A stretch of 64,000 bases of DNA from positions 1,550,001 through 1,614,000 of the forward strand of contig NZ_CP053835.1 of the NCBI RefSeq assembly GCF_013201725.1, in the 5' to 3' direction. Made by a program: the position numbers and the translations under genes. Below the pieces are notes generated by a model that saw only the letters and a program-made list of their open reading frames with translations, was not told the origin of the DNA and made no database searches. This DNA comes from Arcobacter defluvii (GTDB lineage Bacteria; Campylobacterota; Campylobacteria; Campylobacterales; Arcobacteraceae). Below, piece by piece: positions 1 to 64,000 of the stretch. Position 1 is the first letter of the stretch, and every line of letters starts with the position of its first letter.

Positions 1-492
1 ATAACTAAGGAAGAAAATATTATGGAAAAACCAGTTGTAAGTGGAATTGCTTTAGATAAAAATCAAATTAGAGTAGGAATGTATGGAGTTACAGATAGAC
101 CTGGAATTGCTTCAGCTATTTTTACAGCACTTGCTGATGCAAATATAAATGTTGATATGATAGTTCAAACAAGAGGACTAGATGGAACAACTGATTTAGA
201 TTTTACAATTCCAACTACTGATTTTGAAATTTGTAAAAAAGTTATGGAAAGATTTAGAGAACAAGCTAAAAACATTGATTACAATGAAGCAATTTGTAAA
301 GTATCAATTGTTGGAGTTGGGATGAAATCTCATACAGGTGTAGCTTCAAAAGCATTTACTGCACTTGCAAATGAAAATATAAATATAAGAATAATTTCTA
401 CAAGTGAAATTAAAATCTCTATGATAGTTGATTTAAAATATGCAGAACTTGCAGTTCGTGCTTTACATGATGCATATCACTTGGATAACTAG
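1..492 (+). CDS. lysC: Aspartate kinase, C-terminal part (cut by window start)
   Basis: The frame is open from base 1 (ITKEENIMEKPVV...), so the ATG at 22 is internal and the N-terminal kinase domain lies outside the window. What remains is the tandem ACT regulatory region: the first ACT begins at the GVTDRPGIASAIF stretch and the second at VSIVGVGMKSHTGVASKAF. Aspartate kinase phosphorylates aspartate as the first step towards lysine, threonine, methionine and diaminopimelate; the ACT pair normally binds the feedback inhibitor. It heads the lysC-hobA-holB-folP run known from Helicobacter; the next gene starts 2 bases after its stop. Confidence 0.93.
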   Translation: MTKEENIMEKPVVSGIALDKNQIRVGMYGVTDRPGIASAIFTALADANINVDMIVQTRGLDGTTDLDFTIPTTDFEICKKVMERFREQAKNIDYNEAICKVSIVGVGMKSHTGVASKAFTALANENINIRIISTSEIKISMIVDLKYAELAVRALHDAYHLDN

Positions 493-494
493 AA

Positions 495-1046
495 GTGCAA
501 GAATTTTTAAATTGGACTGTTAATACAATCAGGGAAGATAGACTTATCTCTCCTTGGTTAGAAGAAAAAAAATATGAATGGACACCATTAGTATCAAAAA
601 ACATCAATAATCTACTTGAAAGAGGTTTCTCTATTATTGTTGTTACAGATAAAGAAAGAGAATGGTTTTTAGAATATATTTTAGCTAATATTAATTCTAC
701 AAAATTAAATAGACCCTTTTTACCTTATTATGATTTTAAATCTTTTTATAGATACATTGATGCTGTAAAATCAGATGAAGATATTTCATATATAAAAGAT
801 ATGTTAAGTATCTCTTTTCCAAATGGATACTGTTTTTGGTATATTGGTAAAAGTCAAGATGTAAGAGCTATTATTCCAAAAGTCTCTAAAAACTCTTTTT
901 TATGGCTATTTGATGAAGAAAAACAAGATGCATTTAATCTAAAAAGTAGTGATGAAGCTTTAGATATGAAACTTTTACAAATGTTTAGGTTATATAATAA
1001 ATCAGTTAGTGCTTCTTTATTTGCTGAAATTAATGTGGAAAATTAA
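495..1046 (+). CDS. hobA: DnaA-interacting initiation factor HobA
   Basis: A 183-residue protein matching HobA of Helicobacter pylori (about 180 residues) in length, sequence flavour and position between lysC and holB. HobA is a Campylobacterota-specific functional counterpart of DiaA that tetramerises and holds DnaA molecules together at oriC. The N-terminus MQEFLNWTVNTIREDRL and the SIIVVTDKEREWF strand are typical. The start is GTG, 2 bases after the lysC stop, and holB begins 2 bases after its own stop, so translation is probably coupled. Recognition rests on memory of the family and on synteny. Confidence 0.85.
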   Translation: MQEFLNWTVNTIREDRLISPWLEEKKYEWTPLVSKNINNLLERGFSIIVVTDKEREWFLEYILANINSTKLNRPFLPYYDFKSFYRYIDAVKSDEDISYIKDMLSISFPNGYCFWYIGKSQDVRAIIPKVSKNSFLWLFDEEKQDAFNLKSSDEALDMKLLQMFRLYNKSVSASLFAEINVEN

Positions 1047-1048
1047 AA

Positions 1049-1678
1049 GTGATTGAATTTATTGAAAACTCTTCTATTTTAATAGTAAATGATATTGAGT
1101 CAACATTAAATGAATTATTGACAAAATATCCTTTACATTCTACAAGAATTATAAAAAATGAAGAGAAAGAAGAATTTTTAATTGCACAAGCTACTCAAGC
1201 AATAAAAGAAGCATATATAGCTTCAAATGAAAAAAAATATATTTTTTTATGTGGATCAACTTTTAGAAAAGAAGCTCAAAACTCTTTACTTAAAATTTTA
1301 GAAGAACCACCAAGAAATGTTGTATTTATAATAATAACAAATTCAAAAACTTCTCTTTTACCAACAATTTATTCAAGATTGCCTTATAAATATTTAAAAA
1401 AATCTTTAATAAAATTTGAATCTACTTTAAATATAAATAAGTTAGATTTGAGAGATATCTATAACTTTTTAAAAGAAAATCAAAAAATTTCTAAACAAGA
1501 AGCCAAAGATATTGTTGAATCAATTTTATTAAAAGTAAATAATCAAAAAATAAAGTTATCACAAAAAGAACTAGAATTTTTTTCTAAATCAATAAAACTA
1601 TTAGAATTAAACTCAAGACCTATAAATGTGTTAACAACCCTACTTCTATTTTTGGCAAATCAAAAAAATAAAAACTAA
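1049..1678 (+). CDS. holB: DNA polymerase III subunit delta prime
   Basis: A 209-residue, short clamp-loader subunit. The AAA+ delta-prime signature LLKILEEPP lies at residues 80-88, followed by the VVFIIITNS sensor-1 strand and an SRLP motif at 109-112 in place of the usual SRC. A canonical Walker A motif is not visible, as is usual for delta prime. It works in the clamp loader that places the beta clamp on primed DNA. It starts with GTG 2 bases after hobA, so an initiation factor and a replisome subunit are made from one message. The length is well under the 300+ residues of enterobacterial HolB, which is normal in this phylum. Confidence 0.8.
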   Translation: MIEFIENSSILIVNDIESTLNELLTKYPLHSTRIIKNEEKEEFLIAQATQAIKEAYIASNEKKYIFLCGSTFRKEAQNSLLKILEEPPRNVVFIIITNSKTSLLPTIYSRLPYKYLKKSLIKFESTLNINKLDLRDIYNFLKENQKISKQEAKDIVESILLKVNNQKIKLSQKELEFFSKSIKLLELNSRPINVLTTLLLFLANQKNKN

Positions 1679-1689
1679 AAAGGTTTTAT

Positions 1690-2829
1690 ATGCAAACATA
1701 TAAAATATCAATATCTGATACAAAAAAATTTTATGAAAATCTTGGTTGTGATAAAGGTGGTATAGAAATACTATCTAAAAAATCAAAACTTCATACTTTG
1801 TACATAAAAGATTTACATGTTGGTGCAGCAAATATTTTAAAACAAGATGCTTTATCTATTGGTGCTGATTTAGCAGTTCCAAGTGGAGTGATTGTAGCTC
1901 GCGATAAATATGTGGATGCTGTGTTAATTGGTACAACTAAACACTTTGAAGTTTTATCAAGAAAAGAATTAGCTCAACCTTTTGGTTTAAAAGAGTTAGC
2001 AAAATCTTTAAAAGATTATGTAAAAGAACAAAACTATAAAACAAAAATAATGGGTGTTTTAAATGCAAATGAAGACTCATTTTTTAAAAATAGTAGATTT
2101 GATAACTCTAGTGCTTCAATAAAAATTGAAAAAATGATTGAAGATGGTGCAAATATTATTGATATTGGAGCTGTTTCTTCTAGACCTGGAAGTCTTGCTG
2201 TTACTGAAGATATTGAATTAGAAAGAGTAAAAGATATAGTTCAAACTATTTATAAAAATAAATACTATGAAAAAGTTGATTTTTCAATTGATTCTTTTGC
2301 TCCAAAAGTTATTGATTATGTTTTAAATCATGGTTTTAAAATTGTAAATGATATTACAGGTTTAGAAAATGATGAAGTTTGTAAACTTGTAGCAAAATAT
2401 AATGCTCAAGCAATTATTATGCATATGCAAAATAATCAAACAAATATGCAAGATAATCCAATATATGAAAATGTGATTTTAGATATTGATACTTATTTAA
2501 AAAATCAAATCCAAAAAGCAAAAAGTTTTGGAATTAATGATATTGTTTTAGATGTTGGAATTGGATTTGGAAAAACATTAGAACATAATTTATTACTTTT
2601 AAAAAATTTAGAACATTTTAAACATTTTGGTTATGAATTATTAATAGGAGCAAGTAGAAAATCAATGATAAATATGATAACTCCAACAGAAGTTGTTGAT
2701 AGACTTTCTGGAACTCTTGCAATTCATTTGGAATCTATTAGATATGGTGCTTCAATTATTAGATGTCATGATGTAAAAGAACACTATCAAGCAATAAAAG
2801 TTTTTGAAGCAATAAACAATATAAATTAA
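1690..2829 (+). CDS. folP: Dihydropteroate synthase
   Basis: Condenses p-aminobenzoate with hydroxymethyl-dihydropterin diphosphate in folate synthesis; target of sulfonamides. Pterin-binding motifs are present: MGVLNANEDSFF (about 121-132), DIGAVSSRPG (about 158-167), the IVNDITG strand, DVGIGFGKTLEHN and LIGASRKS. At 379 residues it is about 100 longer than the E. coli enzyme because of an N-terminal extension of about 115 residues, a feature shared by Campylobacterota enzymes. An AAAGG ribosome site lies just before the ATG. Last gene of the lysC-hobA-holB-folP operon; a hairpin follows. Confidence 0.92.
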   Translation: MQTYKISISDTKKFYENLGCDKGGIEILSKKSKLHTLYIKDLHVGAANILKQDALSIGADLAVPSGVIVARDKYVDAVLIGTTKHFEVLSRKELAQPFGLKELAKSLKDYVKEQNYKTKIMGVLNANEDSFFKNSRFDNSSASIKIEKMIEDGANIIDIGAVSSRPGSLAVTEDIELERVKDIVQTIYKNKYYEKVDFSIDSFAPKVIDYVLNHGFKIVNDITGLENDEVCKLVAKYNAQAIIMHMQNNQTNMQDNPIYENVILDIDTYLKNQIQKAKSFGINDIVLDVGIGFGKTLEHNLLLLKNLEHFKHFGYELLIGASRKSMINMITPTEVVDRLSGTLAIHLESIRYGASIIRCHDVKEHYQAIKVFEAINNIN

Positions 2830-2854
2830 AAAGAGATACTATTTATAGTATCTC
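2828..2854 (-). terminator. Hairpin between folP and tyrA
   Basis: A perfect 9-bp stem, GAGATACTA / TAGTATCTC (2833-2841 and 2846-2854) with a TTTA loop, lies between the convergent folP and tyrA genes. Read on the minus strand it is followed by TTTTT, so it is best placed to end tyrA transcription; on the plus strand the T run is missing. It overlaps the last codons of tyrA. Confidence 0.7.
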
Positions 2855-3673
2855 ATGTAATGTATTTGCTTTTTTCATCCAATCTTCTAAAACTTCATAA
2901 TTTTCATCTTCTATCATTTTTTTTGCTTCATTTAATTGATTTTCAAATGTTTCAATAGCTGCTAAAAGATTTTTTCTATTTTGTTTAAAAATATCACTCC
3001 ACATTCTTGGACTTGATTTTGCTATTCTACTCATATCTTTAAATCCACCAGCTGCAAGTGCAATAATAGCTTTTGGATCTTCATGACTCATAACTGTATT
3101 TGCTAGAGAAAAAGAGATAATATGAGGTAAATGAGAAATATAACAAGCATGAATATCATGTTGTGAACTATCCATAACAACAATTCTCATACCAATTTCT
3201 TGAAAAATTCTAAATGCTTTATTTACATGAATATTTGCATTATCCTCTAAATCACAAAAAACAACTGTTTTCCCTTCATATAAATCATCAATAGCAGCTT
3301 TTGGTCCAGATTTTTCTGTTCCTGTCATAGGATGAGCTGCTATAAAATTTTTTCTTATTTTTTCTGGAATATTTTTTACAATATATTCTTTTGTAGAACC
3401 CATATCAATAATAGTTGTATTTTCATCAATATCTAAAAAATTTGGAAACATTGAAATAATAGCATCCACAGGAATAGCTAAAATTATTACATCAGAAACT
3501 TTTTTTAATGTTTCTAAATCAACTAACTCATCAACTAAGTTTAAATCTAAGATATCTTTTTTATTTTTTTCACTATTAGTAAAACCATAAACTTTTTTTG
3601 CAATACCATATCTTTTTACTGCCTTTGCTAAAGAACCACCCATAAGTCCTAAGCCAATAATTCCTACGTTCAA
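2843..3673 (-). CDS. tyrA: Prephenate dehydrogenase
   Basis: Oxidatively decarboxylates prephenate to 4-hydroxyphenylpyruvate for tyrosine synthesis. The NAD-binding Rossmann motif GIIGLGLMGGSLAKA is at the very N-terminus; HPMTGTEKSGP and the SHLPHIISFSLA catalytic-histidine segment follow. I place the start at the TTG at 3673 (MNVGIIGLG) because an AAAGG ribosome site lies about 7 bases upstream; the longer reading from the TTG at 3691 would put that site inside the gene. About 276 residues, normal for a monofunctional TyrA without chorismate mutase. Confidence 0.9.
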   Translation of the reverse strand: MNVGIIGLGLMGGSLAKAVKRYGIAKKVYGFTNSEKNKKDILDLNLVDELVDLETLKKVSDVIILAIPVDAIISMFPNFLDIDENTTIIDMGSTKEYIVKNIPEKIRKNFIAAHPMTGTEKSGPKAAIDDLYEGKTVVFCDLEDNANIHVNKAFRIFQEIGMRIVVMDSSQHDIHACYISHLPHIISFSLANTVMSHEDPKAIIALAAGGFKDMSRIAKSSPRMWSDIFKQNRKNLLAAIETFENQLNEAKKMIEDENYEVLEDWMKKANTLHEIL

Positions 3674-3758
3674 AATATAACCTTTTAACAAATAAATTAA
3701 GCTTGGATTATATCTTACTTTATATTTATATAAACTATATTTAGATATATTATTGCAC

Positions 3759-3764
3759 TATAAT
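3759..3764 (+). promoter_or_regulatory. Putative -10 box of bamA
   Basis: A perfect TATAAT hexamer, preceded by AT-rich sequence with no clear -35, as is common in Campylobacterota. It overlaps an in-frame ATG at 3763, which argues that this ATG is not translated and that the gene starts at the GTG at 3781, behind AAGGA at 3771-3775. Confidence 0.55.
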
Positions 3765-3780
3765 GAAAATAAGGATAGTT

Positions 3781-6066
3781 GTGAAAAATAAAGTCGTACT
3801 ATTATCTTTGGCTTGTGCAACAGCATTAAGTGCAAATACAATAAAATCTATAGAGTATAAAGATGTTAATAAGATTTCACCTCAAATTTTAAATGAAACA
3901 TTAAATATGAATGTGGGTGATGAACTTGATGAAAATAAATTAAATGATGCGGTTATAAATTTTTATAAACAGGGTTATTTTGAAGATATTAAAGTTATAA
4001 ATGAAAATGGAAATTTGAAATTAATATTTAAAGAAAAACCTTCAATTGCAAGTATTGATATTAAAGGTTATAAATCAAGAGCTGAAGATATTGATACACT
4101 CAAAACTGTTTTGAGGCTCAAAAAAGGGTCAATGTATACTGAAAAAAAAGTAAAAGAAGCAAAAGAAAAACTTCTTAGTATGCTTGAAAGTGAAGGATAT
4201 ATCAATTCTGTTGTTGAAACAGAAGTTGAAAAAATAAATGAACAATCTTTAAAGCTTACATTTAATGTTAATAAAGGTGACGAAATTATTATTAAAAAAG
4301 CAAACTATCATGGTGCTGATAAATTAGAACAAGATGAATTTGATCATGTTACTGCAAATAAAGAAAAAGAGTTTGCTTCTTGGTGGTTTGGTCAAAATGA
4401 TGGTGAAGTAAAGATAGATCAATTAAAATATGATGCTAGAAGAATTAATGATTTATATTATGAAAAAGGTTATTTAGATGCACAAGTTAAAGAACCTTTT
4501 TTAGATATTGATTTTGCTTCAAATCAGGCAAAGCTTGACTTTTTTATCACAGAAGGTGAAAAATATACAACTAATGATATAAAAATATATTTAGATTCTT
4601 CAATTGTAGATCCTGCAACTATTTATCCTGAACTAAAATTAATTGTAGGAAATACTTTTAATATTAAAAAACTAAGACAAGATCAAGATTATATTAAAAC
4701 TCAAGTAGCAAATCAAGGTTATGCTTTTGCTGATGTAAGATTTGATTTAAAGAAAAATGAAAAAGAACAAAAAGTTGATGTTGTTTTTAATGTAATCCCT
4801 GGTAAAAAAGTTTATATTAATGATGTAAAAATTTCAGGAAACAACAGAACTTTAGATAGAGTTATTAGAAGAGATGTTTATTTAGCTCCTGGAGACTTAT
4901 ATAATCTTACAGATTTTAAAGATTCAACAAATAAACTTAAACGTTCAAGATTCTTTGAAGATGTTCAAATAGAAGAAAAAAGAGTTAGTGATACAAAAAT
5001 GGATATTGTTGTAAAAGTAACTGAAGCACCAACAGGTTCGTTAATGCTAGGTGGAGGTTATGGTTCTTATGATAAATTTATGGTTAATGGATCAGTTAGT
5101 GATGTAAATATCTTTGGTTCAGGTCTTGCTTTATCATTAAGTGCAGATTTGTCAGCTAGATCAAATAGATTTGAATTAAGCTTAAAAAATCCTGCAATTA
5201 ATGATAGTAATTATAACGGTGAAGTTGAAATTCATAGTACAGAATCAGAAATCAATAGAGATACTTATGATTCAACTATTGATACAAAAGGTTTTTCAGT
5301 TGCTTTAGGAAGAGAACTTGTAAGAAACTTATATGCAGGAGCTAGATATAGACTTGACTTTATTAGTGAAAATTATGATTATAGTTCTACTTTCTTAAGT
5401 GAATATAATACTAATGTTGCTAATGATCCAGATTTTGCAAAAAGTCATCAATTATATAAAGACCAAGATTATACTTCAAGTTCAATTACTCCCTATCTAA
5501 ATTATGATAACACTGATGATTACTACTTCCCAAGAGAAGGCTATAGAGCAGGAATTTCTGCTGAATATGCAGGTGTTGGTGGAGATTCAAAATATATAAA
5601 ACCTAGTGCATATTTAAAATATTTCTATTCACTTGAAGATTTAACAGAACTTGATTGGGTTTTAAGATTAAAAACTCAAATGAAAATATTAATTGACAAT
5701 GGGCAAATTAATCAAGGTGATTCTTTATATTTAGGAGGACCTAAAACATTAAGAGGATATAAATCTTATGCCTTTCCATCAAATGAGAAAGGATATAAAA
5801 CTGAACCATATAAAAATATGTGGGCAAGTTCAGCAGAAATGAGTTTTCCATTAATTCCAAGTGCAAAAATGAGATGGGGGGTATTCTATGACTACGGTAT
5901 GATAGGTCAAGATACTTTTAATGACGTAGAAAGATCAGGTGCAGGATTATTATTAGAATGGATTTCTCCAATGGGTCCATTACAGTTAATCTTTGCAAGA
6001 GCACTTGATGATGAACCAGGTGATGATACATCTTCATTTGAATTCTCATTGGGAGCAAGTTTCTAA
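3781..6066 (+). CDS. bamA: Outer membrane protein assembly factor BamA
   Basis: Omp85-family protein that inserts beta-barrel proteins into the outer membrane. From the GTG start (MKNKVVLLSLACATALSANT) there is a signal peptide, then POTRA repeats over roughly residues 20-420 (for example the KVYINDVKISGNNRTLDRVIRRD repeat), then the barrel. The barrel holds the Omp85 motif LYLGGPKTLRGYKSYAF and ends in FSLGASF with a terminal Phe. About 761 residues, close to family length. GTG at 3781 is preferred over the ATG at 3763 because AAGGA sits 5 bases before it and the ATG lies in the promoter. Its stop overlaps the start of mqnC. Confidence 0.93.
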   Translation: MKNKVVLLSLACATALSANTIKSIEYKDVNKISPQILNETLNMNVGDELDENKLNDAVINFYKQGYFEDIKVINENGNLKLIFKEKPSIASIDIKGYKSRAEDIDTLKTVLRLKKGSMYTEKKVKEAKEKLLSMLESEGYINSVVETEVEKINEQSLKLTFNVNKGDEIIIKKANYHGADKLEQDEFDHVTANKEKEFASWWFGQNDGEVKIDQLKYDARRINDLYYEKGYLDAQVKEPFLDIDFASNQAKLDFFITEGEKYTTNDIKIYLDSSIVDPATIYPELKLIVGNTFNIKKLRQDQDYIKTQVANQGYAFADVRFDLKKNEKEQKVDVVFNVIPGKKVYINDVKISGNNRTLDRVIRRDVYLAPGDLYNLTDFKDSTNKLKRSRFFEDVQIEEKRVSDTKMDIVVKVTEAPTGSLMLGGGYGSYDKFMVNGSVSDVNIFGSGLALSLSADLSARSNRFELSLKNPAINDSNYNGEVEIHSTESEINRDTYDSTIDTKGFSVALGRELVRNLYAGARYRLDFISENYDYSSTFLSEYNTNVANDPDFAKSHQLYKDQDYTSSSITPYLNYDNTDDYYFPREGYRAGISAEYAGVGGDSKYIKPSAYLKYFYSLEDLTELDWVLRLKTQMKILIDNGQINQGDSLYLGGPKTLRGYKSYAFPSNEKGYKTEPYKNMWASSAEMSFPLIPSAKMRWGVFYDYGMIGQDTFNDVERSGAGLLLEWISPMGPLQLIFARALDDEPGDDTSSFEFSLGASF

Positions 6067-7139
6067 TGGTAAAAAAAATAGAAGTTGATTTAAAAAAACG
6101 ACTTACAAATGAAGAAGCACTTGATTTAATAAGAAATGCTTCACTTTTAGAATTAGGAGAAATGGCAAGTAGCAAAAAAGCTGAATTGCATCCTGAAAAA
6201 TTAACAACATTTATAGTTGATAGAAATATTAACTATACAAATGTTTGTTGGGTAGATTGTAAATTTTGTGCCTTTTTTAGACACGGAAAAGATGAAGATT
6301 CTTATGTTTTAAAATTTGAAGAGATTGATGAAAAAATAGAAGAGTTATTAGCTATTGGTGGAACGCAAATCCTTTTCCAAGGTGGTGTTCATCCAAAACT
6401 AAAAATCGATTATTATGAAGAGTTAGTAAATCATATTCATTCAAAATATCCACAAATCACAATTCATGGATTTTCTGCTATTGAGATTGATTTTATAGCA
6501 AGAATTTCAAAAATTTCAAAACTCGAAGTTCTAAAAAGACTACAAGCAAAAGGTTTAAGTTCAATTCCAGGAGCTGGTGCTGAAATTTTATCTGATAGAG
6601 TAAGAGATATAATTGCACCAAAAAAAATGGATACACAAGAGTGGTTAGAAGTTCATAGACTTGCCCATTCAATTGGTATGAAAACAACTGCAACTATGAT
6701 GTTTGGTACAGTTGAAACTGATGAAGAGATAATCGAGCATTGGGAACATTTACGAAAACTTCAAGATGAAACAGGTGGTTTTAGAGCATTTATCATGTGG
6801 TCATTTCAAGGTCAGAATACTAAATTATTAGAAGAACACCCAGAAATCAAACCTCAATCTTCAAATAGATATTTAAGATTATTAGCTGTTTCAAGATTAT
6901 ATTTAGACAATTTTAGAAATATGCAAAGTTCTTGGGTAACACAAGGCTCTTATATTGGTCAGTTAGCACTTAAATTTGGTGCAAATGATTTAGGAAGTAC
7001 AATGATGGAAGAAAACGTTGTAAAAGCAGCTGGTGCAGCAAATAGAATGAATCAAGATGAAATGATTAGATTGATAAAAGATATTGGTGAAAATCCAGCA
7101 AAAAGAAATACAGCTTACGAGATTTTAGAAAGGTTCTAA
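6066..7139 (+). CDS. mqnC: Cyclic dehypoxanthine futalosine synthase (radical SAM)
   Basis: Radical SAM enzyme of the futalosine pathway to menaquinone. The cluster motif CWVDCKFC (Cys 61, 65, 68) follows the family sequence IVDRNINYTNVC. The opening KRLTNEEALDLI and the segment MKTTATMMFGTVET are typical of MqnC; MqnE is related, but its N-terminus and the residues around the cluster differ. Menaquinone is the respiratory quinone in this group. The ATG overlaps the bamA stop, so the two are likely cotranscribed. 357 residues, normal length. Confidence 0.88.
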   Translation: MVKKIEVDLKKRLTNEEALDLIRNASLLELGEMASSKKAELHPEKLTTFIVDRNINYTNVCWVDCKFCAFFRHGKDEDSYVLKFEEIDEKIEELLAIGGTQILFQGGVHPKLKIDYYEELVNHIHSKYPQITIHGFSAIEIDFIARISKISKLEVLKRLQAKGLSSIPGAGAEILSDRVRDIIAPKKMDTQEWLEVHRLAHSIGMKTTATMMFGTVETDEEIIEHWEHLRKLQDETGGFRAFIMWSFQGQNTKLLEEHPEIKPQSSNRYLRLLAVSRLYLDNFRNMQSSWVTQGSYIGQLALKFGANDLGSTMMEENVVKAAGAANRMNQDEMIRLIKDIGENPAKRNTAYEILERF

Positions 7140-7144
7140 ATCTA

Positions 7145-8437
7145 ATGAAAATAAAATACTATTTTTTATTTATACTAGTAATTTTACAAGGAAGTTTAAT
7201 GAGTGCTACAATTAAGCATATTAATATAAAAGGTGTTGAAATACCAGTAATTTTTGAAGAACAAAAAAGTTTACCAATTCTAAATCTACAACTTGTTTTT
7301 AAAAATTCTGGTTATATTCAAGATAAAAATAAAAGTGGTTTAGCTAATCTTTCTTCAAAGCTTTTAAATGAAGGAACAAAAGAGTTAGGTGCAACAAAAT
7401 TTGCACAAGAACTTGATGAAAATGCAATTAGTTTAAACACTTCAAATGGGTTTGAAACATTTGTTATGGAATTATCAAGTTTAAAAGAAGAAGCATCAAA
7501 AGCCATTTTACTTTTAAATGATTTATTAAAATCACCAAATTTTACAGATGATACATTGACAAAGTTAAAAACTATTCAAGTTGGAAGTTTAAAAAGAAAA
7601 GAAAATGATTTTGATTATGTTGCACAAAATCAATTAAAATCAATTCTTTTTAAAAATACAGCTTTACAAAATCCTTCTTCTGGAACAATAGAGTCTATTT
7701 CTAAAATAGAATTAAAAGATATAGAAAATTTTTTAGATAAAACTTTATGTTTAGAGAATCTAATTATAGTTGCTGGAGGAGATTTTAGTTTAAATGAATT
7801 TGAAAATTTAATAAAACCTATTTTAGAAACTTTAAAAGTTGGAACAACTCAAGAAGCAAAAAAAGTTGATTTTATATCTAAAAAAGAGGAAAAAACTCTA
7901 ATAAAAGATACAGAACAAGCTTATATTTATTTTGGAAGTTCATTTAATGTAGATTCTAAAGATGAAGAAAACTACAAAGCCAAAGTTGCATCATTTATAT
8001 TAGGTGGTTCAGGTTTTGGTTCAAGATTAATGGAAGAAATTAGAGTAAAAAGAGGTTTAGCCTATAGTGCATATGGTTCAATCTCTATAAATAAATCGCA
8101 CACATATTTTAATGGTTATTTACAAACTAAAAATGAAAGTGCAAACGAAGCACAAAAATTAGTTTCTCAAATTATTGCTGATTTCGTTGAAAAAGGTGTA
8201 ACAAAAGAGGAATTAGAAGCGGCTAAAAACTTTTTAACAGGAAGTGAACCACTAAGAAGTGAAACTTTATCTCAAAGATTAAATAGAGCTTTTACTTTAT
8301 ATTATAGAGGTTTAGAGCCTGATTATTCAAAAAAAGAGCTAGAAAAAATTCAAACTTTAGAGCTAGCTGATTTAAATAAATATATAAAATCTCATAATGA
8401 GATAAATAATTTAACATTTTCAATTGTAAGGAAATAA
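7145..8437 (+). CDS. M16-family peptidase-like protein lacking the zinc motif
   Basis: A 430-residue secreted protein with signal peptide [21 protein letters not shown] and the two-domain M16 (insulinase/PqqL) fold. At the place where active members have GLAHxxEHMLFxGT, this protein reads [14 protein letters not shown] (65-78), so both His and Glu of HxxEH are missing. The second-domain motif [12 protein letters not shown] is kept. It is probably a non-catalytic M16 protein, perhaps partner of another M16 subunit or a chaperone. Located between mqnC and gltX with spacers of only a few bases, so part of one transcription unit. Confidence 0.8.
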
Positions 8438-8439
8438 TT

Positions 8440-9741
8440 TTGTTAAGATTTGCCCCAAGTCCAACAGGAGATATGCATATTGGTAACCTTAGAGTTGCTA
8501 TTTTTAATTATATTGTATCAAAACAATTAAATGAAGATTTAATTATTAGAATTGAAGATACAGACCTTGAGCGAAATATAGAAGGTAAAGATAAAGAAAT
8601 TTTAGAAATATTAGGTCTTTTTTCTATTGAATATAAATCACTTTTTTATCAAAGTGCAAATTTAAAATATCATCAAAAAATGGCTTTACAACTAATGACT
8701 CAAAAAAAGGCATTTGCATGTTTTTGTAGTGATGATAAGCTTGATGAACTAAGAGAAGAAGCAAAAAAAGAAGGAAAACCTTTCAGATATGATGGTTTTT
8801 GTGAAAATTTATCTGATGAAACAGTTTTAAATACAAATGCTCCTTTTACAGTAAGAATTAAAAAACCAGAGCACAATATCAAATTTACAGACCTTTTAAA
8901 AGGTGATTTTGATTATGCACCATTTGATATTGATTCATTCATTATTTTAAGACAAGATAAAACTCCAACATACAACTATGCTTGTGCTGTTGATGATATG
9001 TTAATGGATATTTCTGTTGTAATTCGTGGTGAAGACCATGTTTCAAATACTCCAAAACAAATTCATGTAAGAAACTCTTTAGGATATGAAAAAGAGATAA
9101 AATATGTTCATTTACCAATTATTTTAAATGCTCAAACTGGTAAAAAAATGAGTAAAAGAGATGATGCAAGTAGCGTTAAATGGTTAATTGAACAAGGTTT
9201 TTTACCAAGTGCAATTGCTAATTATTTAGTTTTAATGGGGAATAAAACTCCAACTGAGATTTTTACACTAGAAGAAGCAATAGAATGGTTTAAAATTGAA
9301 AATGTATCAAAAAGTTCTGCAAAATTTGATATTGATAAATTAAGATTTATTAATAGAAAACATATTGAACTACTTGATGAAATGAGATTATCAAAAATTT
9401 TAGGTTTTGCTGATGCAGATATAGGAAAACTAGGAAAAATTTTCTTAGAAGAAGCTAGTACAATAAAAGAGATAAAAGAAAAAATTGAACCTATTTTTAC
9501 ACCTAAAAACTCTTGTGAAGGTTTTGAAGAAGAATTTTCAAAATTAAAAGAGTGTTTACAAAAAGCACCATTTTTTGAAGACTATGAAGAGTTAAAAAAA
9601 TATGTGATGGAACAAACAGGATTAAAAGGTAAAAATCTATTTAAACCATTAAGATATATTTTAACAGGTGTTGATAATGGTCCAAATATTTCGGATATTT
9701 ATCCTTTAGTTAAAAATTATTTAGGAGAAATCATAAAATGA
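8440..9741 (+). CDS. gltX: Glutamyl-tRNA synthetase
   Basis: Class I aminoacyl-tRNA synthetase. [12 protein letters not shown] at residues 5-16 contains the HIGH signature and KMSKR is at 236-240. The 433-residue length is on the short side for the family. Campylobacterota usually have two GltX proteins, one of which charges tRNA-Gln with Glu for later amidation; which of the two this is cannot be told by eye. It starts with TTG, behind an AAGGA at about 8429-8433. Its stop overlaps the start of the yggT gene by 4 bases. Confidence 0.92.
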
Positions 9742-10010
9742 TTGATGCCTTATTAAACTCTATTTTTACAGTAGTTTTAACTATTATATTTTTATATAAA
9801 TGGATTATCATTATTTCAGCTATCTTAAGTTGGATACGACCAGATCCTTATAATCCAATTGTTCAAATGCTTTATAGATTAACAGAACCTGCTTATGCAT
9901 TTGTAAGAAGATATATCCCAACTGTAGTTGGTGGAATGGATTTAGCTCCACTTATTTTAATTTTTGCATTAATTTTTTTAGAGACATTTTTAAAAAGTTT
10001 AGCTTTTTAA
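9738..10010 (+). CDS. YggT-family membrane protein
   Basis: A 90-residue integral membrane protein with two hydrophobic helices (roughly 8-35 and 65-90) around the conserved segment [33 protein letters not shown], typical of the YggT family. Family members are linked with cell division, osmotic tolerance or photosystem assembly in various lineages, but no firm biochemical role is known. The ATG overlaps the gltX stop. Confidence 0.85.
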
Positions 10011-10019
10011 TACATAATT

Positions 10020-11681
10020 ATGAAAAAACAACTTTTTAGCTTAACTGCTACTATATTATTAAATTTATCTATTAGTGCTAATGAAATTAGCACTACGGAT
10101 TTCTTACAAAAAGATTTTAAAGTTACTTTAGATTGGCTTGAACAAAAACCTAAATCTTATGCAAAAGATTTTTTTATTTTACAATATCTAAATCAAGACA
10201 ATTTATCTTTTGAAAATGCGAAAATTGCTTATGAAATGGGCAATGGAACAAATGCTACACTAAAAAAAGTTTTTAATGATAAATATAAAAAAACAGCTCC
10301 AATAGATTTAAAATGTTATAGAGCAACTATAGAAGAACTAAAAGATGAAGATTCAAAGTGTATAGCACTTGGTTTATCTTTGAAAGAAGCTTTACAATTA
10401 TCTAAAAAAGATTTAGAATTTTTTATTAATAAACTTGACCCTTATCCTACTTTAAAATATGATTTAAAAATTATCGCATCAGATGATATTTACACTAATT
10501 TAATAAATAGTGATATAAAAAGATTTTCAAGATTCTTTTTTGACTTAGGTAGTAATTTTAGAATAAAAGTTTTAAATAAAAAGTTACCTCCTGAGTTAAT
10601 AAATAAATTATCTAAAGAAAAAGATTTTGAAAGATTTTTAAGATATGTTGTTTATGATAAAAATCTTAATAATCTTCAAAAATCACTTTTTATTTTAAAA
10701 GATGATAAGAGTTTGACATCAAGTACAAATTTTTTACTTGGAATTAATGCAGTAAACAATAATGATGCAAAAATTGCATATAACTTCTTTTTTAATTCAT
10801 TTAATAAAGCATACTTAAGAATTGATAAAGACAAAGCTTTATTCTGGTTATATTTAGTAACACAAAACAACTCTTTTTTACAAGAATTATCAAAAAGTTG
10901 GGATAATAATATTTATACTTTATACGCAAAAGAATTATTAGATATAAAACCAGATAACTTAATCTATACTGTTGATTTAAAAAATACAAAAAGTTCTTTT
11001 GATATTTATGATGCTTTTAAATGGATGGAAGTAGTTGAAGATACTAAAAAAAATTTAGATGATACTAAACTACAAAAATATTATGATATTTTCACAGATG
11101 AAGATACCCTCCCCCATTTAACTTTTGTTTTAGAAAGATATAATAAATATAAAACTCAATATTATATAACTCCATTTAGAAATATTATAAAAAATTATGA
11201 TGTATATAAACAAGTTATGATTTATTCAATAGCAAGACAAGAGAGCCATTTCATTCCATCTTCTATATCTTTTTCTTCAGCTCAAGGAGTAATGCAGATT
11301 ATGCCTTTTTTATCACTTGATATTTCAAAAAAATTAAATGAAAATTATAATATCTATGAACAATTTATTCCAAATAAAAATATTCAATATGGAAGCTTTC
11401 ATTTAGATACTTTAATGAAACAATTTGACAATAATCCTTTATTTATTGCTTATGCTTATAATGGTGGAGCTGGTTATACAAGAAGCCAATTAAAAAAAGG
11501 ACTTTTTAAAGAAAAAGGCAAATTTGAGCCATTTTTAAGTATGGAAATGATTTCATTTAATGAGACAAGAGAATATGGAAAAAAAGTTTTAGCTAATTAT
11601 TATATTTATAATAATTATTTAAATAGTGAAAATAAAATTTCACTATCTACTATTTTTGAAAGTCTAGTATCCCCTTACTAG
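10020..11681 (+). CDS. slt: Soluble lytic murein transglycosylase
   Basis: Cleaves peptidoglycan glycan strands with formation of 1,6-anhydromuramic acid. Signal peptide at residues 1-20 (ending SISANE); a long alpha-helical region without sharp motifs follows; the C-terminal SLT domain starts near residue 395 with IARQESHFIPSSISFSSAQGVMQIMP, in which the Glu of RQES (about 409) is the catalytic acid, then IAYAYNGGAGYTRSQL and NETREYGKKVLANYYIY. 553 residues, like other periplasmic Slt enzymes. Its 3' end overlaps the opposing lipoprotein gene by 32 bases. Confidence 0.9.
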   Translation: MKKQLFSLTATILLNLSISANEISTTDFLQKDFKVTLDWLEQKPKSYAKDFFILQYLNQDNLSFENAKIAYEMGNGTNATLKKVFNDKYKKTAPIDLKCYRATIEELKDEDSKCIALGLSLKEALQLSKKDLEFFINKLDPYPTLKYDLKIIASDDIYTNLINSDIKRFSRFFFDLGSNFRIKVLNKKLPPELINKLSKEKDFERFLRYVVYDKNLNNLQKSLFILKDDKSLTSSTNFLLGINAVNNNDAKIAYNFFFNSFNKAYLRIDKDKALFWLYLVTQNNSFLQELSKSWDNNIYTLYAKELLDIKPDNLIYTVDLKNTKSSFDIYDAFKWMEVVEDTKKNLDDTKLQKYYDIFTDEDTLPHLTFVLERYNKYKTQYYITPFRNIIKNYDVYKQVMIYSIARQESHFIPSSISFSSAQGVMQIMPFLSLDISKKLNENYNIYEQFIPNKNIQYGSFHLDTLMKQFDNNPLFIAYAYNGGAGYTRSQLKKGLFKEKGKFEPFLSMEMISFNETREYGKKVLANYYIYNNYLNSENKISLSTIFESLVSPY

Positions 11682-12129
11682 ATTTTTCATTAGTCAATAC
11701 CAATTTTAAATTATTTCCATCTATTAAATCAAATTTTACTAAATAATAATTACCCCAATTGTTTTTTAGCATTAAATCTTTAAAGTTTTCATTTTCTTTT
11801 TCAACTTTCTCTATAAAAATAGGTTCTTTACCATTTAATAAAAATTTATAACTATTATCTTTTATACTTTGTGTTTCAGCATTTGAAAAATATGTAAATA
11901 CTAAAAATATTTCATTTTTTGTATCAGATAGTTTTTTATCAACTTTATTTAAATAAGTTGCCATAAAAATAACAGATACTTCTTCATCTTTTAATAAATC
12001 AGTTTTTTTTGTAAACTGAACTCCTCTTGTTTCTATATCTTTTTTTTCAAAATATCTAAATGCACTATTTTTAGGACCACATGAAATAAAAAAAAGTGAA
12101 ATAAATAAAAGAAATAACATCTTATACAT
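11650..12129 (-). CDS. Putative lipoprotein, unknown function
   Basis: A 159-residue protein with a short lipoprotein signal (MYKMLFLLFISLFFIS, then Cys17), giving an FISC lipobox and a GP start of the mature chain. The rest is a beta-rich, charged domain (for example VSVIFMATYLNKVD and YYLVKFDLIDGNNLKLVLTNE) that I do not recognise. It converges on slt and overlaps its end. Likely an anchored periplasmic or outer-membrane lipoprotein. Confidence 0.7.
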   Translation of the reverse strand: MYKMLFLLFISLFFISCGPKNSAFRYFEKKDIETRGVQFTKKTDLLKDEEVSVIFMATYLNKVDKKLSDTKNEIFLVFTYFSNAETQSIKDNSYKFLLNGKEPIFIEKVEKENENFKDLMLKNNWGNYYLVKFDLIDGNNLKLVLTNEKSSKGILDFQK

Positions 12130-12271
12130 AACTTCTCCAAACTTTAATTGTTCACATTTTACTGTAGAAAGGCTTTAAAAAATATTTTTATTATTTTAAA
12201 GAAAAAATTTAATAAAAAATGTTATCATAAACATAAATAATAATTTTAAGTATAAAATAAAAGAATTGAAA

Positions 12272-12658
12272 ATGAATAAAATTATAAATAAAAAAATTAA
12301 GTTAAATGGCAAGTTAAGAAGCAGTTTAAGAAAAAAATCTCCCGAAGTTACTTATTCAAATATAATAAATTCTGGATATATAGAAGTAAAAGAAAAATAT
12401 AAACCCAAAATTTTATTTATTCAAATTATTTTAAATTCTTTATTATTAGCTGTTGCATTATATTTTGAAATATTATTATTTATTATTATTTTCGCGTTAA
12501 ATTATATAATCATTTGGTTATATTCATTTATTTCTATAATGAAAGATACATTTAAAAAAAGAAGCAACAAATTATTTTGGATAACGCTCTTGTTATTTGT
12601 ACCTTTTAGTGCTTTTGTTTATCCTGATTTTAAAAAAGTACAAATTGTTAAAGAGTAA
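12272..12658 (+). CDS. Small membrane protein, unknown
   Basis: About 128 residues. A basic N-terminal segment of some 50 residues is followed by a long hydrophobic stretch (ILFIQIILNSLLLAVALYFE then IIIFALNYIIIWLYSFISIM) and a third helix (LFWITLLLFVPFSAFVYPDF). No family recognised. The start is uncertain: an in-frame TTG lies at 12266, and no strong ribosome site is present for either codon. It stands alone between the lipoprotein gene and mobB. Confidence 0.55.
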   Translation: MNKIINKKIKLNGKLRSSLRKKSPEVTYSNIINSGYIEVKEKYKPKILFIQIILNSLLLAVALYFEILLFIIIFALNYIIIWLYSFISIMKDTFKKRSNKLFWITLLLFVPFSAFVYPDFKKVQIVKE

Positions 12659-12698
12659 CTAAATTTAATTTAACAATCATTTAGATAAAATCCGACTT

Positions 12699-13196
12699 AT
12701 GAATAAAAAAAGATTAGTAGTAGCCTTTTCAGGACCATCAAATAGTGGTAAAACAACAGCCATTGTAAAAGTTGCAAGTATCCTTCAAGATCAGGGTTTT
12801 AAAGTATGTATTGTAAAACACGATCCAAAAGATAAAGCAATGTTTGATAGAGAAGGAAAAGATTCCTTTAAATTTTCTCAAACAGGTGCTGATGTTGCTG
12901 TTATTAGTCCAAATAAAACAACTTTATTTAAAAAATCTACATCTACAATTGATGAATTAATAGAACTTTTTGAAGATTTTGATTATTTATTAGTTGAAGG
13001 ATTAAAAACTTTAGAACTTCCTAGAATTTCAATTTTTAGAGATAGATTAGATGAGAGTTATTTTAATGTTACTGATGCAATTGCATGTGATGAAACTATT
13101 GATGAAAATGATATTCCAAACAATATTGAAAAATTAGATTTAAATAATCCAGAAGATTTAATCTCTTGGATAAATAAAAATGCAAAAAGAGTGTAA
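12699..13196 (+). CDS. mobB: Molybdopterin-guanine dinucleotide biosynthesis protein MobB
   Basis: P-loop GTPase-like helper of molybdenum cofactor synthesis. The N-terminal [17 protein letters not shown] (10-26) is the Walker A region; [10 protein letters not shown] and [18 protein letters not shown] (Walker B region with the family EG motif) follow. 165 residues, normal for MobB alone. It stands directly upstream of fbp with a 2-base gap; the pairing looks like simple operon packing. Confidence 0.85.
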
Positions 13197-13198
13197 AA

Positions 13199-14041
13199 AT
13201 GCAAGAAATAATTAAAGCAATTGAAGAATCAGCTATAAAAATAAAATATTTAATTGAAACTGGTGATACAGGGAAAAGTGAATCTGAAAATTCAACTGGT
13301 GATACTCAATTAAAACTTGATATTGAAAGTGATGAGATTATTGAAGATATTTTCAAAAAAATTCCAAGTATTAAAGCAATAGTTAGTGAAGAGCAAGAAG
13401 CAATAGTTAATTTACATGAAAATGGTAAGTATTTAATTGCTTATGATCCACTTGATGGTTCATCTTTAGTTGACGTAAATCTTTCAGTTGGTTCAATTTT
13501 TGGTATTTATGAAAATGAATTTAATGCAAAAAATATAGTTGCTTCTGTTTATGTTGTATTTGGTCCAAGAGTTGAAATGGTTGTAACTACAACTGATGTA
13601 AAAATGTATAGACTATTAAATGGTGAATTTAAATTTATTCAAAATATTAAACTAAATGAAAAAGGTAAATTAAATGCTCCTGGATCTACTCAAAACTGTT
13701 GGGCACCATTTCATAAACAATTAATTGATGATATTTTCAATGATGGTTATAGATTAAGATATTCTGGGGGTATGGTTCCAGATCTTCATCAAATATTACT
13801 AAAAGGTGGAGGATTATTCTCATATCCAGGAACAAGTGATAGACCCAAAGGGAAATTAAGACAATTATTTGAAGTTTTCCCATTTGCATTAGCTTATGAA
13901 AAAGCTGGTGGGCAAGCTGTAGATGGATTTAAAAGAGTTTTAGAAGTGCAAACTTCACATATTCATGACACAACTCCATGTTTTTTTGGTTCAAATACTG
14001 AAATAAAAAGAGTTTTAGAAGTTTATAGTAAAAATGTCTGA
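13199..14041 (+). CDS. fbp: Fructose-1,6-bisphosphatase class I
   Basis: Hydrolyses fructose 1,6-bisphosphate in gluconeogenesis. Metal-binding motif [14 protein letters not shown] begins near residue 81, with the upstream GDTQLKLD segment (34-41) and a SEEQE acidic pair at 63-67. C-terminal [14 protein letters not shown] and [21 protein letters not shown] are also family features. 280 residues, on the short side but complete. It overlaps the next gene by 8 bases. With pckA at 21.6 kb it fits an organism living on organic acids. Confidence 0.92.
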
Positions 14042-14240
14042 TCACGAAGAAATTATAATTGACGAATGGGATTTAAAACTAGATAAAATGCTAGTTGAAT
14101 TAAAAAATTGTCAAGAATCAAATAGTTTAAAATCTTGTACTCCTTGTAGTCAATTTTTTGAATGTGAATTAAGAAAAAGATATGTTATTGCTGTTTATGA
14201 ATCGATGAATAAAGGTTCTGGCGGTGGATTTGAATTTTAA
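14034..14240 (+). CDS. Small cysteine-rich conserved protein
   Basis: 68 residues, acidic N-terminal half, then [17 protein letters not shown] with CxxC and further cysteines, and a GSGGGFEF tail. The cysteine spacing (C-x9-CxxC-x5-C) suggests a small metal site. Overlaps the end of fbp by 8 bases and precedes metG by 14, so it is translated from the same message. Function unknown. Confidence 0.65.
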
Positions 14241-14254
14241 AAAAAGAGGTAAGA

Positions 14255-16213
14255 ATGCAAGAATCTTGTAAAAATGTTTATATAACAACACCAATTTATT
14301 ATGTAAATGATGTAGCGCACATTGGTCATGCATATACGACAATTATCGCTGATATGTTAGCTAGATATTCAAGACTTATGGGTAATGAGACATTTTTTCT
14401 AACAGGAACTGATGAACATGGTCAAAAAATAGCACAAAGTGCAGAAGCTAGAGGTAAAACTCCAAAAGAGTATGCAGATGAAATATCTGGTAAATTTAAA
14501 ACATTATGGGATGATTTTGATATAACATATGATAAATTTATTAGAACAACAGATCTTGAACATAAAGCTGGTGTTCAAAAAGCATTTGAAACAATGTTTA
14601 ATAAAGGGGATATTTACAAAGGTGAATATGAAGGTTTTTACTGTGTATCTTGTGAGACATTTTTTACTGAAAAACAATTAGTAGATGAGCAATTCTGTCC
14701 TGATTGTGGAAGACCAACTTCAATAGTAAAAGAAGAGAGTTATTTCTTTAAATTATCAAAATATGAAGAAAAACTTCTTAAATGGTATGAAGAAAATGAA
14801 GATTGTATTTTACCTAGAAGCAAAAAAAATGAAATAGTAAACTTTGTAAAAGGTGGATTAAAAGATTTATCAATTTCAAGAACTTCTTTTGATTGGGGAG
14901 TAAAACTACCTGAATCAATGAATGAACCAAAACATGTTATGTATGTTTGGTTAGATGCATTAATGAACTATATCACAGCTTTAGGATATGGAACTGACAA
15001 TAAAAATATGGATTTCTGGCCTGCAAATGTTCAACTTGTAGGAAAAGATATTTTAAGATTCCATGCTATTTATTGGCCAGCATTTTTAATGTCTTTAGAA
15101 TTATCTCTTCCAAAACATATTGCAGCTCATGGTTGGTGGACAAGAGATGGTGAAAAAATGTCTAAATCAAAAGGTAATGTTGTAAATCCTAAAGAAGTAG
15201 CTGATGCTTATGGACTTGATGCGTTTAGATATTTTATGTTAAGAGAAGTTCCATTTGGGCAAGATGGAGATTTTTCACAAAAAGCATTAATAGATAGAAT
15301 TAACTCTGATTTAGGAAATGATTTAGGAAACTTATTAAATAGAATTTCTGGAATGAGTGGAAAATATTTTGATTATAAAGTTAGTTCAGTTGATGTTATA
15401 AAATTCCATGCAAAAGAACTTGAAGAAGTTCATTCTATTTTAGGAAGTGTTGAAAACTACTTATTTAATATGCAAATAAACAAATATCTTGAAGAAATTT
15501 GGAAAGTTTTAACAATTGCAAATAAAGCAATCAATGATTATGAACCTTGGAATTTAATGAAAGATGGAAAAACTGCTGAAGCTATGGCTTTAGTTGCACT
15601 AATCACAAACATTATGGCTAAAGTTGCCCTACTTTTAGATTCTGTAATGCCTGAAAAAATAAAATTAATTGCACAATCTTTAGGTATGAATATTAACACT
15701 GAAACTTTTAATAAACTAATAAAAAATCAAGAATTATTAGCTGATACAGTTATAACAAAAGTTGATCAACTATTCCCAAGAATTGAAGAAATTCTTTTAG
15801 AACAACCTCCTGTATCAGATGAAACAAAAGCTGAATGTGAAATAAAAAAAGTTGCAAAAGTTGAAGAAAAAAAAGAAGAAGATGATAATTTAATCACTAT
15901 AGACCAATTTTTTCAAACTACTTTAAAAATTGGAACAATTGTTGAGGCAGTTGAAGTTCCAAAATCTGCAAAACTTCTAAAATTACAAGTAGATTTAGGA
16001 GAAGGAAGAAATAGACAAATTCTTGCAGGTATTAAAGAATATTATAAAGCTGAAGAATTAGTAGGAACTCAAGCATGTGTTGTTGCAAACTTAAAACCTG
16101 CAAAACTTATGGGAATGATTAGTGAAGGTATGTTAATGGCTGCTAAAGATGAAAATGGTTTATCATTATTAAGACCAGAAGCTCCTAAAAAATCTGGAAC
16201 AAAAATTAGCTAG
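14255..16213 (+). CDS. metG: Methionyl-tRNA synthetase
   Basis: Class I synthetase with HIGH at residues 22-25 and KMSKS at about 301-305. A zinc knuckle CVSCETFFTEKQLVDEQFCPDCGRP lies near 129-150. After a Lys/Glu-rich linker, the C-terminal 100 residues form an EMAP-II/Arc1p-type tRNA-binding domain (TTLKIGTIVEAVEVPKSAKLLKLQVDLG ... LMGMISEGMLMAA). 652 residues, the dimeric long form. AGAGG precedes the ATG. The next gene starts at the last base of its stop. Confidence 0.95.
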   Translation: MQESCKNVYITTPIYYVNDVAHIGHAYTTIIADMLARYSRLMGNETFFLTGTDEHGQKIAQSAEARGKTPKEYADEISGKFKTLWDDFDITYDKFIRTTDLEHKAGVQKAFETMFNKGDIYKGEYEGFYCVSCETFFTEKQLVDEQFCPDCGRPTSIVKEESYFFKLSKYEEKLLKWYEENEDCILPRSKKNEIVNFVKGGLKDLSISRTSFDWGVKLPESMNEPKHVMYVWLDALMNYITALGYGTDNKNMDFWPANVQLVGKDILRFHAIYWPAFLMSLELSLPKHIAAHGWWTRDGEKMSKSKGNVVNPKEVADAYGLDAFRYFMLREVPFGQDGDFSQKALIDRINSDLGNDLGNLLNRISGMSGKYFDYKVSSVDVIKFHAKELEEVHSILGSVENYLFNMQINKYLEEIWKVLTIANKAINDYEPWNLMKDGKTAEAMALVALITNIMAKVALLLDSVMPEKIKLIAQSLGMNINTETFNKLIKNQELLADTVITKVDQLFPRIEEILLEQPPVSDETKAECEIKKVAKVEEKKEEDDNLITIDQFFQTTLKIGTIVEAVEVPKSAKLLKLQVDLGEGRNRQILAGIKEYYKAEELVGTQACVVANLKPAKLMGMISEGMLMAAKDENGLSLLRPEAPKKSGTKIS

Positions 16214-17211
16214 TGCAAATATCAGCTATTTTAGACATTGTTGATGGAAGTTTATTAAACTCTCCATCAATCTCTTTTATATATTCAATCAAAACAAACG
16301 TAAATAAAGTTAAAGAAGGTGATTTATTTATCACCAAAAATTTGAACGAAATTGAATTTGCTATAAAAAATGGTGCATTTGCCATAATTATTGAAGAATA
16401 TCATCCTATTTTAGATAATGAAATAGCATGGATAAAGGTAAAAAATATAGATTTAAGTATTATAAAATTAATTAGATTTAAACTTGCAGTTAAAAATTTG
16501 GAAGCTTATTCTTGTGAAAAAGCAACTTATGATTTGTTAAAAATTTATTCTAATAATTTTGGTGAAAATATAAAATTAGTTCCAAATAAATTGGAAAATT
16601 TTTTCAGATATATTGATGATATAGAAGATAATGATATCATAATTTCTTCAGATAAATTAATTTTAGATAAAATTTATCCAAATAATAACCATTTTGATGA
16701 AAATAAAACTTTAGATAAAATTGATAATCTGATTGAACACTCTTTATTTGAAACCTCTTTTTCTTATAAAAACATATATTTTTCGAGACTCAAAATTTCT
16801 AGTTTATATCTAAAAAATTTTATTAAAGTTTTTAATTTTTTTGAACAAAATATTGATTTTTCAAAATTAAAATCATTTTATCATATAAAACCTCTTTTTC
16901 TTGACAGAAATCTAAATTTAATAGAATTTGGGAAAAGTGATAAATTTATCATTTGTCAAAATGAAAAAGATTTATATAAAAATGAAATATTTTATTTAAA
17001 AGAAAAATATAAATATGCAAAAACTATTTTTATTTCAACTTTTAAATTAGATTTATTAAAAGATGAAGAACAAATTATTATAAATAATTTAGAAGAATTA
17101 AAACCTATATTAAGAGAAATAAAATTTAATGCAATTTATATAATAGGTTTTAATTATAAAGATATTTATGAATATCTTTTAAAATCTGAAAAGTTTTCAA
17201 CACTCTTTTAA
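16213..17211 (+). CDS. Orphan protein with Mur-ligase N-terminal-like domain
   Basis: 332 residues, beginning with GTG overlapping the metG stop. Residues 24-75 (YSIKTNVNKVKEGDLFI ... EFAIKNGAFAIIIEE) resemble the N-terminal substrate-binding domain of MurE/MurF, where DSR..GDLFiA and AI.nGA.avi recur. The following ATP-binding GTNGKT loop is absent and the remaining 250 residues do not show the ligase centre. Similar proteins have been annotated as peptidoglycan-synthesis related next to metG in this phylum, but no function is established. I infer a degenerate or repurposed Mur-like protein. Confidence 0.6.
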   Translation: MQISAILDIVDGSLLNSPSISFIYSIKTNVNKVKEGDLFITKNLNEIEFAIKNGAFAIIIEEYHPILDNEIAWIKVKNIDLSIIKLIRFKLAVKNLEAYSCEKATYDLLKIYSNNFGENIKLVPNKLENFFRYIDDIEDNDIIISSDKLILDKIYPNNNHFDENKTLDKIDNLIEHSLFETSFSYKNIYFSRLKISSLYLKNFIKVFNFFEQNIDFSKLKSFYHIKPLFLDRNLNLIEFGKSDKFIICQNEKDLYKNEIFYLKEKYKYAKTIFISTFKLDLLKDEEQIIINNLEELKPILREIKFNAIYIIGFNYKDIYEYLLKSEKFSTLF

Positions 17212-17215
17212 AAGA

Positions 17216-17872
17216 TTAATATACTAAACCAAAAGAACTGATAACTTTTCCTAAAATTTCTAAATCATTTTTATTTAAAATTTGAGAAGGATAATCTTTA
17301 TTGTCAGATATAATATCAAGCTTTCCATCAACTCGTCTTTGAATTCTTTTTACAAACAATCCATGAGTAGTCGTAAAAGCATATATTCCATCTCTTGAAA
17401 CATCTTTTTTTGTTTTATCAATAAATATAATATTATCACTATTTAATGTTGGTTCCATTGAATCCCCTACTACATTTATGGCATCAACATTTTTAAGATT
17501 TTCTTTCCCTCCTAACATATTTACAAAATATGTAGGTAATTCCAATGATTCATAATTATCTTCTGCTTCGTAAGCTCCACCTCCTGCACTAACAGCAACA
17601 GCTGGATAATATTTAATCCAATATTTATCAGTTGTATCAACCAATGAACCAGGATTTTGATTATATAAAAGCCAATTAATTGAGATTTTCTTTTTAGCAC
17701 AAAAATTTAAAATATTTGAAAACGGTATCTTCCCTCTATTTTTCATAGTTGCGAAATTTGCTTGGCTTAAGTCAAGAGATTCTGCCACATCTTTGTCAAA
17801 CACTTTTCCATTTTTACCATCTGCACTGATAATATCTTTTAATTTTTCAATAATTTCATCTACTATCAACAT
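17216..17872 (-). CDS. LexA/CI-type self-cleaving transcriptional repressor (S24)
   Basis: 218 residues: an N-terminal helix-turn-helix of phage CI type (about 24-60, VAESLDLSQANFATMKNRGKIP) and a C-terminal S24 peptidase domain. The catalytic Ser is in GDSMEPTL (Ser138) and the Lys in FVKRIQRR (Lys175); an Ala-Gly bond at 96-97 in VSAGGGAYE is a plausible self-cleavage site. AAGGAG precedes the ATG. It is divergent from a 31-residue basic ORF, with a palindrome between them, as in cI/cro switches. No other phage genes adjoin it, so it is either a chromosomal SOS-like regulator or a relic of a prophage. Confidence 0.82.
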   Translation of the reverse strand: MLIVDEIIEKLKDIISADGKNGKVFDKDVAESLDLSQANFATMKNRGKIPFSNILNFCAKKKISINWLLYNQNPGSLVDTTDKYWIKYYPAVAVSAGGGAYEAEDNYESLELPTYFVNMLGGKENLKNVDAINVVGDSMEPTLNSDNIIFIDKTKKDVSRDGIYAFTTTHGLFVKRIQRRVDGKLDIISDNKDYPSQILNKNDLEILGKVISSFGLVY

Positions 17873-17915
17873 TAATAACTCCTTTTAACTATATATTTCA
17901 AATTATATTACAAAA

Positions 17916-17929
17916 TGAAATATTTTTCA
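17916..17929. promoter_or_regulatory. Candidate operator between divergent regulator genes
   Basis: TGAAATATTTTTCA, an inverted repeat with one mismatch, lies about 45 bases upstream of the S24 repressor start and 55 bases upstream of the small divergent ORF. A second, wider ATTTCA ... TGAAAT pair surrounds it on the left (17895-17921). Position and symmetry suit autoregulation by the repressor; binding is inferred. Confidence 0.4.
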
Positions 17930-17984
17930 AGTATTTTTTTATTTTAATATAAAATTTGCAATATTTAATTAATAAGGATAAATT

Positions 17985-18080
17985 ATGGCAAGAAAAATAA
18001 GTAAAACTAAGAATAATGTTATAAAAATTCTAAAAAAGATTGATACTTTAATATATGAATTTGGTGAAAAAATTTTATAA
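17985..18080 (+). CDS. 31-residue basic peptide, divergent from S24 repressor
   Basis: ATG at 17985 with AAGGA at 17974-17978 opens a 31-codon frame: MARKISKTKNNVIKILKKID, then TLIYEFGEKIL. Strongly basic N-terminal half and a predicted single amphipathic helix. The good ribosome site, the divergent position and the length make a real short gene plausible, in the place a Cro-like partner would take, though it is too short for a helix-turn-helix fold of its own. Confidence 0.45.
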   Translation: MARKISKTKNNVIKILKKIDTLIYEFGEKIL

Positions 18081-18201
18081 ATATAAAAATAAAATAAAAT
18101 TTACAAATTTAATAAAAATCTATTAAAAATCTAAATATTACTAAAGCAACTTTTATATATTATTACGTTGATATTAACAAGTGGTAACCATGGAGAGTAA
18201 T

Positions 18202-18447
18202 ATGGAAGTAAACTTAATCGCAGAATCAGTAAAGTTTATGTTTTTAGGGATGGGAGTAGTATTTGCATTCCTAATAATCATGATATTAGTACTAAAAGCA
18301 CAAGGGATAATATTAACAAGATTTTTTCCACAAGAAGAGAAGAAAGTTGTAAATACAACACCAATAAAAAATAGTACAAATACAGAGACTGCAAAAATAG
18401 CTGCAATAGTAGCAGCTGTACAACATCATAAAAATCTAAAGGGTTAA
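18202..18447 (+). CDS. oadG: Sodium pump decarboxylase gamma subunit (OadG family)
   Basis: 81 residues from the ATG at 18202: one transmembrane helix (VKFMFLGMGVVFAFLIIMILVLKAQG) and a polar tail ending in a short Ala-rich helix (AKIAAIVAAVQHH), as in OadG, which holds the decarboxylase complex together at the membrane. I chose 18202 over the GTG at 18181 because GGAGAG lies at 18192-18197. First gene of oadGAB. Confidence 0.82.
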   Translation: MEVNLIAESVKFMFLGMGVVFAFLIIMILVLKAQGIILTRFFPQEEKKVVNTTPIKNSTNTETAKIAAIVAAVQHHKNLKG

Positions 18448-18452
18448 AATAT

Positions 18453-20261
18453 ATGTCTAAAAAATATATAGATATCATGGATACAACTTTTAGAGATGGA
18501 TTTCAATCTGTCTTTGGAGGAAGAGTCCTAATGAATGATTTCTTTCCGGCTGTAGAAGCTGCAAAAGAAGCAGGTATAACTCACTTTGAGTTTGGTGGAG
18601 GAGCAAGGTTCCAATCTTTATTCTTCTATCTACAAGAAAACGCATTTGAAATGATGGATAAATTTAGAGAAATCGTTGGACCAGATGCAAACTTACAAAC
18701 TTTAGCAAGAGGTATCAACACAGTAATGCTAGATACTGGTTCTAGAGAATTAATCGACTTACATGCAAAAATGTTCGCAAAACATGGAACAACAACAATC
18801 AGAAACTTTGATGCATTAAATGATGTTCAAAACCTTGAATATAGTGCTGAATGTATTAAAAAATATGGATTAAATCATGAAGTAGTTGTTACACTTATGG
18901 ATTTACCTCCAGGTTGTACTGGTGCTCATGATGTAGCTTTTTATGAAAAAACTTTAAGACAAATTCTAGATAGTGGCTTGCCATTTGATTCTTTATGCTT
19001 TAAAGATGCATCAGGGACAAGCTCACCTCAAAAAATTTATGAAACAATCCAAATGGCAAGAAGATTAGTGGGTAATGATACTCATATTAGACTTCATACT
19101 CATGAAACAGCAGGTGTTTCAGTTGCCTGTTATCTTGCAGCACTTGAAGCTGGAGCTGATGGTATTGATTTAGCTGCAAGTCCAGTAAGTGGGGGAACAA
19201 GCCAACCTGATATTCTTACAATGCTTCATGCAGTAAAAGGCAAGAATTATGATTTAGGTGGTTTAGAAATTGATAAAATTCTAAAATACCAAGATGTATT
19301 GGCTAATTGCTTAAAAGACTACTTTATTCCTCCTGAAGCTACTCAAGTTTCTCCTTTAATCCCATTCTCTCCAATGCCAGGTGGTGCATTAACTGCAAAT
19401 ACTCAAATGATGAGAGATAATGGTACTTTAGATAAATTCTCAGAAGTTATTAAAGCTATGAGAGAAGTTGTTGAAAAAGGTGGATATGGAACATCTGTAA
19501 CTCCTGTTTCTCAGTTTTATTGGCAACAAGCATACGCAAATGTAATGTTTGGTCCCTGGAAACAAATTGCTCCTGGATATGGAAAAATGGTTTTAGGTTA
19601 CTTTGGTAAAACACCAGTTGAGCCAGATGCAGAAGTTGTAAAACTTGCAGCTGAAAAACTAAAACTTGAACCAACAAAAGAAAATCCTTTAGATATAGCA
19701 GATAGAGATGAAAAGAAAAAAATCTCTGTTTGGAAACAAAGATTAGAAATTGAAGGAATTGAAGCAACTGAAGAAAATATCTTTATTGCTGCTGCTTGTG
19801 ATGAAAAAGGAATTGCATTCTTAAAAGGTGAATCACCTTTAAATGTAAGAAAAATTGATTCAGTTTGTGAAGATAATAAAGATTGTAAATTAGGAGAGAA
19901 TAAAATGGCAAATGCAAATGGAAACTATACAGTTGTAGTTGATGGTCAAAAGTTTAATGTAACAATTGCTGAAGGTAATGCAGATATTCAAGTAACTCCT
20001 GTTTCAAATACAGTAAGTTCAGCACCTGCACCAGTTTCTTCAAATGGTGGAACAGAAGTACCAGCCGCAGTAAATGGAGCAGTATGGAAAATTTTAGTAA
20101 AAGAAGGTGATAGAGTTGAAAAAGATCAACAAATCATGATTCTTGAAGCTATGAAAATGGAAATAGATATAACTGCACCAGTTTCTGGAGTTATTACTAA
20201 AATTTTAGTTGAAAATACGCAAGCTGTTGATGAAGGTCAAACATTAGCCATTATTGGTTAA
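18453..20261 (+). CDS. oadA: Biotin-dependent oxaloacetate decarboxylase/pyruvate carboxylase alpha (B) subunit
   Basis: 602 residues. The carboxyltransferase domain opens with [17 protein letters not shown] and contains [11 protein letters not shown] and [11 protein letters not shown] (metal-binding histidines). A linker rich in Ala/Pro/Ser precedes the C-terminal biotinyl domain with EAMKME (biotinylated Lys about 568). With OadB and OadG next door it most likely forms the Na+-translocating oxaloacetate decarboxylase; the same chain type serves as PycB of two-subunit pyruvate carboxylase, and a PycA is not seen in the window. The next frame begins at its last base. Confidence 0.88.
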
Positions 20262-20275
20262 TGAGGAATAATTTG

Positions 20276-21601
20276 ATGAGAAAAAATATACTTATAGCTT
20301 TTTTTCTTCTGTTTAGTGCATTTGCATTAAATAGTTTTGCTTCAACACCTAGTGTTGAAACACCAACTGAAGAGAAACAACCTTATCATTCAAAAACGAT
20401 GAGTGAATTAGTTGATTCATTTTATGCAACAACTGGTATTAAAGCTTTGTTTGAACCGCAAGCTGGTGTACTAGATTCACATGGAAAAGAGATGACATTC
20501 TTTGCTCAAGGGTATGGAAGAATCATCATGATTTTCATCTGTTTCTTATTGTTCTATTTAGCAATTAAAAAAGGGTTTGAACCATTACTATTAATTCCAA
20601 TTGGATTTGGTGGATTATTAGCAAATATACCAATTGCAAATATGGCAGGACATGATGGAATGCTAGGAATTATTTATAGTATGGGTATTACAAATCAATT
20701 TTTCCCATTATTAATCTTTATGGGTGTTGGAGCTATGACAGACTTTGGTCCATTATTAGCTAATCCAAAAACTGCCCTTCTAGGTGGTGCTGCACAATTT
20801 GGAATCTTTGGATCACTTGTTGGTGCAGTTTTATTATCTCAATTTGTTCCAGGGATTAACTTTTCATTAGAACAAGCTGCTGCTATTTCAATCATTGGTG
20901 GAGCTGATGGACCAACATCTATTTTCGTTGCTTCAAAACTAGCACCTGAATTACTTGGAGCTATTGCAGTTGCAGCATATTCATATATGGCATTAGTACC
21001 ACTAATTCAGCCACCAATTATGAGAGCATTAACTACAGAAAAAGAGAGAAAAATAAAAATGTCTACACTTAGAAAAGTTTCTAAGTTAGAGAAAATTGTT
21101 TTTCCATTAGTAGTATTATCTTTAACATTATTAATTCTTCCAGATGCTGCACCATTAATTGGAGCATTATGCTTTGGTAATTTTGCAAGAGAATCAGGAG
21201 TTGTTGATAGACTTTCTGATACAATGCAAAACGCATTAATTAATATAGTAACAATATTTTTAGGATTAGGTGTTGGTTCAAAACTAGCATCAGAGCAATT
21301 CTTAGTAGCAGAGACTTTAGGAATTATGGCAATAGGTCTTTTAGCATTTTCTGCAGGGACTGCGATGGGTGTAATAATGGCTAAAATAATGAATTTAGTA
21401 AGTTCAAAAGAGAGTCAGATAAATCCTTTAATTGGAGCAGCTGGAGTATCTGCTGTGCCAATGGCAGCAAGGGTTGTTAGTAAAGAAGGTCAACTTTATG
21501 ACAAATCGAACATTTTATTAATGCATGCGATGGGTCCTAATGTAGCTGGTGTTATTGGTTCAGCAGTTGCTGCTGGTGTCCTTTTATCGATATTTAAATA
21601 A
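20276..21601 (+). CDS. oadB: Na+-translocating decarboxylase beta subunit
   Basis: About 441 residues with a signal-like N-terminus ([22 protein letters not shown]) and some 9-11 membrane helices. OadB motifs are clear: [54 protein letters not shown] and [14 protein letters not shown]. It couples decarboxylation of carboxybiotin to Na+ export. Start chosen at 20276 with GAGGA about 8 bases upstream; the ATG at 20261 overlaps the oadA stop and would place this site in the coding region. Confidence 0.9.
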
Positions 21602-21630
21602 TAAAAATTAACAAGTAGGAAAGTTAAATT

Positions 21631-23211
21631 ATGTCTGAAATTAAAGACTCATTAGGTTTAGAAAACGTTGGAATTATAAAAAGAAATTTGGATGTTGATT
21701 CATTGATTCAATTTGCTGTTGAAAATGAAGGTGCAAAAATATCTTCAACTGGTGCGTTAATGATTGATACTGGTATTTTTACAGGGAGAAGTCCTAAAGA
21801 TAAATTTTTTGTAAATCAAGATCCATCAAATAAATACATTGCATGGGGAGATATTAACCACAAAGTTTCTAAAGAAGTTTATGAAGATTTATTAAAAAAT
21901 TCAAAAAAACAACTAAGTAATAAAGATATTTTTGTAACAGATGTTTATTGTGGTTCATCACTTGATTCAAGAAAATCTGTTAGATTTATAACAGAAGTTG
22001 CATGGCAAGCACATTTTATTCAAAATATGTTTATTGTACCTCAAACTCAAGAAGAATTAGATAATTTTAAACCAGATTTTACAATTTATAATTCTTGTAA
22101 AACTGTTGATATGGCATATGCAAGTCATGGTTTACATTCGGAAGTTTATGTAATATTTAATGTAGAAGAAAATACAGCAATTATTGGTGGAACTTGGTAT
22201 GCAGGTGAAATGAAAAAAGGTGTATTTTCAATGATGAATTATTGGCTTCCTCTAGAAGGAAAATTACCAATGCATTGTTCTGCAAATATCGGTAAAGATG
22301 GTGATACAGCTTTATTTTTTGGATTATCAGGAACAGGAAAAACAACACTTTCAACAGATCCTAATAGAGCTTTAATTGGTGATGATGAACATGGTTGGGA
22401 TGATGAAGGTATCTTCAACTTTGAAGGTGGTTGTTATGCAAAAGTTATAAATCTTGATAAATCTAGTGAACCTGAAATTTTTAATGCAATTAAAAAAGGT
22501 GCTATTTTAGAAAATGTTGTAGCTGATGCAAATGGAGTTGTTGATTATACAGACGGTTCAAAAACTGAAAACACAAGAGTTTCTTATCCATTAGACCATA
22601 TTCTTAATCATACTCCTGATATGAGAGGTGGTCATCCAAAAAATATAATTTTCTTATGTGCTGATGCATTTGGTGTTTTACCTCCTGTTGCAAAACTCGA
22701 TAAACAACAAGCAATGTACTACTTTTTAAGTGGTTATACTGCAAAAGTTGCTGGAACAGAAAGAGGAATTACAGAACCAATTGCAACATTTTCTTCTTGT
22801 TTTGGAGAAGCATTCTTACCTTTAAATCCTACTGTTTATGCTGAACTTTTAGGTAAAAAAATAGATAAACACAATGTTAATGTATATTTAGTAAATACTG
22901 GATGGACAGGTGGTCCATATGGTGTAGGAAAAAGAATGAGTATTAAAAATACAAGAGCTTGTATTAATGCTATTTTAGATGGTTCAATTAATACTTCAGA
23001 ATTTGAAACATTATCAGTATTTAACTTAGCTATTCCAAAAACATTAAAAGGAGTTGATACAGAAGTATTAAATCCTAGAAATACTTGGGAAGATAAAGTT
23101 TCTTATGATGAAACTAAAAAGAAATTAGCTTCAATGTATATAGCTAACTTTAAGAAATACTTAACTTTAGAAAGTGAATATGATTTCACAGCTGCAGGAC
23201 CAGTTTTATAA
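21631..23211 (+). CDS. pckA: Phosphoenolpyruvate carboxykinase (ATP)
   Basis: Converts oxaloacetate and ATP to PEP and CO2, first step of gluconeogenesis. The kinase loop [11 protein letters not shown] starts near residue 231, followed by IGDDEHGW (metal-binding acidics) and [15 protein letters not shown]-terminal [15 protein letters not shown] is the oxaloacetate-binding arginine region. 526 residues, as expected. It follows oadB by 29 bases and a hairpin terminator comes after it, so oadGAB-pckA is likely one operon around oxaloacetate. Confidence 0.95.
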
Positions 23212-23244
23212 GATATAATTCTCCCATAAAAAATTTTATTAGTT

Positions 23245-23272
23245 AAAGAGTGGTTTTTCCACTCTTTTTTTT
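23245..23272 (+). terminator. Rho-independent terminator after pckA
   Basis: Stem AAAGAGTGG / CCACTCTTT (23245-23253 and 23259-23267) with a TTTTT loop and a following T run: a classic terminator closing the oadGAB-pckA unit. Confidence 0.88.
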
Positions 23273-23294
23273 AATATAAAAATAGGAGAATACT

Positions 23295-23789
23295 ATGGAA
23301 TTAACTGTTTTTTTAGAAAATATAAAAAAAAATCAAGAAGAAGTTGTTTATTTTTGTTGTAATCATGTTTTATCAAAAAAATTTGATATAGCTAAAGATA
23401 ATTTAGATGAAATAACTCTTAAAAATTTATTTATTAATTATGAAAGCTTTACAAAATCATTAAATGATAGTGCTGGAATAATTTATAAAAAATATGAGGC
23501 AGAACTTGATGATGTCTACAAAGAGATTTGTAATCTTTTTAATGAAGATTTTGATAATGCTTATTTATTTAACTATCGGCTAACAAGAGTAAAAAATCAA
23601 GAAGCAAGACAATTTTTAGATATTGAAGATAAAGATACTCAAGAAACAGTTATTCAAAAATTTGAAGATAAAATAAATACTATTTTGGAATCAAAGTATT
23701 ATAGAGAAAATAAAGAAAAATTATCAGAAAATTTAATTATTCCCCAAAAAACTTTAGAATTGATAAAATCAGTAGCAGGGATGTACTAA
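23295..23789 (+). CDS. Conserved hypothetical, helical, 164 residues
   Basis: Starts at ATG behind AGGAGAA. The protein is acidic and almost wholly helical with no signal peptide or membrane segment; two cysteines (YFCCNHV) near residue 20 and a repeated EDK/DTQE pattern in the middle. No family recognised. It lies alone between two terminators, converging on ribBA. Confidence 0.6.
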   Translation: MELTVFLENIKKNQEEVVYFCCNHVLSKKFDIAKDNLDEITLKNLFINYESFTKSLNDSAGIIYKKYEAELDDVYKEICNLFNEDFDNAYLFNYRLTRVKNQEARQFLDIEDKDTQETVIQKFEDKINTILESKYYRENKEKLSENLIIPQKTLELIKSVAGMY

Positions 23790-23816
23790 ATAGAGTGTTT
23801 TTTTAACACTCTATTT
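23788..23816. terminator. Bidirectional hairpin between hypothetical gene and ribBA
   Basis: AAATAGAGTG / CACTCTATTT (about 23788-23797 and 23807-23816) with a T-rich loop. It holds the stop codons of both convergent genes and can serve either strand. Confidence 0.7.
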
Positions 23817-24834
23817 GTATTTCTTCAATTATTTCTAAACCAAAACCTTGTAATCCAACAAAAGAGTGTTTTCCTCCACTCGTCATAAGTTTAATTTGTT
23901 TTATATTTAAAGAATTTAAAATCTGAGCCCCTATTCCATAATCTTTTTGTGATTCTTTTTTCTTCATTTCATCACTTAAAAAAATAAGAACTCCTCCTTT
24001 TGATTGTAAAAAGTTTATAGTTTTTAATATCGAGTGTAATTTTTCATCATTTAGAAATAAATTTATATCAGGTAAAATAGTATGAAATTTTATATGGCTT
24101 ATTGATTTAATTTCACCAAATATTATTGCTGTATGAATATTCCCTAAATGGTCTTTAAATTCTTTTCTTATTACATTTGTTGAAAAAAAGTTTCTATTCT
24201 CACTAGAAATTTCTTCTACAAGTTTTTCATGAGATAATCTATATTCAACCAAATCTGAAATATAAATTTGTTTTAGATTATGTTTTAATGCAAAAATATC
24301 TAAATCATCTCGTCTTGCCATTGTTCCATCTTCTTTCATAATTTCACAAATAACAGCTTCACCATTTAAACCAGCTAATTTACATAAATCGATACTACCT
24401 TCTGTATGTCCTGTCCTAACTAAGACTCCTCCATCTTTTGCAATTAATGGGAAAATATGCCCTGGTCGAACTAATTCTAAAGGATTAGAAATAGGATTTG
24501 ATAATATTTTTATAGTATCATCTCTTTCTTTAGCGCTAATGCCGGTGCTTGCATCTGCTGCATCTACTGAAACTGTAAATGCCGTTTCATAAGATGAAGT
24601 ATTTGAGCTAACCATTGGATTTAATTGTAGTCTATTTGCTGTTTCTTTTGTAACAGATACACAAATCAAACCTTTTGCATGTGTTGCCATGAAGTTTACT
24701 TTTTCAGGAGTACTTAAAGGTGCAGCATAAACCAAATCACCTTCATTTTCTCTATCTTCATCATCTAACATAATTACCATATTACCTTTTTGAATCTCTT
24801 TTATAGCTTCTTGTACTCTTTGTATTGCATTCAT
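23803..24834 (-). CDS. ribBA: 3,4-dihydroxy-2-butanone 4-phosphate synthase fused to a degenerate GTP cyclohydrolase II domain
   Basis: 343 residues. The RibB half (1-205) is intact: MLDDEDRENEGDLVYAA, SNTSSYETAFTVSVDAADASTGISA, RPGHIFPLIAKDGGVLVRTGHTEGSIDL. The C-terminal RibA half has lost the zinc-binding C...GSxxCxC block and the usual catalytic residues, keeping only fold-level similarity (GVLIFLSDE, DYGIGAQIL, GLQGFGLEIIE). It should make dihydroxybutanone phosphate for riboflavin but not open GTP; the complete RibA at 44.6 kb supplies that step. The same arrangement is known from Helicobacter pylori. Confidence 0.9.
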   Translation of the reverse strand: MNAIQRVQEAIKEIQKGNMVIMLDDEDRENEGDLVYAAPLSTPEKVNFMATHAKGLICVSVTKETANRLQLNPMVSSNTSSYETAFTVSVDAADASTGISAKERDDTIKILSNPISNPLELVRPGHIFPLIAKDGGVLVRTGHTEGSIDLCKLAGLNGEAVICEIMKEDGTMARRDDLDIFALKHNLKQIYISDLVEYRLSHEKLVEEISSENRNFFSTNVIRKEFKDHLGNIHTAIIFGEIKSISHIKFHTILPDINLFLNDEKLHSILKTINFLQSKGGVLIFLSDEMKKKESQKDYGIGAQILNSLNIKQIKLMTSGGKHSFVGLQGFGLEIIEEIQIEC

Positions 24835-24908
24835 ATTTCTTCTTTATTAGTAAGTATTTTTTTATTAAATTATTATATCAAAAAATCCAAAATTTAATCT
24901 AAAAAGAC

Positions 24909-24937
24909 TTGACAATAGAAGTATATTTAACTATAAT
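24909..24937 (+). promoter_or_regulatory. Promoter of the tRNA-Gln/tRNA-fMet unit
   Basis: TTGACA at 24909-24914, 17-base spacer, TATAAT at 24932-24937: a perfect sigma-70 consensus 17 bases before tRNA-Gln. The full -35 is unusual in this phylum and suits a strong stable-RNA promoter. Confidence 0.9.
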
Positions 24938-24954
24938 TCGGACACTTAAAAGCT

Positions 24955-25029
24955 TGGGGTATCGCCAAGTGGTAAGGCAACGGTTTTTGGTACCGTCATT
25001 CGAAGGTTCGAATCCTTCTACCCCATCCA
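24955..25029 (+). tRNA. tRNA-Gln (anticodon TTG)
   Basis: Acceptor stem TGGGGTA / TACCCCA, anticodon stem ACGGT / ACCGT with a loop TTTTGGT giving anticodon TTG, T arm GAAGG-TTCGAAT-CCTTC, and an encoded CCA (25027-25029). 75 bases. Confidence 0.95.
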
Positions 25030-25044
25030 CAAACACTATAATAT

Positions 25045-25122
<78 letters not shown>

Positions 25123-25174
25123 CCATTTTATAGGCTTTACACTCACTTTTTAACTACTTTAAGTTTTCTAAAAG

Positions 25175-25195
25175 ATACAACAAAGATACAACAAA
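25175..25195 (+). repeat. Left arm-type repeats of element 1
   Basis: Two direct copies of ATACAACAAA (25175-25184, 25186-25195) one base apart, 11-bp period, followed by TTTATTATAAATAT. The same double motif stands at 30648-30668 inside the right end. Likely integrase arm-binding sites. The rest of the 25123-25330 stretch shows no gene. Confidence 0.6.
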
Positions 25196-25330
25196 TTTAT
25201 TATAAATATAATCATTCTTTTATTTTTATACTCTTAACTAATATTTCTATATTTTTTTATTCCTGATACTTTTTATTAAATAAGATAAAAGGCAACAGAA
25301 AAATGGCAGAGCCATTTTCCCTTATGCCAA

Positions 25331-26587
25331 CTATTTGTTAATCCAAGACCTAAAATATTTAATCATAGAATTTTGAATTTCTTGACTTAAATAAGGAGTT
25401 TGAAGTAATATCTTTTCACTTGTTAAACCATCTTTATATATTAAGCGTCCTTTTGGAAAATCAGCAACCCTTGTTCTTGTTATTTCTTCTATTTCCTCTT
25501 GTAATCCAATAGAATTATTTATGTTAAATTGACTGGAAGTTCTTAATAAAAAAGAGCCTTGTAAATTGGTTAACACATTTGTAGGTATATTTGTTGAATC
25601 TATCTTTTGACTAAATACTAATAATAAAACTTTGGAAGCTCTACCTTTTTGTCCTATTTCTATTAAATTGTTAAAAATATTTTCTTTTAATTTTTTATCA
25701 TAATGGGTTGATATTGTTCCAATCTCATCAATTAAGCAAATTCTATATTTTCCACTATAAATTAAATCCCCTTTTTCTTTCATTTCAGAAAAACGCTTAT
25801 TCATTTCATTTTTAAGCTCTTCAAGGAGTTTATCAACTTGTTCAAGCTTATCTGTAAAAGTTGTATTATTTAACTTATAACGGCTTAATTCTACGCCTTT
25901 AAGGTCTATAAAATCTAATTTATCTATGTAGTTGAAATTATGAACCAAAGAGAAGATAAGCATATTTAAGAAATTTGATTTTCCTGCTCCTGATTCTCCA
26001 CAACAAATAGAAGAAGTTAAATCTGTTAAAGGTAAAAAATAAGCACCATTTTTTGAATGACCTAAATATAAATGTTTATCTTTTAATAGTTCTATATGCC
26101 AATTGAATTTTTTAGGAAGTTTAAATAATCTAATAGCTATCTCTTTTTTATTGTGGGCTTTAATTTCAAATTCAACTTCATTTTTATCTTCATATCCTAA
26201 TAAATGAATTATCTTATCTTTTGAATCAAGATACATTTTTTTATCAATTGCTAATCTATTTTTAAAATAATAGGTATTTGTTTTTTTATCATATTTTTTA
26301 AATTTATCTAAAAATATTTTGCTCTCTTTTTGTTCATCTGCTACTCTATTGTATAAAGATAAAGAATAAGGAAGTAATATAAACCTATGATACTTTAAAA
26401 AGTATATTGTTCTCTCTATTAGAATAATTGAAGCCCCAATAATAAAATAGTATTGGTATTTTTCTATAAGTTCAGCATTAAGCACTGCTCCATTTTCAAT
26501 AATATAGATTATTGAAAATAGACCCCAAATTAAAACAGCCCAAAATTTGATTATATCTTGGCTAAATAACTTGAATAAATGAAGCAT
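25331..26587 (-). CDS. FtsK/HerA-type DNA-translocating ATPase, membrane anchored
   Basis: 418 residues. Two N-terminal membrane helices (about 12-32 and 46-64) precede the ATPase domain: Walker A GESGAGKS at 197-204, FIDLKGVELSRY, Walker B ICLIDEIG at 283-290, and the RASKVLLLVFSQKIDSTNIPTNVLTNL stretch that matches the FtsK/SpoIIIE pattern. The topology fits TcpA/ConQ-like coupling proteins of small integrative elements, which hand DNA to a transfer channel; inovirus Zot proteins have the membrane helix after the ATPase instead. Last gene of the minus-strand operon, 1 base after the putative ssDNA-binding gene. Confidence 0.78.
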   Translation of the reverse strand: MLHLFKLFSQDIIKFWAVLIWGLFSIIYIIENGAVLNAELIEKYQYYFIIGASIILIERTIYFLKYHRFILLPYSLSLYNRVADEQKESKIFLDKFKKYDKKTNTYYFKNRLAIDKKMYLDSKDKIIHLLGYEDKNEVEFEIKAHNKKEIAIRLFKLPKKFNWHIELLKDKHLYLGHSKNGAYFLPLTDLTSSICCGESGAGKSNFLNMLIFSLVHNFNYIDKLDFIDLKGVELSRYKLNNTTFTDKLEQVDKLLEELKNEMNKRFSEMKEKGDLIYSGKYRICLIDEIGTISTHYDKKLKENIFNNLIEIGQKGRASKVLLLVFSQKIDSTNIPTNVLTNLQGSFLLRTSSQFNINNSIGLQEEIEEITRTRVADFPKGRLIYKDGLTSEKILLQTPYLSQEIQNSMIKYFRSWINK

Positions 26588-26588
26588 T

Positions 26589-26852
26589 TCATTTTAACTC
26601 TTTATGAAATTTAATTTGATTAGCTTGTGAATAATATAAATTCCCATTTACTGAACTAATTAAAACAGGAATTGATACAACAGCGTCTTTTTCAAGTTTT
26701 GAAATATCACTTTCATTAGTAATTTTTACTTTTAATATTTCCATTCCTTTGCTTTCACTTTCCATTAAAAATTGAGCATATACTGTTTTCTTATTTTCAT
26801 AAGATTTTTCTAATATTGATATAATTTTTCCATTAATTGTAATACTTGTCAT
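26589..26852 (-). CDS. Small putative ssDNA-binding (OB-fold) protein
   Basis: 87 residues from the ATG at 26852 (MTSITINGKIISILEKSYE), which has AAGGAG 8 bases upstream; a longer frame from 26915 would overlap rep and lacks a site. The pattern is five or six beta strands with a Tyr/Gln-rich C-terminus (NLYYSQANQIKFHK), compatible with an OB-fold, and its place between an HUH replicase and an ATPase is where filamentous phages and rolling-circle elements encode ssDNA-binding proteins. The functional call is inference from size and context. Confidence 0.5.
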   Translation of the reverse strand: MTSITINGKIISILEKSYENKKTVYAQFLMESESKGMEILKVKITNESDISKLEKDAVVSIPVLISSVNGNLYYSQANQIKFHKELK

Positions 26853-26868
26853 AATTGTTTTCTCCTTT

Positions 26869-27999
26869 TTAATTTTGTAATTTGATAAATTTTTGTTTAG
26901 TATAAATTTCTTCATTTTTATAACTAATCCTTAAAGTTTTAATTTTGTAATACTTATCTTTTTTTTCACTTATAAGTTTTACTTTAAATATAGAACTTTT
27001 TTCTCCTACCCTTGTAATTTTTCTATCACTATTTTTTACAACAGTTTTTTCAATAGAAAAATTATCTTGAAAGAAAAGATATATTGGAAGCCCTAATTCT
27101 TGGACTTCTAAATCAATTTTTTCTTTCATTGAAACAATATTATCATCACTTTTAAAATTAATCTTATTTTTTTCAATAAATGAAACAGAATTATAAATTT
27201 TTTTATAAACCATAACATTTAAAGGTAATAATGAAGAAGTTAAAACTCTTATTTTATGAAATCTTTTCCAACCGTCTAAAACCCTTGCTTTAAATATATC
27301 ACTCCCATTATTTAGGTCTTTAATAATATATTTTAATAGGTATTTTGAAGCATAATTAACATTATCTTTAAAAGCTACTTCTTCTAAATCAGTTCTATCT
27401 AATTTAAAATGTTCAACTACTCTTTTAAAAACTCCTTTTACACTATCTAAATATTCAAATGGAAAATATAAAACAAGGTGGAGGTGGGGAATCATTGTTG
27501 AATGATTTTCAACGGCTTTTATATAATATAAATCATTTTTAACATAGTTTTTAACCCTTTTATAAAAGGTTTGATAAATATTATTAAGTTCTTTATATCC
27601 ATAGCTTACAGCTTCTTTTAAACTACCAAAAATAAAATCTTTGTTATCTTCAACATATAATCTACCTTTTTGAGTTGCTACACTTCTAAACGGGTGATAT
27701 TTGCTTGGTAATGTTAAAGTTATAAAAACGCTACAAAACTCTTTTCTTTTTGCTAATTCTTGAATGGTTAAGGCTCTTTGTTCTGTAATTTTGGAATATT
27801 CCTTATATTTCTTTTCAAAATCATAATTTATTGATAAGGTTTCTTTTTTTGACAAGTTTATAAATTTATGATGTTCTAAATAAGATTTTTGTTTTTGCTC
27901 TTTTTCTATTGAATGTTGATAATAGAGTTTTATGTTTTCTTGAAGTTCTGCGTAGAGTTTTGAGTTGTTTTGTAGTTTTTTTGAATAGTAGCCTTTCAT
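26869..27999 (-). CDS. HUH rolling-circle replication initiator
   Basis: 376 residues. Motif I FITLTLPSKYHP at 92-103, the metal-binding HUH motif PHLHLVLYFP (His172 and His174), and a tyrosine motif NYASKYLLKY (Tyr216, 220, 224; Lys219/223) in order, as in phage gpA/Rep nucleases that nick and religate DNA at an origin. The three tyrosines spaced by four leave the nucleophile unassigned. Its ribosome site GGAG is part of a hairpin just upstream (28006-28039). Basic C-terminal half without recognised domain. It could act as replicase, as relaxase, or both. Confidence 0.8.
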   Translation of the reverse strand: MKGYYSKKLQNNSKLYAELQENIKLYYQHSIEKEQKQKSYLEHHKFINLSKKETLSINYDFEKKYKEYSKITEQRALTIQELAKRKEFCSVFITLTLPSKYHPFRSVATQKGRLYVEDNKDFIFGSLKEAVSYGYKELNNIYQTFYKRVKNYVKNDLYYIKAVENHSTMIPHLHLVLYFPFEYLDSVKGVFKRVVEHFKLDRTDLEEVAFKDNVNYASKYLLKYIIKDLNNGSDIFKARVLDGWKRFHKIRVLTSSLLPLNVMVYKKIYNSVSFIEKNKINFKSDDNIVSMKEKIDLEVQELGLPIYLFFQDNFSIEKTVVKNSDRKITRVGEKSSIFKVKLISEKKDKYYKIKTLRISYKNEEIYTKQKFIKLQN

Positions 28000-28005
28000 A
28001 ATTTT

Positions 28006-28039
28006 CTCCTTGGTCTTTATAATATATAAGACCTTGGAG
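28006..28039 (-). promoter_or_regulatory. Inverted repeat covering the rep ribosome site
   Basis: On the minus strand, CTCC-AA-GGTCTT pairs with AAGACC-AA-GGAG (arms 28028-28039 and 28006-28017, an A-A mismatch pair in the stem). The 3' arm contains the GGAG ribosome site of rep, 6 bases before the ATG, so the folded leader would hide it. It may also be the initiator binding site. Confidence 0.5.
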
Positions 28040-28081
28040 AAAAAATCGGACGGTTTTATTTTAAATTTATTAAAATTTTTA

Positions 28082-28540
28082 TTAGTTATTACAATTCATA
28101 CTTGTAGCAATCCAACCACGAGAAGTTTTAACTACTGGCATTTCACAAACACCACCATAAATTTCTAATACATAAATTAATTTTCCTTTATCTTCATAAG
28201 AATTTAGAATTTTAAATTTTTCACCAAGATATAAATTATGTGAAGGCATATAATAACTGGCAAGTTTTTCTATTGTGCTATTTGATGGTGTTATAAAAAA
28301 GTTATATATAAAATAACTAATTACTGATATTCCAATAATTGATAAACTTATCACCAAACTTTTATTAACTTTTGTTTTTTCAACTTTTGTATCTTCATTG
28401 TATGAAATTCCATCTATGTTGTTATTATCTATTTGAATTTTTTCTTCTTCTGTAAATAATTCAGGTTTACAATCTTTACAATAACCATCTTTCATAATTA
28501 AAGCACTATAAACTACACCACAACTTTTACACATTCCCAT
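28082..28540 (-). CDS. Zinc-ribbon single-pass membrane protein, unknown
   Basis: 152 residues: an N-terminal zinc ribbon CKSCGVVYSALIMKDGYCKDC (two CxxC), an acidic linker, one membrane helix (SLVISLSIIGISVISYFIYNFFI, about 75-97) and a C-terminal domain with two cysteines (GGVCEMPVVKTSRGWIATSMNC). AAAGGA precedes the ATG. No family recognised. The ribbon would face the cytoplasm and the tail the periplasm. Sits between rep and the outer-membrane protein gene. Confidence 0.6.
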   Translation of the reverse strand: MGMCKSCGVVYSALIMKDGYCKDCKPELFTEEEKIQIDNNNIDGISYNEDTKVEKTKVNKSLVISLSIIGISVISYFIYNFFITPSNSTIEKLASYYMPSHNLYLGEKFKILNSYEDKGKLIYVLEIYGGVCEMPVVKTSRGWIATSMNCNN

Positions 28541-28550
28541 TATTTTTCCT

Positions 28551-29078
28551 TTATTTAAAATTGTATTTTATGCCAGAAGAAACTCTGTCATAATCATAAT
28601 CACCATAATTTGAAGTCATTGAATAAGTTTTATATTCCAAATTTAAAGCAATATTATTTGTTATTCTATAATCAACTCCTGCTCCATATCCTAATCCTGC
28701 TCCGTCAATTCCTCCAATACTTTGATAAATACCTGAACCAATACCATATAATGCTAATTTATTATCAAATAACGCATAACCTAATTTAAAATCAGCACCT
28801 GCTGTATAAATGTTATCATTCTTATTTGTTGATTTATTATCAATTTTTATTTCAGAATTATCAAGTTTTCCACCAGAGAAATCAAAAGATACTCCCCAAA
28901 AAATACTATTATCAAGATATAAAGAAACACCATATCCAATTCCAATTTCTTTTGAATCAATATTTGCTGCTGTTGAACTTATACCTACTAAATGAATATC
29001 TGTTAATGTTTCTTTCGCAGATACATTACTTAATAATAATGTTGAAACACTAAAAGCAACTAATGCCAATTTTTTCAT
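28551..29078 (-). CDS. Small outer-membrane beta-barrel protein
   Basis: 175 residues with signal peptide MKKLALVAFSVSTLLLSNVSA and alternating-residue strands ending in DRVSSGIKYNF(K), consistent with an eight-stranded Opa/OmpW-like barrel (for example GIGYGVSLYLD, FKLGYALFDNKLALYG, LNLEYKTYSM). As cargo of an integrated element it may alter the cell surface. An operator-like palindrome lies 20 bases upstream of its start, shared with the divergent regulator gene. Confidence 0.7.
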   Translation of the reverse strand: MKKLALVAFSVSTLLLSNVSAKETLTDIHLVGISSTAANIDSKEIGIGYGVSLYLDNSIFWGVSFDFSGGKLDNSEIKIDNKSTNKNDNIYTAGADFKLGYALFDNKLALYGIGSGIYQSIGGIDGAGLGYGAGVDYRITNNIALNLEYKTYSMTSNYGDYDYDRVSSGIKYNFK

Positions 29079-29097
29079 TTGCTTCCTTAAAAATAAT

Positions 29098-29115
29098 TTT
29101 ATCCCATAGGATAAA
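29098..29115. promoter_or_regulatory. Operator 1 of the element 1 regulator
   Basis: TTTATCCCATAGGATAAA: perfect 7-bp inverted arms around CATA, in the spacer between the outer-membrane protein gene and the divergent CI-like regulator. A second copy lies 56 bases away. Confidence 0.7.
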
Positions 29116-29153
29116 GACTTATGTATTCTATCTTAATAAGGTTTATATTTATT

Positions 29154-29171
29154 TTAACCCCATAGGATAAA
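29154..29171. promoter_or_regulatory. Operator 2 of the element 1 regulator
   Basis: TTAACCCCATAGGATAAA: same right half and centre as operator 1 with two changes in the left half, ending 7 bases before the regulator ATG. Binding there would block the regulator's own expression. Confidence 0.6.
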
Positions 29172-29178
29172 TGTAATA

Positions 29179-29430
29179 ATGGAAATAGATTTTAGTAATA
29201 GCACAAAAGAAGAGATTGATAATTTTTATAAAGTAGTTTCAAATAATGTGAAAAATCATAGAATAGAAAAAGGATTTTCCCAAGAAAAATTAGCTCTTGA
29301 TATTGGTATAAAATCTATCGCTTTTTATTCAAACTGTGAAAATAATAAATATGATAAACATTTTAATTTAGAACATTTATATAAAATTTCTAAATCTTTA
29401 AATGTTCCTCTTGAAGATTTAATTAAGTAA
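29179..29430 (+). CDS. CI/Xre-type helix-turn-helix regulator
   Basis: 83 residues, a single HTH_3 domain: HRIEKGFSQEKLALDIGIKSIAFYSNCENNKYDKHFNLEHLYKISKSLNVPLEDLIK. The helix-turn-helix is at about 35-55. It is the only plus-strand gene of element 1 and diverges from the minus-strand operon across two palindromic operators, so it probably represses that operon and itself. No peptidase domain, so induction would not be by RecA-driven self-cleavage of this chain. Confidence 0.85.
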   Translation: MEIDFSNSTKEEIDNFYKVVSNNVKNHRIEKGFSQEKLALDIGIKSIAFYSNCENNKYDKHFNLEHLYKISKSLNVPLEDLIK

Positions 29431-29448
29431 TAATAAAAAAATCTTAAA

Positions 29449-30627
29449 TTATTCATTATCATTATTTAGAATATGTTTATTTTTAGTTATTTCTATATAA
29501 CTGATTGATTTATTCCTATTTTCTTGGTGGTTCCATAACTCTTTTACTTCATTAAGCCCATTATCAGGGGCAAATTTAGCATAACGCATTGTTGATTGTA
29601 TAGTATGGTGATTTAGTAATTTTTTTACTAAATAGATACTAATGCCTTTTTGAACTAATAAAGAAGCAAAAGTATGTCTAAATGTATGAAAATATACTCT
29701 ATCTAAATCAAGTGGTTCAAGATTGAAGTTAAAAAGTTCATCTAACACTCTTTTTAAAAGTCGTGGAACTTCTTGAAGTTTTTTCTTTGAATTTTCACTA
29801 TATAAGATATAATCATTTTCATCATAAGAAGAACTTAATTCAGTTAATCTTTTTAATACTTCTGTATCAGCTATTAATCCTTGATAATATTCGTCATATT
29901 TAAAATCATATAATTTAACTTCGCCAGTTTTAAAATTTATATCTCTATATTTTATATTTAAAAGAGTTTCTTTTCTTGCTCCTGTATTTAAAGCTAATAT
30001 TGTTAAAAGTAAAGAATTAGAATGTCCTTCAAGTTCTAATCTTGAAATAAGTTTTCCTATTTCTGTTTGGGTTAAAAATCGCGTTCTTTTATTATCATAT
30101 TTTGGTAATTCTAAATGTGAGAACTCATTTCTTCCAAAATAATATCTATTTTTTAAACAATAATTTATTATTGCTCTACATAAAGCAAAAATTTTTTGAA
30201 TACTTGCTGGGGCATATTCTTTTTCAATTAGTTCATATACCAGTTTATTAAGTTGCTTTTTTGTTATTTTTCTTGTTTCATTTTTAGCCCATTCTTGTAT
30301 TTTTATATGTTTATCATAACGGCTAATTTCTTTTTGAATAGATTTTTTGCTTAATCCTTTATCTTCAAAATATTTATCTGCTAATTCATTAAGAGTTTTA
30401 GAAGATACTTCTATCTCACTTTCCTCTGATTTTCTTATTCTAATTTTTGTATCGTTTAATATAGCAACAGCTTTACTTTTTGTCATACCAGTAGATTTTC
30501 TACCAATAGTTTTTCTTACTGATTTACTTTTTTCATCTCTAAACGCTATGGCATAACTCTCATCACCATTCTGTAAAGATTTTACATATACACCACTATA
30601 TTTTCCACCAAGAGGAACAAAACTCAT
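29449..30627 (-). CDS. Tyrosine integrase of element 1
   Basis: 392 residues. N-terminal arm-binding region (KSLQNGDESYAIAFRDEKSKSVRKTIGRKS), a SAM-like core-binding domain near 70-165, then the catalytic domain with the complete R-H-R-H-Y set: LNTGARKETLLNIK, YFHTFRHTFASLLVQKG, LLNHHTIQSTMRYAK. It inserts the element into tRNA-fMet. AAAGG precedes the ATG. It ends 18 bases from the regulator gene, tail to tail, and lies nearest the right end. Confidence 0.92.
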   Translation of the reverse strand: MSFVPLGGKYSGVYVKSLQNGDESYAIAFRDEKSKSVRKTIGRKSTGMTKSKAVAILNDTKIRIRKSEESEIEVSSKTLNELADKYFEDKGLSKKSIQKEISRYDKHIKIQEWAKNETRKITKKQLNKLVYELIEKEYAPASIQKIFALCRAIINYCLKNRYYFGRNEFSHLELPKYDNKRTRFLTQTEIGKLISRLELEGHSNSLLLTILALNTGARKETLLNIKYRDINFKTGEVKLYDFKYDEYYQGLIADTEVLKRLTELSSSYDENDYILYSENSKKKLQEVPRLLKRVLDELFNFNLEPLDLDRVYFHTFRHTFASLLVQKGISIYLVKKLLNHHTIQSTMRYAKFAPDNGLNEVKELWNHQENRNKSISYIEITKNKHILNNDNE

Positions 30628-30647
30628 AATTAAACCTTTTTTATAAA

Positions 30648-30668
30648 ATACAACAAAAATACAACAAA
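30648..30668 (+). repeat. Right arm-type repeats of element 1
   Basis: ATACAACAAA at 30648-30657 and 30659-30668, same orientation and 11-bp period as the left pair at 25175-25195, again followed by TTATAAA-type sequence. They lie just upstream of the integrase gene. An inverted GTTGTAT stands closer to attR at 30787-30793. Confidence 0.6.
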
Positions 30669-30837
30669 ATTATAAAATATTTTTTATAAGAGTAAAATTA
30701 AATAAATATTTTGTTGTTTCCTTGTATAAAATATACAGAATAAAAAAGCCTTAATATAGGCTAAAAAGGGATTTAATTGAATGAAAGTTGTATTTTTTGT
30801 TGTTTCTTTAATTCTTTAAGGTTAACCGCTTGTAGTA

Positions 30838-30883
30838 CTCATAACCCGAAGGTCATAGGTTCAAATCCTATTTCCGCAACCAA
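30838..30883 (+). repeat. attR of element 1 (displaced 3' half of tRNA-fMet)
   Basis: 46 bases from CTCATAACCC to one base past CCA, without the 5' half of a tRNA, so not a functional gene. It should be the original chromosomal 3' end. The 30628-30837 stretch before it holds only the arm repeats and AT-rich sequence. Confidence 0.9.
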
Positions 30884-30978
30884 TCAAAAATTCTTTCTTT
30901 CTTTTTAATTAAACTTAAAATTTTTATTTATGGTATATAATTAGTTATAATTAAAAAATTAAAAGGATGCATTAAGTA

Positions 30979-31359
30979 ATGAAAAAAGTTTTATTAATCA
31001 TAATATGTATATATGTAGTTAGTAATTTATATGCAAGAGAAGAAAATATTAATATAAATGATCAAAGAATTTATAATAAGCTCATATCAGATCAATTATC
31101 TCAACTTAATATAAACTATAAATTATCAATTGATGTAAATATTACAATTGATGAAGATGGATATTTTTCCTATTCAATATTAAATACTTCTGATATTGAG
31201 GGTTTTAATGATAAATTAGAAAAATTTTTAGATGAACAAACAAGAAAAAAATTTCCTACTTTTAGAAATCAACCTTTTACAACAAAAATAACTTTTATTC
31301 CAGAAGACATAAATCTACCATCAAAGGATAAATTTCATAATAGATTTATAAAACAGTAA
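30979..31359 (+). CDS. Secreted protein with TonB C-terminal-like domain
   Basis: 126 residues with a signal peptide (MKKVLLIIICIYVVSNLYA). The pattern INYKLSIDVNITIDEDGYFSYSILNTSDIEGFNDKLEKFLDEQTRKKFPTFRNQPFTTKITFIPE follows the TonB/TolA C-terminal fold (strand, DGxxxx, helix, FP...P, strand), but there is no membrane anchor or Pro-rich spacer. It lies on the chromosome strip between the two elements. Function unknown; a periplasmic orphan of the TonB-C fold is my inference. Confidence 0.55.
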   Translation: MKKVLLIIICIYVVSNLYAREENININDQRIYNKLISDQLSQLNINYKLSIDVNITIDEDGYFSYSILNTSDIEGFNDKLEKFLDEQTRKKFPTFRNQPFTTKITFIPEDINLPSKDKFHNRFIKQ

Positions 31360-31507
31360 AATTTTTACTATTTTTAAGTATCTTTAAAGTTAGTATTCAA
31401 TATAATTCCAAACATTGTTTTAAGGCATTAAAATTTATATTTTATTTTATAAATTTACTTCCTTTTTTCATACAACTTTAAAAATTTATTTTAGAATGAT
31501 GTCTTAT

Positions 31508-31584
31508 GTCAAGGTAGCTCAGCTGGCTAGAGCGCTGGTCTCATAAGCCGGAGGTCGAGGGTTCGAGTCCCTCTCTTGACACCA
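31508..31584 (+). tRNA. tRNA with CAT anticodon (elongator Met, or Ile2)
   Basis: 77 bases with encoded CCA. Acceptor GTCAAGG / CTTGAC-type pairing closes normally, so it is not the initiator. Anticodon loop CTCATAA gives CAT; elongator tRNA-Met is most likely, but a lysidine-modified tRNA-Ile cannot be excluded by eye. Its 3' part is repeated at 39424, marking it as the insertion site of element 2. Confidence 0.92.
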
Positions 31585-31592
31585 TTTTAAAG
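31539..31592 (+). repeat. attL of element 2
   Basis: 54 bases from the anticodon loop to 8 bases past CCA, repeated at 39424-39477 with three differences: a compensatory G-C to A-T change in the T stem and one T-loop change. Confidence 0.9.
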
Positions 31593-31642
31593 CCATTTTG
31601 TAGGCTTTTCTTACTTATTAACAAATATAAATTTTCCAGTGA

Positions 31643-31662
31643 TGTTATACTTTGTTATAGTT
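31643..31662 (+). repeat. Left arm-type repeats of element 2
   Basis: TGTTATACTT (31643-31652) followed directly by TGTTATAGTT (31653-31662). The right end has two exact TGTTATAGTT copies in the same orientation at 39300-39319. Likely integrase arm sites, of a sequence unrelated to those of element 1. Confidence 0.6.
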
Positions 31663-31696
31663 TTCAATTGTTCAAATTTTAATAAAAGTTTGAAGA

Positions 31697-33196
31697 ATGA
31701 AAAATATTTATCTAAGAAATAATACTTTTTACTATCGCAAATCAATCCCAAAATCATTAAAAATCTTTTTTAAAAATAAATCCTTATATATACGAACATT
31801 AAGCACTAAATCAAGAGTTTTAGCTTTAAAATGTGCTAAACTATTAAATAATAAATTTAACGCAATTAAAGAGGTTTATTTTATGTCTTTTGATATTCAT
31901 CTTATTAATAAATTAGTTGAAGAATTTCACAACACCCAATTAGAAATTACGGAGAGAGATTTATACAACACACCAAATCCAGAAGACACATTGTTTGCAT
32001 TATGTTTAGAAGATACTATCGAACAACTTCAAAAAAATTATCATGATAATATTTTTGAAAAAGAAGAAATTAAACTTATTGCAAATAAGCTTAATTACAA
32101 GCCAAATAATGAAGAAATTCACGAAATAGGTAAAATACTACTAAATAGCAAAATAAATCATTTAAAAAATATAAATGATAATATAAACAAAGGTTATTAC
32201 AACAAAGCAAAACCAATATTTAAAAAAGTTGTTGCTGAAATAGAAACAAAAAAAATACATAGAACTATTGAATCAACATTTGAAAAGTTTAAAAAATATC
32301 AATCAAAAATAGATAAATGGACTTTGGATACAACTCAATTAGTAGATAGAGCTTTTAATATTTTAAATTTGTATTTTAAAGATAAAGATTTGGTTGATAT
32401 AAGTTTTGATGATTTAATAGATTTTAGAGATATATTGTTAGAAATACCAAATAAATTAACAATTTACAATTTTTTTAAAAATAAAGATTTAGATTTTATT
32501 CTCGAAAATAATGATGATTATGAAAAATTGGAAAATAGTACAATTAATAAATATATTATCAGAATCAATCAATACTTCAAATATATGCATAAGCTAAAAT
32601 ATATAACAAATGATGATTTTATTATTCCAAAATTTGATGAGAACCTAAATAAAAGAGTACCTTATACTAATGAAGAAATTGAGCTAATTAAACAACTTAT
32701 TAAAAATGACACTTTAGAAAATCAATTTATTACATATATAGCTACTTATCAAGGAATGAGATTAAAGGAAATAACACAATTACAAAAAAAAGATATTATT
32801 AAAATTGGTGATATACTTTGTATTGATATAAATACAAATGAAGATAAAACAACTAAAACTAAGAAAAGTGCAAGAATAATACCTATTCATAATAAATTGT
32901 TAGAATTGGGATTTTTAGATTTTGTGAATTTAAAAGATGATAAATTATTTAATATATCAAATAAGGATTTTAGTACATATTTTAGAAAAACTTATAAAAA
33001 TCAAATAAACGATGAAAAAACTTTTTATTGTTTAAGACATTCCTTCTTAGATACTTTAAAACAAAATGATTGCAAAATAGAACATTATCAATCTTTTGTT
33101 GGACATAGTCAAGGAAAAAATAGTGTTACAATGGATTATGGTAATCCATTTAATACAAAATTATTAAGTGGATTATTAGTGTTTATAGATTATTAA
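31697..33196 (+). CDS. Tyrosine integrase of element 2
   Basis: 499 residues. The N-terminus IYLRNNTFYYRKSIPKSLKIFFKNKSLYIRTLSTKSRVLALKCA is the DUF6538-type arm region of phage integrases. Catalytic domain: Arg in YQGMRLKEITQL, Lys in TKKSARIIP, the box FYCLRHSFLD, then VGHSQGKNSVTMDYG with the Tyr nucleophile. In the HxxR box the first His is replaced by Tyr (YCLR), a substitution seen in some active phage integrases. It lies next to attL, reading inward, while element 1 has its integrase at the right end reading inward. Confidence 0.9.
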   Translation: MKNIYLRNNTFYYRKSIPKSLKIFFKNKSLYIRTLSTKSRVLALKCAKLLNNKFNAIKEVYFMSFDIHLINKLVEEFHNTQLEITERDLYNTPNPEDTLFALCLEDTIEQLQKNYHDNIFEKEEIKLIANKLNYKPNNEEIHEIGKILLNSKINHLKNINDNINKGYYNKAKPIFKKVVAEIETKKIHRTIESTFEKFKKYQSKIDKWTLDTTQLVDRAFNILNLYFKDKDLVDISFDDLIDFRDILLEIPNKLTIYNFFKNKDLDFILENNDDYEKLENSTINKYIIRINQYFKYMHKLKYITNDDFIIPKFDENLNKRVPYTNEEIELIKQLIKNDTLENQFITYIATYQGMRLKEITQLQKKDIIKIGDILCIDINTNEDKTTKTKKSARIIPIHNKLLELGFLDFVNLKDDKLFNISNKDFSTYFRKTYKNQINDEKTFYCLRHSFLDTLKQNDCKIEHYQSFVGHSQGKNSVTMDYGNPFNTKLLSGLLVFIDY

Positions 33197-33228
33197 ATAA
33201 AATATTTAAGAAAATAAAATTTTTTTGA

Positions 33229-33257
33229 TTGACACAAGTTGGTCATTTACATATGAT
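33229..33257 (+). promoter_or_regulatory. Strong promoter of the nuclease operon
   Basis: TTGACA (33229-33234), 17-base spacer, TATGAT (33252-33257), 33 bases before the first gene, which has an AAGGA site. A near-consensus promoter with a full -35 implies steady expression of this cargo. Confidence 0.8.
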
Positions 33258-33289
33258 AAGATTTTATAAATAAAGAAGGAAATAGTGGA

Positions 33290-34489
33290 ATGAATTATAA
33301 AAATATAGATTTTAGAAAACTAGAAAATGCTTTAATAAAGTTATATGGAAAAATAGAAATAATTGAAGAATTACAAAAACATAGAGGAGATAAGTTTAAT
33401 ATTTTTTCTATTTTAAAAATGGAAAGATTGGAAGTTAAAACTCATTCATCTTTTTTATATGAACTTATAAATCCAAAAGGTACACATTATCAAGATGATA
33501 AATATTTAAGAGTATTTGTATATGAAGTTTTAAAAATTGAAGATTTTGATTTTGTAAATGTAAAAGTTGGTAGAGAAACTTTAATAGATGCAAATAGAAG
33601 GATAGATTTTACTATTGAAAATGATGATTATTATGTTGCTATTGAAATGAAAATTGATGCAACAGATCAAGATAAACAATTAAGTGATTATTTTGAATAT
33701 GCAAAAAAGCAAAATAAAAAGTTTCCTGAAATCTATTATTTAACTTTAGATGGTAGAAATTCCGATGAAAAAAGTGCAAAAGAAATTAAATATGAAAGAA
33801 TTTCTTTTCAATCTAATATATTAAATTTTATAGAAAAATCCATAGAAAAAAGTGCGAATTTACCAATAATAAGAGAGAGTCTTATTCAATATAGAAATCT
33901 AATATTAAATATTACAAATCAAACAACACAGGAAATACAAATGGAAATAATCGAAATTATAGATACTCCAAAAATGGCGGAAGCAGCGACGAAAATGTCA
34001 AAAGGTTTAGCTTATGCTTGGGCTAAAAGAGAAGTTTTATTTTGGGAAAAATTAGAAAAAAAATTAAATGAGTATTCTAAAAGTTATAACTTAGATACAA
34101 AAGGTTGGATAGTTTCATTTTATGATGAAGATATAAAAGACAATAAATTAAATTACATTATAAATGCAAAGATAAAGAATATGTATTTTAATAAAGATGA
34201 TTATTATTTTAAAATTTGTTCTTATTTTAATGATGATTTTGGATATCAAATGGAATTTGATGATAGTTCTAAAGATATAAATATTTTAGCTCAAAAAATT
34301 GGATTTAAGCCTACTACTAAATCAAGAAATTATAGTTGGATAAATTCAAATCTTAAATTAAATTTTTGTAAAGATTATGAAGAACCAACTTATGATATTT
34401 TTGATAATAATAAATTAGATGAAATTGTTGAAAATATTTTTAATGAAATAAAAAGCTATATGGATATCATTGTTAAAGAATTAAACTAA
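33290..34489 (+). CDS. PD-(D/E)XK nuclease superfamily protein
   Basis: 399 residues. The opening FNIFSILKMERLEVKTHSSFLYELINPKGTHYQDD and the core RRIDFTIENDDYYVAIEMKIDA (Asp about 105, then ExK) match the PDDEXK family often annotated as PF14281, whose members typically show an E...HS.fL..LL.P...H start. An additional helical domain follows (NLILNITNQTTQEI onward), then a beta-rich tail. Such proteins occur as stand-alone or paired genes in defence islands. First gene of a three-gene operon with its own promoter; nuclease activity and a defence role are inferred. Confidence 0.72.
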   Translation: MNYKNIDFRKLENALIKLYGKIEIIEELQKHRGDKFNIFSILKMERLEVKTHSSFLYELINPKGTHYQDDKYLRVFVYEVLKIEDFDFVNVKVGRETLIDANRRIDFTIENDDYYVAIEMKIDATDQDKQLSDYFEYAKKQNKKFPEIYYLTLDGRNSDEKSAKEIKYERISFQSNILNFIEKSIEKSANLPIIRESLIQYRNLILNITNQTTQEIQMEIIEIIDTPKMAEAATKMSKGLAYAWAKREVLFWEKLEKKLNEYSKSYNLDTKGWIVSFYDEDIKDNKLNYIINAKIKNMYFNKDDYYFKICSYFNDDFGYQMEFDDSSKDINILAQKIGFKPTTKSRNYSWINSNLKLNFCKDYEEPTYDIFDNNKLDEIVENIFNEIKSYMDIIVKELN

Positions 34490-34501
34490 AGGTAAAACAA
34501 A

Positions 34502-34894
34502 ATGGAAAATAAACTTGATAGTTGTATTAAAAATCTATTAGAAAATGTAGTTTCTCATAAAGATAGAAATAGTTATTTAGAAAATAGTTTAATATATAAA
34601 ATTATGGAAAATCAAGAAATGTGTTCAAAAGAGAGTTTTTTTTCATATTTTGAAGAAGAGGGTGAAATTTTTGAACAAATAGTAGAAGAGATAAATTTTG
34701 AAGAGTTTCAAAATGTAAAAACTTTATTATTAAATTGTATTTCAAGTAGTGAAGAAGTATTAATTGATTTTTATGCTAATGGTTTTTTAGATGATTTGAA
34801 TAAATTTAATAAAGAATCTAATATACATTTAGCAAATGTTGTTGTTAGAGATATAGATAAAATATTTTTCAATTTAATTTATCAAAAAAAATAA
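34502..34894 (+). CDS. Unknown acidic protein in the nuclease operon
   Basis: 130 residues, strongly acidic and helical (ESFFSYFEEEGEIFEQIVEEINFEEFQNVKTLL), no signal peptide, no membrane segment and no recognised motif. It starts 12 bases after the nuclease gene and ends 8 bases before the next, so all three are cotranscribed. A small acidic partner fits an inhibitor or adaptor of the nuclease, but that is only a guess from context. Confidence 0.55.
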   Translation: MENKLDSCIKNLLENVVSHKDRNSYLENSLIYKIMENQEMCSKESFFSYFEEEGEIFEQIVEEINFEEFQNVKTLLLNCISSSEEVLIDFYANGFLDDLNKFNKESNIHLANVVVRDIDKIFFNLIYQKK

Positions 34895-34902
34895 ATCTTA
34901 AT

Positions 34903-35325
34903 ATGTTAAATGAACTTCAAATAGTAAATAATAGACTTAAAAAATTACAAGATAAACTTTTAAGTGAAGCAATTAAACTTGATAAAGAACTTTTAAAAAG
35001 AATATCAAATAAAAATGATTTTTTATTTGATTATGAAATTGAACTTACTATTTCATTTTATCTTAAAGAAGATGAGGAAAATGTTTTTTCAAGTATTGAA
35101 GAATATTTGAAAAACATATCTCTAAATAATGACCAACATATTTGGAGATGGAGTGAAAATCATAATGAATTTTTTGGTAGAAAAAATCACCCAATGAAAA
35201 ATGAATATCATTGTTGGTGGTTTCATTGTTTATATGACCATAATAATTTAGAATTTGAAGATATATTAAAAATAGGAAAAATTTGGAGTGATATAAAAGT
35301 TTATTATCAATATCTTGAAGAATAA
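34903..35325 (+). CDS. Unknown protein, third gene of the nuclease operon
   Basis: 140 residues: a helical coiled N-terminus (IVNNRLKKLQDKLLSEAIKLDKELLKRI), then a beta segment (YEIELTISFYLKEDEENVF) and an aromatic, His-rich core (QHIWRWSENHNEFFGRKNHPMKNEYHCWWFHCLYDHNN). The His/Trp/Cys-rich core could bind metal. No family recognised. A tail-to-tail gap of 17 bases separates it from the minus-strand small genes. Confidence 0.55.
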   Translation: MLNELQIVNNRLKKLQDKLLSEAIKLDKELLKRISNKNDFLFDYEIELTISFYLKEDEENVFSSIEEYLKNISLNNDQHIWRWSENHNEFFGRKNHPMKNEYHCWWFHCLYDHNNLEFEDILKIGKIWSDIKVYYQYLEE

Positions 35326-35342
35326 TTTTTTAATAAATTTGA

Positions 35343-35657
35343 TTAAAACTTCAACTCAAAATCAACCAAATTCATATTTTTTCTAAAGATAGATTTTTGA
35401 TTTTCCAATAGTTCCAATTTCAGATCGATTTTTTCAATAAGATAAGAAGAAAGAAATTTATCTTTTTTGATAAATTTTTCTCTATCATTTTTTAGTTCAT
35501 TTTGAACAATAACCAAAGCTTTAATTTCCTTTGATAGTTCATCAACAAGAGCATTATTTTTATCACATTGAATTAAATAGTCCTTTTGTAATCTAATAGC
35601 ACTTAGTTGTTTACTAAGTATTATTAGATGTTTACATGGATTGATATTATATATCAC
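35343..35657 (-). CDS. Small coiled-coil protein, unknown
   Basis: 104 residues, nearly all helical with heptad-like Leu/Ile spacing (LSKEIKALVIVQNELKNDREKF, YLIEKIDLKLELLENQKSIF). Overlaps the upstream gene by 11 bases, so translation is coupled. Last of three minus-strand small genes of element 2. No function recognised. Confidence 0.5.
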   Translation of the reverse strand: MIYNINPCKHLIILSKQLSAIRLQKDYLIQCDKNNALVDELSKEIKALVIVQNELKNDREKFIKKDKFLSSYLIEKIDLKLELLENQKSIFRKNMNLVDFELKF

Positions 35658-35865
35658 TTTCTTTTTCTCTCAAAGAGTTTAAAAAATCTTGTTCCTGTAA
35701 TCTTTTTTTATCCTCAAAAAATTGTAAAGTTTTTTCTAAATCTTCTAAAAATAATTGATGTTGATGTTCTTCTATTTTTTGCAAAGCTTTTAAAAATTTC
35801 TTGATATTAGTTTCATCAACTTTATAATCAAACTTTTGTAATAACTCTATAATAAGTAAAATCAT
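35647..35865 (-). CDS. Small helical protein, unknown
   Basis: 72 residues, helical with alternating acidic and basic patches (IEEHQHQLFLEDLEKTLQFFEDKKRLQEQDF). An AAGGA site precedes the ATG. Middle gene of the small minus-strand trio, 13 bases after the first and overlapping the third. No function recognised. Confidence 0.5.
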   Translation of the reverse strand: MILLIIELLQKFDYKVDETNIKKFLKALQKIEEHQHQLFLEDLEKTLQFFEDKKRLQEQDFLNSLREKESDI

Positions 35866-35878
35866 TTATCTATCCTTT

Positions 35879-36295
35879 TTACTTGATATATAACGATTTT
35901 AAGATTTTATTAAAACCATTTGAAAAAGCTAATGTAATAAGGGTAGATATAACAATTTCTATATCTTCATTTAAAACATAATTTTCACCTAATTTTTGAT
36001 TTTTCTTATAGGCTTCAAGATTTCTAATAATTAGATTTAAAGAGTATATATCATTTTTATTTTCAATATTTTCTCTTATACTTTTTACTAGGTTTATTAA
36101 AGCCAAAATTCTTTGTTTTTTGAAGAAGTCTTGATTTGAACTATCAAATATTACATTTGCTAAATGTAATAAAATTTGTTTTAATGTAGCTTTTTGTAAA
36201 GCTTCATTTAAAAAATCTTTTTTAATATAAATCATTGTTTTGTTGTTGCTTTTACAACAATATTCAATCCTATCAAGTGTTAATCTACTATCCAT
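35879..36295 (-). CDS. Unknown helical protein of element 2
   Basis: 138 residues; the N-terminus carries RIEYCCKSNNKTMIYIKKDF and the rest is helical with conserved-looking Leu/Ile patches (ALQKATLKQILLHLANVIFD). AAGGA precedes the ATG. First of the three small minus-strand genes; lies downstream of the structured noncoding segment at 36573-36673, so its expression may depend on readthrough or on a promoter in the AT-rich leader. Function unknown. Confidence 0.5.
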   Translation of the reverse strand: MDSRLTLDRIEYCCKSNNKTMIYIKKDFLNEALQKATLKQILLHLANVIFDSSNQDFFKKQRILALINLVKSIRENIENKNDIYSLNLIIRNLEAYKKNQKLGENYVLNEDIEIVISTLITLAFSNGFNKILKSLYIK

Positions 36296-36483
36296 TTTTT
36301 AATCCTTATTTATAAATATTTGTATATAAAAAATTGTTTTTATATAGAATCTATTTTAAGTTAGATAATTGATTTAGTTCACTTTTTTTCATATTCAAAA
36401 ATATTTTTGTCATACAATAAAATAGTTCATATAATTAGTTATAAATTATAATAAGTAAAATAAAATTAAAGATGTATTGATAG

Positions 36484-36503
36484 TTTCGCTTTCTTTCGCT
36501 TTC
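36484..36503 (+). repeat. Tandem 10-bp repeat TTTCGCTTTC x2
   Basis: Two adjacent exact copies (36484-36493, 36494-36503) in the 436-base gene-free stretch 36296-36731. Related TTCGCTTTT sequences occur near 38930 and, inverted, at 39244. Possibly protein-binding sites (iterons) of the element. Confidence 0.4.
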
Positions 36504-36572
36504 AAAAATAAAGTTCAATATTTTATTTAATTCATTTTTCAAACAAATTTTTAAGTCGTTATTTTTTTAGTG

Positions 36573-36673
36573 GTGGGTTGTCTTAGGCCCACTTCGCCAT
36601 AAATGGCTAACTTAATAAATTAAGTTGTAGGTTTAGGGTTACACCCTAAAAACCCAAAGTTCGACAAACCCAC
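36573..36673. other. Highly structured noncoding segment (multi-hairpin)
   Basis: In the gene-free stretch between relaxase and small genes. Outer arms GTGGGTTGTC (36573-36582) and GACAAACCCAC (36663-36673) pair with one bulge. Inside are three perfect hairpins in a row: GCCAT/ATGGC (36596-36607, AA loop), AACTTAAT/ATTAAGTT (36609-36626, AA loop), TTTAGGGT/ACCCTAAA (36632-36650, TAC loop). It is visibly richer in G+C than its surroundings. Candidates: origin of transfer or replication, or a folded RNA. Confidence 0.65.
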
Positions 36674-36731
36674 AACTTTAAAAGATAACTTAATTAGGTT
36701 TACTATTTTAAAATGTGTTAATCCTTTTTAA

Positions 36732-38150
36732 CTATCTTTCAATCTCATAAGTATTTTGTAAATTTAAATTTCTTGTATATATTTGATAATCTTTCTCAAG
36801 ATTTTTATCTTTCAAATAGGATTTTAGAGTATAGTTTTCTTCTTCCAATATATCTTTTTTATCAATTAAATCTTTAATTTTTAGATTTAGCAAATCCAAC
36901 TTTTTTAAATGTTCATTTAAAGATTGGTTATCCAATTTTGATTTTTCCAAATGTGATTTTAAAATAGAATTTTCATTTTTTAACTTTTCAAGTTTTTCTA
37001 ATTTCAGATCAAGATTTGATACATTATAAAAATTATCAATTAGGGATTTATAAAAATCATTTATATTATTGATGTAATATTTATTATCCTTAGATTTTGA
37101 AGTGTTTTCTTTTAGATAGGTTTTGAAATAAGATTTTATTTCATTTGCATATTCTAAATCATCTTGAATAATTTCTTCTTCTTTTTGAACTTGATTTTTT
37201 AGTTCTTTGATTTTAGAATCTAATTGTCTAAATTCTTCTCTTTTACTTTGTTCTTCACTTGTAAGATTTTTGATGTTTAGAGATAACATTTTATAAATAT
37301 TACTATCCTTTTCAAATTGCAATCTTAGTTCTTTTAGTTGATTTTTTTGTGAATTTAGCAAAGTATATAAATCTTTAATTTCTTGATTTTTTTGTAGCAG
37401 ATCCTTTTGTAAAATCTTCAATTCTTGATTTTGTTTATTTAAAATAAAATCATTTCTTTTTTGATGTTTTAGTTTTGTTTGGAATTTTGATAATCCTCTT
37501 CTAAAATCTAATCCAACACTATTAAAAGATTTTTGTGCTAAGGTTTGTAATTGTCTATAATCCTTTTTTCTAAAATTAGAAAGGATTGCTTTCTTTTGTT
37601 CAAAGTTATAATTGTGAACAATGAAATGTGCATGGATATTGTGGTGAAGAATATTATCTTTATCAATATAGCCTTCATCTTTATGGATAGAAATTTGTAA
37701 TGTATTCATTCCAAACTTAGCTTTTAAATCATTCATATATTGCTTAAAACCCTCATTTATATCAATTCCACTACTTATGTACTCTTTTGCCTTTTCTTCG
37801 CTTAAACCTACTTCAAATTCAATTAGGTGTTTTGTTTGATAATCTTTTCTATTTTCATTTTGTAATTGTTCCAATCTTAGATTTTCTAAAAAATCAAAGC
37901 TATCTTTTAAATCTTTATAATTATTAGATTTACTTTGTTTTGAATAGTAATTCTTTAAATTTTCTTCATAAGTTCCACTACTTACAATACTATATGCAAA
38001 AGTAATAGTTTCATTTCCTAAACAATTACTTTCATCAAGTAAATGGGGTAAATCTTCCCCATCTTTTTTTCTTTCAACATTGTGTTCATAACAAGAGCCT
38101 AAACTATTTTTTGAATGGCTTATTACATTTACTTGTACAAAATTACTCAT
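36732..38150 (-). CDS. MobV-like relaxase/mobilization protein
   Basis: 472 residues. The central HKDEGYIDKDNILHHNIHAHFIVHNYN (about 157-183) carries the HxDE ... HxHxH pattern of Pre/Mob (MobV) relaxases, which nick oriT and pilot one strand to the recipient; a downstream RQLQTLAQKSFNSVGLDFRRGLS segment also fits. From about residue 235 to the end it is a long coiled coil, typical of MobV C-termini. Overlaps the upstream helper gene by 8 bases. AAGGA precedes the start. Confidence 0.8.
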   Translation of the reverse strand: MSNFVQVNVISHSKNSLGSCYEHNVERKKDGEDLPHLLDESNCLGNETITFAYSIVSSGTYEENLKNYYSKQSKSNNYKDLKDSFDFLENLRLEQLQNENRKDYQTKHLIEFEVGLSEEKAKEYISSGIDINEGFKQYMNDLKAKFGMNTLQISIHKDEGYIDKDNILHHNIHAHFIVHNYNFEQKKAILSNFRKKDYRQLQTLAQKSFNSVGLDFRRGLSKFQTKLKHQKRNDFILNKQNQELKILQKDLLQKNQEIKDLYTLLNSQKNQLKELRLQFEKDSNIYKMLSLNIKNLTSEEQSKREEFRQLDSKIKELKNQVQKEEEIIQDDLEYANEIKSYFKTYLKENTSKSKDNKYYINNINDFYKSLIDNFYNVSNLDLKLEKLEKLKNENSILKSHLEKSKLDNQSLNEHLKKLDLLNLKIKDLIDKKDILEEENYTLKSYLKDKNLEKDYQIYTRNLNLQNTYEIER

Positions 38151-38871
38151 TAATCAATCCTTCATTTTTTAGTTCTTTTAAGTAGATTGAAATTTGTGTA
38201 TTTCCTAATTTTTCATTATTTTGTTCTAAAATGTTTTTTATAGTTTTGATAGTAATTTTTTCATTTTGTGCAACTAAATCTAAAGCATACTTTAAAACCA
38301 AAGTTTTTGAATCTTGATGTCTTTTTGCACCATTTATTTTATTAACTTCCTCTCTTGATTTTATACCTTTTTGCTCTTTATGGTCTTGGTAGTATTTTTG
38401 ATTATAAGCCTTTTCAACTTTTTTTATTTGGCTCATTCTATTGTAATTTTTTTTGCACCATTTCAAAATCTTTGAAATGTATTTTTTTAGTAAATCATTA
38501 CTTACTAAATTTTCATCATATAAACTAAATTCAAAATCATCAAATGATTTTTTCATTTTTTCAACATATAGTAAATATATCTCATTATTTAATTGTAAAG
38601 CCATTTTATTAATTAGTGCAAGTTCTAAAGCTATCCAATCTACTTTAGTATTTTTATACATATAAGCATAGTTTCTAATAGTTTGTTTTTGTTTTAAAGT
38701 TGGGTTTTCAATTTTAACTAATTCATCAATTTTTAATTTGAAATTATCTTTGATGATTTTGTTTTCTTTCACTTTATTTTTTATACTTATCATTGTATAA
38801 GTAGTAAGTTTTTTATATAGAAACTTTTTATGTTGAGAATATTCAACTTTTATAGTATTTAGTAAATCCAT
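38143..38871 (-). CDS. Mobilization accessory/DNA-binding protein
   Basis: About 242 residues from the ATG at 38871 (MDLLNTIKVEYSQHKKF), which has AAGGA upstream; the longer frame from 38901 would contain that site. Very basic and helical; the C-terminal TIKTIKNILEQNNEKLGNTQISIYLKELKNEGLI looks like a winged-helix DNA-binding segment. It precedes and overlaps the relaxase, the usual place of an oriT-recognition helper. Assignment rests on context. Confidence 0.6.
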   Translation of the reverse strand: MDLLNTIKVEYSQHKKFLYKKLTTYTMISIKNKVKENKIIKDNFKLKIDELVKIENPTLKQKQTIRNYAYMYKNTKVDWIALELALINKMALQLNNEIYLLYVEKMKKSFDDFEFSLYDENLVSNDLLKKYISKILKWCKKNYNRMSQIKKVEKAYNQKYYQDHKEQKGIKSREEVNKINGAKRHQDSKTLVLKYALDLVAQNEKITIKTIKNILEQNNEKLGNTQISIYLKELKNEGLINE

Positions 38872-39032
38872 TTTTAAATCCTTTTTTTGATTAAGATACA
38901 AATAGATTTTAAGTTAAAGTTTTAGTTCAATTCGCTTTTAAACAAACTTTTTAGAGAAAGTTTTGAAATTTGTAGATGAAATTTTTAATAAGAGGAATTT
39001 CGTTTTTAAATTAAGGATATTAAAGGAAGTTA

Positions 39033-39089
39033 GATAACATTTACAATGTTATCGTTCTTAGTTAAATTAAAAAAATTTAATTCAACTAA
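39033..39089. other. Tandem hairpins upstream of the mob operon (candidate oriT)
   Basis: Hairpin 1: GATAACATT-TAC-AATGTTATC (39033-39053), perfect 9-bp stem. Hairpin 2: 14-bp arms at 39058-39071 and 39076-39089 with one mismatch and an AAAA loop. They lie about 160 bases upstream of the mobilization operon, in the gene-free stretch 38902-39423, the usual place for the origin of transfer of MobV elements. Confidence 0.5.
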
Positions 39090-39299
39090 TCACATTTTTT
39101 TCTATTATAAGTTATATTTATCCATTTACAATAATATTCTTCAATTCATACCTTAACAAGTTTTATTTTACTTAATATAAATATTTGATAATAAGATAGA
39201 TATATAAAAATATAGATACTAATGTTAAATATCCTTATTTTAAAAGCGAAAAAATAGATTTATTCATTAAAATAAAAAGAATTTGTGAATTTTTTGATG

Positions 39300-39319
39300 T
39301 GTTATAGTTTGTTATAGTT
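39300..39319 (+). repeat. Right arm-type repeats of element 2
   Basis: Two exact adjacent copies of TGTTATAGTT, in the same orientation as the near-identical pair at 31643-31662. They stand about 105 bases inside attR. Confidence 0.6.
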
Positions 39320-39338
39320 TTTTTTAAGTTTTACTTGC

Positions 39339-39344
39339 TATAAT
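39339..39344 (+). promoter_or_regulatory. Outward-facing -10 box near the right end of element 2
   Basis: TATAAT, in the context GCTATAATTCC and without a clear -35, points out of the element across attR towards tRNA-Thr at 39496. It could replace the promoter that element insertion separated from tRNA-Thr. Confidence 0.4.
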
Positions 39345-39423
39345 TCCACACGAATTTTTGAAAATTGTTTCAAAAGTCCTACTTTAAAGATTTCTTTAAA
39401 AGTGTTGTCCCAATGGCGTATGC

Positions 39424-39477
39424 TCTCATAAGCCGGAGGTCGAGAGTTCAAGTCTCTCTCTTGACACCATTTTAAAG
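39424..39477 (+). repeat. attR of element 2 (displaced 3' half of tRNA-Met)
   Basis: 54 bases matching 31539-31592 with three differences; no 5' tRNA half precedes it, so it is not a functional tRNA. It should be the ancestral chromosomal 3' end, lying 18 bases before tRNA-Thr. Confidence 0.9.
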
Positions 39478-39495
39478 TAAATCATACTTTTTTAC

Positions 39496-39572
39496 GCTGG
39501 TGTAGCTCAGTTGGCTAGAGCAGCTGATTTGTAATCAGCAGGTCGGGGGTTCGACTCCCTTCACCAGCTCCA
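39496..39572 (+). tRNA. tRNA-Thr (anticodon TGT)
   Basis: Acceptor GCTGGTG / CACCAGC, anticodon stem GCTGA / TCAGC around TTTGTAA (TGT), T arm CGGGGG-type stem, encoded CCA. 77 bases. Before element 2 inserted it would have followed tRNA-Met by about 19 bases, as part of the same transcript. Confidence 0.93.
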
Positions 39573-39658
39573 TAATTCTAATTTTTTTTCTCACAATATA
39601 AGAAATCATTATAAGTTTAATTATAGATAGATTAATATGCGCGAGTATTAATTTATAT

Positions 39659-39688
39659 AAATATTTGGAGTTTTATCTCCAAATATTT
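39659..39688. terminator. Perfect 12-bp hairpin after tRNA-Thr
   Basis: AAATATTTGGAG / CTCCAAATATTT (39659-39670, 39677-39688) with a TTTTAT loop. No long T run follows, but its place between the tRNA and the next gene suits a terminator. The rest of 39573-39823 shows no gene. Confidence 0.55.
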
Positions 39689-39823
39689 TATAAAATAGCA
39701 ATTTTTTTATCAATAAAATAATTTCCTCCTCTTACTTACAAAAAGTAAAGTAATATTACTTTAAGAATGTATAAGTTAAAATTTCCTATAGAATCAAACA
39801 AAAAACTGAAGATGGAGAAAAAG

Positions 39824-40825
39824 ATGATAGAAAAACAAATACCATTATCTGTATTAGATTTAGTTCCAATCGGTGAAGATTTTACAATAAATGAAGCTAT
39901 AAAAAATAGCACTAAATTGGCTCAAGCTGTTGAAGAATTCAAATTTAATCGTTATTGGATTGCTGAACATCACAATATGAATGGAATTGCAAGTGCAGCA
40001 ACATCTGTAATACTTAGTTATATTGGAGCAAATACTAAAAAAATTAGGATTGGTTCAGGTGGAATTATGTTACCAAATCATGCTCCTTTAGTTATTGCTG
40101 AACAATTTGGAACTTTAGAATCTTTATATCCAAATAGAATAGATTTGGGCTTAGGAAGAGCTCCTGGAACTGATAGAAAAACAATGTTAGTATTAAGAAA
40201 AGATATTTATAATGATGGTTCAGATTTTCCAATTATGCTAGATGAATTACAATTTTATTTATCAGATTATCAAAATAAAGATAGTATAAAAGCTGTTCCT
40301 GGATTTGGATTAGATATTCCTATTTGCTTGCTTGGATCTAGCACATTTAGTGCTCAATTAGCTGCACAAAAGGGATTGCCTTTTGCTTTTGCTTCACATT
40401 TTGCACCTGATTTAATGGAAGAAGCAATAAAAATTTATCGCTTAAATTTCAAACCTTCAAAACAATTAAAAGAGCCTTATATAATAGTTTGCATAAATGC
40501 AATTTGTGCAAATACTTTAGAAGAAGCAGAATTTCTAGCAACAACTGAACTTCAAAAATTTTTATATATTCAAAGAGGTGATAATAGATTATTACCAAAA
40601 CCAACAAAAGATATGAGTAGTTTGTGGGAACCTTGGGAAGAAAGAACTATAAAAAATAAGATAAGAGAATCTATTTGGGGAACACCTGAAATTGTTAAAA
40701 ATGGACTTGAAAAACTTATAAAGAGAACAAATGCAAATGAAATAATGATAAATTCATGGATTTATAATCCAGAAGATAGAATAAAGTCTTATAAACTTAT
40801 TTCTGAAATTTGGGGATTAAATTAG
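39824..40825 (+). CDS. Luciferase-like flavin-dependent monooxygenase
   Basis: About 333 residues from the ATG at 39824 (MIEKQIPLSVLDLVPIGE), chosen because GGAG lies 6 bases upstream; an ATG at 39767 opens a longer frame. Family marks of the LLM class: RYWIAEHHNMNGIASAATSVILSYIG, IRIGSGGIMLPNHAPLVIAEQFGTLESLYPNRIDLGLGRAPGTD, PICLLGSSTFSAQLAA. These TIM-barrel enzymes oxidise substrates with reduced FMN; the substrate here is unknown. Stands alone; a strong hairpin follows. Confidence 0.87.
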   Translation: MIEKQIPLSVLDLVPIGEDFTINEAIKNSTKLAQAVEEFKFNRYWIAEHHNMNGIASAATSVILSYIGANTKKIRIGSGGIMLPNHAPLVIAEQFGTLESLYPNRIDLGLGRAPGTDRKTMLVLRKDIYNDGSDFPIMLDELQFYLSDYQNKDSIKAVPGFGLDIPICLLGSSTFSAQLAAQKGLPFAFASHFAPDLMEEAIKIYRLNFKPSKQLKEPYIIVCINAICANTLEEAEFLATTELQKFLYIQRGDNRLLPKPTKDMSSLWEPWEERTIKNKIRESIWGTPEIVKNGLEKLIKRTNANEIMINSWIYNPEDRIKSYKLISEIWGLN

Positions 40826-40827
40826 AG

Positions 40828-40859
40828 ATTAAAAAGTACCTAAAAAAGTACTTTTTAAT
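40828..40859. terminator. Bidirectional terminator between monooxygenase and glyS
   Basis: Perfect 12-bp stem ATTAAAAAGTAC / GTACTTTTTAAT with an 8-base loop between convergent genes; T-rich on both strands. Confidence 0.85.
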
Positions 40860-42875
40860 TTATATTGTAATTTCTTTAATATCAGCAATTTTTCTAAATC
40901 CTTGATACACAAGACCAATTAAATTTTTTCTATTTGTTTTAATTTTTACATCTTCATGATTTACAAAAACATTATCAAAGAAATTATCAAGTTGTGGTTT
41001 TAAAGCAAATAAAGCTTCTAATTCTTCATCAAAAGTTGCATATTTTTTAAATTGAGCTTCATGGAATTTAGTATATAACTCTTTTTCTTCATTGTTTTCA
41101 AATAAATCTTCATCAATTACAAGTTTACTATTAACATCAATATCTTTAATAATATTTGCAACCCTTTTAAATGTAGCAACATACTCTTTGAAATTGTCAC
41201 TTTGAACGATTGGATTTAAAGCACAAATTTTTTGAGAAATTTTGTAAATATCTGTTTCACCACCAGCAAGAACTGCTTTTAAAACAGTTGGATTAACTTC
41301 AAATATTTTAAATAATCTTTCATTAAAGAACTCTATTAAAACTTTTTTATCTAAATTTTTATAACTTGTTGATAATTCATCAATGATTTTTGATAAATCA
41401 ATAGGAAGTTTATGCTCAATTGCAATTTTTACAATTCCAGCTGCTGCACGTCTAAGACCAAATGGATCTTTAGAACCTGTTGGAATTTTTCCAACACTAA
41501 ATAAAGCCATTAAATTATCTAATTTATTTGATAAAGCAACAATTGATGAAAATACATTTGAAGGAAGTTCAGAATCTTCACCAGTTGGTAAATATTGCTC
41601 TTTTAAAGCAAGTGAAAGTAAGTCATTTTCATTTGCAATTTTTGCATAGTAATATCCCATAAGACCTTGAAGTTCTGTAAATTCATAAACCATCTCAGAC
41701 ATTAAGTCAGCTTTAGAAAGCATAACTGCTCTTTGAACTAACTCTTTTTCTTTTACATCTAAAATTTCTGCTAAATATGATGCAATTTTTGCTTCTCTTT
41801 CACATTTGTCATACATAGAACCAAGACCTTCAACAAACACAAGTTTTTTAAGACCTTCATTTGACAAACCATTTCTAATATCATTTTTATAAAAAAACAT
41901 AGCATCAGCTAGTCTTGGTCTTAAAACTTTTTCATTTCCAGCAATAATATATCCAAAATCATCTGTTTTTGCATTTGATACAACAATAAAATTATTTGAT
42001 AATTTTCCATCTTTATAAACTGCAAAATATCTTTGATTTTCTTTCATCGATGTTACAATTACTTCTTCTGGTAATTCTAAAAACTCAATATCAAATTTAC
42101 CTATTAAAGCTGTTGGATATTCTGTAATTGCAACAACTTCTTCAAGTAATTCAGTATCAATTTCAATTTTTACATTGTGTCTTTGTTCAATATTTTTCAT
42201 CTGTTCTAAGATGATTTTTCTTCTTTCATCTGGATATAAAATAACTCCATTTTTATCAAGTTTACAGAAATAATCCCCTGCAAAAGAGTAAGTAAATGGT
42301 TCATAAGAAACCATTCTATGTGCAAATGAGAAATTAGAAGACTTAACTCCAAAAAGTTCAGCATCAACTATTTCTTCCCCTAAAAGAATAGATAAACTTC
42401 TAATTGGTCTAATAAAACTATCTGTTCTACTTGCCCATCTCATAGATTTTCCAAAGTTTAAAGAAGCAACAAATTCATTTACCATTTCATTTAATAAAGT
42501 TTTTGATTCACTACCAACTACTTCTTGTTTAAAATAAAGAACTTCTCCTTTACCTAAATCAATTTTATCTAAAGCAGACACATCAACTCCACATTTTGTA
42601 GCAAAACTAATAGCAGCTCCTGTTGGAACTCCATCTTTATAAGCTATTTTAATAGGAGCTCCATATTGTTCAACAGTTGAATCTTCTTGTTTAACTTGAA
42701 ATTCTCTATGCCATAATACTAATCTTCTTGGTGTATAAAAAAAGTCAAAATCACATAATAATCTATTTTTTTCTAATATATCACTCCATTTTTTTTCAAT
42801 ATTTGGTAATTCGTTTAAAAACGGAATTGCTGGTAATTCTTCAACACCAATCTCAATTAATAATGGTTTATTCAT
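40860..42875 (-). CDS. glyS: Glycyl-tRNA synthetase beta subunit
   Basis: 671 residues, the expected length. Opening LLIEIGVEELPAIPF and the segments FYTPRRLVLWHREF, ITEYPTALIGKF and VFVNHEDVKIKTNRKNLIGLVYQGFRKIADI at the end are typical. With the alpha subunit (not in this window) it forms the tetrameric class II GlyRS; beta binds the tRNA. The ATG overlaps the stop of the small membrane-protein gene upstream. Confidence 0.93.
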   Translation of the reverse strand: MNKPLLIEIGVEELPAIPFLNELPNIEKKWSDILEKNRLLCDFDFFYTPRRLVLWHREFQVKQEDSTVEQYGAPIKIAYKDGVPTGAAISFATKCGVDVSALDKIDLGKGEVLYFKQEVVGSESKTLLNEMVNEFVASLNFGKSMRWASRTDSFIRPIRSLSILLGEEIVDAELFGVKSSNFSFAHRMVSYEPFTYSFAGDYFCKLDKNGVILYPDERRKIILEQMKNIEQRHNVKIEIDTELLEEVVAITEYPTALIGKFDIEFLELPEEVIVTSMKENQRYFAVYKDGKLSNNFIVVSNAKTDDFGYIIAGNEKVLRPRLADAMFFYKNDIRNGLSNEGLKKLVFVEGLGSMYDKCEREAKIASYLAEILDVKEKELVQRAVMLSKADLMSEMVYEFTELQGLMGYYYAKIANENDLLSLALKEQYLPTGEDSELPSNVFSSIVALSNKLDNLMALFSVGKIPTGSKDPFGLRRAAAGIVKIAIEHKLPIDLSKIIDELSTSYKNLDKKVLIEFFNERLFKIFEVNPTVLKAVLAGGETDIYKISQKICALNPIVQSDNFKEYVATFKRVANIIKDIDVNSKLVIDEDLFENNEEKELYTKFHEAQFKKYATFDEELEALFALKPQLDNFFDNVFVNHEDVKIKTNRKNLIGLVYQGFRKIADIKEITI

Positions 42876-43026
42876 CTACGTTTTCCTTCTTAGAGTTATT
42901 GATTTTTTCGTTTTCTTCAATTTTATCTGTATGTTTTTTGATTTGTTGTCTATTAAAATTTATGATAAACAAAGCAACCATAATAACAAACATAATAAGT
43001 ATTATTGTGTCTAATATATCTTTCAC
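42868..43026 (-). CDS. 52-residue single-pass membrane protein upstream of glyS
   Basis: GTG at 43026 with AGGA 5 bases upstream opens MKDILDTIILIMFVIMVALF, then IINFNRQQIKKHTDKIEENEKINNSKKENVDE, and ends inside the glyS start (8-base overlap). One N-terminal membrane helix and a charged cytoplasmic tail. The start site, overlap and bipartite composition make a real gene likely. Function unknown. Confidence 0.6.
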   Translation of the reverse strand: MKDILDTIILIMFVIMVALFIINFNRQQIKKHTDKIEENEKINNSKKENVDE

Positions 43027-43074
43027 AGTTTTCCTAATTTATATCTAATAAAAGGCTAATATTCTAACTAATAA

Positions 43075-43416
43075 TTACTTATTCTTTAGTAAATCAGCCA
43101 ATGTTGAGCCTTCATTCATACCTGGCGTTTTAAAAATATCTTCTTTATTTATATGACATTTTTTACACGATGCCAAATTTTGATGTTCCATTCTATTTGA
43201 TTGTATTAATTTATTTTGAGAATGACAAGCAAAACAATCTCCACCACATTCAACCATTGTAGTTGGCGTTTTTGTATGACAAGCTATACAAGAGGTTAAA
43301 ATTTTATGGTGTTCTTCATTGATTGAGTTTTTTAAAGTTGCATGACAAGACATACAATCTCCACTACATGCGAATGAATGGAAATATAAAGTAAATATTA
43401 ATATAAATATTTTCAT
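43075..43416 (-). CDS. Small periplasmic tetraheme cytochrome c
   Basis: 113 residues with a signal peptide (MKIFILIFTLYFHSFA). Four CxxCH heme sites: CMSCH, CIACH, CFACH, CKKCH, with extra histidines (EEHHKIL, RMEHQNL) as likely distal ligands. A small electron carrier resembling c3/NapC-type heme packing; partner unknown. It is the last of a run of minus-strand genes from ribA, with 2 bases to the next gene. Confidence 0.85.
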   Translation of the reverse strand: MKIFILIFTLYFHSFACSGDCMSCHATLKNSINEEHHKILTSCIACHTKTPTTMVECGGDCFACHSQNKLIQSNRMEHQNLASCKKCHINKEDIFKTPGMNEGSTLADLLKNK

Positions 43417-43418
43417 GA

Positions 43419-43790
43419 TTATAAAATCAAATCTTTATATATAACTCCATCAATTTCATTTTTTGCAATGTTTTCTAACTCATCATTTGATTTAATAATC
43501 GCTAAAATCTTAGAATCATACATATAGTTATCTGCTATTTTTTGTAGTTTTTTAGCTAACTTTTTTTCACATATTATATATTTTGCATTTAAACTATTGC
43601 AATAAATAGCCTCTTTTATACTTTTTACGACAACTGCACTTGATAATTCATTTTTAAAACAATATTTTAATAACTCTTCATTATAAAAAAATAACAAAGC
43701 TGAATTTGCTTTTGTATTTTTTATATCTTCTATAGAATTTATTAAATTCAATTCTTCAAATGGAATTAAATCATCTCCAATTATAATCAT
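43419..43790 (-). CDS. Conserved hypothetical, 123 residues
   Basis: Soluble alpha/beta pattern: MIIIGDDLIPFEEL, SALLFFYNEELLKYC, SSAVVVKSIKEAIYC, AKYIICEKKLAKKLQKIAD, ILAIIKSNDELENIA, IDGVIYKDLIL. The regular strand-helix alternation looks like a small Rossmann-like domain. Cotranscribed with its neighbours (2-base and 9-base gaps). No function recognised. Confidence 0.6.
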   Translation of the reverse strand: MIIIGDDLIPFEELNLINSIEDIKNTKANSALLFFYNEELLKYCFKNELSSAVVVKSIKEAIYCNSLNAKYIICEKKLAKKLQKIADNYMYDSKILAIIKSNDELENIAKNEIDGVIYKDLIL

Positions 43791-43799
43791 TTTAGTAAC

Positions 43800-44015
43800 C
43801 TATTTATTTAATAAACACTCATTTGAGCAATAAAATTTACCATTACTTACAATTGCTTCTTTTTTAGAAACATATGTTTTACAAGTTGGGCACTCTACCA
43901 TATCATCTGTAATCATTTCGTCTTTTTTATTTATCTCTTTTTCTCTAGTTTTTTTAAATAAAAAAACATAAACTAAAAAGGCTACTGCAATTACTAATAT
44001 AACTTTTAAAACCAT
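43800..44015 (-). CDS. PP0621-like membrane protein with zinc site
   Basis: 71 residues: one N-terminal membrane helix (LKVILVIAVAFLVYVFLFKK) and a C-terminal CPTCKTYVSKKEAIVSNGKFYCSNECLL, two CxxC/CxxxC pairs that should hold a zinc ion, as in the PP0621 family. Follows rsmG by 2 bases. Role unknown. Confidence 0.75.
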   Translation of the reverse strand: MVLKVILVIAVAFLVYVFLFKKTREKEINKKDEMITDDMVECPTCKTYVSKKEAIVSNGKFYCSNECLLNK

Positions 44016-44017
44016 TA

Positions 44018-44596
44018 TTAACCTTTTATATATAAATAGTTTCTATCTTTTCTATTTACTATTTTATAATTATTTACTTTAGCATTTTCAATCTCAACTT
44101 CTAGCATACTACCTTTGTAAAAAAGGTATGAACTATTCTCTTTTTTGATATTTTTTGTAATATCCAAAAGTAAAGAAGTATTTGTTACAGCTCTTGAAGT
44201 TATCAAATCAACTTTTAAATCTTTAACCTCTTCTACTCTATTACATAAAACAGTTAAATTATCAAGTTTTAAACTAGCTTTTACAAAGTTCAAAAAAGAC
44301 ACTCTTTTTATTCTTGGCTCGATTAAATAAGATTTTACATCTCTTAAAGCAATAGCAAGTATAAGTCCAGGATAACCTGCACCTGTTCCAATATCTGCAA
44401 AACTTTCATATTTATCTATAAAAGTTAAAGGATATAAAGAATCTAAAATATTTTCATTTATATCCTCTTTTGTTAATCTTCCGCTTAGATTATGAACACT
44501 TCCCCATTGCTGTAAAAGTTTTGTAAAAACTTCACAATCACTATAAAATTTTTCATCAAATTTTAAATTATTTGATTCAAGTAATTCTTTCAACAT
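44018..44596 (-). CDS. rsmG: 16S rRNA (guanine527-N7)-methyltransferase
   Basis: 192 residues. SAM-binding motif FADIGTGAGYPGLILAIA at about 66-83; WGSVHNLSGRLTKEDI and HILDSLYPL-like NILDSLYPL are family features, as is VDLITSRAV. Methylates G527 in 16S rRNA; loss gives low-level streptomycin resistance in other bacteria. The ATG overlaps the ribA stop by one base. Confidence 0.92.
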   Translation of the reverse strand: MLKELLESNNLKFDEKFYSDCEVFTKLLQQWGSVHNLSGRLTKEDINENILDSLYPLTFIDKYESFADIGTGAGYPGLILAIALRDVKSYLIEPRIKRVSFLNFVKASLKLDNLTVLCNRVEEVKDLKVDLITSRAVTNTSLLLDITKNIKKENSSYLFYKGSMLEVEIENAKVNNYKIVNRKDRNYLYIKG

Positions 44597-45171
44597 TAAA
44601 GTAAATGCCCCATTTTCTCTTTTTTTGTAGCTAAATACTCTTCATTGTATTTATTTGCTTCAATTATTGCAGGAATTCTTTCAACTATTTCTATTCCTAA
44701 GCTTTCAATATAACTTATTTTTTTAGGATTATTTGTAATCAATTTTAATTTTTTAACACCTAAATCTTCTAAAATATATCCAATAATAGAATAATCTCTT
44801 TCATCTTCTTTAAAACCTAATTCCAAATTAGCTTCTATTGTATTTCTTCCTTGGTCTTGTAAAGAATAAGCATTTACTTTGTTAAATAGACCAATATTTC
44901 TACCTTCTTGTTTGTGATAAATCACTAAACCACCATTTTTAGCTATAAAATCTAATGCTAAATTCAACTGTGCTTGACAGTCGCATTTTAGGCTTCCAAG
45001 AGCATCTCCTGTTAAACATTCTGAGTGAATTCTCACATATGGAATTTCAATTTTTTCAAAATCTTCACTCATAATGGCTAAATGTTCTTGAATATCATCT
45101 TTATATGCTTTTATTTTAAAATTTCCATGTTTTGTTGGTAATTTAGCAATATTTGACTTTTCAATATTCAT
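44596..45171 (-). CDS. ribA: GTP cyclohydrolase II
   Basis: 191 residues. Opens GTP as the first step of riboflavin synthesis. The zinc ligands are present in ECLTGDALGSLKCDCQAQL (Cys52, Cys63, Cys65), followed by YHKQEGRNIGLFNKVNAYSLQDQGRNTIEAN with the catalytic Arg/Tyr region and LITNNPKKISYIESLGIEIVERIP. It complements the RibBA at 23.8 kb, whose RibA half lacks these ligands. Confidence 0.94.
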   Translation of the reverse strand: MNIEKSNIAKLPTKHGNFKIKAYKDDIQEHLAIMSEDFEKIEIPYVRIHSECLTGDALGSLKCDCQAQLNLALDFIAKNGGLVIYHKQEGRNIGLFNKVNAYSLQDQGRNTIEANLELGFKEDERDYSIIGYILEDLGVKKLKLITNNPKKISYIESLGIEIVERIPAIIEANKYNEEYLATKKEKMGHLL

Positions 45172-45230
45172 TTGTATTTAAACCTTAAACTGTTAAAATC
45201 CGAAGATTATAACCAAAAGAGGTAAATAGA

Positions 45231-46205
45231 ATGTTTAAACGATTTAGAAGATTAAGAATTAATGAAACACTAAGAAATTTAGTACAAGAAACAGTTTTAA
45301 CACCTGATGATTTCATCTATCCATTATTTGTAAGAGAAGGTCAAAATATAAAAACTGAAGTTGCATCAATGCCTGGTGTTTATCAAATGAGTATTGATGA
45401 AATTTTAAAAGAGTGTGAGTATTTAGTAAGTATAAATTTAAAATCAATTATTCTTTTTGGTATTCCAGATACTAAAGATTCAGTTGGAAGTGAATGTTTA
45501 TGTGGTGAAAGTATAATTGCAAGAACTATTAAAGCAATTAAAGCAAAATTCCCTCAAATGTTTATCGTAACTGATTTATGTTTTTGTGAATATACAGACC
45601 ATGGACATTGTGGTATTTTAGACCCAAAAACTGGAAGTGTTGATAATGATAAAACATTAGAAATCTCTGCTCAACAAGCAGTAGTTCACGCTAAAGCTGG
45701 AGCTGATATGATTGCACCATCTGGAATGATGGATGGAATTATTACAACTTTAAGAAATGCACTTGATGAAAATGGATTTAAAAATCTTCCAATCATGGCA
45801 TATTCAACAAAATTTGCAAGTGGTTATTATGGACCATTTAGAGATGTTGCTGAATCAACTCCAAGTTTTGGTGATAGAAGAACTTATCAAATGAATCCTG
45901 CTAATAGACTTGAAGCAATTGAAGAATCACTTGAAGATGAAAAAGAAGGTGCAGATATTTTGATGGTAAAACCAGCACTTGCATTTTTAGATATTGTTAG
46001 AGACATAAGAAACCAAACTAATCTTCCTTTATGTGTGTATAATGTAAGTGGTGAATATGCAATGCTTAAACATGCAGGAATTGCTGGATTAATCGACTAT
46101 GAAAGAGTTATGATGGAAACAATGATTGCATTTAAAAGAGCGGGTGCAAATATAATCATCTCTTACCATGCAAAAGAGGTTTGCGAAATTTTAAGAAACA
46201 ACTAA
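45231..46205 (+). CDS. hemB: Delta-aminolevulinic acid dehydratase (porphobilinogen synthase)
   Basis: 324 residues. Zinc-binding [14 protein letters not shown] (Cys117, 119, 127), the first Schiff-base Lys in [17 protein letters not shown] and the second in [13 protein letters not shown]. Joins two aminolevulinates in heme synthesis; hemN at 52 kb is a later step. GAGGTAAATAG precedes the ATG. Divergent from ribA. Confidence 0.95.
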
Positions 46206-46207
46206 AA

Positions 46208-47422
46208 ATGAGCACAACTTATCAAGAAGCAATTGAAAATTCAAATATTGTATCAAAAACTGATATAAATGGAATTATCACTTTTGTAAATGATGAGTTT
46301 TGCAAAATCTCTGGATACTCTTATGATGAATTAATAGGTCAAAACCATAACATCGTAAGACATCCAGAGGTACAAGCTTCAAGTTTTGAACTTTTATGGA
46401 AAACTATTTTAGATAAAAAGCCATATAAAGCAACTGTAAAAAATCTTACAAAAGATGGAAAAACTGTCTACTTAAATACTACAATAACTCCTATTTTAGA
46501 TGAATTTGAAAATATTATTGAATTTATTGCTATAAGATATGATGTAACTTTTGAGGTTGAGCTCAAAAAAAGTTTAGAGCAAAAAGAAAAAGAGCTTGAA
46601 GAGTTAAATCAAAATCTAGAATTAAAAGTAAAAGAACAAACTAAACAATTAAAAGAGCTAAATAAAACTTTAGAAAAAAGAGTTCAAGAAGAGATAGCTA
46701 AAAATGATGAAAAACAAAAACTTCTTTTCTGGCAATCAAGAATGGCGAGTTTAGGACAAATGATAGGAAATATTGCCCATCAATGGAGACAACCTCTAAC
46801 TGAGTTAAATCTTACTTTGTTTAATATGAAAAAATCCTCTTTAAAAAAAGATGAAAAAAAAGTTGAAGAGTTATATAAAGAGAGTAAAAATCTAATTTCA
46901 AGTATGTCAACAACTATTGAAGATTTTATGAACTTTTTTAATCCAAGAAAAGAGAAAAAAAGTTTTGAGATAAAAGATAGTATCAATGAAGCTTTAACTA
47001 TTTTAAAAAAACTAATTCAACAAGAAAATATAAAAATCAAGGTTGATGTTCCTACAAACTACAAAGTTTTAGGTGTTTCAAATGAATTATCACAAGTTAT
47101 AATAAATCTAATTCAAAATGCAAAAGATGCTTTTATAACAAATGATATAGAAGATAAAAATATTTTAATAACTCTAAAAGAGGATTTAGACAAAAAATAT
47201 TTTTTACTTGAGATTGAAGATAATGCAGGTGGAATTAAAGAAGAAAATCAAGATTCTATCTTTGAGCCCTACTTTACAACAAAACATAAATCACAAGGCA
47301 CTGGACTTGGATTGTTTATGTCAAAAATGATTGTAGAAAAGAGTTTAGAAGGTACTTTAAGCCATAAAAATAGTGAAAATGGTTCAATCTTTACAATAAC
47401 AATTTTAAATGAGAAAGAGTAA
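46208..47422 (+). CDS. PAS-domain sensor histidine kinase
   Basis: About 404 residues from the ATG at 46208, just after the hemB stop; an ATG at 46181 would overlap hemB. N-terminal PAS domain (SNIVSKTDINGIITFVNDEFCKISGYSYDELIGQNHNIVRHPEV) of the Aer-like type, a coiled coil (about 115-175), the H-box IGNIAHQWRQPLTELNL and an HATPase domain (NELSQVIINLIQNAKDAF, DNAGGI, GTGLGLFM). No membrane helix, so a cytoplasmic sensor; the PAS may hold a flavin or sense redox. Pairs with the regulator gene 2 bases downstream. Confidence 0.9.
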   Translation: MSTTYQEAIENSNIVSKTDINGIITFVNDEFCKISGYSYDELIGQNHNIVRHPEVQASSFELLWKTILDKKPYKATVKNLTKDGKTVYLNTTITPILDEFENIIEFIAIRYDVTFEVELKKSLEQKEKELEELNQNLELKVKEQTKQLKELNKTLEKRVQEEIAKNDEKQKLLFWQSRMASLGQMIGNIAHQWRQPLTELNLTLFNMKKSSLKKDEKKVEELYKESKNLISSMSTTIEDFMNFFNPRKEKKSFEIKDSINEALTILKKLIQQENIKIKVDVPTNYKVLGVSNELSQVIINLIQNAKDAFITNDIEDKNILITLKEDLDKKYFLLEIEDNAGGIKEENQDSIFEPYFTTKHKSQGTGLGLFMSKMIVEKSLEGTLSHKNSENGSIFTITILNEKE

Positions 47423-47424
47423 AA

Positions 47425-48102
47425 ATGCAAGATATATTAAAAACTCTAAAAATCTTAATAGTTGAAGATGAAAAAAGATTAGCTCAACTTTTAAAAGAGG
47501 CAATAAATGATTCATTTTATAAAGTAGTTATTGCAAAAGATGGAACTGAAGGGTTAAAAAAATACAAAAGTTTTAAACCTGATATTATAATCACTGATAT
47601 TATGATGCCAAAACTTGATGGTTTGGATATGACTATAAAAATCAAAGAGATTGATTCTAATATTCCTATAATTGTGTTAAGTGCACACTCTGATAAAGAA
47701 AAACTTTTAAAAGCTATAGATGTTGGAATAAATAAATATTTTATCAAACCTTTTGACCCAGATGAAGTAATAGAACATATAAAGAAGCTCTCAATAAAAA
47801 TAGAAAAACAAAAGATTTCAATACTAAAAGATGATTTTATTTTTGATAACAATAGCTTCTCTTTACATAAAAATGAACTATTAATAAATCTAACAAAAAG
47901 GGAAAAAGAGTTTATATATTTACTCTTAAAAAACAAAAACTCAATAGTTAAAACCCAAACTATAAAAACTTCTCTTTGGAATGAAGAGGTAAATGATGAA
48001 AGATTAAGAACCTTTATAAAACGATTACGTCTAAAAACTTCTAAAGATTTGATTGAAAATATTTCAGGACAAGGCTATTTAATTTCTGTATTGAATAACT
48101 AA
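47425..48102 (+). CDS. OmpR-type response regulator
   Basis: 225 residues. Receiver domain with LIVEDEKRLAQLL, phospho-acceptor Asp in IIITDIMMPKLDGLD (about 56), IVLSAHSDKEKL and the Lys in YFIKPFDPDE; a C-terminal winged helix with LTKREKEFIYLLLKNKNSIVKTQTI and RLRTFIKRLRLKTSKDLIENISGQGYLI. Partner of the adjacent kinase. Its last 24 bases overlap the end of nrdG on the other strand. Confidence 0.92.
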   Translation: MQDILKTLKILIVEDEKRLAQLLKEAINDSFYKVVIAKDGTEGLKKYKSFKPDIIITDIMMPKLDGLDMTIKIKEIDSNIPIIVLSAHSDKEKLLKAIDVGINKYFIKPFDPDEVIEHIKKLSIKIEKQKISILKDDFIFDNNSFSLHKNELLINLTKREKEFIYLLLKNKNSIVKTQTIKTSLWNEEVNDERLRTFIKRLRLKTSKDLIENISGQGYLISVLNN

Positions 48103-48783
48103 ATTTTTACTATCAATTAAACTTTTATCTATAAGCCTACTTTTTTTGATATTTCCTATATTTGATGAGGTTTCTATAAAGTTTTGTAAATAATAAATAC
48201 CTTTATAATTTAAACAACTAATAGTTTTTATCATAGAATTTATATCTTTTTCATCTAAAAGCCTTGTATTTATTGTAGTTCTTAGTTCAAAATAAAAGCC
48301 TATTTTTATTAGATATTTTATAGTAACTATGACTTTTTCATAAAAATTAGTTGCTGTTATTTGAGAAAATTTATATTTTGGAGCTTTAAAATCAATAGCT
48401 ATAAAATCAACCAATCCTTTTTTTGTTAAATTCTTTACTAAATTTAGATTTGTTCCATTTGTATCAAGTTTTATTTTAAAACCTAACTCTTTTATTTTTT
48501 TACAAAAAATTTCTAAGTCATATAAACTAGCTTCTCCACCACTTAAAACAACGGCATCAAGTAAACCAACTCTTGATTTTAGAAACTCTAAAATTTCTAA
48601 AAAACTATAATCTCCTTCTTTTGTATAAACTAAACTATTATTATAACAATACAAACATCTAAAATTACACTTTATAAACCAGATTATGCAAGATAAGTGT
48701 CCTACATAATCCGTTGTTGTAAATTTTGTAAAATCATAAATTAGTTTTTGATTCAGTAAATTTAACTCTTTGTTTGTGTTCAC
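48079..48783 (-). CDS. nrdG: Anaerobic ribonucleotide reductase activating enzyme
   Basis: 234 residues. Radical SAM motif CNFRCLYC in TDYVGHLSCIIWFIKCNFRCLYCYNN, then LDAVVLSGGEASLY and IKLDTNGTN. It generates the glycyl radical on NrdD. The GTG at 48783 has AGGA 8 bases upstream and overlaps the small glycyl-radical ORF by 50 bases. It is the pyruvate formate-lyase-activase-like, single-cluster form. Confidence 0.88.
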   Translation of the reverse strand: MNTNKELNLLNQKLIYDFTKFTTTDYVGHLSCIIWFIKCNFRCLYCYNNSLVYTKEGDYSFLEILEFLKSRVGLLDAVVLSGGEASLYDLEIFCKKIKELGFKIKLDTNGTNLNLVKNLTKKGLVDFIAIDFKAPKYKFSQITATNFYEKVIVTIKYLIKIGFYFELRTTINTRLLDEKDINSMIKTISCLNYKGIYYLQNFIETSSNIGNIKKSRLIDKSLIDSKNLVIQYRN

Positions 48784-48898
48784 CTTTTTTTCCTATATTA
48801 AAGCTTTCAATTGGTCTATGATAACCCATAACTCTAGTATATATTATACATTTAGTTCTTTTTTTCATATTTTTCTCAAGCAATTCTTGATTTGTCAT
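48734..48898 (-). CDS. Glycyl-radical C-terminal segment of NrdD as a separate 54-residue ORF
   Basis: MTNQELLEKNMKKRTKCIIY, then TRVMGYHRPIESFNIGKKGEHKQRVKFTESKTNL. It matches the C-terminal end of class III ribonucleotide reductases (RTxC..Y.RV.GY.RP...N.GK..E...R), which carries the radical glycine, here Gly25. The main nrdD ORF stops without this end. The small ORF is in the +1 frame, starts 20 bases before the nrdD stop, and has its own AAGGAG 7 bases before the ATG, so it is read as a separate, coupled product. An upstream stop in its frame argues against a simple frameshift fusion. Confidence 0.8.
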   Translation of the reverse strand: MTNQELLEKNMKKRTKCIIYTRVMGYHRPIESFNIGKKGEHKQRVKFTESKTNL

Positions 48899-51014
48899 CT
48901 TTTAACTCCTTTTTTAAAATCTCTTCATCACATTTTGGGCAAAACTCATGCTCACCTTCAATATATCCATGAATTTCACAAATAGAAAATACAGGAGTTA
49001 CAGTTATATAAGGTAATCTAAAATTTGAAATTACATTTTTTACAAATTTTCTACAAGCTTCAAGTGATGAAATTTTTTCTCTCATATAAAGATGAAGCAC
49101 TGTTCCACCTGTATATTTGCATTGTAATTCATCTTGTAATTCCAAGGCTTCAAATGGGTCTTCTGTAAAATCAACTGGAAGTTGAGAAGAGTTGGTATAA
49201 TAAATATTTTTATCAAAGCCAGCTTGAATAATATCTTTGTATCTTTTTTTATCCTCTTTTGCAAATCTATAAGTTGTTCCTTCTGCTGGTGTTGCTTCAA
49301 GGTTATATAGATTTCCAGTTTCTTCTTGAAATTTGACCATTTTATCTCTCATAAAATCTAATATTTCAATACAAAATTGATTTCCTATTTTTGTAGAAAT
49401 ATCAATATTTTCACCCTTGTGCTTGTCACTCTCTTTGAGAAAATAGTTTTTTAACATCTCATTCATACCATTTACTCCAATAGTCGAAAAATGGTTATTA
49501 AAACTCTTTAAATACCTTTTTGTATAAGGATAAAGTCCTTTTTCATACATACTATTTATAAATTTACGTTTTATTTCTAAACTCTCTTTTGCTAAATCCA
49601 TTAACTCTTCTAATCTGTTTAATAAACCATTTATATCATTTTTATATAAGTATCCAAGTCTTGCCATATTGATTGTTACAACTCCAATACTTCCAGTCAT
49701 TTCAGCACTACCGAACAAACCTCCACCTCGTTTTAGAAGTTCCCTTAAATCAAGTTGCAATCTACAACACATACTTCTTACATGTCCTGGTTTATAGGCT
49801 TGTTCGTTTTGTATTAAATTTCCCTTTTCATCTTTTTTATATTGACTTCCTATAAAATTTTGAAAATAAGAACTTCCTATTTTTGATGTGTTCTCAAAAA
49901 GTAAATCTGTATTTTCTCCATACCAATCAAAATCTTCTGTTATATTAACAGTTGGAATTGGAAAAGTAAAAGGTTGTCCTGTTTTATCACCCTTTGTCAT
50001 TACTTCATAATAGGCTTTATTTATTAGGTTCATCTCTTTTTGAAAATCTTTATAAGTTAATTGTTCAAATGAACTTAAACCTTTTTTTTGAATCTCTAAA
50101 AAAAGCTCTTCATCATAAAAATCTTTAAATAGATGTTTTTGATTTCTTGTTGGAATTTGCTCTTTCAAATCACTTGGAACAGTCCAATCAATAGTAATAT
50201 TTGTAAATGGACTTTGTCCCCAACGTGCAGGAACGTTAAGATTATAAATAAAACTTCTAATTGCTTTTTTTATCTCTTTATATTCAAGTTTATCTTTGAA
50301 AACATAAGGAGCAAGATATGTATCAAAAGAACTAAAAGCTTGAGCACCTGCCCATTCACTTTGAAGTATTCCTAAAAAATTTGCCATTTGCCCCAAAGCT
50401 TCTCTAAAATGATTTGGTGCATCACTTTCAACTCTTCCTCGCACTTTATTAAATCCCTCATCAAGTAAAATTCTTAAACTCCAACCAGCACAATACCCAC
50501 TCAAACAATCCAAATCATGTATATGATAATCTCCATTTCTATGGGCATATCCTTGTTCTTTTGTATAAACTTTATCAAGCCAATAATTTGCTATGATTTT
50601 TCCAGCACTATTGTTTATAAGTCCAGCGTGAGAATATCCTGTATTTGAATTTGCTTTTATTCTCCAATCATTTCCAGATATATACTCTTCTATTGTTTGT
50701 GTTGAGTTTATATATGTTGTATCATCATTTATTTGTAAAATCTGTTCTCTTTGAATTTTATGAAGATGTCTATATAAAATAAATGATTTCATAACTTCAA
50801 AATATCTTGCTTTATAAAGCTCTTTTTCAATAATATCTTGAATATCTTCAACAGCAACTACTCTTTTACACTTTAATTCAAATAGAACATTAAAAAATAC
50901 CGAAATATCATATTTGTTATTTACACTTTTAAAAGCCTTTTTTATAGCATCTTCTATTTTATAAGATTCAAATTTTTGTTTAGTTCCATCTCTTTTTAAT
51001 ATATCAACTATCAT
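48876..51014 (-). CDS. nrdD: Anaerobic ribonucleoside-triphosphate reductase, large part
   Basis: 712 residues. N-terminal ATP-cone (1-90, MIVDILKRDGTKQKFESYKIEDAIKKAF), then the class III barrel with RNGDYHIHDLDCLSGYCAGWS, NVPARWGQSPFTNITIDW, TFPIPTVNI and GVVTINMARLGYL, then EATPAEGTTYRFAKEDKKRY and a zinc site CEIHGYIEGEHEFCPKC. It ends 20 residues after the zinc site and lacks the glycyl-radical loop, which is in the overlapping 54-residue ORF. Makes deoxynucleotides without oxygen. Confidence 0.92.
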   Translation of the reverse strand: MIVDILKRDGTKQKFESYKIEDAIKKAFKSVNNKYDISVFFNVLFELKCKRVVAVEDIQDIIEKELYKARYFEVMKSFILYRHLHKIQREQILQINDDTTYINSTQTIEEYISGNDWRIKANSNTGYSHAGLINNSAGKIIANYWLDKVYTKEQGYAHRNGDYHIHDLDCLSGYCAGWSLRILLDEGFNKVRGRVESDAPNHFREALGQMANFLGILQSEWAGAQAFSSFDTYLAPYVFKDKLEYKEIKKAIRSFIYNLNVPARWGQSPFTNITIDWTVPSDLKEQIPTRNQKHLFKDFYDEELFLEIQKKGLSSFEQLTYKDFQKEMNLINKAYYEVMTKGDKTGQPFTFPIPTVNITEDFDWYGENTDLLFENTSKIGSSYFQNFIGSQYKKDEKGNLIQNEQAYKPGHVRSMCCRLQLDLRELLKRGGGLFGSAEMTGSIGVVTINMARLGYLYKNDINGLLNRLEELMDLAKESLEIKRKFINSMYEKGLYPYTKRYLKSFNNHFSTIGVNGMNEMLKNYFLKESDKHKGENIDISTKIGNQFCIEILDFMRDKMVKFQEETGNLYNLEATPAEGTTYRFAKEDKKRYKDIIQAGFDKNIYYTNSSQLPVDFTEDPFEALELQDELQCKYTGGTVLHLYMREKISSLEACRKFVKNVISNFRLPYITVTPVFSICEIHGYIEGEHEFCPKCDEEILKKELKDDKSRIA

Positions 51015-51225
51015 TATTTTTTCCTTTCAATAGATTTGTAATTCTAGATGAGTTGTTCTTAATAAGATATAAGCATTTTTGTCACAAAAGTGTCATTTTA
51101 TGGGAGTCTTTTTAATAATAAATTTTAATTTGAATATTTTTTATCCTTAATTTTTCAAAATTTTAAGATATTCTAAAGTTAAATTAAATAGAATGTTTGT
51201 TTTTATTAATTACAGAGGAAATAAA

Positions 51226-52155
51226 ATGAGACATTTCTTAACATTGGCTGATTATACTAAAGAAGAGATTTTAGAAATACTTGCTTTAGCTAAACAAATC
51301 AAAGAAGAGACTAAAAGAAGAGAATTTAAAGATTATATGCCTAAAAAAACATTAGGTATGATTTTTGAAAAAAGCTCTACAAGAACAAGAGTATCTTTTG
51401 AAACAGGTATTTATCAGTTAGGTGGTATTGGTTTATTTCTTTCATCAAATGATATCCAATTAGGTAGAGGTGAACCTATGAGTGATACATCTAGAGTAAT
51501 TTCTAGAATGGTAGATATGGTGATGATTAGAACTTTTGAACAATCTAAAATCGAAGAATTTGCAAAATATTCAAAAGTTCCTGTAATAAATGGTTTAACA
51601 AATGAGTACCACCCTGTTCAACTTATGGCTGATTATATGACTATCCAAGAAGCTGGTCTTGATAAAGATTTAGTTGTGGCTTATGTTGGTGATGGTAATA
51701 ATATGGCTCATTCATGGCTGAACTTATCAGCTAAATTAGGTTTTGAACTTAGAATTGCAACTCCTAAAGGTTATGAAGTAGATGCAACTATTTTGGCAAA
51801 ATCTTTAGAAATGGCAAAATTAAGTGGTGCAAAAATCACTATCACAAATGATCCAAAAGAAGCAATAAAAGGCTCAACTGTAGTTACAACTGATACTTGG
51901 GTTTCTATGGGACAAGAAGAGCAAAAAGAGATAAGAGTAAAAGATTTTGCTGGATATATGGTAGATTCAAATATGATGAAATTAGCACAAGATAAAGCTA
52001 TTTTCTTACATTGTTTACCTGCATATAGAGGTTATGAAGTTAGTGATGAAGTAATGGAAAGTTCTCAAAGTCTTATTTTTGAAGAAGCTGAAAATAGATT
52101 ACATGCACAAAAAGGTGTAATGGTTTGGCTAGATAGAAAAAGAGACGAGAAATAA
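51226..52155 (+). CDS. argF: Ornithine carbamoyltransferase
   Basis: About 309 residues from the ATG at 51226 ([14 protein letters not shown]), with GAGGA 8 bases upstream; a longer frame opens at 51193 without such a site. Carbamoyl-phosphate loop [10 protein letters not shown], ornithine-side [13 protein letters not shown] and [11 protein letters not shown] identify the enzyme, which forms citrulline in arginine synthesis. Its last base is the first of the hemN start. Confidence 0.94.
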
Positions 52156-53522
52156 TGATAGACTTCGCTAAGTTTGTAAAATATTCAAAACCAGGGCCTA
52201 GATATACTTCATATCCAACAGCCCCTGAGTTTAGTGAAACTTTCACACAAGAAGATTTAAAAGAGTATTACAAAAATCAAAGTGATGATAGAGCATTATC
52301 ACTTTATATTCATATGCCATTTTGTAGAAGTGCATGTTATTTTTGTGGTTGTAATACAATTTTTACTTCAAAAGAAGATAAAAAAACTAGATATATTGAG
52401 TATTTAAAAAAAGAGTTAAATATCTTAAAAAATCATCTAAATACAAAAAGAGTTGTAACACAAATGCATTTTGGAGGAGGAACACCTACTTATTTCTCTC
52501 CTTCTCAACTTGAAGAAGTTATAACTGCAATTAAAGAGATTTTCCCAAACTTTAGTGCCGATGCAGAAATTTCTTGCGAAGTAGACCCAAGATATTTTAC
52601 TGTTGAACATATGAATGTTTTAAAAGCTGGTGGTTGTAATCGTTTGAGTTTTGGAGTTCAAGATTTAGATGAAGAGGTTCAAAAAACTATTCATAGAATT
52701 CAACCATTTGAATTAACTCAAAATGTAATTAAAATAGCAAGAGAAGCTGGAATTCACTCTGTAAATACGGACTTAATTTATGGATTACCTTTTCAAACAA
52801 GAGAGAGTTTCAAAAAAACTTTAGAAAAAATGATTACACTTAATACTGATAGATTTGCAGTATTTAATTATGCTCATGTTCCTTGGCTTATGAAGACTAT
52901 GAGAAAATTTGATGAAACAACTTTTCCAAAACCTCAAGTTAAACTAGAGATGTTAAAAGATACTATTGATTTCTTTACATCAAATGGTTATAAAATGGTT
53001 GGAATGGACCACTTTGCAAAACCAGAAGATGAATTATTTAAAGCTATAGAAAAAGGTGAATTACATAGAAATTTCCAAGGTTACACAACTAAAGGAGGTG
53101 CAGACTTAATAGGGATTGGTCTTACATCTATTGGAAATGGTGTTGATTATTATGCACAAAATTTCAAAGATTTAGAACCTTGGGAAAATGCAATTGATAA
53201 TGGAGATTTACCAGTATTTAAAGGTTATAGATTAAGTGATGATGACCAATTAAGACAATTTGTAATCATGGAACTTATGAGTAACTTCTCTTTAAATATT
53301 ACAAGAGTTGAAGAACAATTTAAAATAGACTTTAAAGATTATTTTAGTGATGCACTAGAAGCTTTAAAAGAGTTTGAAGATGCAGAACTTGTAAAAATAA
53401 GTGATGATAAAATTGAAGTTTCACAAACAGGAACTATGCTTATTAGAAATATTTGTATGCCTTTTGATGCATATTTAAATAAAATTCCTGAAGAAAAAAG
53501 AAGATTTTCTAAAACTATCTAA
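52155..53522 (+). CDS. hemN: Oxygen-independent coproporphyrinogen III oxidase
   Basis: 455 residues. PRYTSYPTAPEF at the start and the cluster motif CRSACYFCGC (Cys57, 61, 64, then Cys66) are specific for true HemN rather than HemW. MHFGGGTPTYFSP, ISCEVDPRYFT and SFGVQDLDEEVQ follow. Decarboxylates coproporphyrinogen III for heme synthesis without oxygen, fitting a microaerobic life style. Overlaps argF by one base. Confidence 0.95.
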   Translation: MIDFAKFVKYSKPGPRYTSYPTAPEFSETFTQEDLKEYYKNQSDDRALSLYIHMPFCRSACYFCGCNTIFTSKEDKKTRYIEYLKKELNILKNHLNTKRVVTQMHFGGGTPTYFSPSQLEEVITAIKEIFPNFSADAEISCEVDPRYFTVEHMNVLKAGGCNRLSFGVQDLDEEVQKTIHRIQPFELTQNVIKIAREAGIHSVNTDLIYGLPFQTRESFKKTLEKMITLNTDRFAVFNYAHVPWLMKTMRKFDETTFPKPQVKLEMLKDTIDFFTSNGYKMVGMDHFAKPEDELFKAIEKGELHRNFQGYTTKGGADLIGIGLTSIGNGVDYYAQNFKDLEPWENAIDNGDLPVFKGYRLSDDDQLRQFVIMELMSNFSLNITRVEEQFKIDFKDYFSDALEALKEFEDAELVKISDDKIEVSQTGTMLIRNICMPFDAYLNKIPEEKRRFSKTI

Positions 53523-53548
53523 TAAAGTGGCTTTTCAGCTACTTTATT
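53521..53548. terminator. Hairpin after hemN
   Basis: AATAAAGTGGC / GCTACTTTATT (53521-53531, 53538-53548) with one G-T pair and a TTTTCA loop, between convergent genes. Serves hemN and possibly the lpxK-side operon. Confidence 0.72.
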
Positions 53549-53739
53549 CGTTGCCCTCTTCCAAAAACTAGATATAAAATTGCTCCAATAACGGGGAAAA
53601 AAATCAGTACTAAAATCCAAATAATTTTGTTATACCCAGTAAATTCGTGTTTTAAAATATCTATTAAAATGTAAATATATAAAACAAAAGTAAAAACTAC
53701 AAATACCATCATAAAAGAAGACATTAAAATACCCATCAT
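53539..53739 (-). CDS. PLDc_N-type small membrane protein
   Basis: 66 residues, two membrane helices: MVFVVFTFVLYIYILIDIL and KIIWILVLIFFPVIGAILYLVFGRG. The second helix with WILVLIFFPVIGAILYLVFGR is the PLDc_N signature found at the N-terminus of cardiolipin synthases and as a stand-alone protein. Follows lpxK by 2 bases. Role unknown. Confidence 0.8.
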   Translation of the reverse strand: MMGILMSSFMMVFVVFTFVLYIYILIDILKHEFTGYNKIIWILVLIFFPVIGAILYLVFGRGQRIK

Positions 53740-53741
53740 TT

Positions 53742-54695
53742 TTAAACTCCTTTTTTAAAACTCTCTATATATTCATTCATTAAAGAAAAATCAACATTTT
53801 CATCAATTTTTATCTCTAAATCCATTAAATAAAGATTTTTTATATTAAACTCTTTTAATTTTACCAAATCTTTTCCTGTAGTTAAAATAGCATAATCTTT
53901 ATACTCTTTTTGAATTTGTGAAATTTCCTCTTTTGTAAAAGTATGATGATCTGGAAAACTTATCATTTTTATATCTTTTGGTAGATATTCCAATAATCTT
54001 TTAGGTTTTGAAATTGCCGTTATTAAAAGAGTATTATTTGGAAGTTCTTCAATATTTCCATCTTTTTTTATAGTAATAACTCTTTTAAAATCTTTTCCTT
54101 CAAGTAGTTCTATATCTGCTTGAGCATAAAAACCTTTTGGTTCTCTATATCCACCACTTGGTAAACAAAAAATATTTGTAGGTTCATCTTTTGGTCTTAA
54201 AAGAATATTGAATTTTGAAATATGATATTTTGAAAATCCATCATCTAAAAATATGATTTTGCAACCTAATTCTTTTGCTTTTAAAATTGCAGTTACCCTA
54301 TTTTCACTTACAATTACAGTTGCTTTTGGTAAAGAGTTTGCTAAAAGCATAGCTTCATCACCACTTGTTTTTACATCAACTTCTATTTTTCCTCTTAAAC
54401 TTACTATTTGTAAACCTTTTGAAGCTCTTCCATAACCTCTTAAAATTATACAAACATCTTCATACTTTGAAGCAAGATTTATTGTTACAGGAGTTTTTCC
54501 ACTACCACCAACAATAATATTTCCAACAGAAATAATTGGTATTCCAAACTCTATTTGTTTTGCCATTGCCCTTTTTGTAAGAATAATTAGCATATAAATA
54601 AAAGTTAAAGGTAATAATAAAAAAGAGATAAGTTTTTGAAAGTTATTTGGAAAGAAGAGATACTCTTCAATCCATAAGTAAAATTTTTGTTTCAA
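53742..54695 (-). CDS. lpxK: Tetraacyldisaccharide 4'-kinase
   Basis: 317 residues. Phosphorylates the lipid A disaccharide at the inner membrane. Membrane-associated N-terminus (LISFLLLPLTFIYMLIIL), then SVGNIIVGGSGKTPV with the P-loop at 63-69, ILRGYGR, GDEAMLLA and IIFLDDGFSKYH. Last 250 residues alpha/beta. In a minus-strand run nadE-aminotransferase-lpxK-PLDc_N. Confidence 0.92.
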   Translation of the reverse strand: MKQKFYLWIEEYLFFPNNFQKLISFLLLPLTFIYMLIILTKRAMAKQIEFGIPIISVGNIIVGGSGKTPVTINLASKYEDVCIILRGYGRASKGLQIVSLRGKIEVDVKTSGDEAMLLANSLPKATVIVSENRVTAILKAKELGCKIIFLDDGFSKYHISKFNILLRPKDEPTNIFCLPSGGYREPKGFYAQADIELLEGKDFKRVITIKKDGNIEELPNNTLLITAISKPKRLLEYLPKDIKMISFPDHHTFTKEEISQIQKEYKDYAILTTGKDLVKLKEFNIKNLYLMDLEIKIDENVDFSLMNEYIESFKKGV

Positions 54696-54701
54696 ACTAA
54701 A

Positions 54702-55841
54702 TTAAACCCATTGTGATGCAACTTCAATTACTTGGTCACATACATAGTTTACATCTTCATCACTAAGCCCTGCATATATAGGAAGTGATAAAATTTGTTG
54801 ATAGTTATTTAAAGCATTAGGAAATGCTGTAATTTTTATTGAATATTTTGTTTTGTAATAAGATAAAAGATGTAATGGAATATAATTAAGTCCAGTTGAT
54901 ACTCCTCTTTCTTTTAATGCTCTTGCAAAAGCATCTCTATTTCTAGAAATTTTGATGATAAATTGAGTAAAAATATGTTCATCTTTATGAGGTAAGATTG
55001 TGATATGTTTTACATTTGATAATCTTTTTTCATAAAGTTTAGCTATCTCTTTTCTTCTTTTTATAAATCTATCTGTTTTATTTAATTGTGCTAACGCATA
55101 AGCTGCATCAAGTTCAGATAAATCATATTTATGACCAATATCAACAACATCATATACGTAATCTAAGTTTCCATAACTATCATATGCAGTTGTAAGTGCG
55201 TGTGTTCTTAGAAGTTTTGCACGATTTGCTATCTCTTCATTATTTGTTACAATAACTCCAGATCTACTGATCGCATATTTTGAAGGAGATGGATTTGTTG
55301 AAAAAATTGTCATATCAGCTCTTAAATTTCCAACTTTTTTCCCTTTATAAGTTGCACCTAAAGATGCTCTACAATCTTCTATTAAAATAATTCCATATTT
55401 TTCTACAATATCATAAATTCTATCTAAATCAGGAGCTTGACCACCAATAAATGTAATAATAGCTCCTCTTAATTTTTTAGAATCATTATTTGCCAAGGCT
55501 TCTTCAAATTTATCAATATCAATATTCATATCTTCCATATTAATATCAATAAAAATTGGTTCCGCATCAAAATGTCTTACAACTTCAGGAAGATTTATAA
55601 AAGAGTTTACAGACATTAAAATCTTATCTCCTCTTTTAAGTTTAATAGCACTTAGTGCTAAATGAACAGCAGCTGTAGATGTAGCAGTTGCAATAGCATA
55701 TTTTGCACCAATATATTTTTTTATTCCATCTTCAAATTCTAAAACTTTTGATAAGTCGTTTTTTGAATCCAAAACTGATTTAATTTGATTAAATTCATCA
55801 TTATCAATTGTTGCTTTATATATTGCAATATTTTTTGCCAT
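54702..55841 (-). CDS. DegT/DnrJ/EryC1-family sugar aminotransferase
   Basis: 379 residues, PLP-dependent. ATSTAAVHLALSAIKLKRGD near 53-72, IEDCRASLGATYKGKKVGN, the PLP Lys in STNPSPSKYAISRSGVIVT (Lys188), and the C-terminal DAYALAQLNKTDRFIKRRKEIAKLY stretch. In the usual family the middle motif is EDAAxAxGA; here it reads EDCRASLGA. It probably makes an aminosugar for a surface glycan; the sugar nucleotide cannot be told from sequence. Lies between nadE and lpxK. Confidence 0.87.
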   Translation of the reverse strand: MAKNIAIYKATIDNDEFNQIKSVLDSKNDLSKVLEFEDGIKKYIGAKYAIATATSTAAVHLALSAIKLKRGDKILMSVNSFINLPEVVRHFDAEPIFIDINMEDMNIDIDKFEEALANNDSKKLRGAIITFIGGQAPDLDRIYDIVEKYGIILIEDCRASLGATYKGKKVGNLRADMTIFSTNPSPSKYAISRSGVIVTNNEEIANRAKLLRTHALTTAYDSYGNLDYVYDVVDIGHKYDLSELDAAYALAQLNKTDRFIKRRKEIAKLYEKRLSNVKHITILPHKDEHIFTQFIIKISRNRDAFARALKERGVSTGLNYIPLHLLSYYKTKYSIKITAFPNALNNYQQILSLPIYAGLSDEDVNYVCDQVIEVASQWV

Positions 55842-55844
55842 TTA

Positions 55845-56606
55845 TCAATTCCACCTTATTTTAGCTATTGTTGGTAATTTACCTTTAAATGAGTTTGCTT
55901 TTACTCTATAATCTATTTTATCAATAAAAGGTTCATCAAAACCTAGTTTTATTAATTCATCTTTTGATTTATTCTCATCAATCATTGCTTTTAATAAATC
56001 ATCCATTTCTTTATAAGTATGACCCAATTCTGATTCATCACTTTGACCTTCCCATAAATCTGCACTTGGTGCTTTTCCTAAAATAGATTCAGGAATTTTT
56101 AAATATTTTGCAAATTCAAACTCATCACTTTTATAAATCTCTCCTATTGGATTAATTGCACAAGCAATATCTCCAAAAATAGTTCCATAACCTAAAAGTA
56201 ATTCACTTCTATTTGAAGTTCCAACAACAAGTGATTTTTCTCTTGAAGATACATCATATAAAACTGACATTCTCATTCTTGCAGAGAAATTTCCAATTCT
56301 AAGTTTATCTTCATCCATATTTTTTATAAATGCACTAACCATTGGTTCAATCGAGATAATTTCATATTTGATATTGAATTTCTCGCATACTTCAATTGCA
56401 TGTTCTGTTGAACTTTTTGATGAAAATTGTGATGGCATTAATACGCAGTTTAAATTATCACCAAAAGCTTCTTTACATAAAATAGCAACAACAGCTGAGT
56501 CTAAACCTCCTGAAAGTCCTACAGTTACTTTTTTAAGCCCTGTTTTAGCAACTTCATCTTTTAAAAATAAGATTAAATCTTGCTTAATTTTTTCCCAATT
56601 TATCAT
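55845..56606 (-). CDS. nadE: NH3-dependent NAD+ synthetase
   Basis: 253 residues. PP-loop motif GLSGGLDSAVVA at 30-41, GTSNRSELLLGYGTIFGDIACAINPIG and the ATP-binding SADLWEGQSDESELG. No glutaminase domain, so ammonia is the nitrogen donor. Ends 3 bases before the aminotransferase start. Confidence 0.94.
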   Translation of the reverse strand: MINWEKIKQDLILFLKDEVAKTGLKKVTVGLSGGLDSAVVAILCKEAFGDNLNCVLMPSQFSSKSSTEHAIEVCEKFNIKYEIISIEPMVSAFIKNMDEDKLRIGNFSARMRMSVLYDVSSREKSLVVGTSNRSELLLGYGTIFGDIACAINPIGEIYKSDEFEFAKYLKIPESILGKAPSADLWEGQSDESELGHTYKEMDDLLKAMIDENKSKDELIKLGFDEPFIDKIDYRVKANSFKGKLPTIAKIRWN

Positions 56607-56627
56607 TTTTAATCCTTTATTAAGTAA

Positions 56628-56840
56628 TTATATCTCATCTTTTTTTGTTTTTTCATAAATTTCATCTAAATAATTATTACTTATTTTAGATATGTTTTCT
56701 TTTCTTAATTCTAACTCTTTTTGAATATTCAAAAGTTCTTCTTCATCAAAGTATTCAAGGTATTTAGGATTTATTTCAATACTATCATTTGGATTTATTT
56801 TGATTAACTCTTTTATATTTTCTATTAATATTTCTTTCAT
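56628..56840 (-). CDS. Small acidic hypothetical protein
   Basis: 70 residues, helical and acidic, ELIKINPNDSIEINPKYLEYFDEEELLNIQKELELRK; no recognised motif. Sits 2 bases after the BFD-like gene and 21 before nadE, so likely cotranscribed. Function unknown. Confidence 0.55.
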   Translation of the reverse strand: MKEILIENIKELIKINPNDSIEINPKYLEYFDEEELLNIQKELELRKENISKISNNYLDEIYEKTKKDEI

Positions 56841-56842
56841 AA

Positions 56843-57073
56843 TTATTCTTTATTAAATTTATTTAAAATTTCTTCTAAATATAGTTCCATTTTTTCAACA
56901 CCAATATCACTTTGTGAATTTTGACAAGATTTACAACAACTTCCAGCGTCTGTTAATTTAGATAAATCTTCAAGAGTTTTTGCACCTTTTTCTTTAATTG
57001 AATAAATGATTTCACCTAAAGTTACATGTTTACAATTACAAACCACAAAAGAGTGAGGGAAACTTCTAGCCAT
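56843..57073 (-). CDS. BFD-like [2Fe-2S]-binding protein 1
   Basis: 76 residues taking the second Met (MARSFPHSFVVCNCKHVT). CNCKHVTLGEI ... AGSCCKSCQNS gives the CxC...CxxC set of bacterioferritin-associated ferredoxin-type domains. First codons overlap the end of the second BFD-like gene. Similar domains also occur in NirB and NifU; here stand-alone. Partner unknown. Confidence 0.78.
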   Translation of the reverse strand: MARSFPHSFVVCNCKHVTLGEIIYSIKEKGAKTLEDLSKLTDAGSCCKSCQNSQSDIGVEKMELYLEEILNKFNKE

Positions 57074-57303
57074 CAAATTCCTTCTTTTTCACTATTTAAA
57101 ATATCTTTACAATATATCTTTTTCTTAATTTTTCCAAAATCAGCCTCTTCAAATATACAAAATCTACAATCAGTTCCAGCAGTTGTAATATCTTGAATAT
57201 CTCTAAGAGTTTTTGCATTTTGAGTGATTATTGCATCTTCAATTTGTGCAATTGTAACTTTTTTACAGTTACATACTTCATAAGTTTTAGGAAAATTTAG
57301 CAA
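57073..57303 (-). CDS. BFD-like [2Fe-2S]-binding protein 2
   Basis: 76 residues, MLNFPKTYEVCNCKKVTIAQIEDAI ... TTAGTDCRFCIFEE, again CxC...CxxC. Clearly a paralogue of the neighbour, sharing the CNCKxVT start and the KTLxDxxxxTxAGxxC middle. The two are adjacent with overlapping ends, so they are probably made in equal amounts. Confidence 0.78.
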   Translation of the reverse strand: MLNFPKTYEVCNCKKVTIAQIEDAIITQNAKTLRDIQDITTAGTDCRFCIFEEADFGKIKKKIYCKDILNSEKEGI

Positions 57304-57306
57304 TTT

Positions 57307-58062
57307 TTATAAACCTTTATCTTTTTTGATGATTTCATATGCTTCATTTATCTCTTGAAGTTTTTTTGTAGCTTCATCAATAATATTTTGACTAGCTCCT
57401 TGTCCTGCTATAATATCTGGATGATGTTTTTTTACTAAATTTCTATAATTTTTCTTTAATGTTACTGCATCGTCATTTGGTGTTGACTGTAAAATTTCAT
57501 AAGCTTTTTCTAAACTTGTAGCTTTATTTGAAGCTTGTTGAGCATAAAAAGCTTCGAACGTTGAAACTAATCTATCAAAATCTTCTTTTTTGATTTTTAA
57601 TGCATTTGAAATATCTTCTGTTATCATCTTTTCCGTATTTGAAAACTCTTTATCAATAAATGCTAAATTTATTAGATATTCCATGATTTTTAAACGTTTA
57701 TTATAATCATTTCTTGTTAAAGCATATAATTTTTCGCTAATTACAATAAGATTATCAAAACTTTGTTTCTCTGTTTCATATAAATTCTTTAATTTAGTTC
57801 TCACTTCTTCAAAATTTTCAAAATGACTTGAGATATCATTAAATGTATGTTTTAAAAGTTCAGCTTCAAGTTCACTAACTTTTCCATCGGCTTTTGCAAC
57901 TTTTGCCATTAAAGCTACTAAAAGTCCTGCTTCGTGGTGTAATAAATCACCTTCAAATATCTCTTTTCTTTTTAAATTTATATTTTTAAACTCTTCTGTT
58001 TTATAGTTTTTTCCTATAAAAAATAAAATTGCAATTACAACTGCTAAAACTACTAATTCCAT
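57307..58062 (-). CDS. DjlA-like TerB/DnaJ membrane protein
   Basis: 251 residues: one N-terminal membrane helix (MELVVLAVVIAILFFIG), a TerB-like helical domain (HHEAGLLVALMAKVAKADGKVSELEAELL, about 43-165) and a C-terminal J-domain with HPD in NLVKKHHPDIIAGQG (about 210-250). The architecture is that of DjlA, a membrane J-protein that calls DnaK. First gene of the minus-strand run to lpxK. Confidence 0.87.
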   Translation of the reverse strand: MELVVLAVVIAILFFIGKNYKTEEFKNINLKRKEIFEGDLLHHEAGLLVALMAKVAKADGKVSELEAELLKHTFNDISSHFENFEEVRTKLKNLYETEKQSFDNLIVISEKLYALTRNDYNKRLKIMEYLINLAFIDKEFSNTEKMITEDISNALKIKKEDFDRLVSTFEAFYAQQASNKATSLEKAYEILQSTPNDDAVTLKKNYRNLVKKHHPDIIAGQGASQNIIDEATKKLQEINEAYEIIKKDKGL

Positions 58063-58152
58063 ATTTTCCCTTATATTCTAGTTTTAATTTTTGGTTGATT
58101 TTAACAAATTTTAGGTAAAATCTCTCCCTTTAAATAGACAATGGAGTTACAA

Positions 58153-58533
58153 ATGTTTGGAATGGGCTTTATGGAAATCTTACTAATTGCAATAATTGCA
58201 GTTATCGCACTAGGACCTGACAAATTGCCTGAAGCAATGGTTCAAATTGCAAAATTTATCAATAAATTTAAAACAGGTCTTGCAGATGCTAAATCTACAT
58301 TAGATAACGAATTAAATATTTCAGAAATGAAATCAGAAGCAAATAAATTTAAATCTCAAATAGAAGAGACTAAAGCTTCATTATCTCTTGATTCTAAAAT
58401 TGATTTAGGATTAAATGAAATTTTAAAAGATGATTTAAAAGATGATTCAATAAAAGGAAAAACAGAAAAAGTTTCATTTAAAAAAGAGAATAAATCAAAA
58501 GAAAAATTAGATAATAAAGAGGAAAATGCCTAA
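58153..58533 (+). CDS. tatB: Twin-arginine translocase subunit TatB
   Basis: 126 residues from the ATG at 58153 (MFGMGFMEILLIAIIAVIALGPDKLPEA), with GGAG 6 bases upstream; an ATG at 58141 precedes that site. One membrane helix, the GPDKLPE hinge (Glu in the helix, Gly-Pro turn) and a long amphipathic, Lys/Glu-rich tail, longer than in TatA. Directly followed by tatC with a one-base overlap. Confidence 0.88.
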   Translation: MFGMGFMEILLIAIIAVIALGPDKLPEAMVQIAKFINKFKTGLADAKSTLDNELNISEMKSEANKFKSQIEETKASLSLDSKIDLGLNEILKDDLKDDSIKGKTEKVSFKKENKSKEKLDNKEENA

Positions 58534-59261
58534 TGTTTGAAGATTTAAAACCACATATTGCAGATTTAAGAAAAAGGCTTGTAATATCTACTTTAACTAT
58601 TGTTGCAATGTTTTTTGTATGTTTTTCTTTTTATGAACCAATATTAAACTGGATGATGGTTCCTGTTGAAGCCGTACTTCCTAAAAATTCACATATGGTT
58701 GCAGTTGAACTTCAAGAAACATTTTTCACTGCATTAAAAGTTGCTTTTTTTACAGGATTTGTTTTTTCACTACCTGTAATTTTTTGGCAAATGTGGTTGT
58801 TCTTAGCTCCTGGACTTTATGATCATGAAAAAAAACTTGTTATTCCATTTGTATTTTTTGCAACATTAATGTTTACAATTGGAGGATCATTTGCTTATTA
58901 TATTGTTGTTCCTTTTGGATTTGAATTTTTAGTAAATTTTGGTTCTGCTGTTGTTACTGTACTACCAAGTATTGGTGCATATGTAAGTTTTTTTACTAAA
59001 TTATTAATTGGATTTGGGATTGCTTTTGAATTACCAGTTATTACATTTTTCTTTGCAAAGATTGGACTTGTTGATGATAAAATGCTAAAAGATTTTTTTA
59101 GATATGCAGTTGTGCTTATATTTATAATTGCTGCACTTTTAACACCTCCTGATGTTTTAACTCAATTTTTAATGGCTGGTCCACTTATTTTATTATATGG
59201 AATTTCTATTTATGTAGCAAAAATATTTAATCCAGCTGTAAAAGAAGAAGAGGAAGAATAA
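58533..59261 (+). CDS. tatC: Twin-arginine translocase subunit TatC
   Basis: 242 residues with six membrane helices. N-terminal HIADLRKRLVIS, FFTALKVAFFTGFVFSLPVIFWQMWLFLAPGLYDHEKK and FGIAFELPVI are TatC hallmarks; the last holds the conserved Glu of the receptor site. Exports folded, cofactor-loaded proteins. Overlaps tatB by one base; queA follows by 2 bases. Confidence 0.95.
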   Translation: MFEDLKPHIADLRKRLVISTLTIVAMFFVCFSFYEPILNWMMVPVEAVLPKNSHMVAVELQETFFTALKVAFFTGFVFSLPVIFWQMWLFLAPGLYDHEKKLVIPFVFFATLMFTIGGSFAYYIVVPFGFEFLVNFGSAVVTVLPSIGAYVSFFTKLLIGFGIAFELPVITFFFAKIGLVDDKMLKDFFRYAVVLIFIIAALLTPPDVLTQFLMAGPLILLYGISIYVAKIFNPAVKEEEEE

Positions 59262-59263
59262 AA

Positions 59264-60286
59264 TTGTTAGACCCTCTTAAAACTTCAAGTTATGATTATG
59301 ATTTACCAAAAGAATTAATTGCAACAAAACCAGTAAGTCCAGCAGATAGTGCTAGACTTTTGGTTTATAATAGAAAAGAAAATAAAATCACTCATACAAC
59401 ATTTAAAAATCTTATTGAAGTTTTACCTTCTGATTTATCTATTTTTTTAAATGACACAAAAGTTATAAAAGCTAGAATCTTTGGAGAAAAAGAATCAGGT
59501 GGTAAAATTGAACTTCTTTTAAATAAACCTCTTTTTATGGATAGATACCTTGTAATGATAAGAGGTAAAGTAAAAATTGGAACAAAACTATTTTTTGATA
59601 AAGATTTAATTGCAGAAGTAATTGAATTAAATGAAGATGGAACAAGAGTTGTTAAATTTTTTAAAGAAGACAAAAACCTAGATTTTTTAGAGCTTGTTGA
59701 AATCTTAAATAAGATTGGTCATCTTCCACTTCCTCCATATATGAATAGAGAAGATGAAAAAGAGGATGAAAAAGATTATCAAACTTTGTTTGCTAAAAAT
59801 TATGGAGCAGTTGCAGCTCCTACAGCTTCACTTCATTTTACACCTGAACTATTGGAAAAAATTAATAATAAATATGATGTAAATTATCTTACACTTCATG
59901 TTGGTGCTGGAACTTTTAAACCAGTTGATGTGGATGAGATTTTAAATCATCCAATGCATAGTGAATATTTTGAAATAGGTATTGAAGCAAAAAAAGCTTT
60001 AGATAATGCAAAAAAAGTTTTAGCTGTAGGTACAACTGTTACAAGAACTATTGAATACTATGCAAGAACAAATAAAATTCAAGGTGAATGTGATTTGTTT
60101 TTAAATCCATCAAATCAGCCAATAAAAGTTGATTATTTACTTACAAATTTTCATTTACCAAAATCTACACTAATTATGCTTATTGCATCTTTTGTAGGAT
60201 TAGAAAAAACACTTGAAATTTACCATGAAGCTATAAAAGAGAAATATAGATTTTACTCTTATGGTGATGGTATGTTAATAATTTAA
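59264..60286 (+). CDS. queA: S-adenosylmethionine:tRNA ribosyltransferase-isomerase
   Basis: 340 residues beginning with TTG (MLDPLKTSSYDYDLPKELIATKPVSPADSARLLV). FLNDTKVIKARIFG, GHLPLPPYMNR, ASLHFT and YLTLHVGAGTFKPV are QueA motifs. Forms epoxyqueuosine at the wobble base. AGGAAG lies 8 bases before the TTG; the context is a tight tatB-tatC-queA-exonuclease run. Confidence 0.94.
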   Translation: MLDPLKTSSYDYDLPKELIATKPVSPADSARLLVYNRKENKITHTTFKNLIEVLPSDLSIFLNDTKVIKARIFGEKESGGKIELLLNKPLFMDRYLVMIRGKVKIGTKLFFDKDLIAEVIELNEDGTRVVKFFKEDKNLDFLELVEILNKIGHLPLPPYMNREDEKEDEKDYQTLFAKNYGAVAAPTASLHFTPELLEKINNKYDVNYLTLHVGAGTFKPVDVDEILNHPMHSEYFEIGIEAKKALDNAKKVLAVGTTVTRTIEYYARTNKIQGECDLFLNPSNQPIKVDYLLTNFHLPKSTLIMLIASFVGLEKTLEIYHEAIKEKYRFYSYGDGMLII

Positions 60287-60295
60287 AGGACAAAA

Positions 60296-61036
60296 ATGGC
60301 ATATTACGTACTATTTGATACAGAAACAACAGGAAACCAAGAAGAAGATAGAGTTATTCAATTTGGTGCTATGATTGTTGATCAAAAAGGAAAAGTTGAA
60401 GCTTTTGATGAATTTTGTTCAAGTGATGTTGAAATTAAACTTGAAGCGATGGAAGTTCATAATATAACTCCTAATTTGTTAATAGGAAAACCAAAAGCTA
60501 CTGAAACGAGTTTTTATAAGAGATTAGAAGAATTAAATTCTAATGAAAATTTTTTAATAGCACATAATATCTCTTTTGATATGGGAATGATAAAAAAAGA
60601 GGGATTTGTAAATCAATATCAAATTATTGACACTTTAAGATGTGCAAAACATCTATTTCCTGAACTTCCTTATCATAGACTTCAATATATAAGATATGCA
60701 CTTGAACTATATAAAGTAGAAGAAATTGAAGCATCAAAACATAATATCACTATAAAAGCTCATGATGCAATTGGTGATGTACTTGTAATGAAACTTTTTT
60801 TAACAAAACTTGTAGGAAGATGTAGAGAAATTTATCCTGATTATAATCCAATTGAAAAACTTGTGGATTTGACAAAAACTCCTGTTTTTATCAAAACTTT
60901 CAAATTTGGAAAATACAAAGGTAAAGATGTAGAAGAAGTTGCAAAGATAGATACAAATTATCTAAACTGGATGAGAACAAGTATGGAACTAGATGAAGAT
61001 TTAAAATATACTTTAGATAAAGTTTTAAAATCTTAA
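60296..61036 (+). CDS. DnaQ-type 3'-5' exonuclease (ExoX-like)
   Basis: 246 residues. DEDDh exonuclease: VLFDTETTGNQEEDRVIQFGA (motif I), LIAHNISFDMGMIKKEG (II), KAHDAIGDVLVMK (III with His). C-terminal DUF3820-like FKFGKYKGKDVEEVAKIDTNYLNWMRTS. Most like exodeoxyribonuclease X or an RNase T/epsilon-like enzyme; it is not the PolC/DnaE epsilon subunit by obvious marks. Its 3' end overlaps comEC by 12 bases. Confidence 0.85.
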   Translation: MAYYVLFDTETTGNQEEDRVIQFGAMIVDQKGKVEAFDEFCSSDVEIKLEAMEVHNITPNLLIGKPKATETSFYKRLEELNSNENFLIAHNISFDMGMIKKEGFVNQYQIIDTLRCAKHLFPELPYHRLQYIRYALELYKVEEIEASKHNITIKAHDAIGDVLVMKLFLTKLVGRCREIYPDYNPIEKLVDLTKTPVFIKTFKFGKYKGKDVEEVAKIDTNYLNWMRTSMELDEDLKYTLDKVLKS

Positions 61037-62260
61037 ATATAAAAATAGATTAAATACCATCATCAAAAAATTTAAAATATAAAACGCCTTTTTATTAAAT
61101 ATTGAAAGAAATGAGAAAATCAAATAAATAATAAAAAAATAAAAAGGTGTTTTGACTTCATAAACAAACATCTTAAAATCCAAAAAATATTTAATAAAGC
61201 CATCAAAATAAATAGCAAAATTAAAAATATGTGCAAAAATCTCAAAAGGATAAAAAAAGCTAAAAAAAATTGTAATTATTGGTGATAAAAACTGTATATA
61301 TGACGTTTGAGGAAAATAATAATGAACTATTGGATTAAAAATCAAAAACATCCAAATATTAAATAAAAAAAGATGGATCAATCTATTTTTAAAACTAAAA
61401 TATTGAAGATATAAAAAGATATAAAAAACAGCAATAATTGAAAACCAAAATCCTAAAGAAAAAAGATATTTAGGAAATAAAGATATTACAATTAAAGCTG
61501 TAAAAAAGAGAGTTTCAAAAGATAAAATTTTTATATTTGAGCGAAGTAAAAAAATACCTAAACAAAACATCACAAAAGCTCTTAAAAGTGAAGGAACTAT
61601 TCCAGTTAAAAGTAAATAACAAAAAAGAAACAAAATTGTAATCAAAAGTAAATCATATTTTTTATTTCTATATAAAAAATACTTTTTATGTAAAAAAGAA
61701 TAAGGAAAATATAATAACCAATAAATAACAAAAGATAAAACCACAAGATGAAAACCACTTAATGCAATTAAGTGACTTATACTGTAATTTGTACAAATAT
61801 CCCTTAAATCTTTTGAAATTAGAATTGCTAAAAACAAAGCTTGGAATAGTTCCTTTATCATCTCATTTTGATGATTTGAATCTATTTTTTGCACAATTTT
61901 ATCCCTAAATAAAGGAGATTTTTCTAAGATATCAAAAGAAATAGTTTTTGTATAAAAACCTTTTAGATAATCTAAAAAACTAATATTTTTTGAAATAAAA
62001 ATAATATTTAATAAATCAGATTTTTTTACATCTTCTTTTTTATCAATATTTGTAAAAAAATCATAATTATCTGCCTTTAATCTCAAAATATTAAATTCTT
62101 CTTTATTATAAATATTTAGAACTTCAACTTTTGTTTCATAAATTTCTTCATCAACTAAATCTAAATATTTACTATATTCAATAGAAATATTTAATAAAAA
62201 TAGTGAAAATAAGAATAAAATTGTTACAATTTGTTTATTTTTCATTTTATTAATAATCAT
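61025..62260 (-). CDS. comEC: ComEC/Rec2-family competence membrane channel
   Basis: 411 residues with about nine membrane helices. The competence motif ISHLIALSGFHLVVLSFVIYWLL and GIVPSLLRAFVMFCLGIFLLR are the ComEC core. No C-terminal metallo-beta-lactamase-like domain, as is usual in Campylobacterota. Moves single-stranded DNA across the inner membrane during uptake; other competence genes are not in this window. Confidence 0.88.
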   Translation of the reverse strand: MIINKMKNKQIVTILFLFSLFLLNISIEYSKYLDLVDEEIYETKVEVLNIYNKEEFNILRLKADNYDFFTNIDKKEDVKKSDLLNIIFISKNISFLDYLKGFYTKTISFDILEKSPLFRDKIVQKIDSNHQNEMIKELFQALFLAILISKDLRDICTNYSISHLIALSGFHLVVLSFVIYWLLYFPYSFLHKKYFLYRNKKYDLLLITILFLFCYLLLTGIVPSLLRAFVMFCLGIFLLRSNIKILSFETLFFTALIVISLFPKYLFSLGFWFSIIAVFYIFLYLQYFSFKNRLIHLFLFNIWMFLIFNPIVHYYFPQTSYIQFLSPIITIFFSFFYPFEIFAHIFNFAIYFDGFIKYFLDFKMFVYEVKTPFYFFIIYLIFSFLSIFNKKAFYILNFLMMVFNLFLYLRF

Positions 62261-62301
62261 AAAGATTATTATACATAAAAAATCATCTGAAAGGCTTTTT
62301 C

Positions 62302-62874
62302 ATGCAAATAACAAACTCTACTTCATTATTCAATACAACATCAAAAGATACACTTTTATCAAAAGATAAAGATGAAATTTTAAATAATTCTTTTGAATCT
62401 TTAATTGAAGAAAAAAACGAAGATAAACAAAAAAATATAAAAATAAAAAATGATGAAAAAGAAGAAAGAGAGGCTTTAGTTAAAGATTTATTATCCTTAT
62501 TAAAAACAGGATTTACAGAAAGTGAATTAGAAAGAATCAAAGAACTTCTAGAAAAATTAGAAACACTAAAAAAAAGAAAGTCATCTGATGGAAATTTAAC
62601 ATTAAGTCAAATAGAATCAACACTAAAAGATTTAAAAACAACTTTGATTGAAGCACAAGAAAAAGCAACAGGAAGATCAGTTAAAAATATTGATGAAGAT
62701 TCAAATAGTTTTTTACCACTTCAAAAAGAAATTGAAGAAAAAATAAATGGATTAAAAAATAATTTTACACTTAATGAAAATGGTACTTCTTTAAAAGAGA
62801 ACCCGTTATTAAGTATTAGCTCAAGTGAACAATTAAAACTTCTAGAACAACTAAAACAAAAAAATAGAGTATAA
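62302..62874 (+). CDS. Charged hypothetical protein, 190 residues
   Basis: A Lys/Glu/Ser-rich, helical, probably partly disordered protein (SFESLIEEKNEDKQKNIKIKNDEKEEREALVKDLLSLLKTG). Blocks of heptad-like Leu (LERIKELLEKLETLKKR) suggest coiled coils. No signal peptide. Resembles flagellar hook-length/regulatory proteins in composition only; no family recognised. Divergent from comEC. Confidence 0.5.
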   Translation: MQITNSTSLFNTTSKDTLLSKDKDEILNNSFESLIEEKNEDKQKNIKIKNDEKEEREALVKDLLSLLKTGFTESELERIKELLEKLETLKKRKSSDGNLTLSQIESTLKDLKTTLIEAQEKATGRSVKNIDEDSNSFLPLQKEIEEKINGLKNNFTLNENGTSLKENPLLSISSSEQLKLLEQLKQKNRV

Positions 62875-62887
62875 AACTCTATTTTTT
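62861..62887. terminator. Hairpin between hypothetical gene and ovoA
   Basis: AAAATAGAGT / ACTCTATTTT (62861-62870, 62876-62885), ATAAA loop, then TT on the plus strand; A-rich on the other side. Serves both convergent genes. Confidence 0.75.
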
Positions 62888-64000
62888 CTTCCAAATTGAC
62901 ATCTGTGAAATTGTATGTTGATATTTTCTATTTGTCTCTTTTATTACAAAAGGAACATCTAAAGTATCAAGTAATTCAAACTCTAAAGATAAGTTTTCTC
63001 TTAAAGTTTCAAATGTAGTTACTTCTTTATTATCTTTTATAAATCCACCTAACCAATTCTCTTTTGGTGTATAATCTTCAAGCCAAGTATAAGGACTCAA
63101 AAGAACAAGTAACCCATCTTTATTTACCCGTGATGGAATATCATCTAAAAATCTTTGAGGATAATATAATCTATCTATTAAATTTGAACAAAATACTAAA
63201 TCATAGCCTGTATAAATATCCTTTAAATTACAAGCATCACCTTGCATAAAAGTTACTTTATTTTTAATATTTTCTAAATTTAACTCTTTTAAAGAGATAG
63301 ATTTTTCTTCAAATAATTCACCCTCTTTTTTAATTTTATAAATCAAAGAATCATAAAGTTTTAGTTTAACACCGACATTTATAAAGTTTGCACTAAAATC
63401 AATCCCTAATACTTCATCATAAAGTTTTGCTAGCTCAAAAGAAGCTCGCCCTACTGAACAACCTAAATCAAGTGCTTTAGATGTTTTTAAACCATTTACA
63501 TACGGTTTTAATAATTCAACAGAATTTACACAAAAGTTTTTAACTCCAAAATTTCCATCAGCATAATGAAATTCACAATATTGAGAAATTAATTCATCTG
63601 TTTCATAAACATTATTATTCAGTTTTGTTCTATATTCATTAGAAGATTTTACATATCTAAATCCAGCATGCTGAAAAAAGTGTTTTCTAAAAGCATATCT
63701 TGCTTCTTTTAATGTTTCATTTCCTAAACTTATAAATGAACCACCTTTCATTAAAGCATGTCTATCATCAAAAGTTGGAGTTGTAAAATCGTCATAAATA
63801 GGATGTGTGATAAAATCATCAAAAGGATAAGTTGGAGTTAAACTCCATTGCCAAACATTACCAACAACATCATAAAACTCATCAAATTTATATTTATCAA
63901 CTCTACTTTGATTAAACTGTTTAAGTCCAATATTTGCATCTTTATTCTGAGCATCTACAAAATCATAAAGTCTATAATATTCATCTTCACTTGGAAGTCT
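62879..64000 (-). CDS. ovoA: 5-histidylcysteine sulfoxide synthase/methyltransferase OvoA, C-terminal part (cut by window end)
   Basis: The frame stays open to the last base, so the ATG at 63751 is internal. Visible part: the end of the FGE/sulfatase-modifying-like domain (RLPSEDEYYRL, VVGNVWQWSLTPTYPFDDF, FDDRHALMKGGSF, ARYAFRKHFFQHAGFRYV), then a SAM methyltransferase domain (KALDLGCSVGRASFELAKLYDEVLGIDFS). This two-part layout is that of OvoA, which joins cysteine to histidine and methylates the product on the way to ovothiol A, an antioxidant thiol-histidine. The N-terminal DinB-like part lies outside the window. Confidence 0.87.
   Translation of the reverse strand, partial: RLPSEDEYYRLYDFVDAQNKDANIGLKQFNQSRVDKYKFDEFYDVVGNVWQWSLTPTYPFDDFITHPIYDDFTTPTFDDRHALMKGGSFISLGNETLKEARYAFRKHFFQHAGFRYVKSSNEYRTKLNNNVYETDELISQYCEFHYADGNFGVKNFCVNSVELLKPYVNGLKTSKALDLGCSVGRASFELAKLYDEVLGIDFSANFINVGVKLKLYDSLIYKIKKEGELFEEKSISLKELNLENIKNKVTFMQGDACNLKDIYTGYDLVFCSNLIDRLYYPQRFLDDIPSRVNKDGLLVLLSPYTWLEDYTPKENWLGGFIKDNKEVTTFETLRENLSLEFELLDTLDVPFVIKETNRKYQHTISQMSIWKKK

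Follow-up and report, generated by a model that had tools for sequence, protein, structure and literature searches.

A conserved multi-hairpin segment downstream of a relaxase gene as a candidate transfer origin of an integrative mobilizable element in Arcobacter defluvii

Gene content and boundaries of element 2

The window analyzed here is the whole 64,000-nt stretch, which corresponds to bases 1550001-1614000 of a 3.02-Mb single-contig genome. Within it, element 2 (31536-39477; approximately 7.9 kb) is delimited by two copies of the tRNA-Met 3' end, which form a direct repeat of 57 nt with 93% identity (31536-31592 and 39421-39477); the tRNA-Met gene itself lies at 31508-31584. On the plus strand, element 2 encodes a tyrosine integrase (31697-33196; Pfam Phage_integrase, E = 4.5e-10) and a protein of the PD-(D/E)XK nuclease superfamily that is probably cargo (33290-34489; PDDEXK_4, E = 2e-33). 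The minus strand carries two gene groups. The first is a trio of small genes of 138 amino acids (gene 1; 35879-36295; homologue in genome G008), 72 amino acids (gene 2; 35647-35865; homologues in G199 and G008, a part in G030 and a weak match in G031) and 104 amino acids (gene 3; 35343-35657; homologues in G199 and G008). The second comprises a relaxase of 472 amino acids (36732-38150), with HNVER near its N terminus and HKDEG-x(9)-HNIHAH, and, directly before it, a 242-amino-acid protein (38143-38871) that is assigned to no family and is 84% identical in G199.

No conjugation-channel family was found in a Pfam scan of nine element 2 proteins. Because of this, the combination of an integrase, tRNA attachment repeats and a relaxase reads as an integrative mobilizable element that lacks channel genes of its own. 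Genes for a coupling protein and for VirB4 each occur twice in the host genome and could act as a helper for element 2. These two type IV secretion places (1256158-1266543 and 1837612-1847997 of the genome) have opposite orientations and equal scores, as if one conjugative element had been duplicated, and would be the candidate helper. Judged by title among the matches listed, no open-licence paper on Arcobacter or Campylobacterota mobilizable elements, or on oriT and relaxases, deals with this element.

Structure and folding of the intergenic segment

The segment under study sits in the gap between the two minus-strand gene groups, where no open reading frame of at least 50 amino acids is listed between 36296 and 36731. 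Its G+C content is 41.6% over 36573-36673 compared to 21.4% for element 2, a level reached by only 9 of the 7,786 windows of 101 nt in the element, of which it is the G+C peak if the repeat end is excepted. The gene-free, G+C-rich character given in a preliminary description of this DNA is hereby confirmed, as are the three perfect hairpins with loops of 2-3 nt and the complementary outer arms that enclose them. These hairpins are H2 (36596-36607; GCCAT-AA-ATGGC on the plus strand, GCCATTTATGGC on the minus strand; 5 bp), H3 (36609-36626; AACTTAAT-AA-ATTAAGTT; 8 bp) and H4 (36632-36650; TTTAGGGT-TAC-ACCCTAAA; 8 bp). The outer arms, GTGGGTTGTC at 36573-36582 and GACAAACCCAC at 36663-36673, pair over 10 bp, interrupted by a one-base bulge. 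With an additional, outermost pair of arms (36558-36566 with 36681-36689), absent from that description, the whole folded segment extends over 36558-36689, or about 130 nt. The 5' outer arm has two possible partners, namely the 3' outer arm or the bases 36586-36592, with which 36573-36579 forms an alternative hairpin, H1 (36573-36592).

Folded as single-stranded DNA, the plus strand has a z-score of -3.15, which none of 200 shuffles equaled; folded as RNA, the minus strand scores -2.92, equaled by two of 200. Ranked by energy among the 3,194 plus-strand 130-nt windows of the 64 kb, the segment comes fifth. Its z-score is -3.8 at the best of five offsets, a value matched by 6 of 500 random windows, and -1.9 to -2.8 at the other four. 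By folding alone, the segment is unusual rather than extreme, and its conservation is the stronger evidence.

Close copies and covariation

DNA searches yielded five copies of the segment including that of the window, the other four being in G008, G025 and G030, which belong to the window's genus, and in G199 from another family of the order. Matches occurred in 5 of 60 genomes (one a 33-nt chance match), in 14 of 104 family genomes (10 of them short chance matches) and in 4 of 398 order genomes (one short). The short matches of 24-36 nt (G017, G007, G023, G406, G443, G276, G451, G382, G035 and G430) were discarded as chance because their surroundings show no such segment. The plasmid and phage collections contained no DNA match of the segment, and the viral contigs contained neither an exact match to one 19-base pattern nor a relative of the relaxase.

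In all five copies, the segment lies at the 3' end of one and the same relaxase gene or what remains of it; the relaxase of G025 is truncated by the contig end and that of G030 contains stops. The neighbors on the opposite side vary. Between segment and trio, G008 has two other reading frames. In G199, the distance from the segment to two genes of the trio is about 3.5 kb, with genes in between that by eye resemble an insertion sequence, and others.

Sequence changes among the five copies preserve pairing in part. The six basal pairs of H3 are AACTTA/TAAGTT in the window and G008, and AACTTA/CAAGTT, with a single mismatch, in G030. G025 and G199 have AATCAC/GTGATT instead, an exchange of four of the six pairs on both sides that may be one event common to these two genomes. 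In H1, one of seven pairs is doubly changed (G030) and a mismatch occurs in G008. H2 and H4 show no compensatory changes, and the outermost arms are nearly invariant. The covariation that the preliminary description had proposed to look for in homologues is found in part, in H3 and H1, and is lacking in H2 and H4. The same description had named a competing pairing of AAGTTGT (36622-36628) with ACAACTT (36672-36678), which is present in the window but has lost its 3' arm in the other four copies; the two pairings of the 5' outer arm are the better supported alternatives. Retained G.T pairs amount to 8 cells on the plus strand versus 5 on the minus strand, mostly from H1, a mixed signal that was rejected as a guide to the strand; it counts against an RNA and, as it does not favor the minus strand, also against the transfer origin proposed below.

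These observations bear on the suggestion that the segment is a structured RNA, transcribed from one strand, that would control the trio or the relaxase operon as a leader, an attenuator or an antisense RNA. The minus strand indeed folds well as RNA, and the location between two minus-strand gene groups also speaks for it. Moreover, a plus-strand promoter-like site (TTGTCA-17-TATAAT, 36407-36435; 11 of 12 matches) points into the segment, for which reason this explanation keeps some weight. The copies in G025 and G030 are preceded by TTGTAA-17-TATAAT; in G008 and G199, the only such sites are different ones that match at 10 and 9 of 12 positions. Nonetheless, promoter-like sites number 7 compared to 4.7 (sd 2.4) in shuffles, an intrinsic terminator was sought and no terminator-like site was found, and the Rfam matches are weak (best 19.7 bits against a threshold of 56). 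The idea of an RNA ahead of the trio is disfavored by the reading frames that intervene in G199 and G008, and regulation of the trio was dropped as the principal interpretation, since the segment accompanies the relaxase rather than the trio. All in all, we deem a structured RNA distinctly unlikely.

A relaxase family outside curated models

Sequence and profile searches with the relaxase gave matches in 14 of 398 genomes at an E-value of 1e-3, in 31 of 397 at 1e-8, and in 9 of 104 and 3 of 44 at 1e-12, and provided intact relatives; the distant ones are about 30-35% identical. In nine of nine aligned relaxases, H23 is invariant within H[ND]xR or HNVxR. The strict MOBV motif I, HxxR, is present in five of the nine, and the remaining four (the window clade and locus L041) have HNVxR, which is one residue longer. 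The relaxases also retain HxDEG with a later HxH or HxQ. MOBV motif III, HxDExxPHxH, does not describe the window protein, which has HKDEGYIDKDNILHHNIHAH with about ten extra residues and no proline. Neither the window relaxase nor its tested relatives match Pfam Mob_Pre; no curated family among the Pfam, NCBIfam and PHROGs models names the window relaxase, and PDB sequence searches found no relaxase. An AlphaFold model from a two-row alignment has a mean pLDDT of 42.7.

Hairpins at the relaxase 3' end in distant relatives

Eight lineages were compared: the window (with which G199 and G008 were counted), L041, L042 (G031), L043 (G224), L085 (G430), L044 (G178), L045 (G167) and L086 (G006); G022, a broken copy in G027 and more distant Campylobacterota matches were set aside. 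The distant relaxases have a similar hairpin layout at the same place, built from different arm sequences. Over 93 windows per locus, of which those starting between -75 and +150 relative to the stop codon count as flank, the relaxase 3' flank has the lowest folding energy in the window, L041, L043 and L044, ranks second in L042, third in G430 and L045, and fifth in G006. By z-score, it ranks first in L043, L044 and G006, and second to fifth in the remaining lineages.

The layout nearest to that of the window is found in L041, where the arms differ and order and spacing agree: CCCACTACG, the hairpins ACCTGAAGGT, TCTACTTGCAGTAGA and TTTAAGGGTTAAAACCCTTAAA, then AACCCAAAA, compared to CCCACTTCG, CCATAAATGG, ACTTAATAAATTAAGT, TTTAGGGTTACACCCTAAA and AACCCAAA in the window. 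L043 and G430 (the latter by eye) have several hairpins inside long outer arms. L041 (9601-16057) represents a second, related element of the window's own genome, with an integrase that overlaps tRNA genes, a relaxase that is 35% identical and its own hairpin segment.

A large multi-hairpin fold with outer arms, strong when single-stranded and located downstream of a relaxase gene, is also what a single-strand origin (sso) would look like. In such an origin, the transferred or displaced strand folds while single-stranded and lets RNA polymerase or primase start the complementary strand. Its position would be that of sso1 of ICEBs1, directly downstream of nicK (PMC4595007), which is why this explanation stays alive, and that of the putative ssoA described downstream of the MOBV relaxase gene of IMESag-rpsI (PMC5090054). 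Within our comparison, it is favored by the flanks of G178 and G167, which fold strongly and carry no nick core, and by a phage GPA-like replication initiator beside the relaxase in L041, with a weaker match of that kind in L043. The ssoA CS-6 word is TAGCGT, and it is absent from both strands of the segment. The lack of a DNA match in plasmid or phage collections also speaks against an sso, as does a conserved core abutting the hairpin in several lineages, which an sso does not predict. We regard an sso as the main rival of a transfer origin, yet as fairly unlikely.

A nick-like core next to the hairpin

On the minus strand of the window, H2 is followed by the core 5'-GAAGTGGG-3' (36588-36595), which resembles the published MOBV1 nick sites TAGTGTG/TTA and TAGTGCG/TTA (PMC5090054). 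A hairpin followed within 1-2 nt by [T/A]AGTG[G/A]G occurs in five of the eight lineages, four of which have it on the relaxase-sense strand: GCCATTTATGGC-GAAGTGGG in the window, GACCTTCAGGTC-GTAGTGGG in L041, TCAGTTTACTGA-TTTAGTGAG in G430 and TCACCTTGCGTGA-TTTAGTGAG in L043. In the fifth, L042, a 15-pair imperfect hairpin precedes TTAGTGAG on the strand opposite to the relaxase; judged by eye, about 37 bp are duplicated in direct orientation beside this hairpin, at 9830-9930 of that locus. The core reads TAGTGGG in L041, TAGTGAG in L042, L043 and G430, and AAGTGGG in the window, G008 and G199. Relative to the stop codon, its start lies 72-75 nt downstream in L041, L043 and G430, 139 nt downstream in the window and, on the opposite strand, 83 nt downstream in L042. 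Assuming cleavage directly after the final G of the core, the gap between hairpin and nick would be 8 nt in the window, L041 and L042, and 9 nt in L043 and G430. The flanks of G178, G167 and G006 contain no AGTGRG. In the first two, at 8425-8635 of L044 and 8240-8426 of L045, strong G+C-rich hairpins nevertheless lie at the relaxase 3' end, possibly representing another nick type or a single-strand origin.

The core was searched for after the sequences had been seen, while the published motif is independent of them. In 1,000 shuffles of the flank from -60 to +240 of the relaxase 3' end, a hairpin of at least 5 bp with NAGTGNG arose 9 times for the window, 4 times for L041 and 9 times for G430; L043, which has a 4-bp stem, gave 18. 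For AGTGRG by itself, the share of shuffled flanks that contain it is 4-11%, and in G430 two additional occurrences lie on the opposite strand. A scan of 14 loci returned five matches in relaxase 3' flanks (the window, G199, G008, L041 and G430) and, elsewhere, one each in G199, L041, L042, G430 and G167 as well as four within palindromic DNA on the contig of G022. Taken singly, core matches are therefore weak, and it is the shared position that counts.

The 12-mer TTTAGTGAGCTA is common to the relaxase 3' flanks of L042, L043 and G430. It occurs 38 times in the 104 family genomes, compared to 15 times for a reversed control word; the flanks of G031, G224 and G430 account for three of these 38 sites. 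Thirty of the 38 sites were inspected: besides G430 and G224, 28 have no stem of at least 5 bp in front, save three A+T-rich stems of 5-6 bp, and these 28 were taken as chance. The plasmid AB-1167-LD of A. butzleri has TTTAGTGTGCTA after its relaxase gene, which was left uncounted because it is surrounded by repeated similar words. On the 5-kb contig of G022 (L046, 4850-4880), a relaxase with HNER has a long palindrome upstream of it that contains TAGTAGTGCG, which comes near the canonical MOBV nick in sequence and in position.

A different location for the transfer origin was also considered, namely before the mobilization operon at about 39032-39094. There, a 63-nt run with a perfect 9-bp hairpin (GATAACATT-TAC-AATGTTATC, 39033-39053) is identical in the window and G199, while the region is 82% identical overall. 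The hairpin segment would then be an accessory site, e.g., one bound for termination or by a relaxosome partner. The MOBV1 cases described in PMC5090054 and PMC5863519 place oriT upstream of the mobilization gene, in line with this location. However, 39001-39130 contains no AGTG on either strand, the hairpin pattern is confined to the window and G199 among the loci examined, the similarity of G030 ends just before it, and an operator or an integrase site would account for the run equally well. Taken together, we consider an origin at this upstream site highly improbable.

The segment as a candidate oriT

The reading we prefer, with a probability of roughly 64%, is that an integrative mobilizable element of 7.9 kb, located in tRNA-Met, has the segment as its oriT, with the minus strand predicted to be nicked between 36588 and 36587. 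The broader proposal of a replication or transfer origin in the preliminary description is supported by the relaxase 3' position in all five copies and by the nick-like core beside a hairpin in divergent relatives. Several observations count against an oriT: three of the eight lineages lack AGTGRG in the flank, no curated family names the relaxase, the window core is AAGTGGG rather than TAGTGNG, the core of L042 is inverted and would send the relaxase first there, and the segment lies downstream of the relaxase gene with its core 72-139 nt past the stop codon.

We infer the nicking, its strand, the direction of transfer and a switch between forms as follows. Element 2 would first excise from tRNA-Met. 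The MOBV-like relaxase, encoded just before the segment, would bind H2 extruded on the relaxase-coding (minus) strand, cut 8 nt past it (5'-GAAGTGGG/CCTAAG-3') and stay on the 5' end. A conjugative helper would then export the cut strand with the small gene trio leading and the relaxase genes last. The trio (36295 to 35343) would be sense on the transferred strand, making it the predicted leading region with gene 1 as its first gene. H1, which overlaps the outer arms, can bury the predicted nick, so that the segment may exist in a closed form and a cleavable one and switch from one to the other. Partner proteins may bind to H3, H4 and the outer arms, or these parts may aid strand copying in the recipient; an oriT does not by itself explain them, as the oriT of pMV158 is much smaller.

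Among known systems, we favor a mode of action like that of a MOBV oriT, by analogy with pMV158, and do not claim MOBV membership since the relaxases match no Mob_Pre model. In pMV158, 8 nt separate the IR1 hairpin from the nick that follows it, and it is the coding strand that is transferred; there are also hairpins that exclude one another, among them IR2, which encloses the nick (PMC5863519). H2 has the spacing of IR1 and H1 encloses the predicted nick as IR2 does. Together with a similar core and a predicted nick on the relaxase-coding strand, these partly exclusive hairpins liken the segment to the MOBV1 origins described in PMC5863519 and PMC5090054. In both of these, oriT is upstream of the relaxase gene. 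The segment differs from them in its downstream position, its length of about 130 nt, its extra hairpins, the first base of its core (A instead of T) and a relaxase that does not match Mob_Pre. As an element, it resembles IMESag-rpsI of Streptococcus agalactiae (9.1-9.5 kb), which has an integrase, a MOBV relaxase and TAGTGCG/TTA, and for which PMC5090054 reports that no type IV secretion or coupling genes were observed. There, oriT is upstream and the putative ssoA downstream of the relaxase gene, whereas the core of element 2 was found only downstream. With sso1 of ICEBs1, the segment shares several stem-loops in an intergenic position directly downstream of the relaxase gene; unlike sso1, which is 76% identical to a known plasmid sso (PMC4595007), it has no plasmid or phage match and does have a nick-like core. 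Tentatively, both functions might be combined in a composite origin. The segment of about 130 nt would then act as oriT on the donor strand and, after transfer, as the start of second-strand synthesis or in early expression of the first-entering trio, within a Campylobacterota relaxase family outside the curated models searched.

Implications

Should the oriT reading be correct, a group of mobile islands in Arcobacter-type bacteria and related Campylobacterota would have a testable transfer origin, with the nick assigned to a position and a strand. The relaxase of the window has escaped the Pfam, NCBIfam and PHROGs models. The position of the segment after the relaxase gene, with its extra hairpins, would make this an unusual oriT, and searches for oriT that are restricted to the region upstream of the relaxase gene would miss such origins. 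The trio of small genes would in that case be the predicted leading region of the element.
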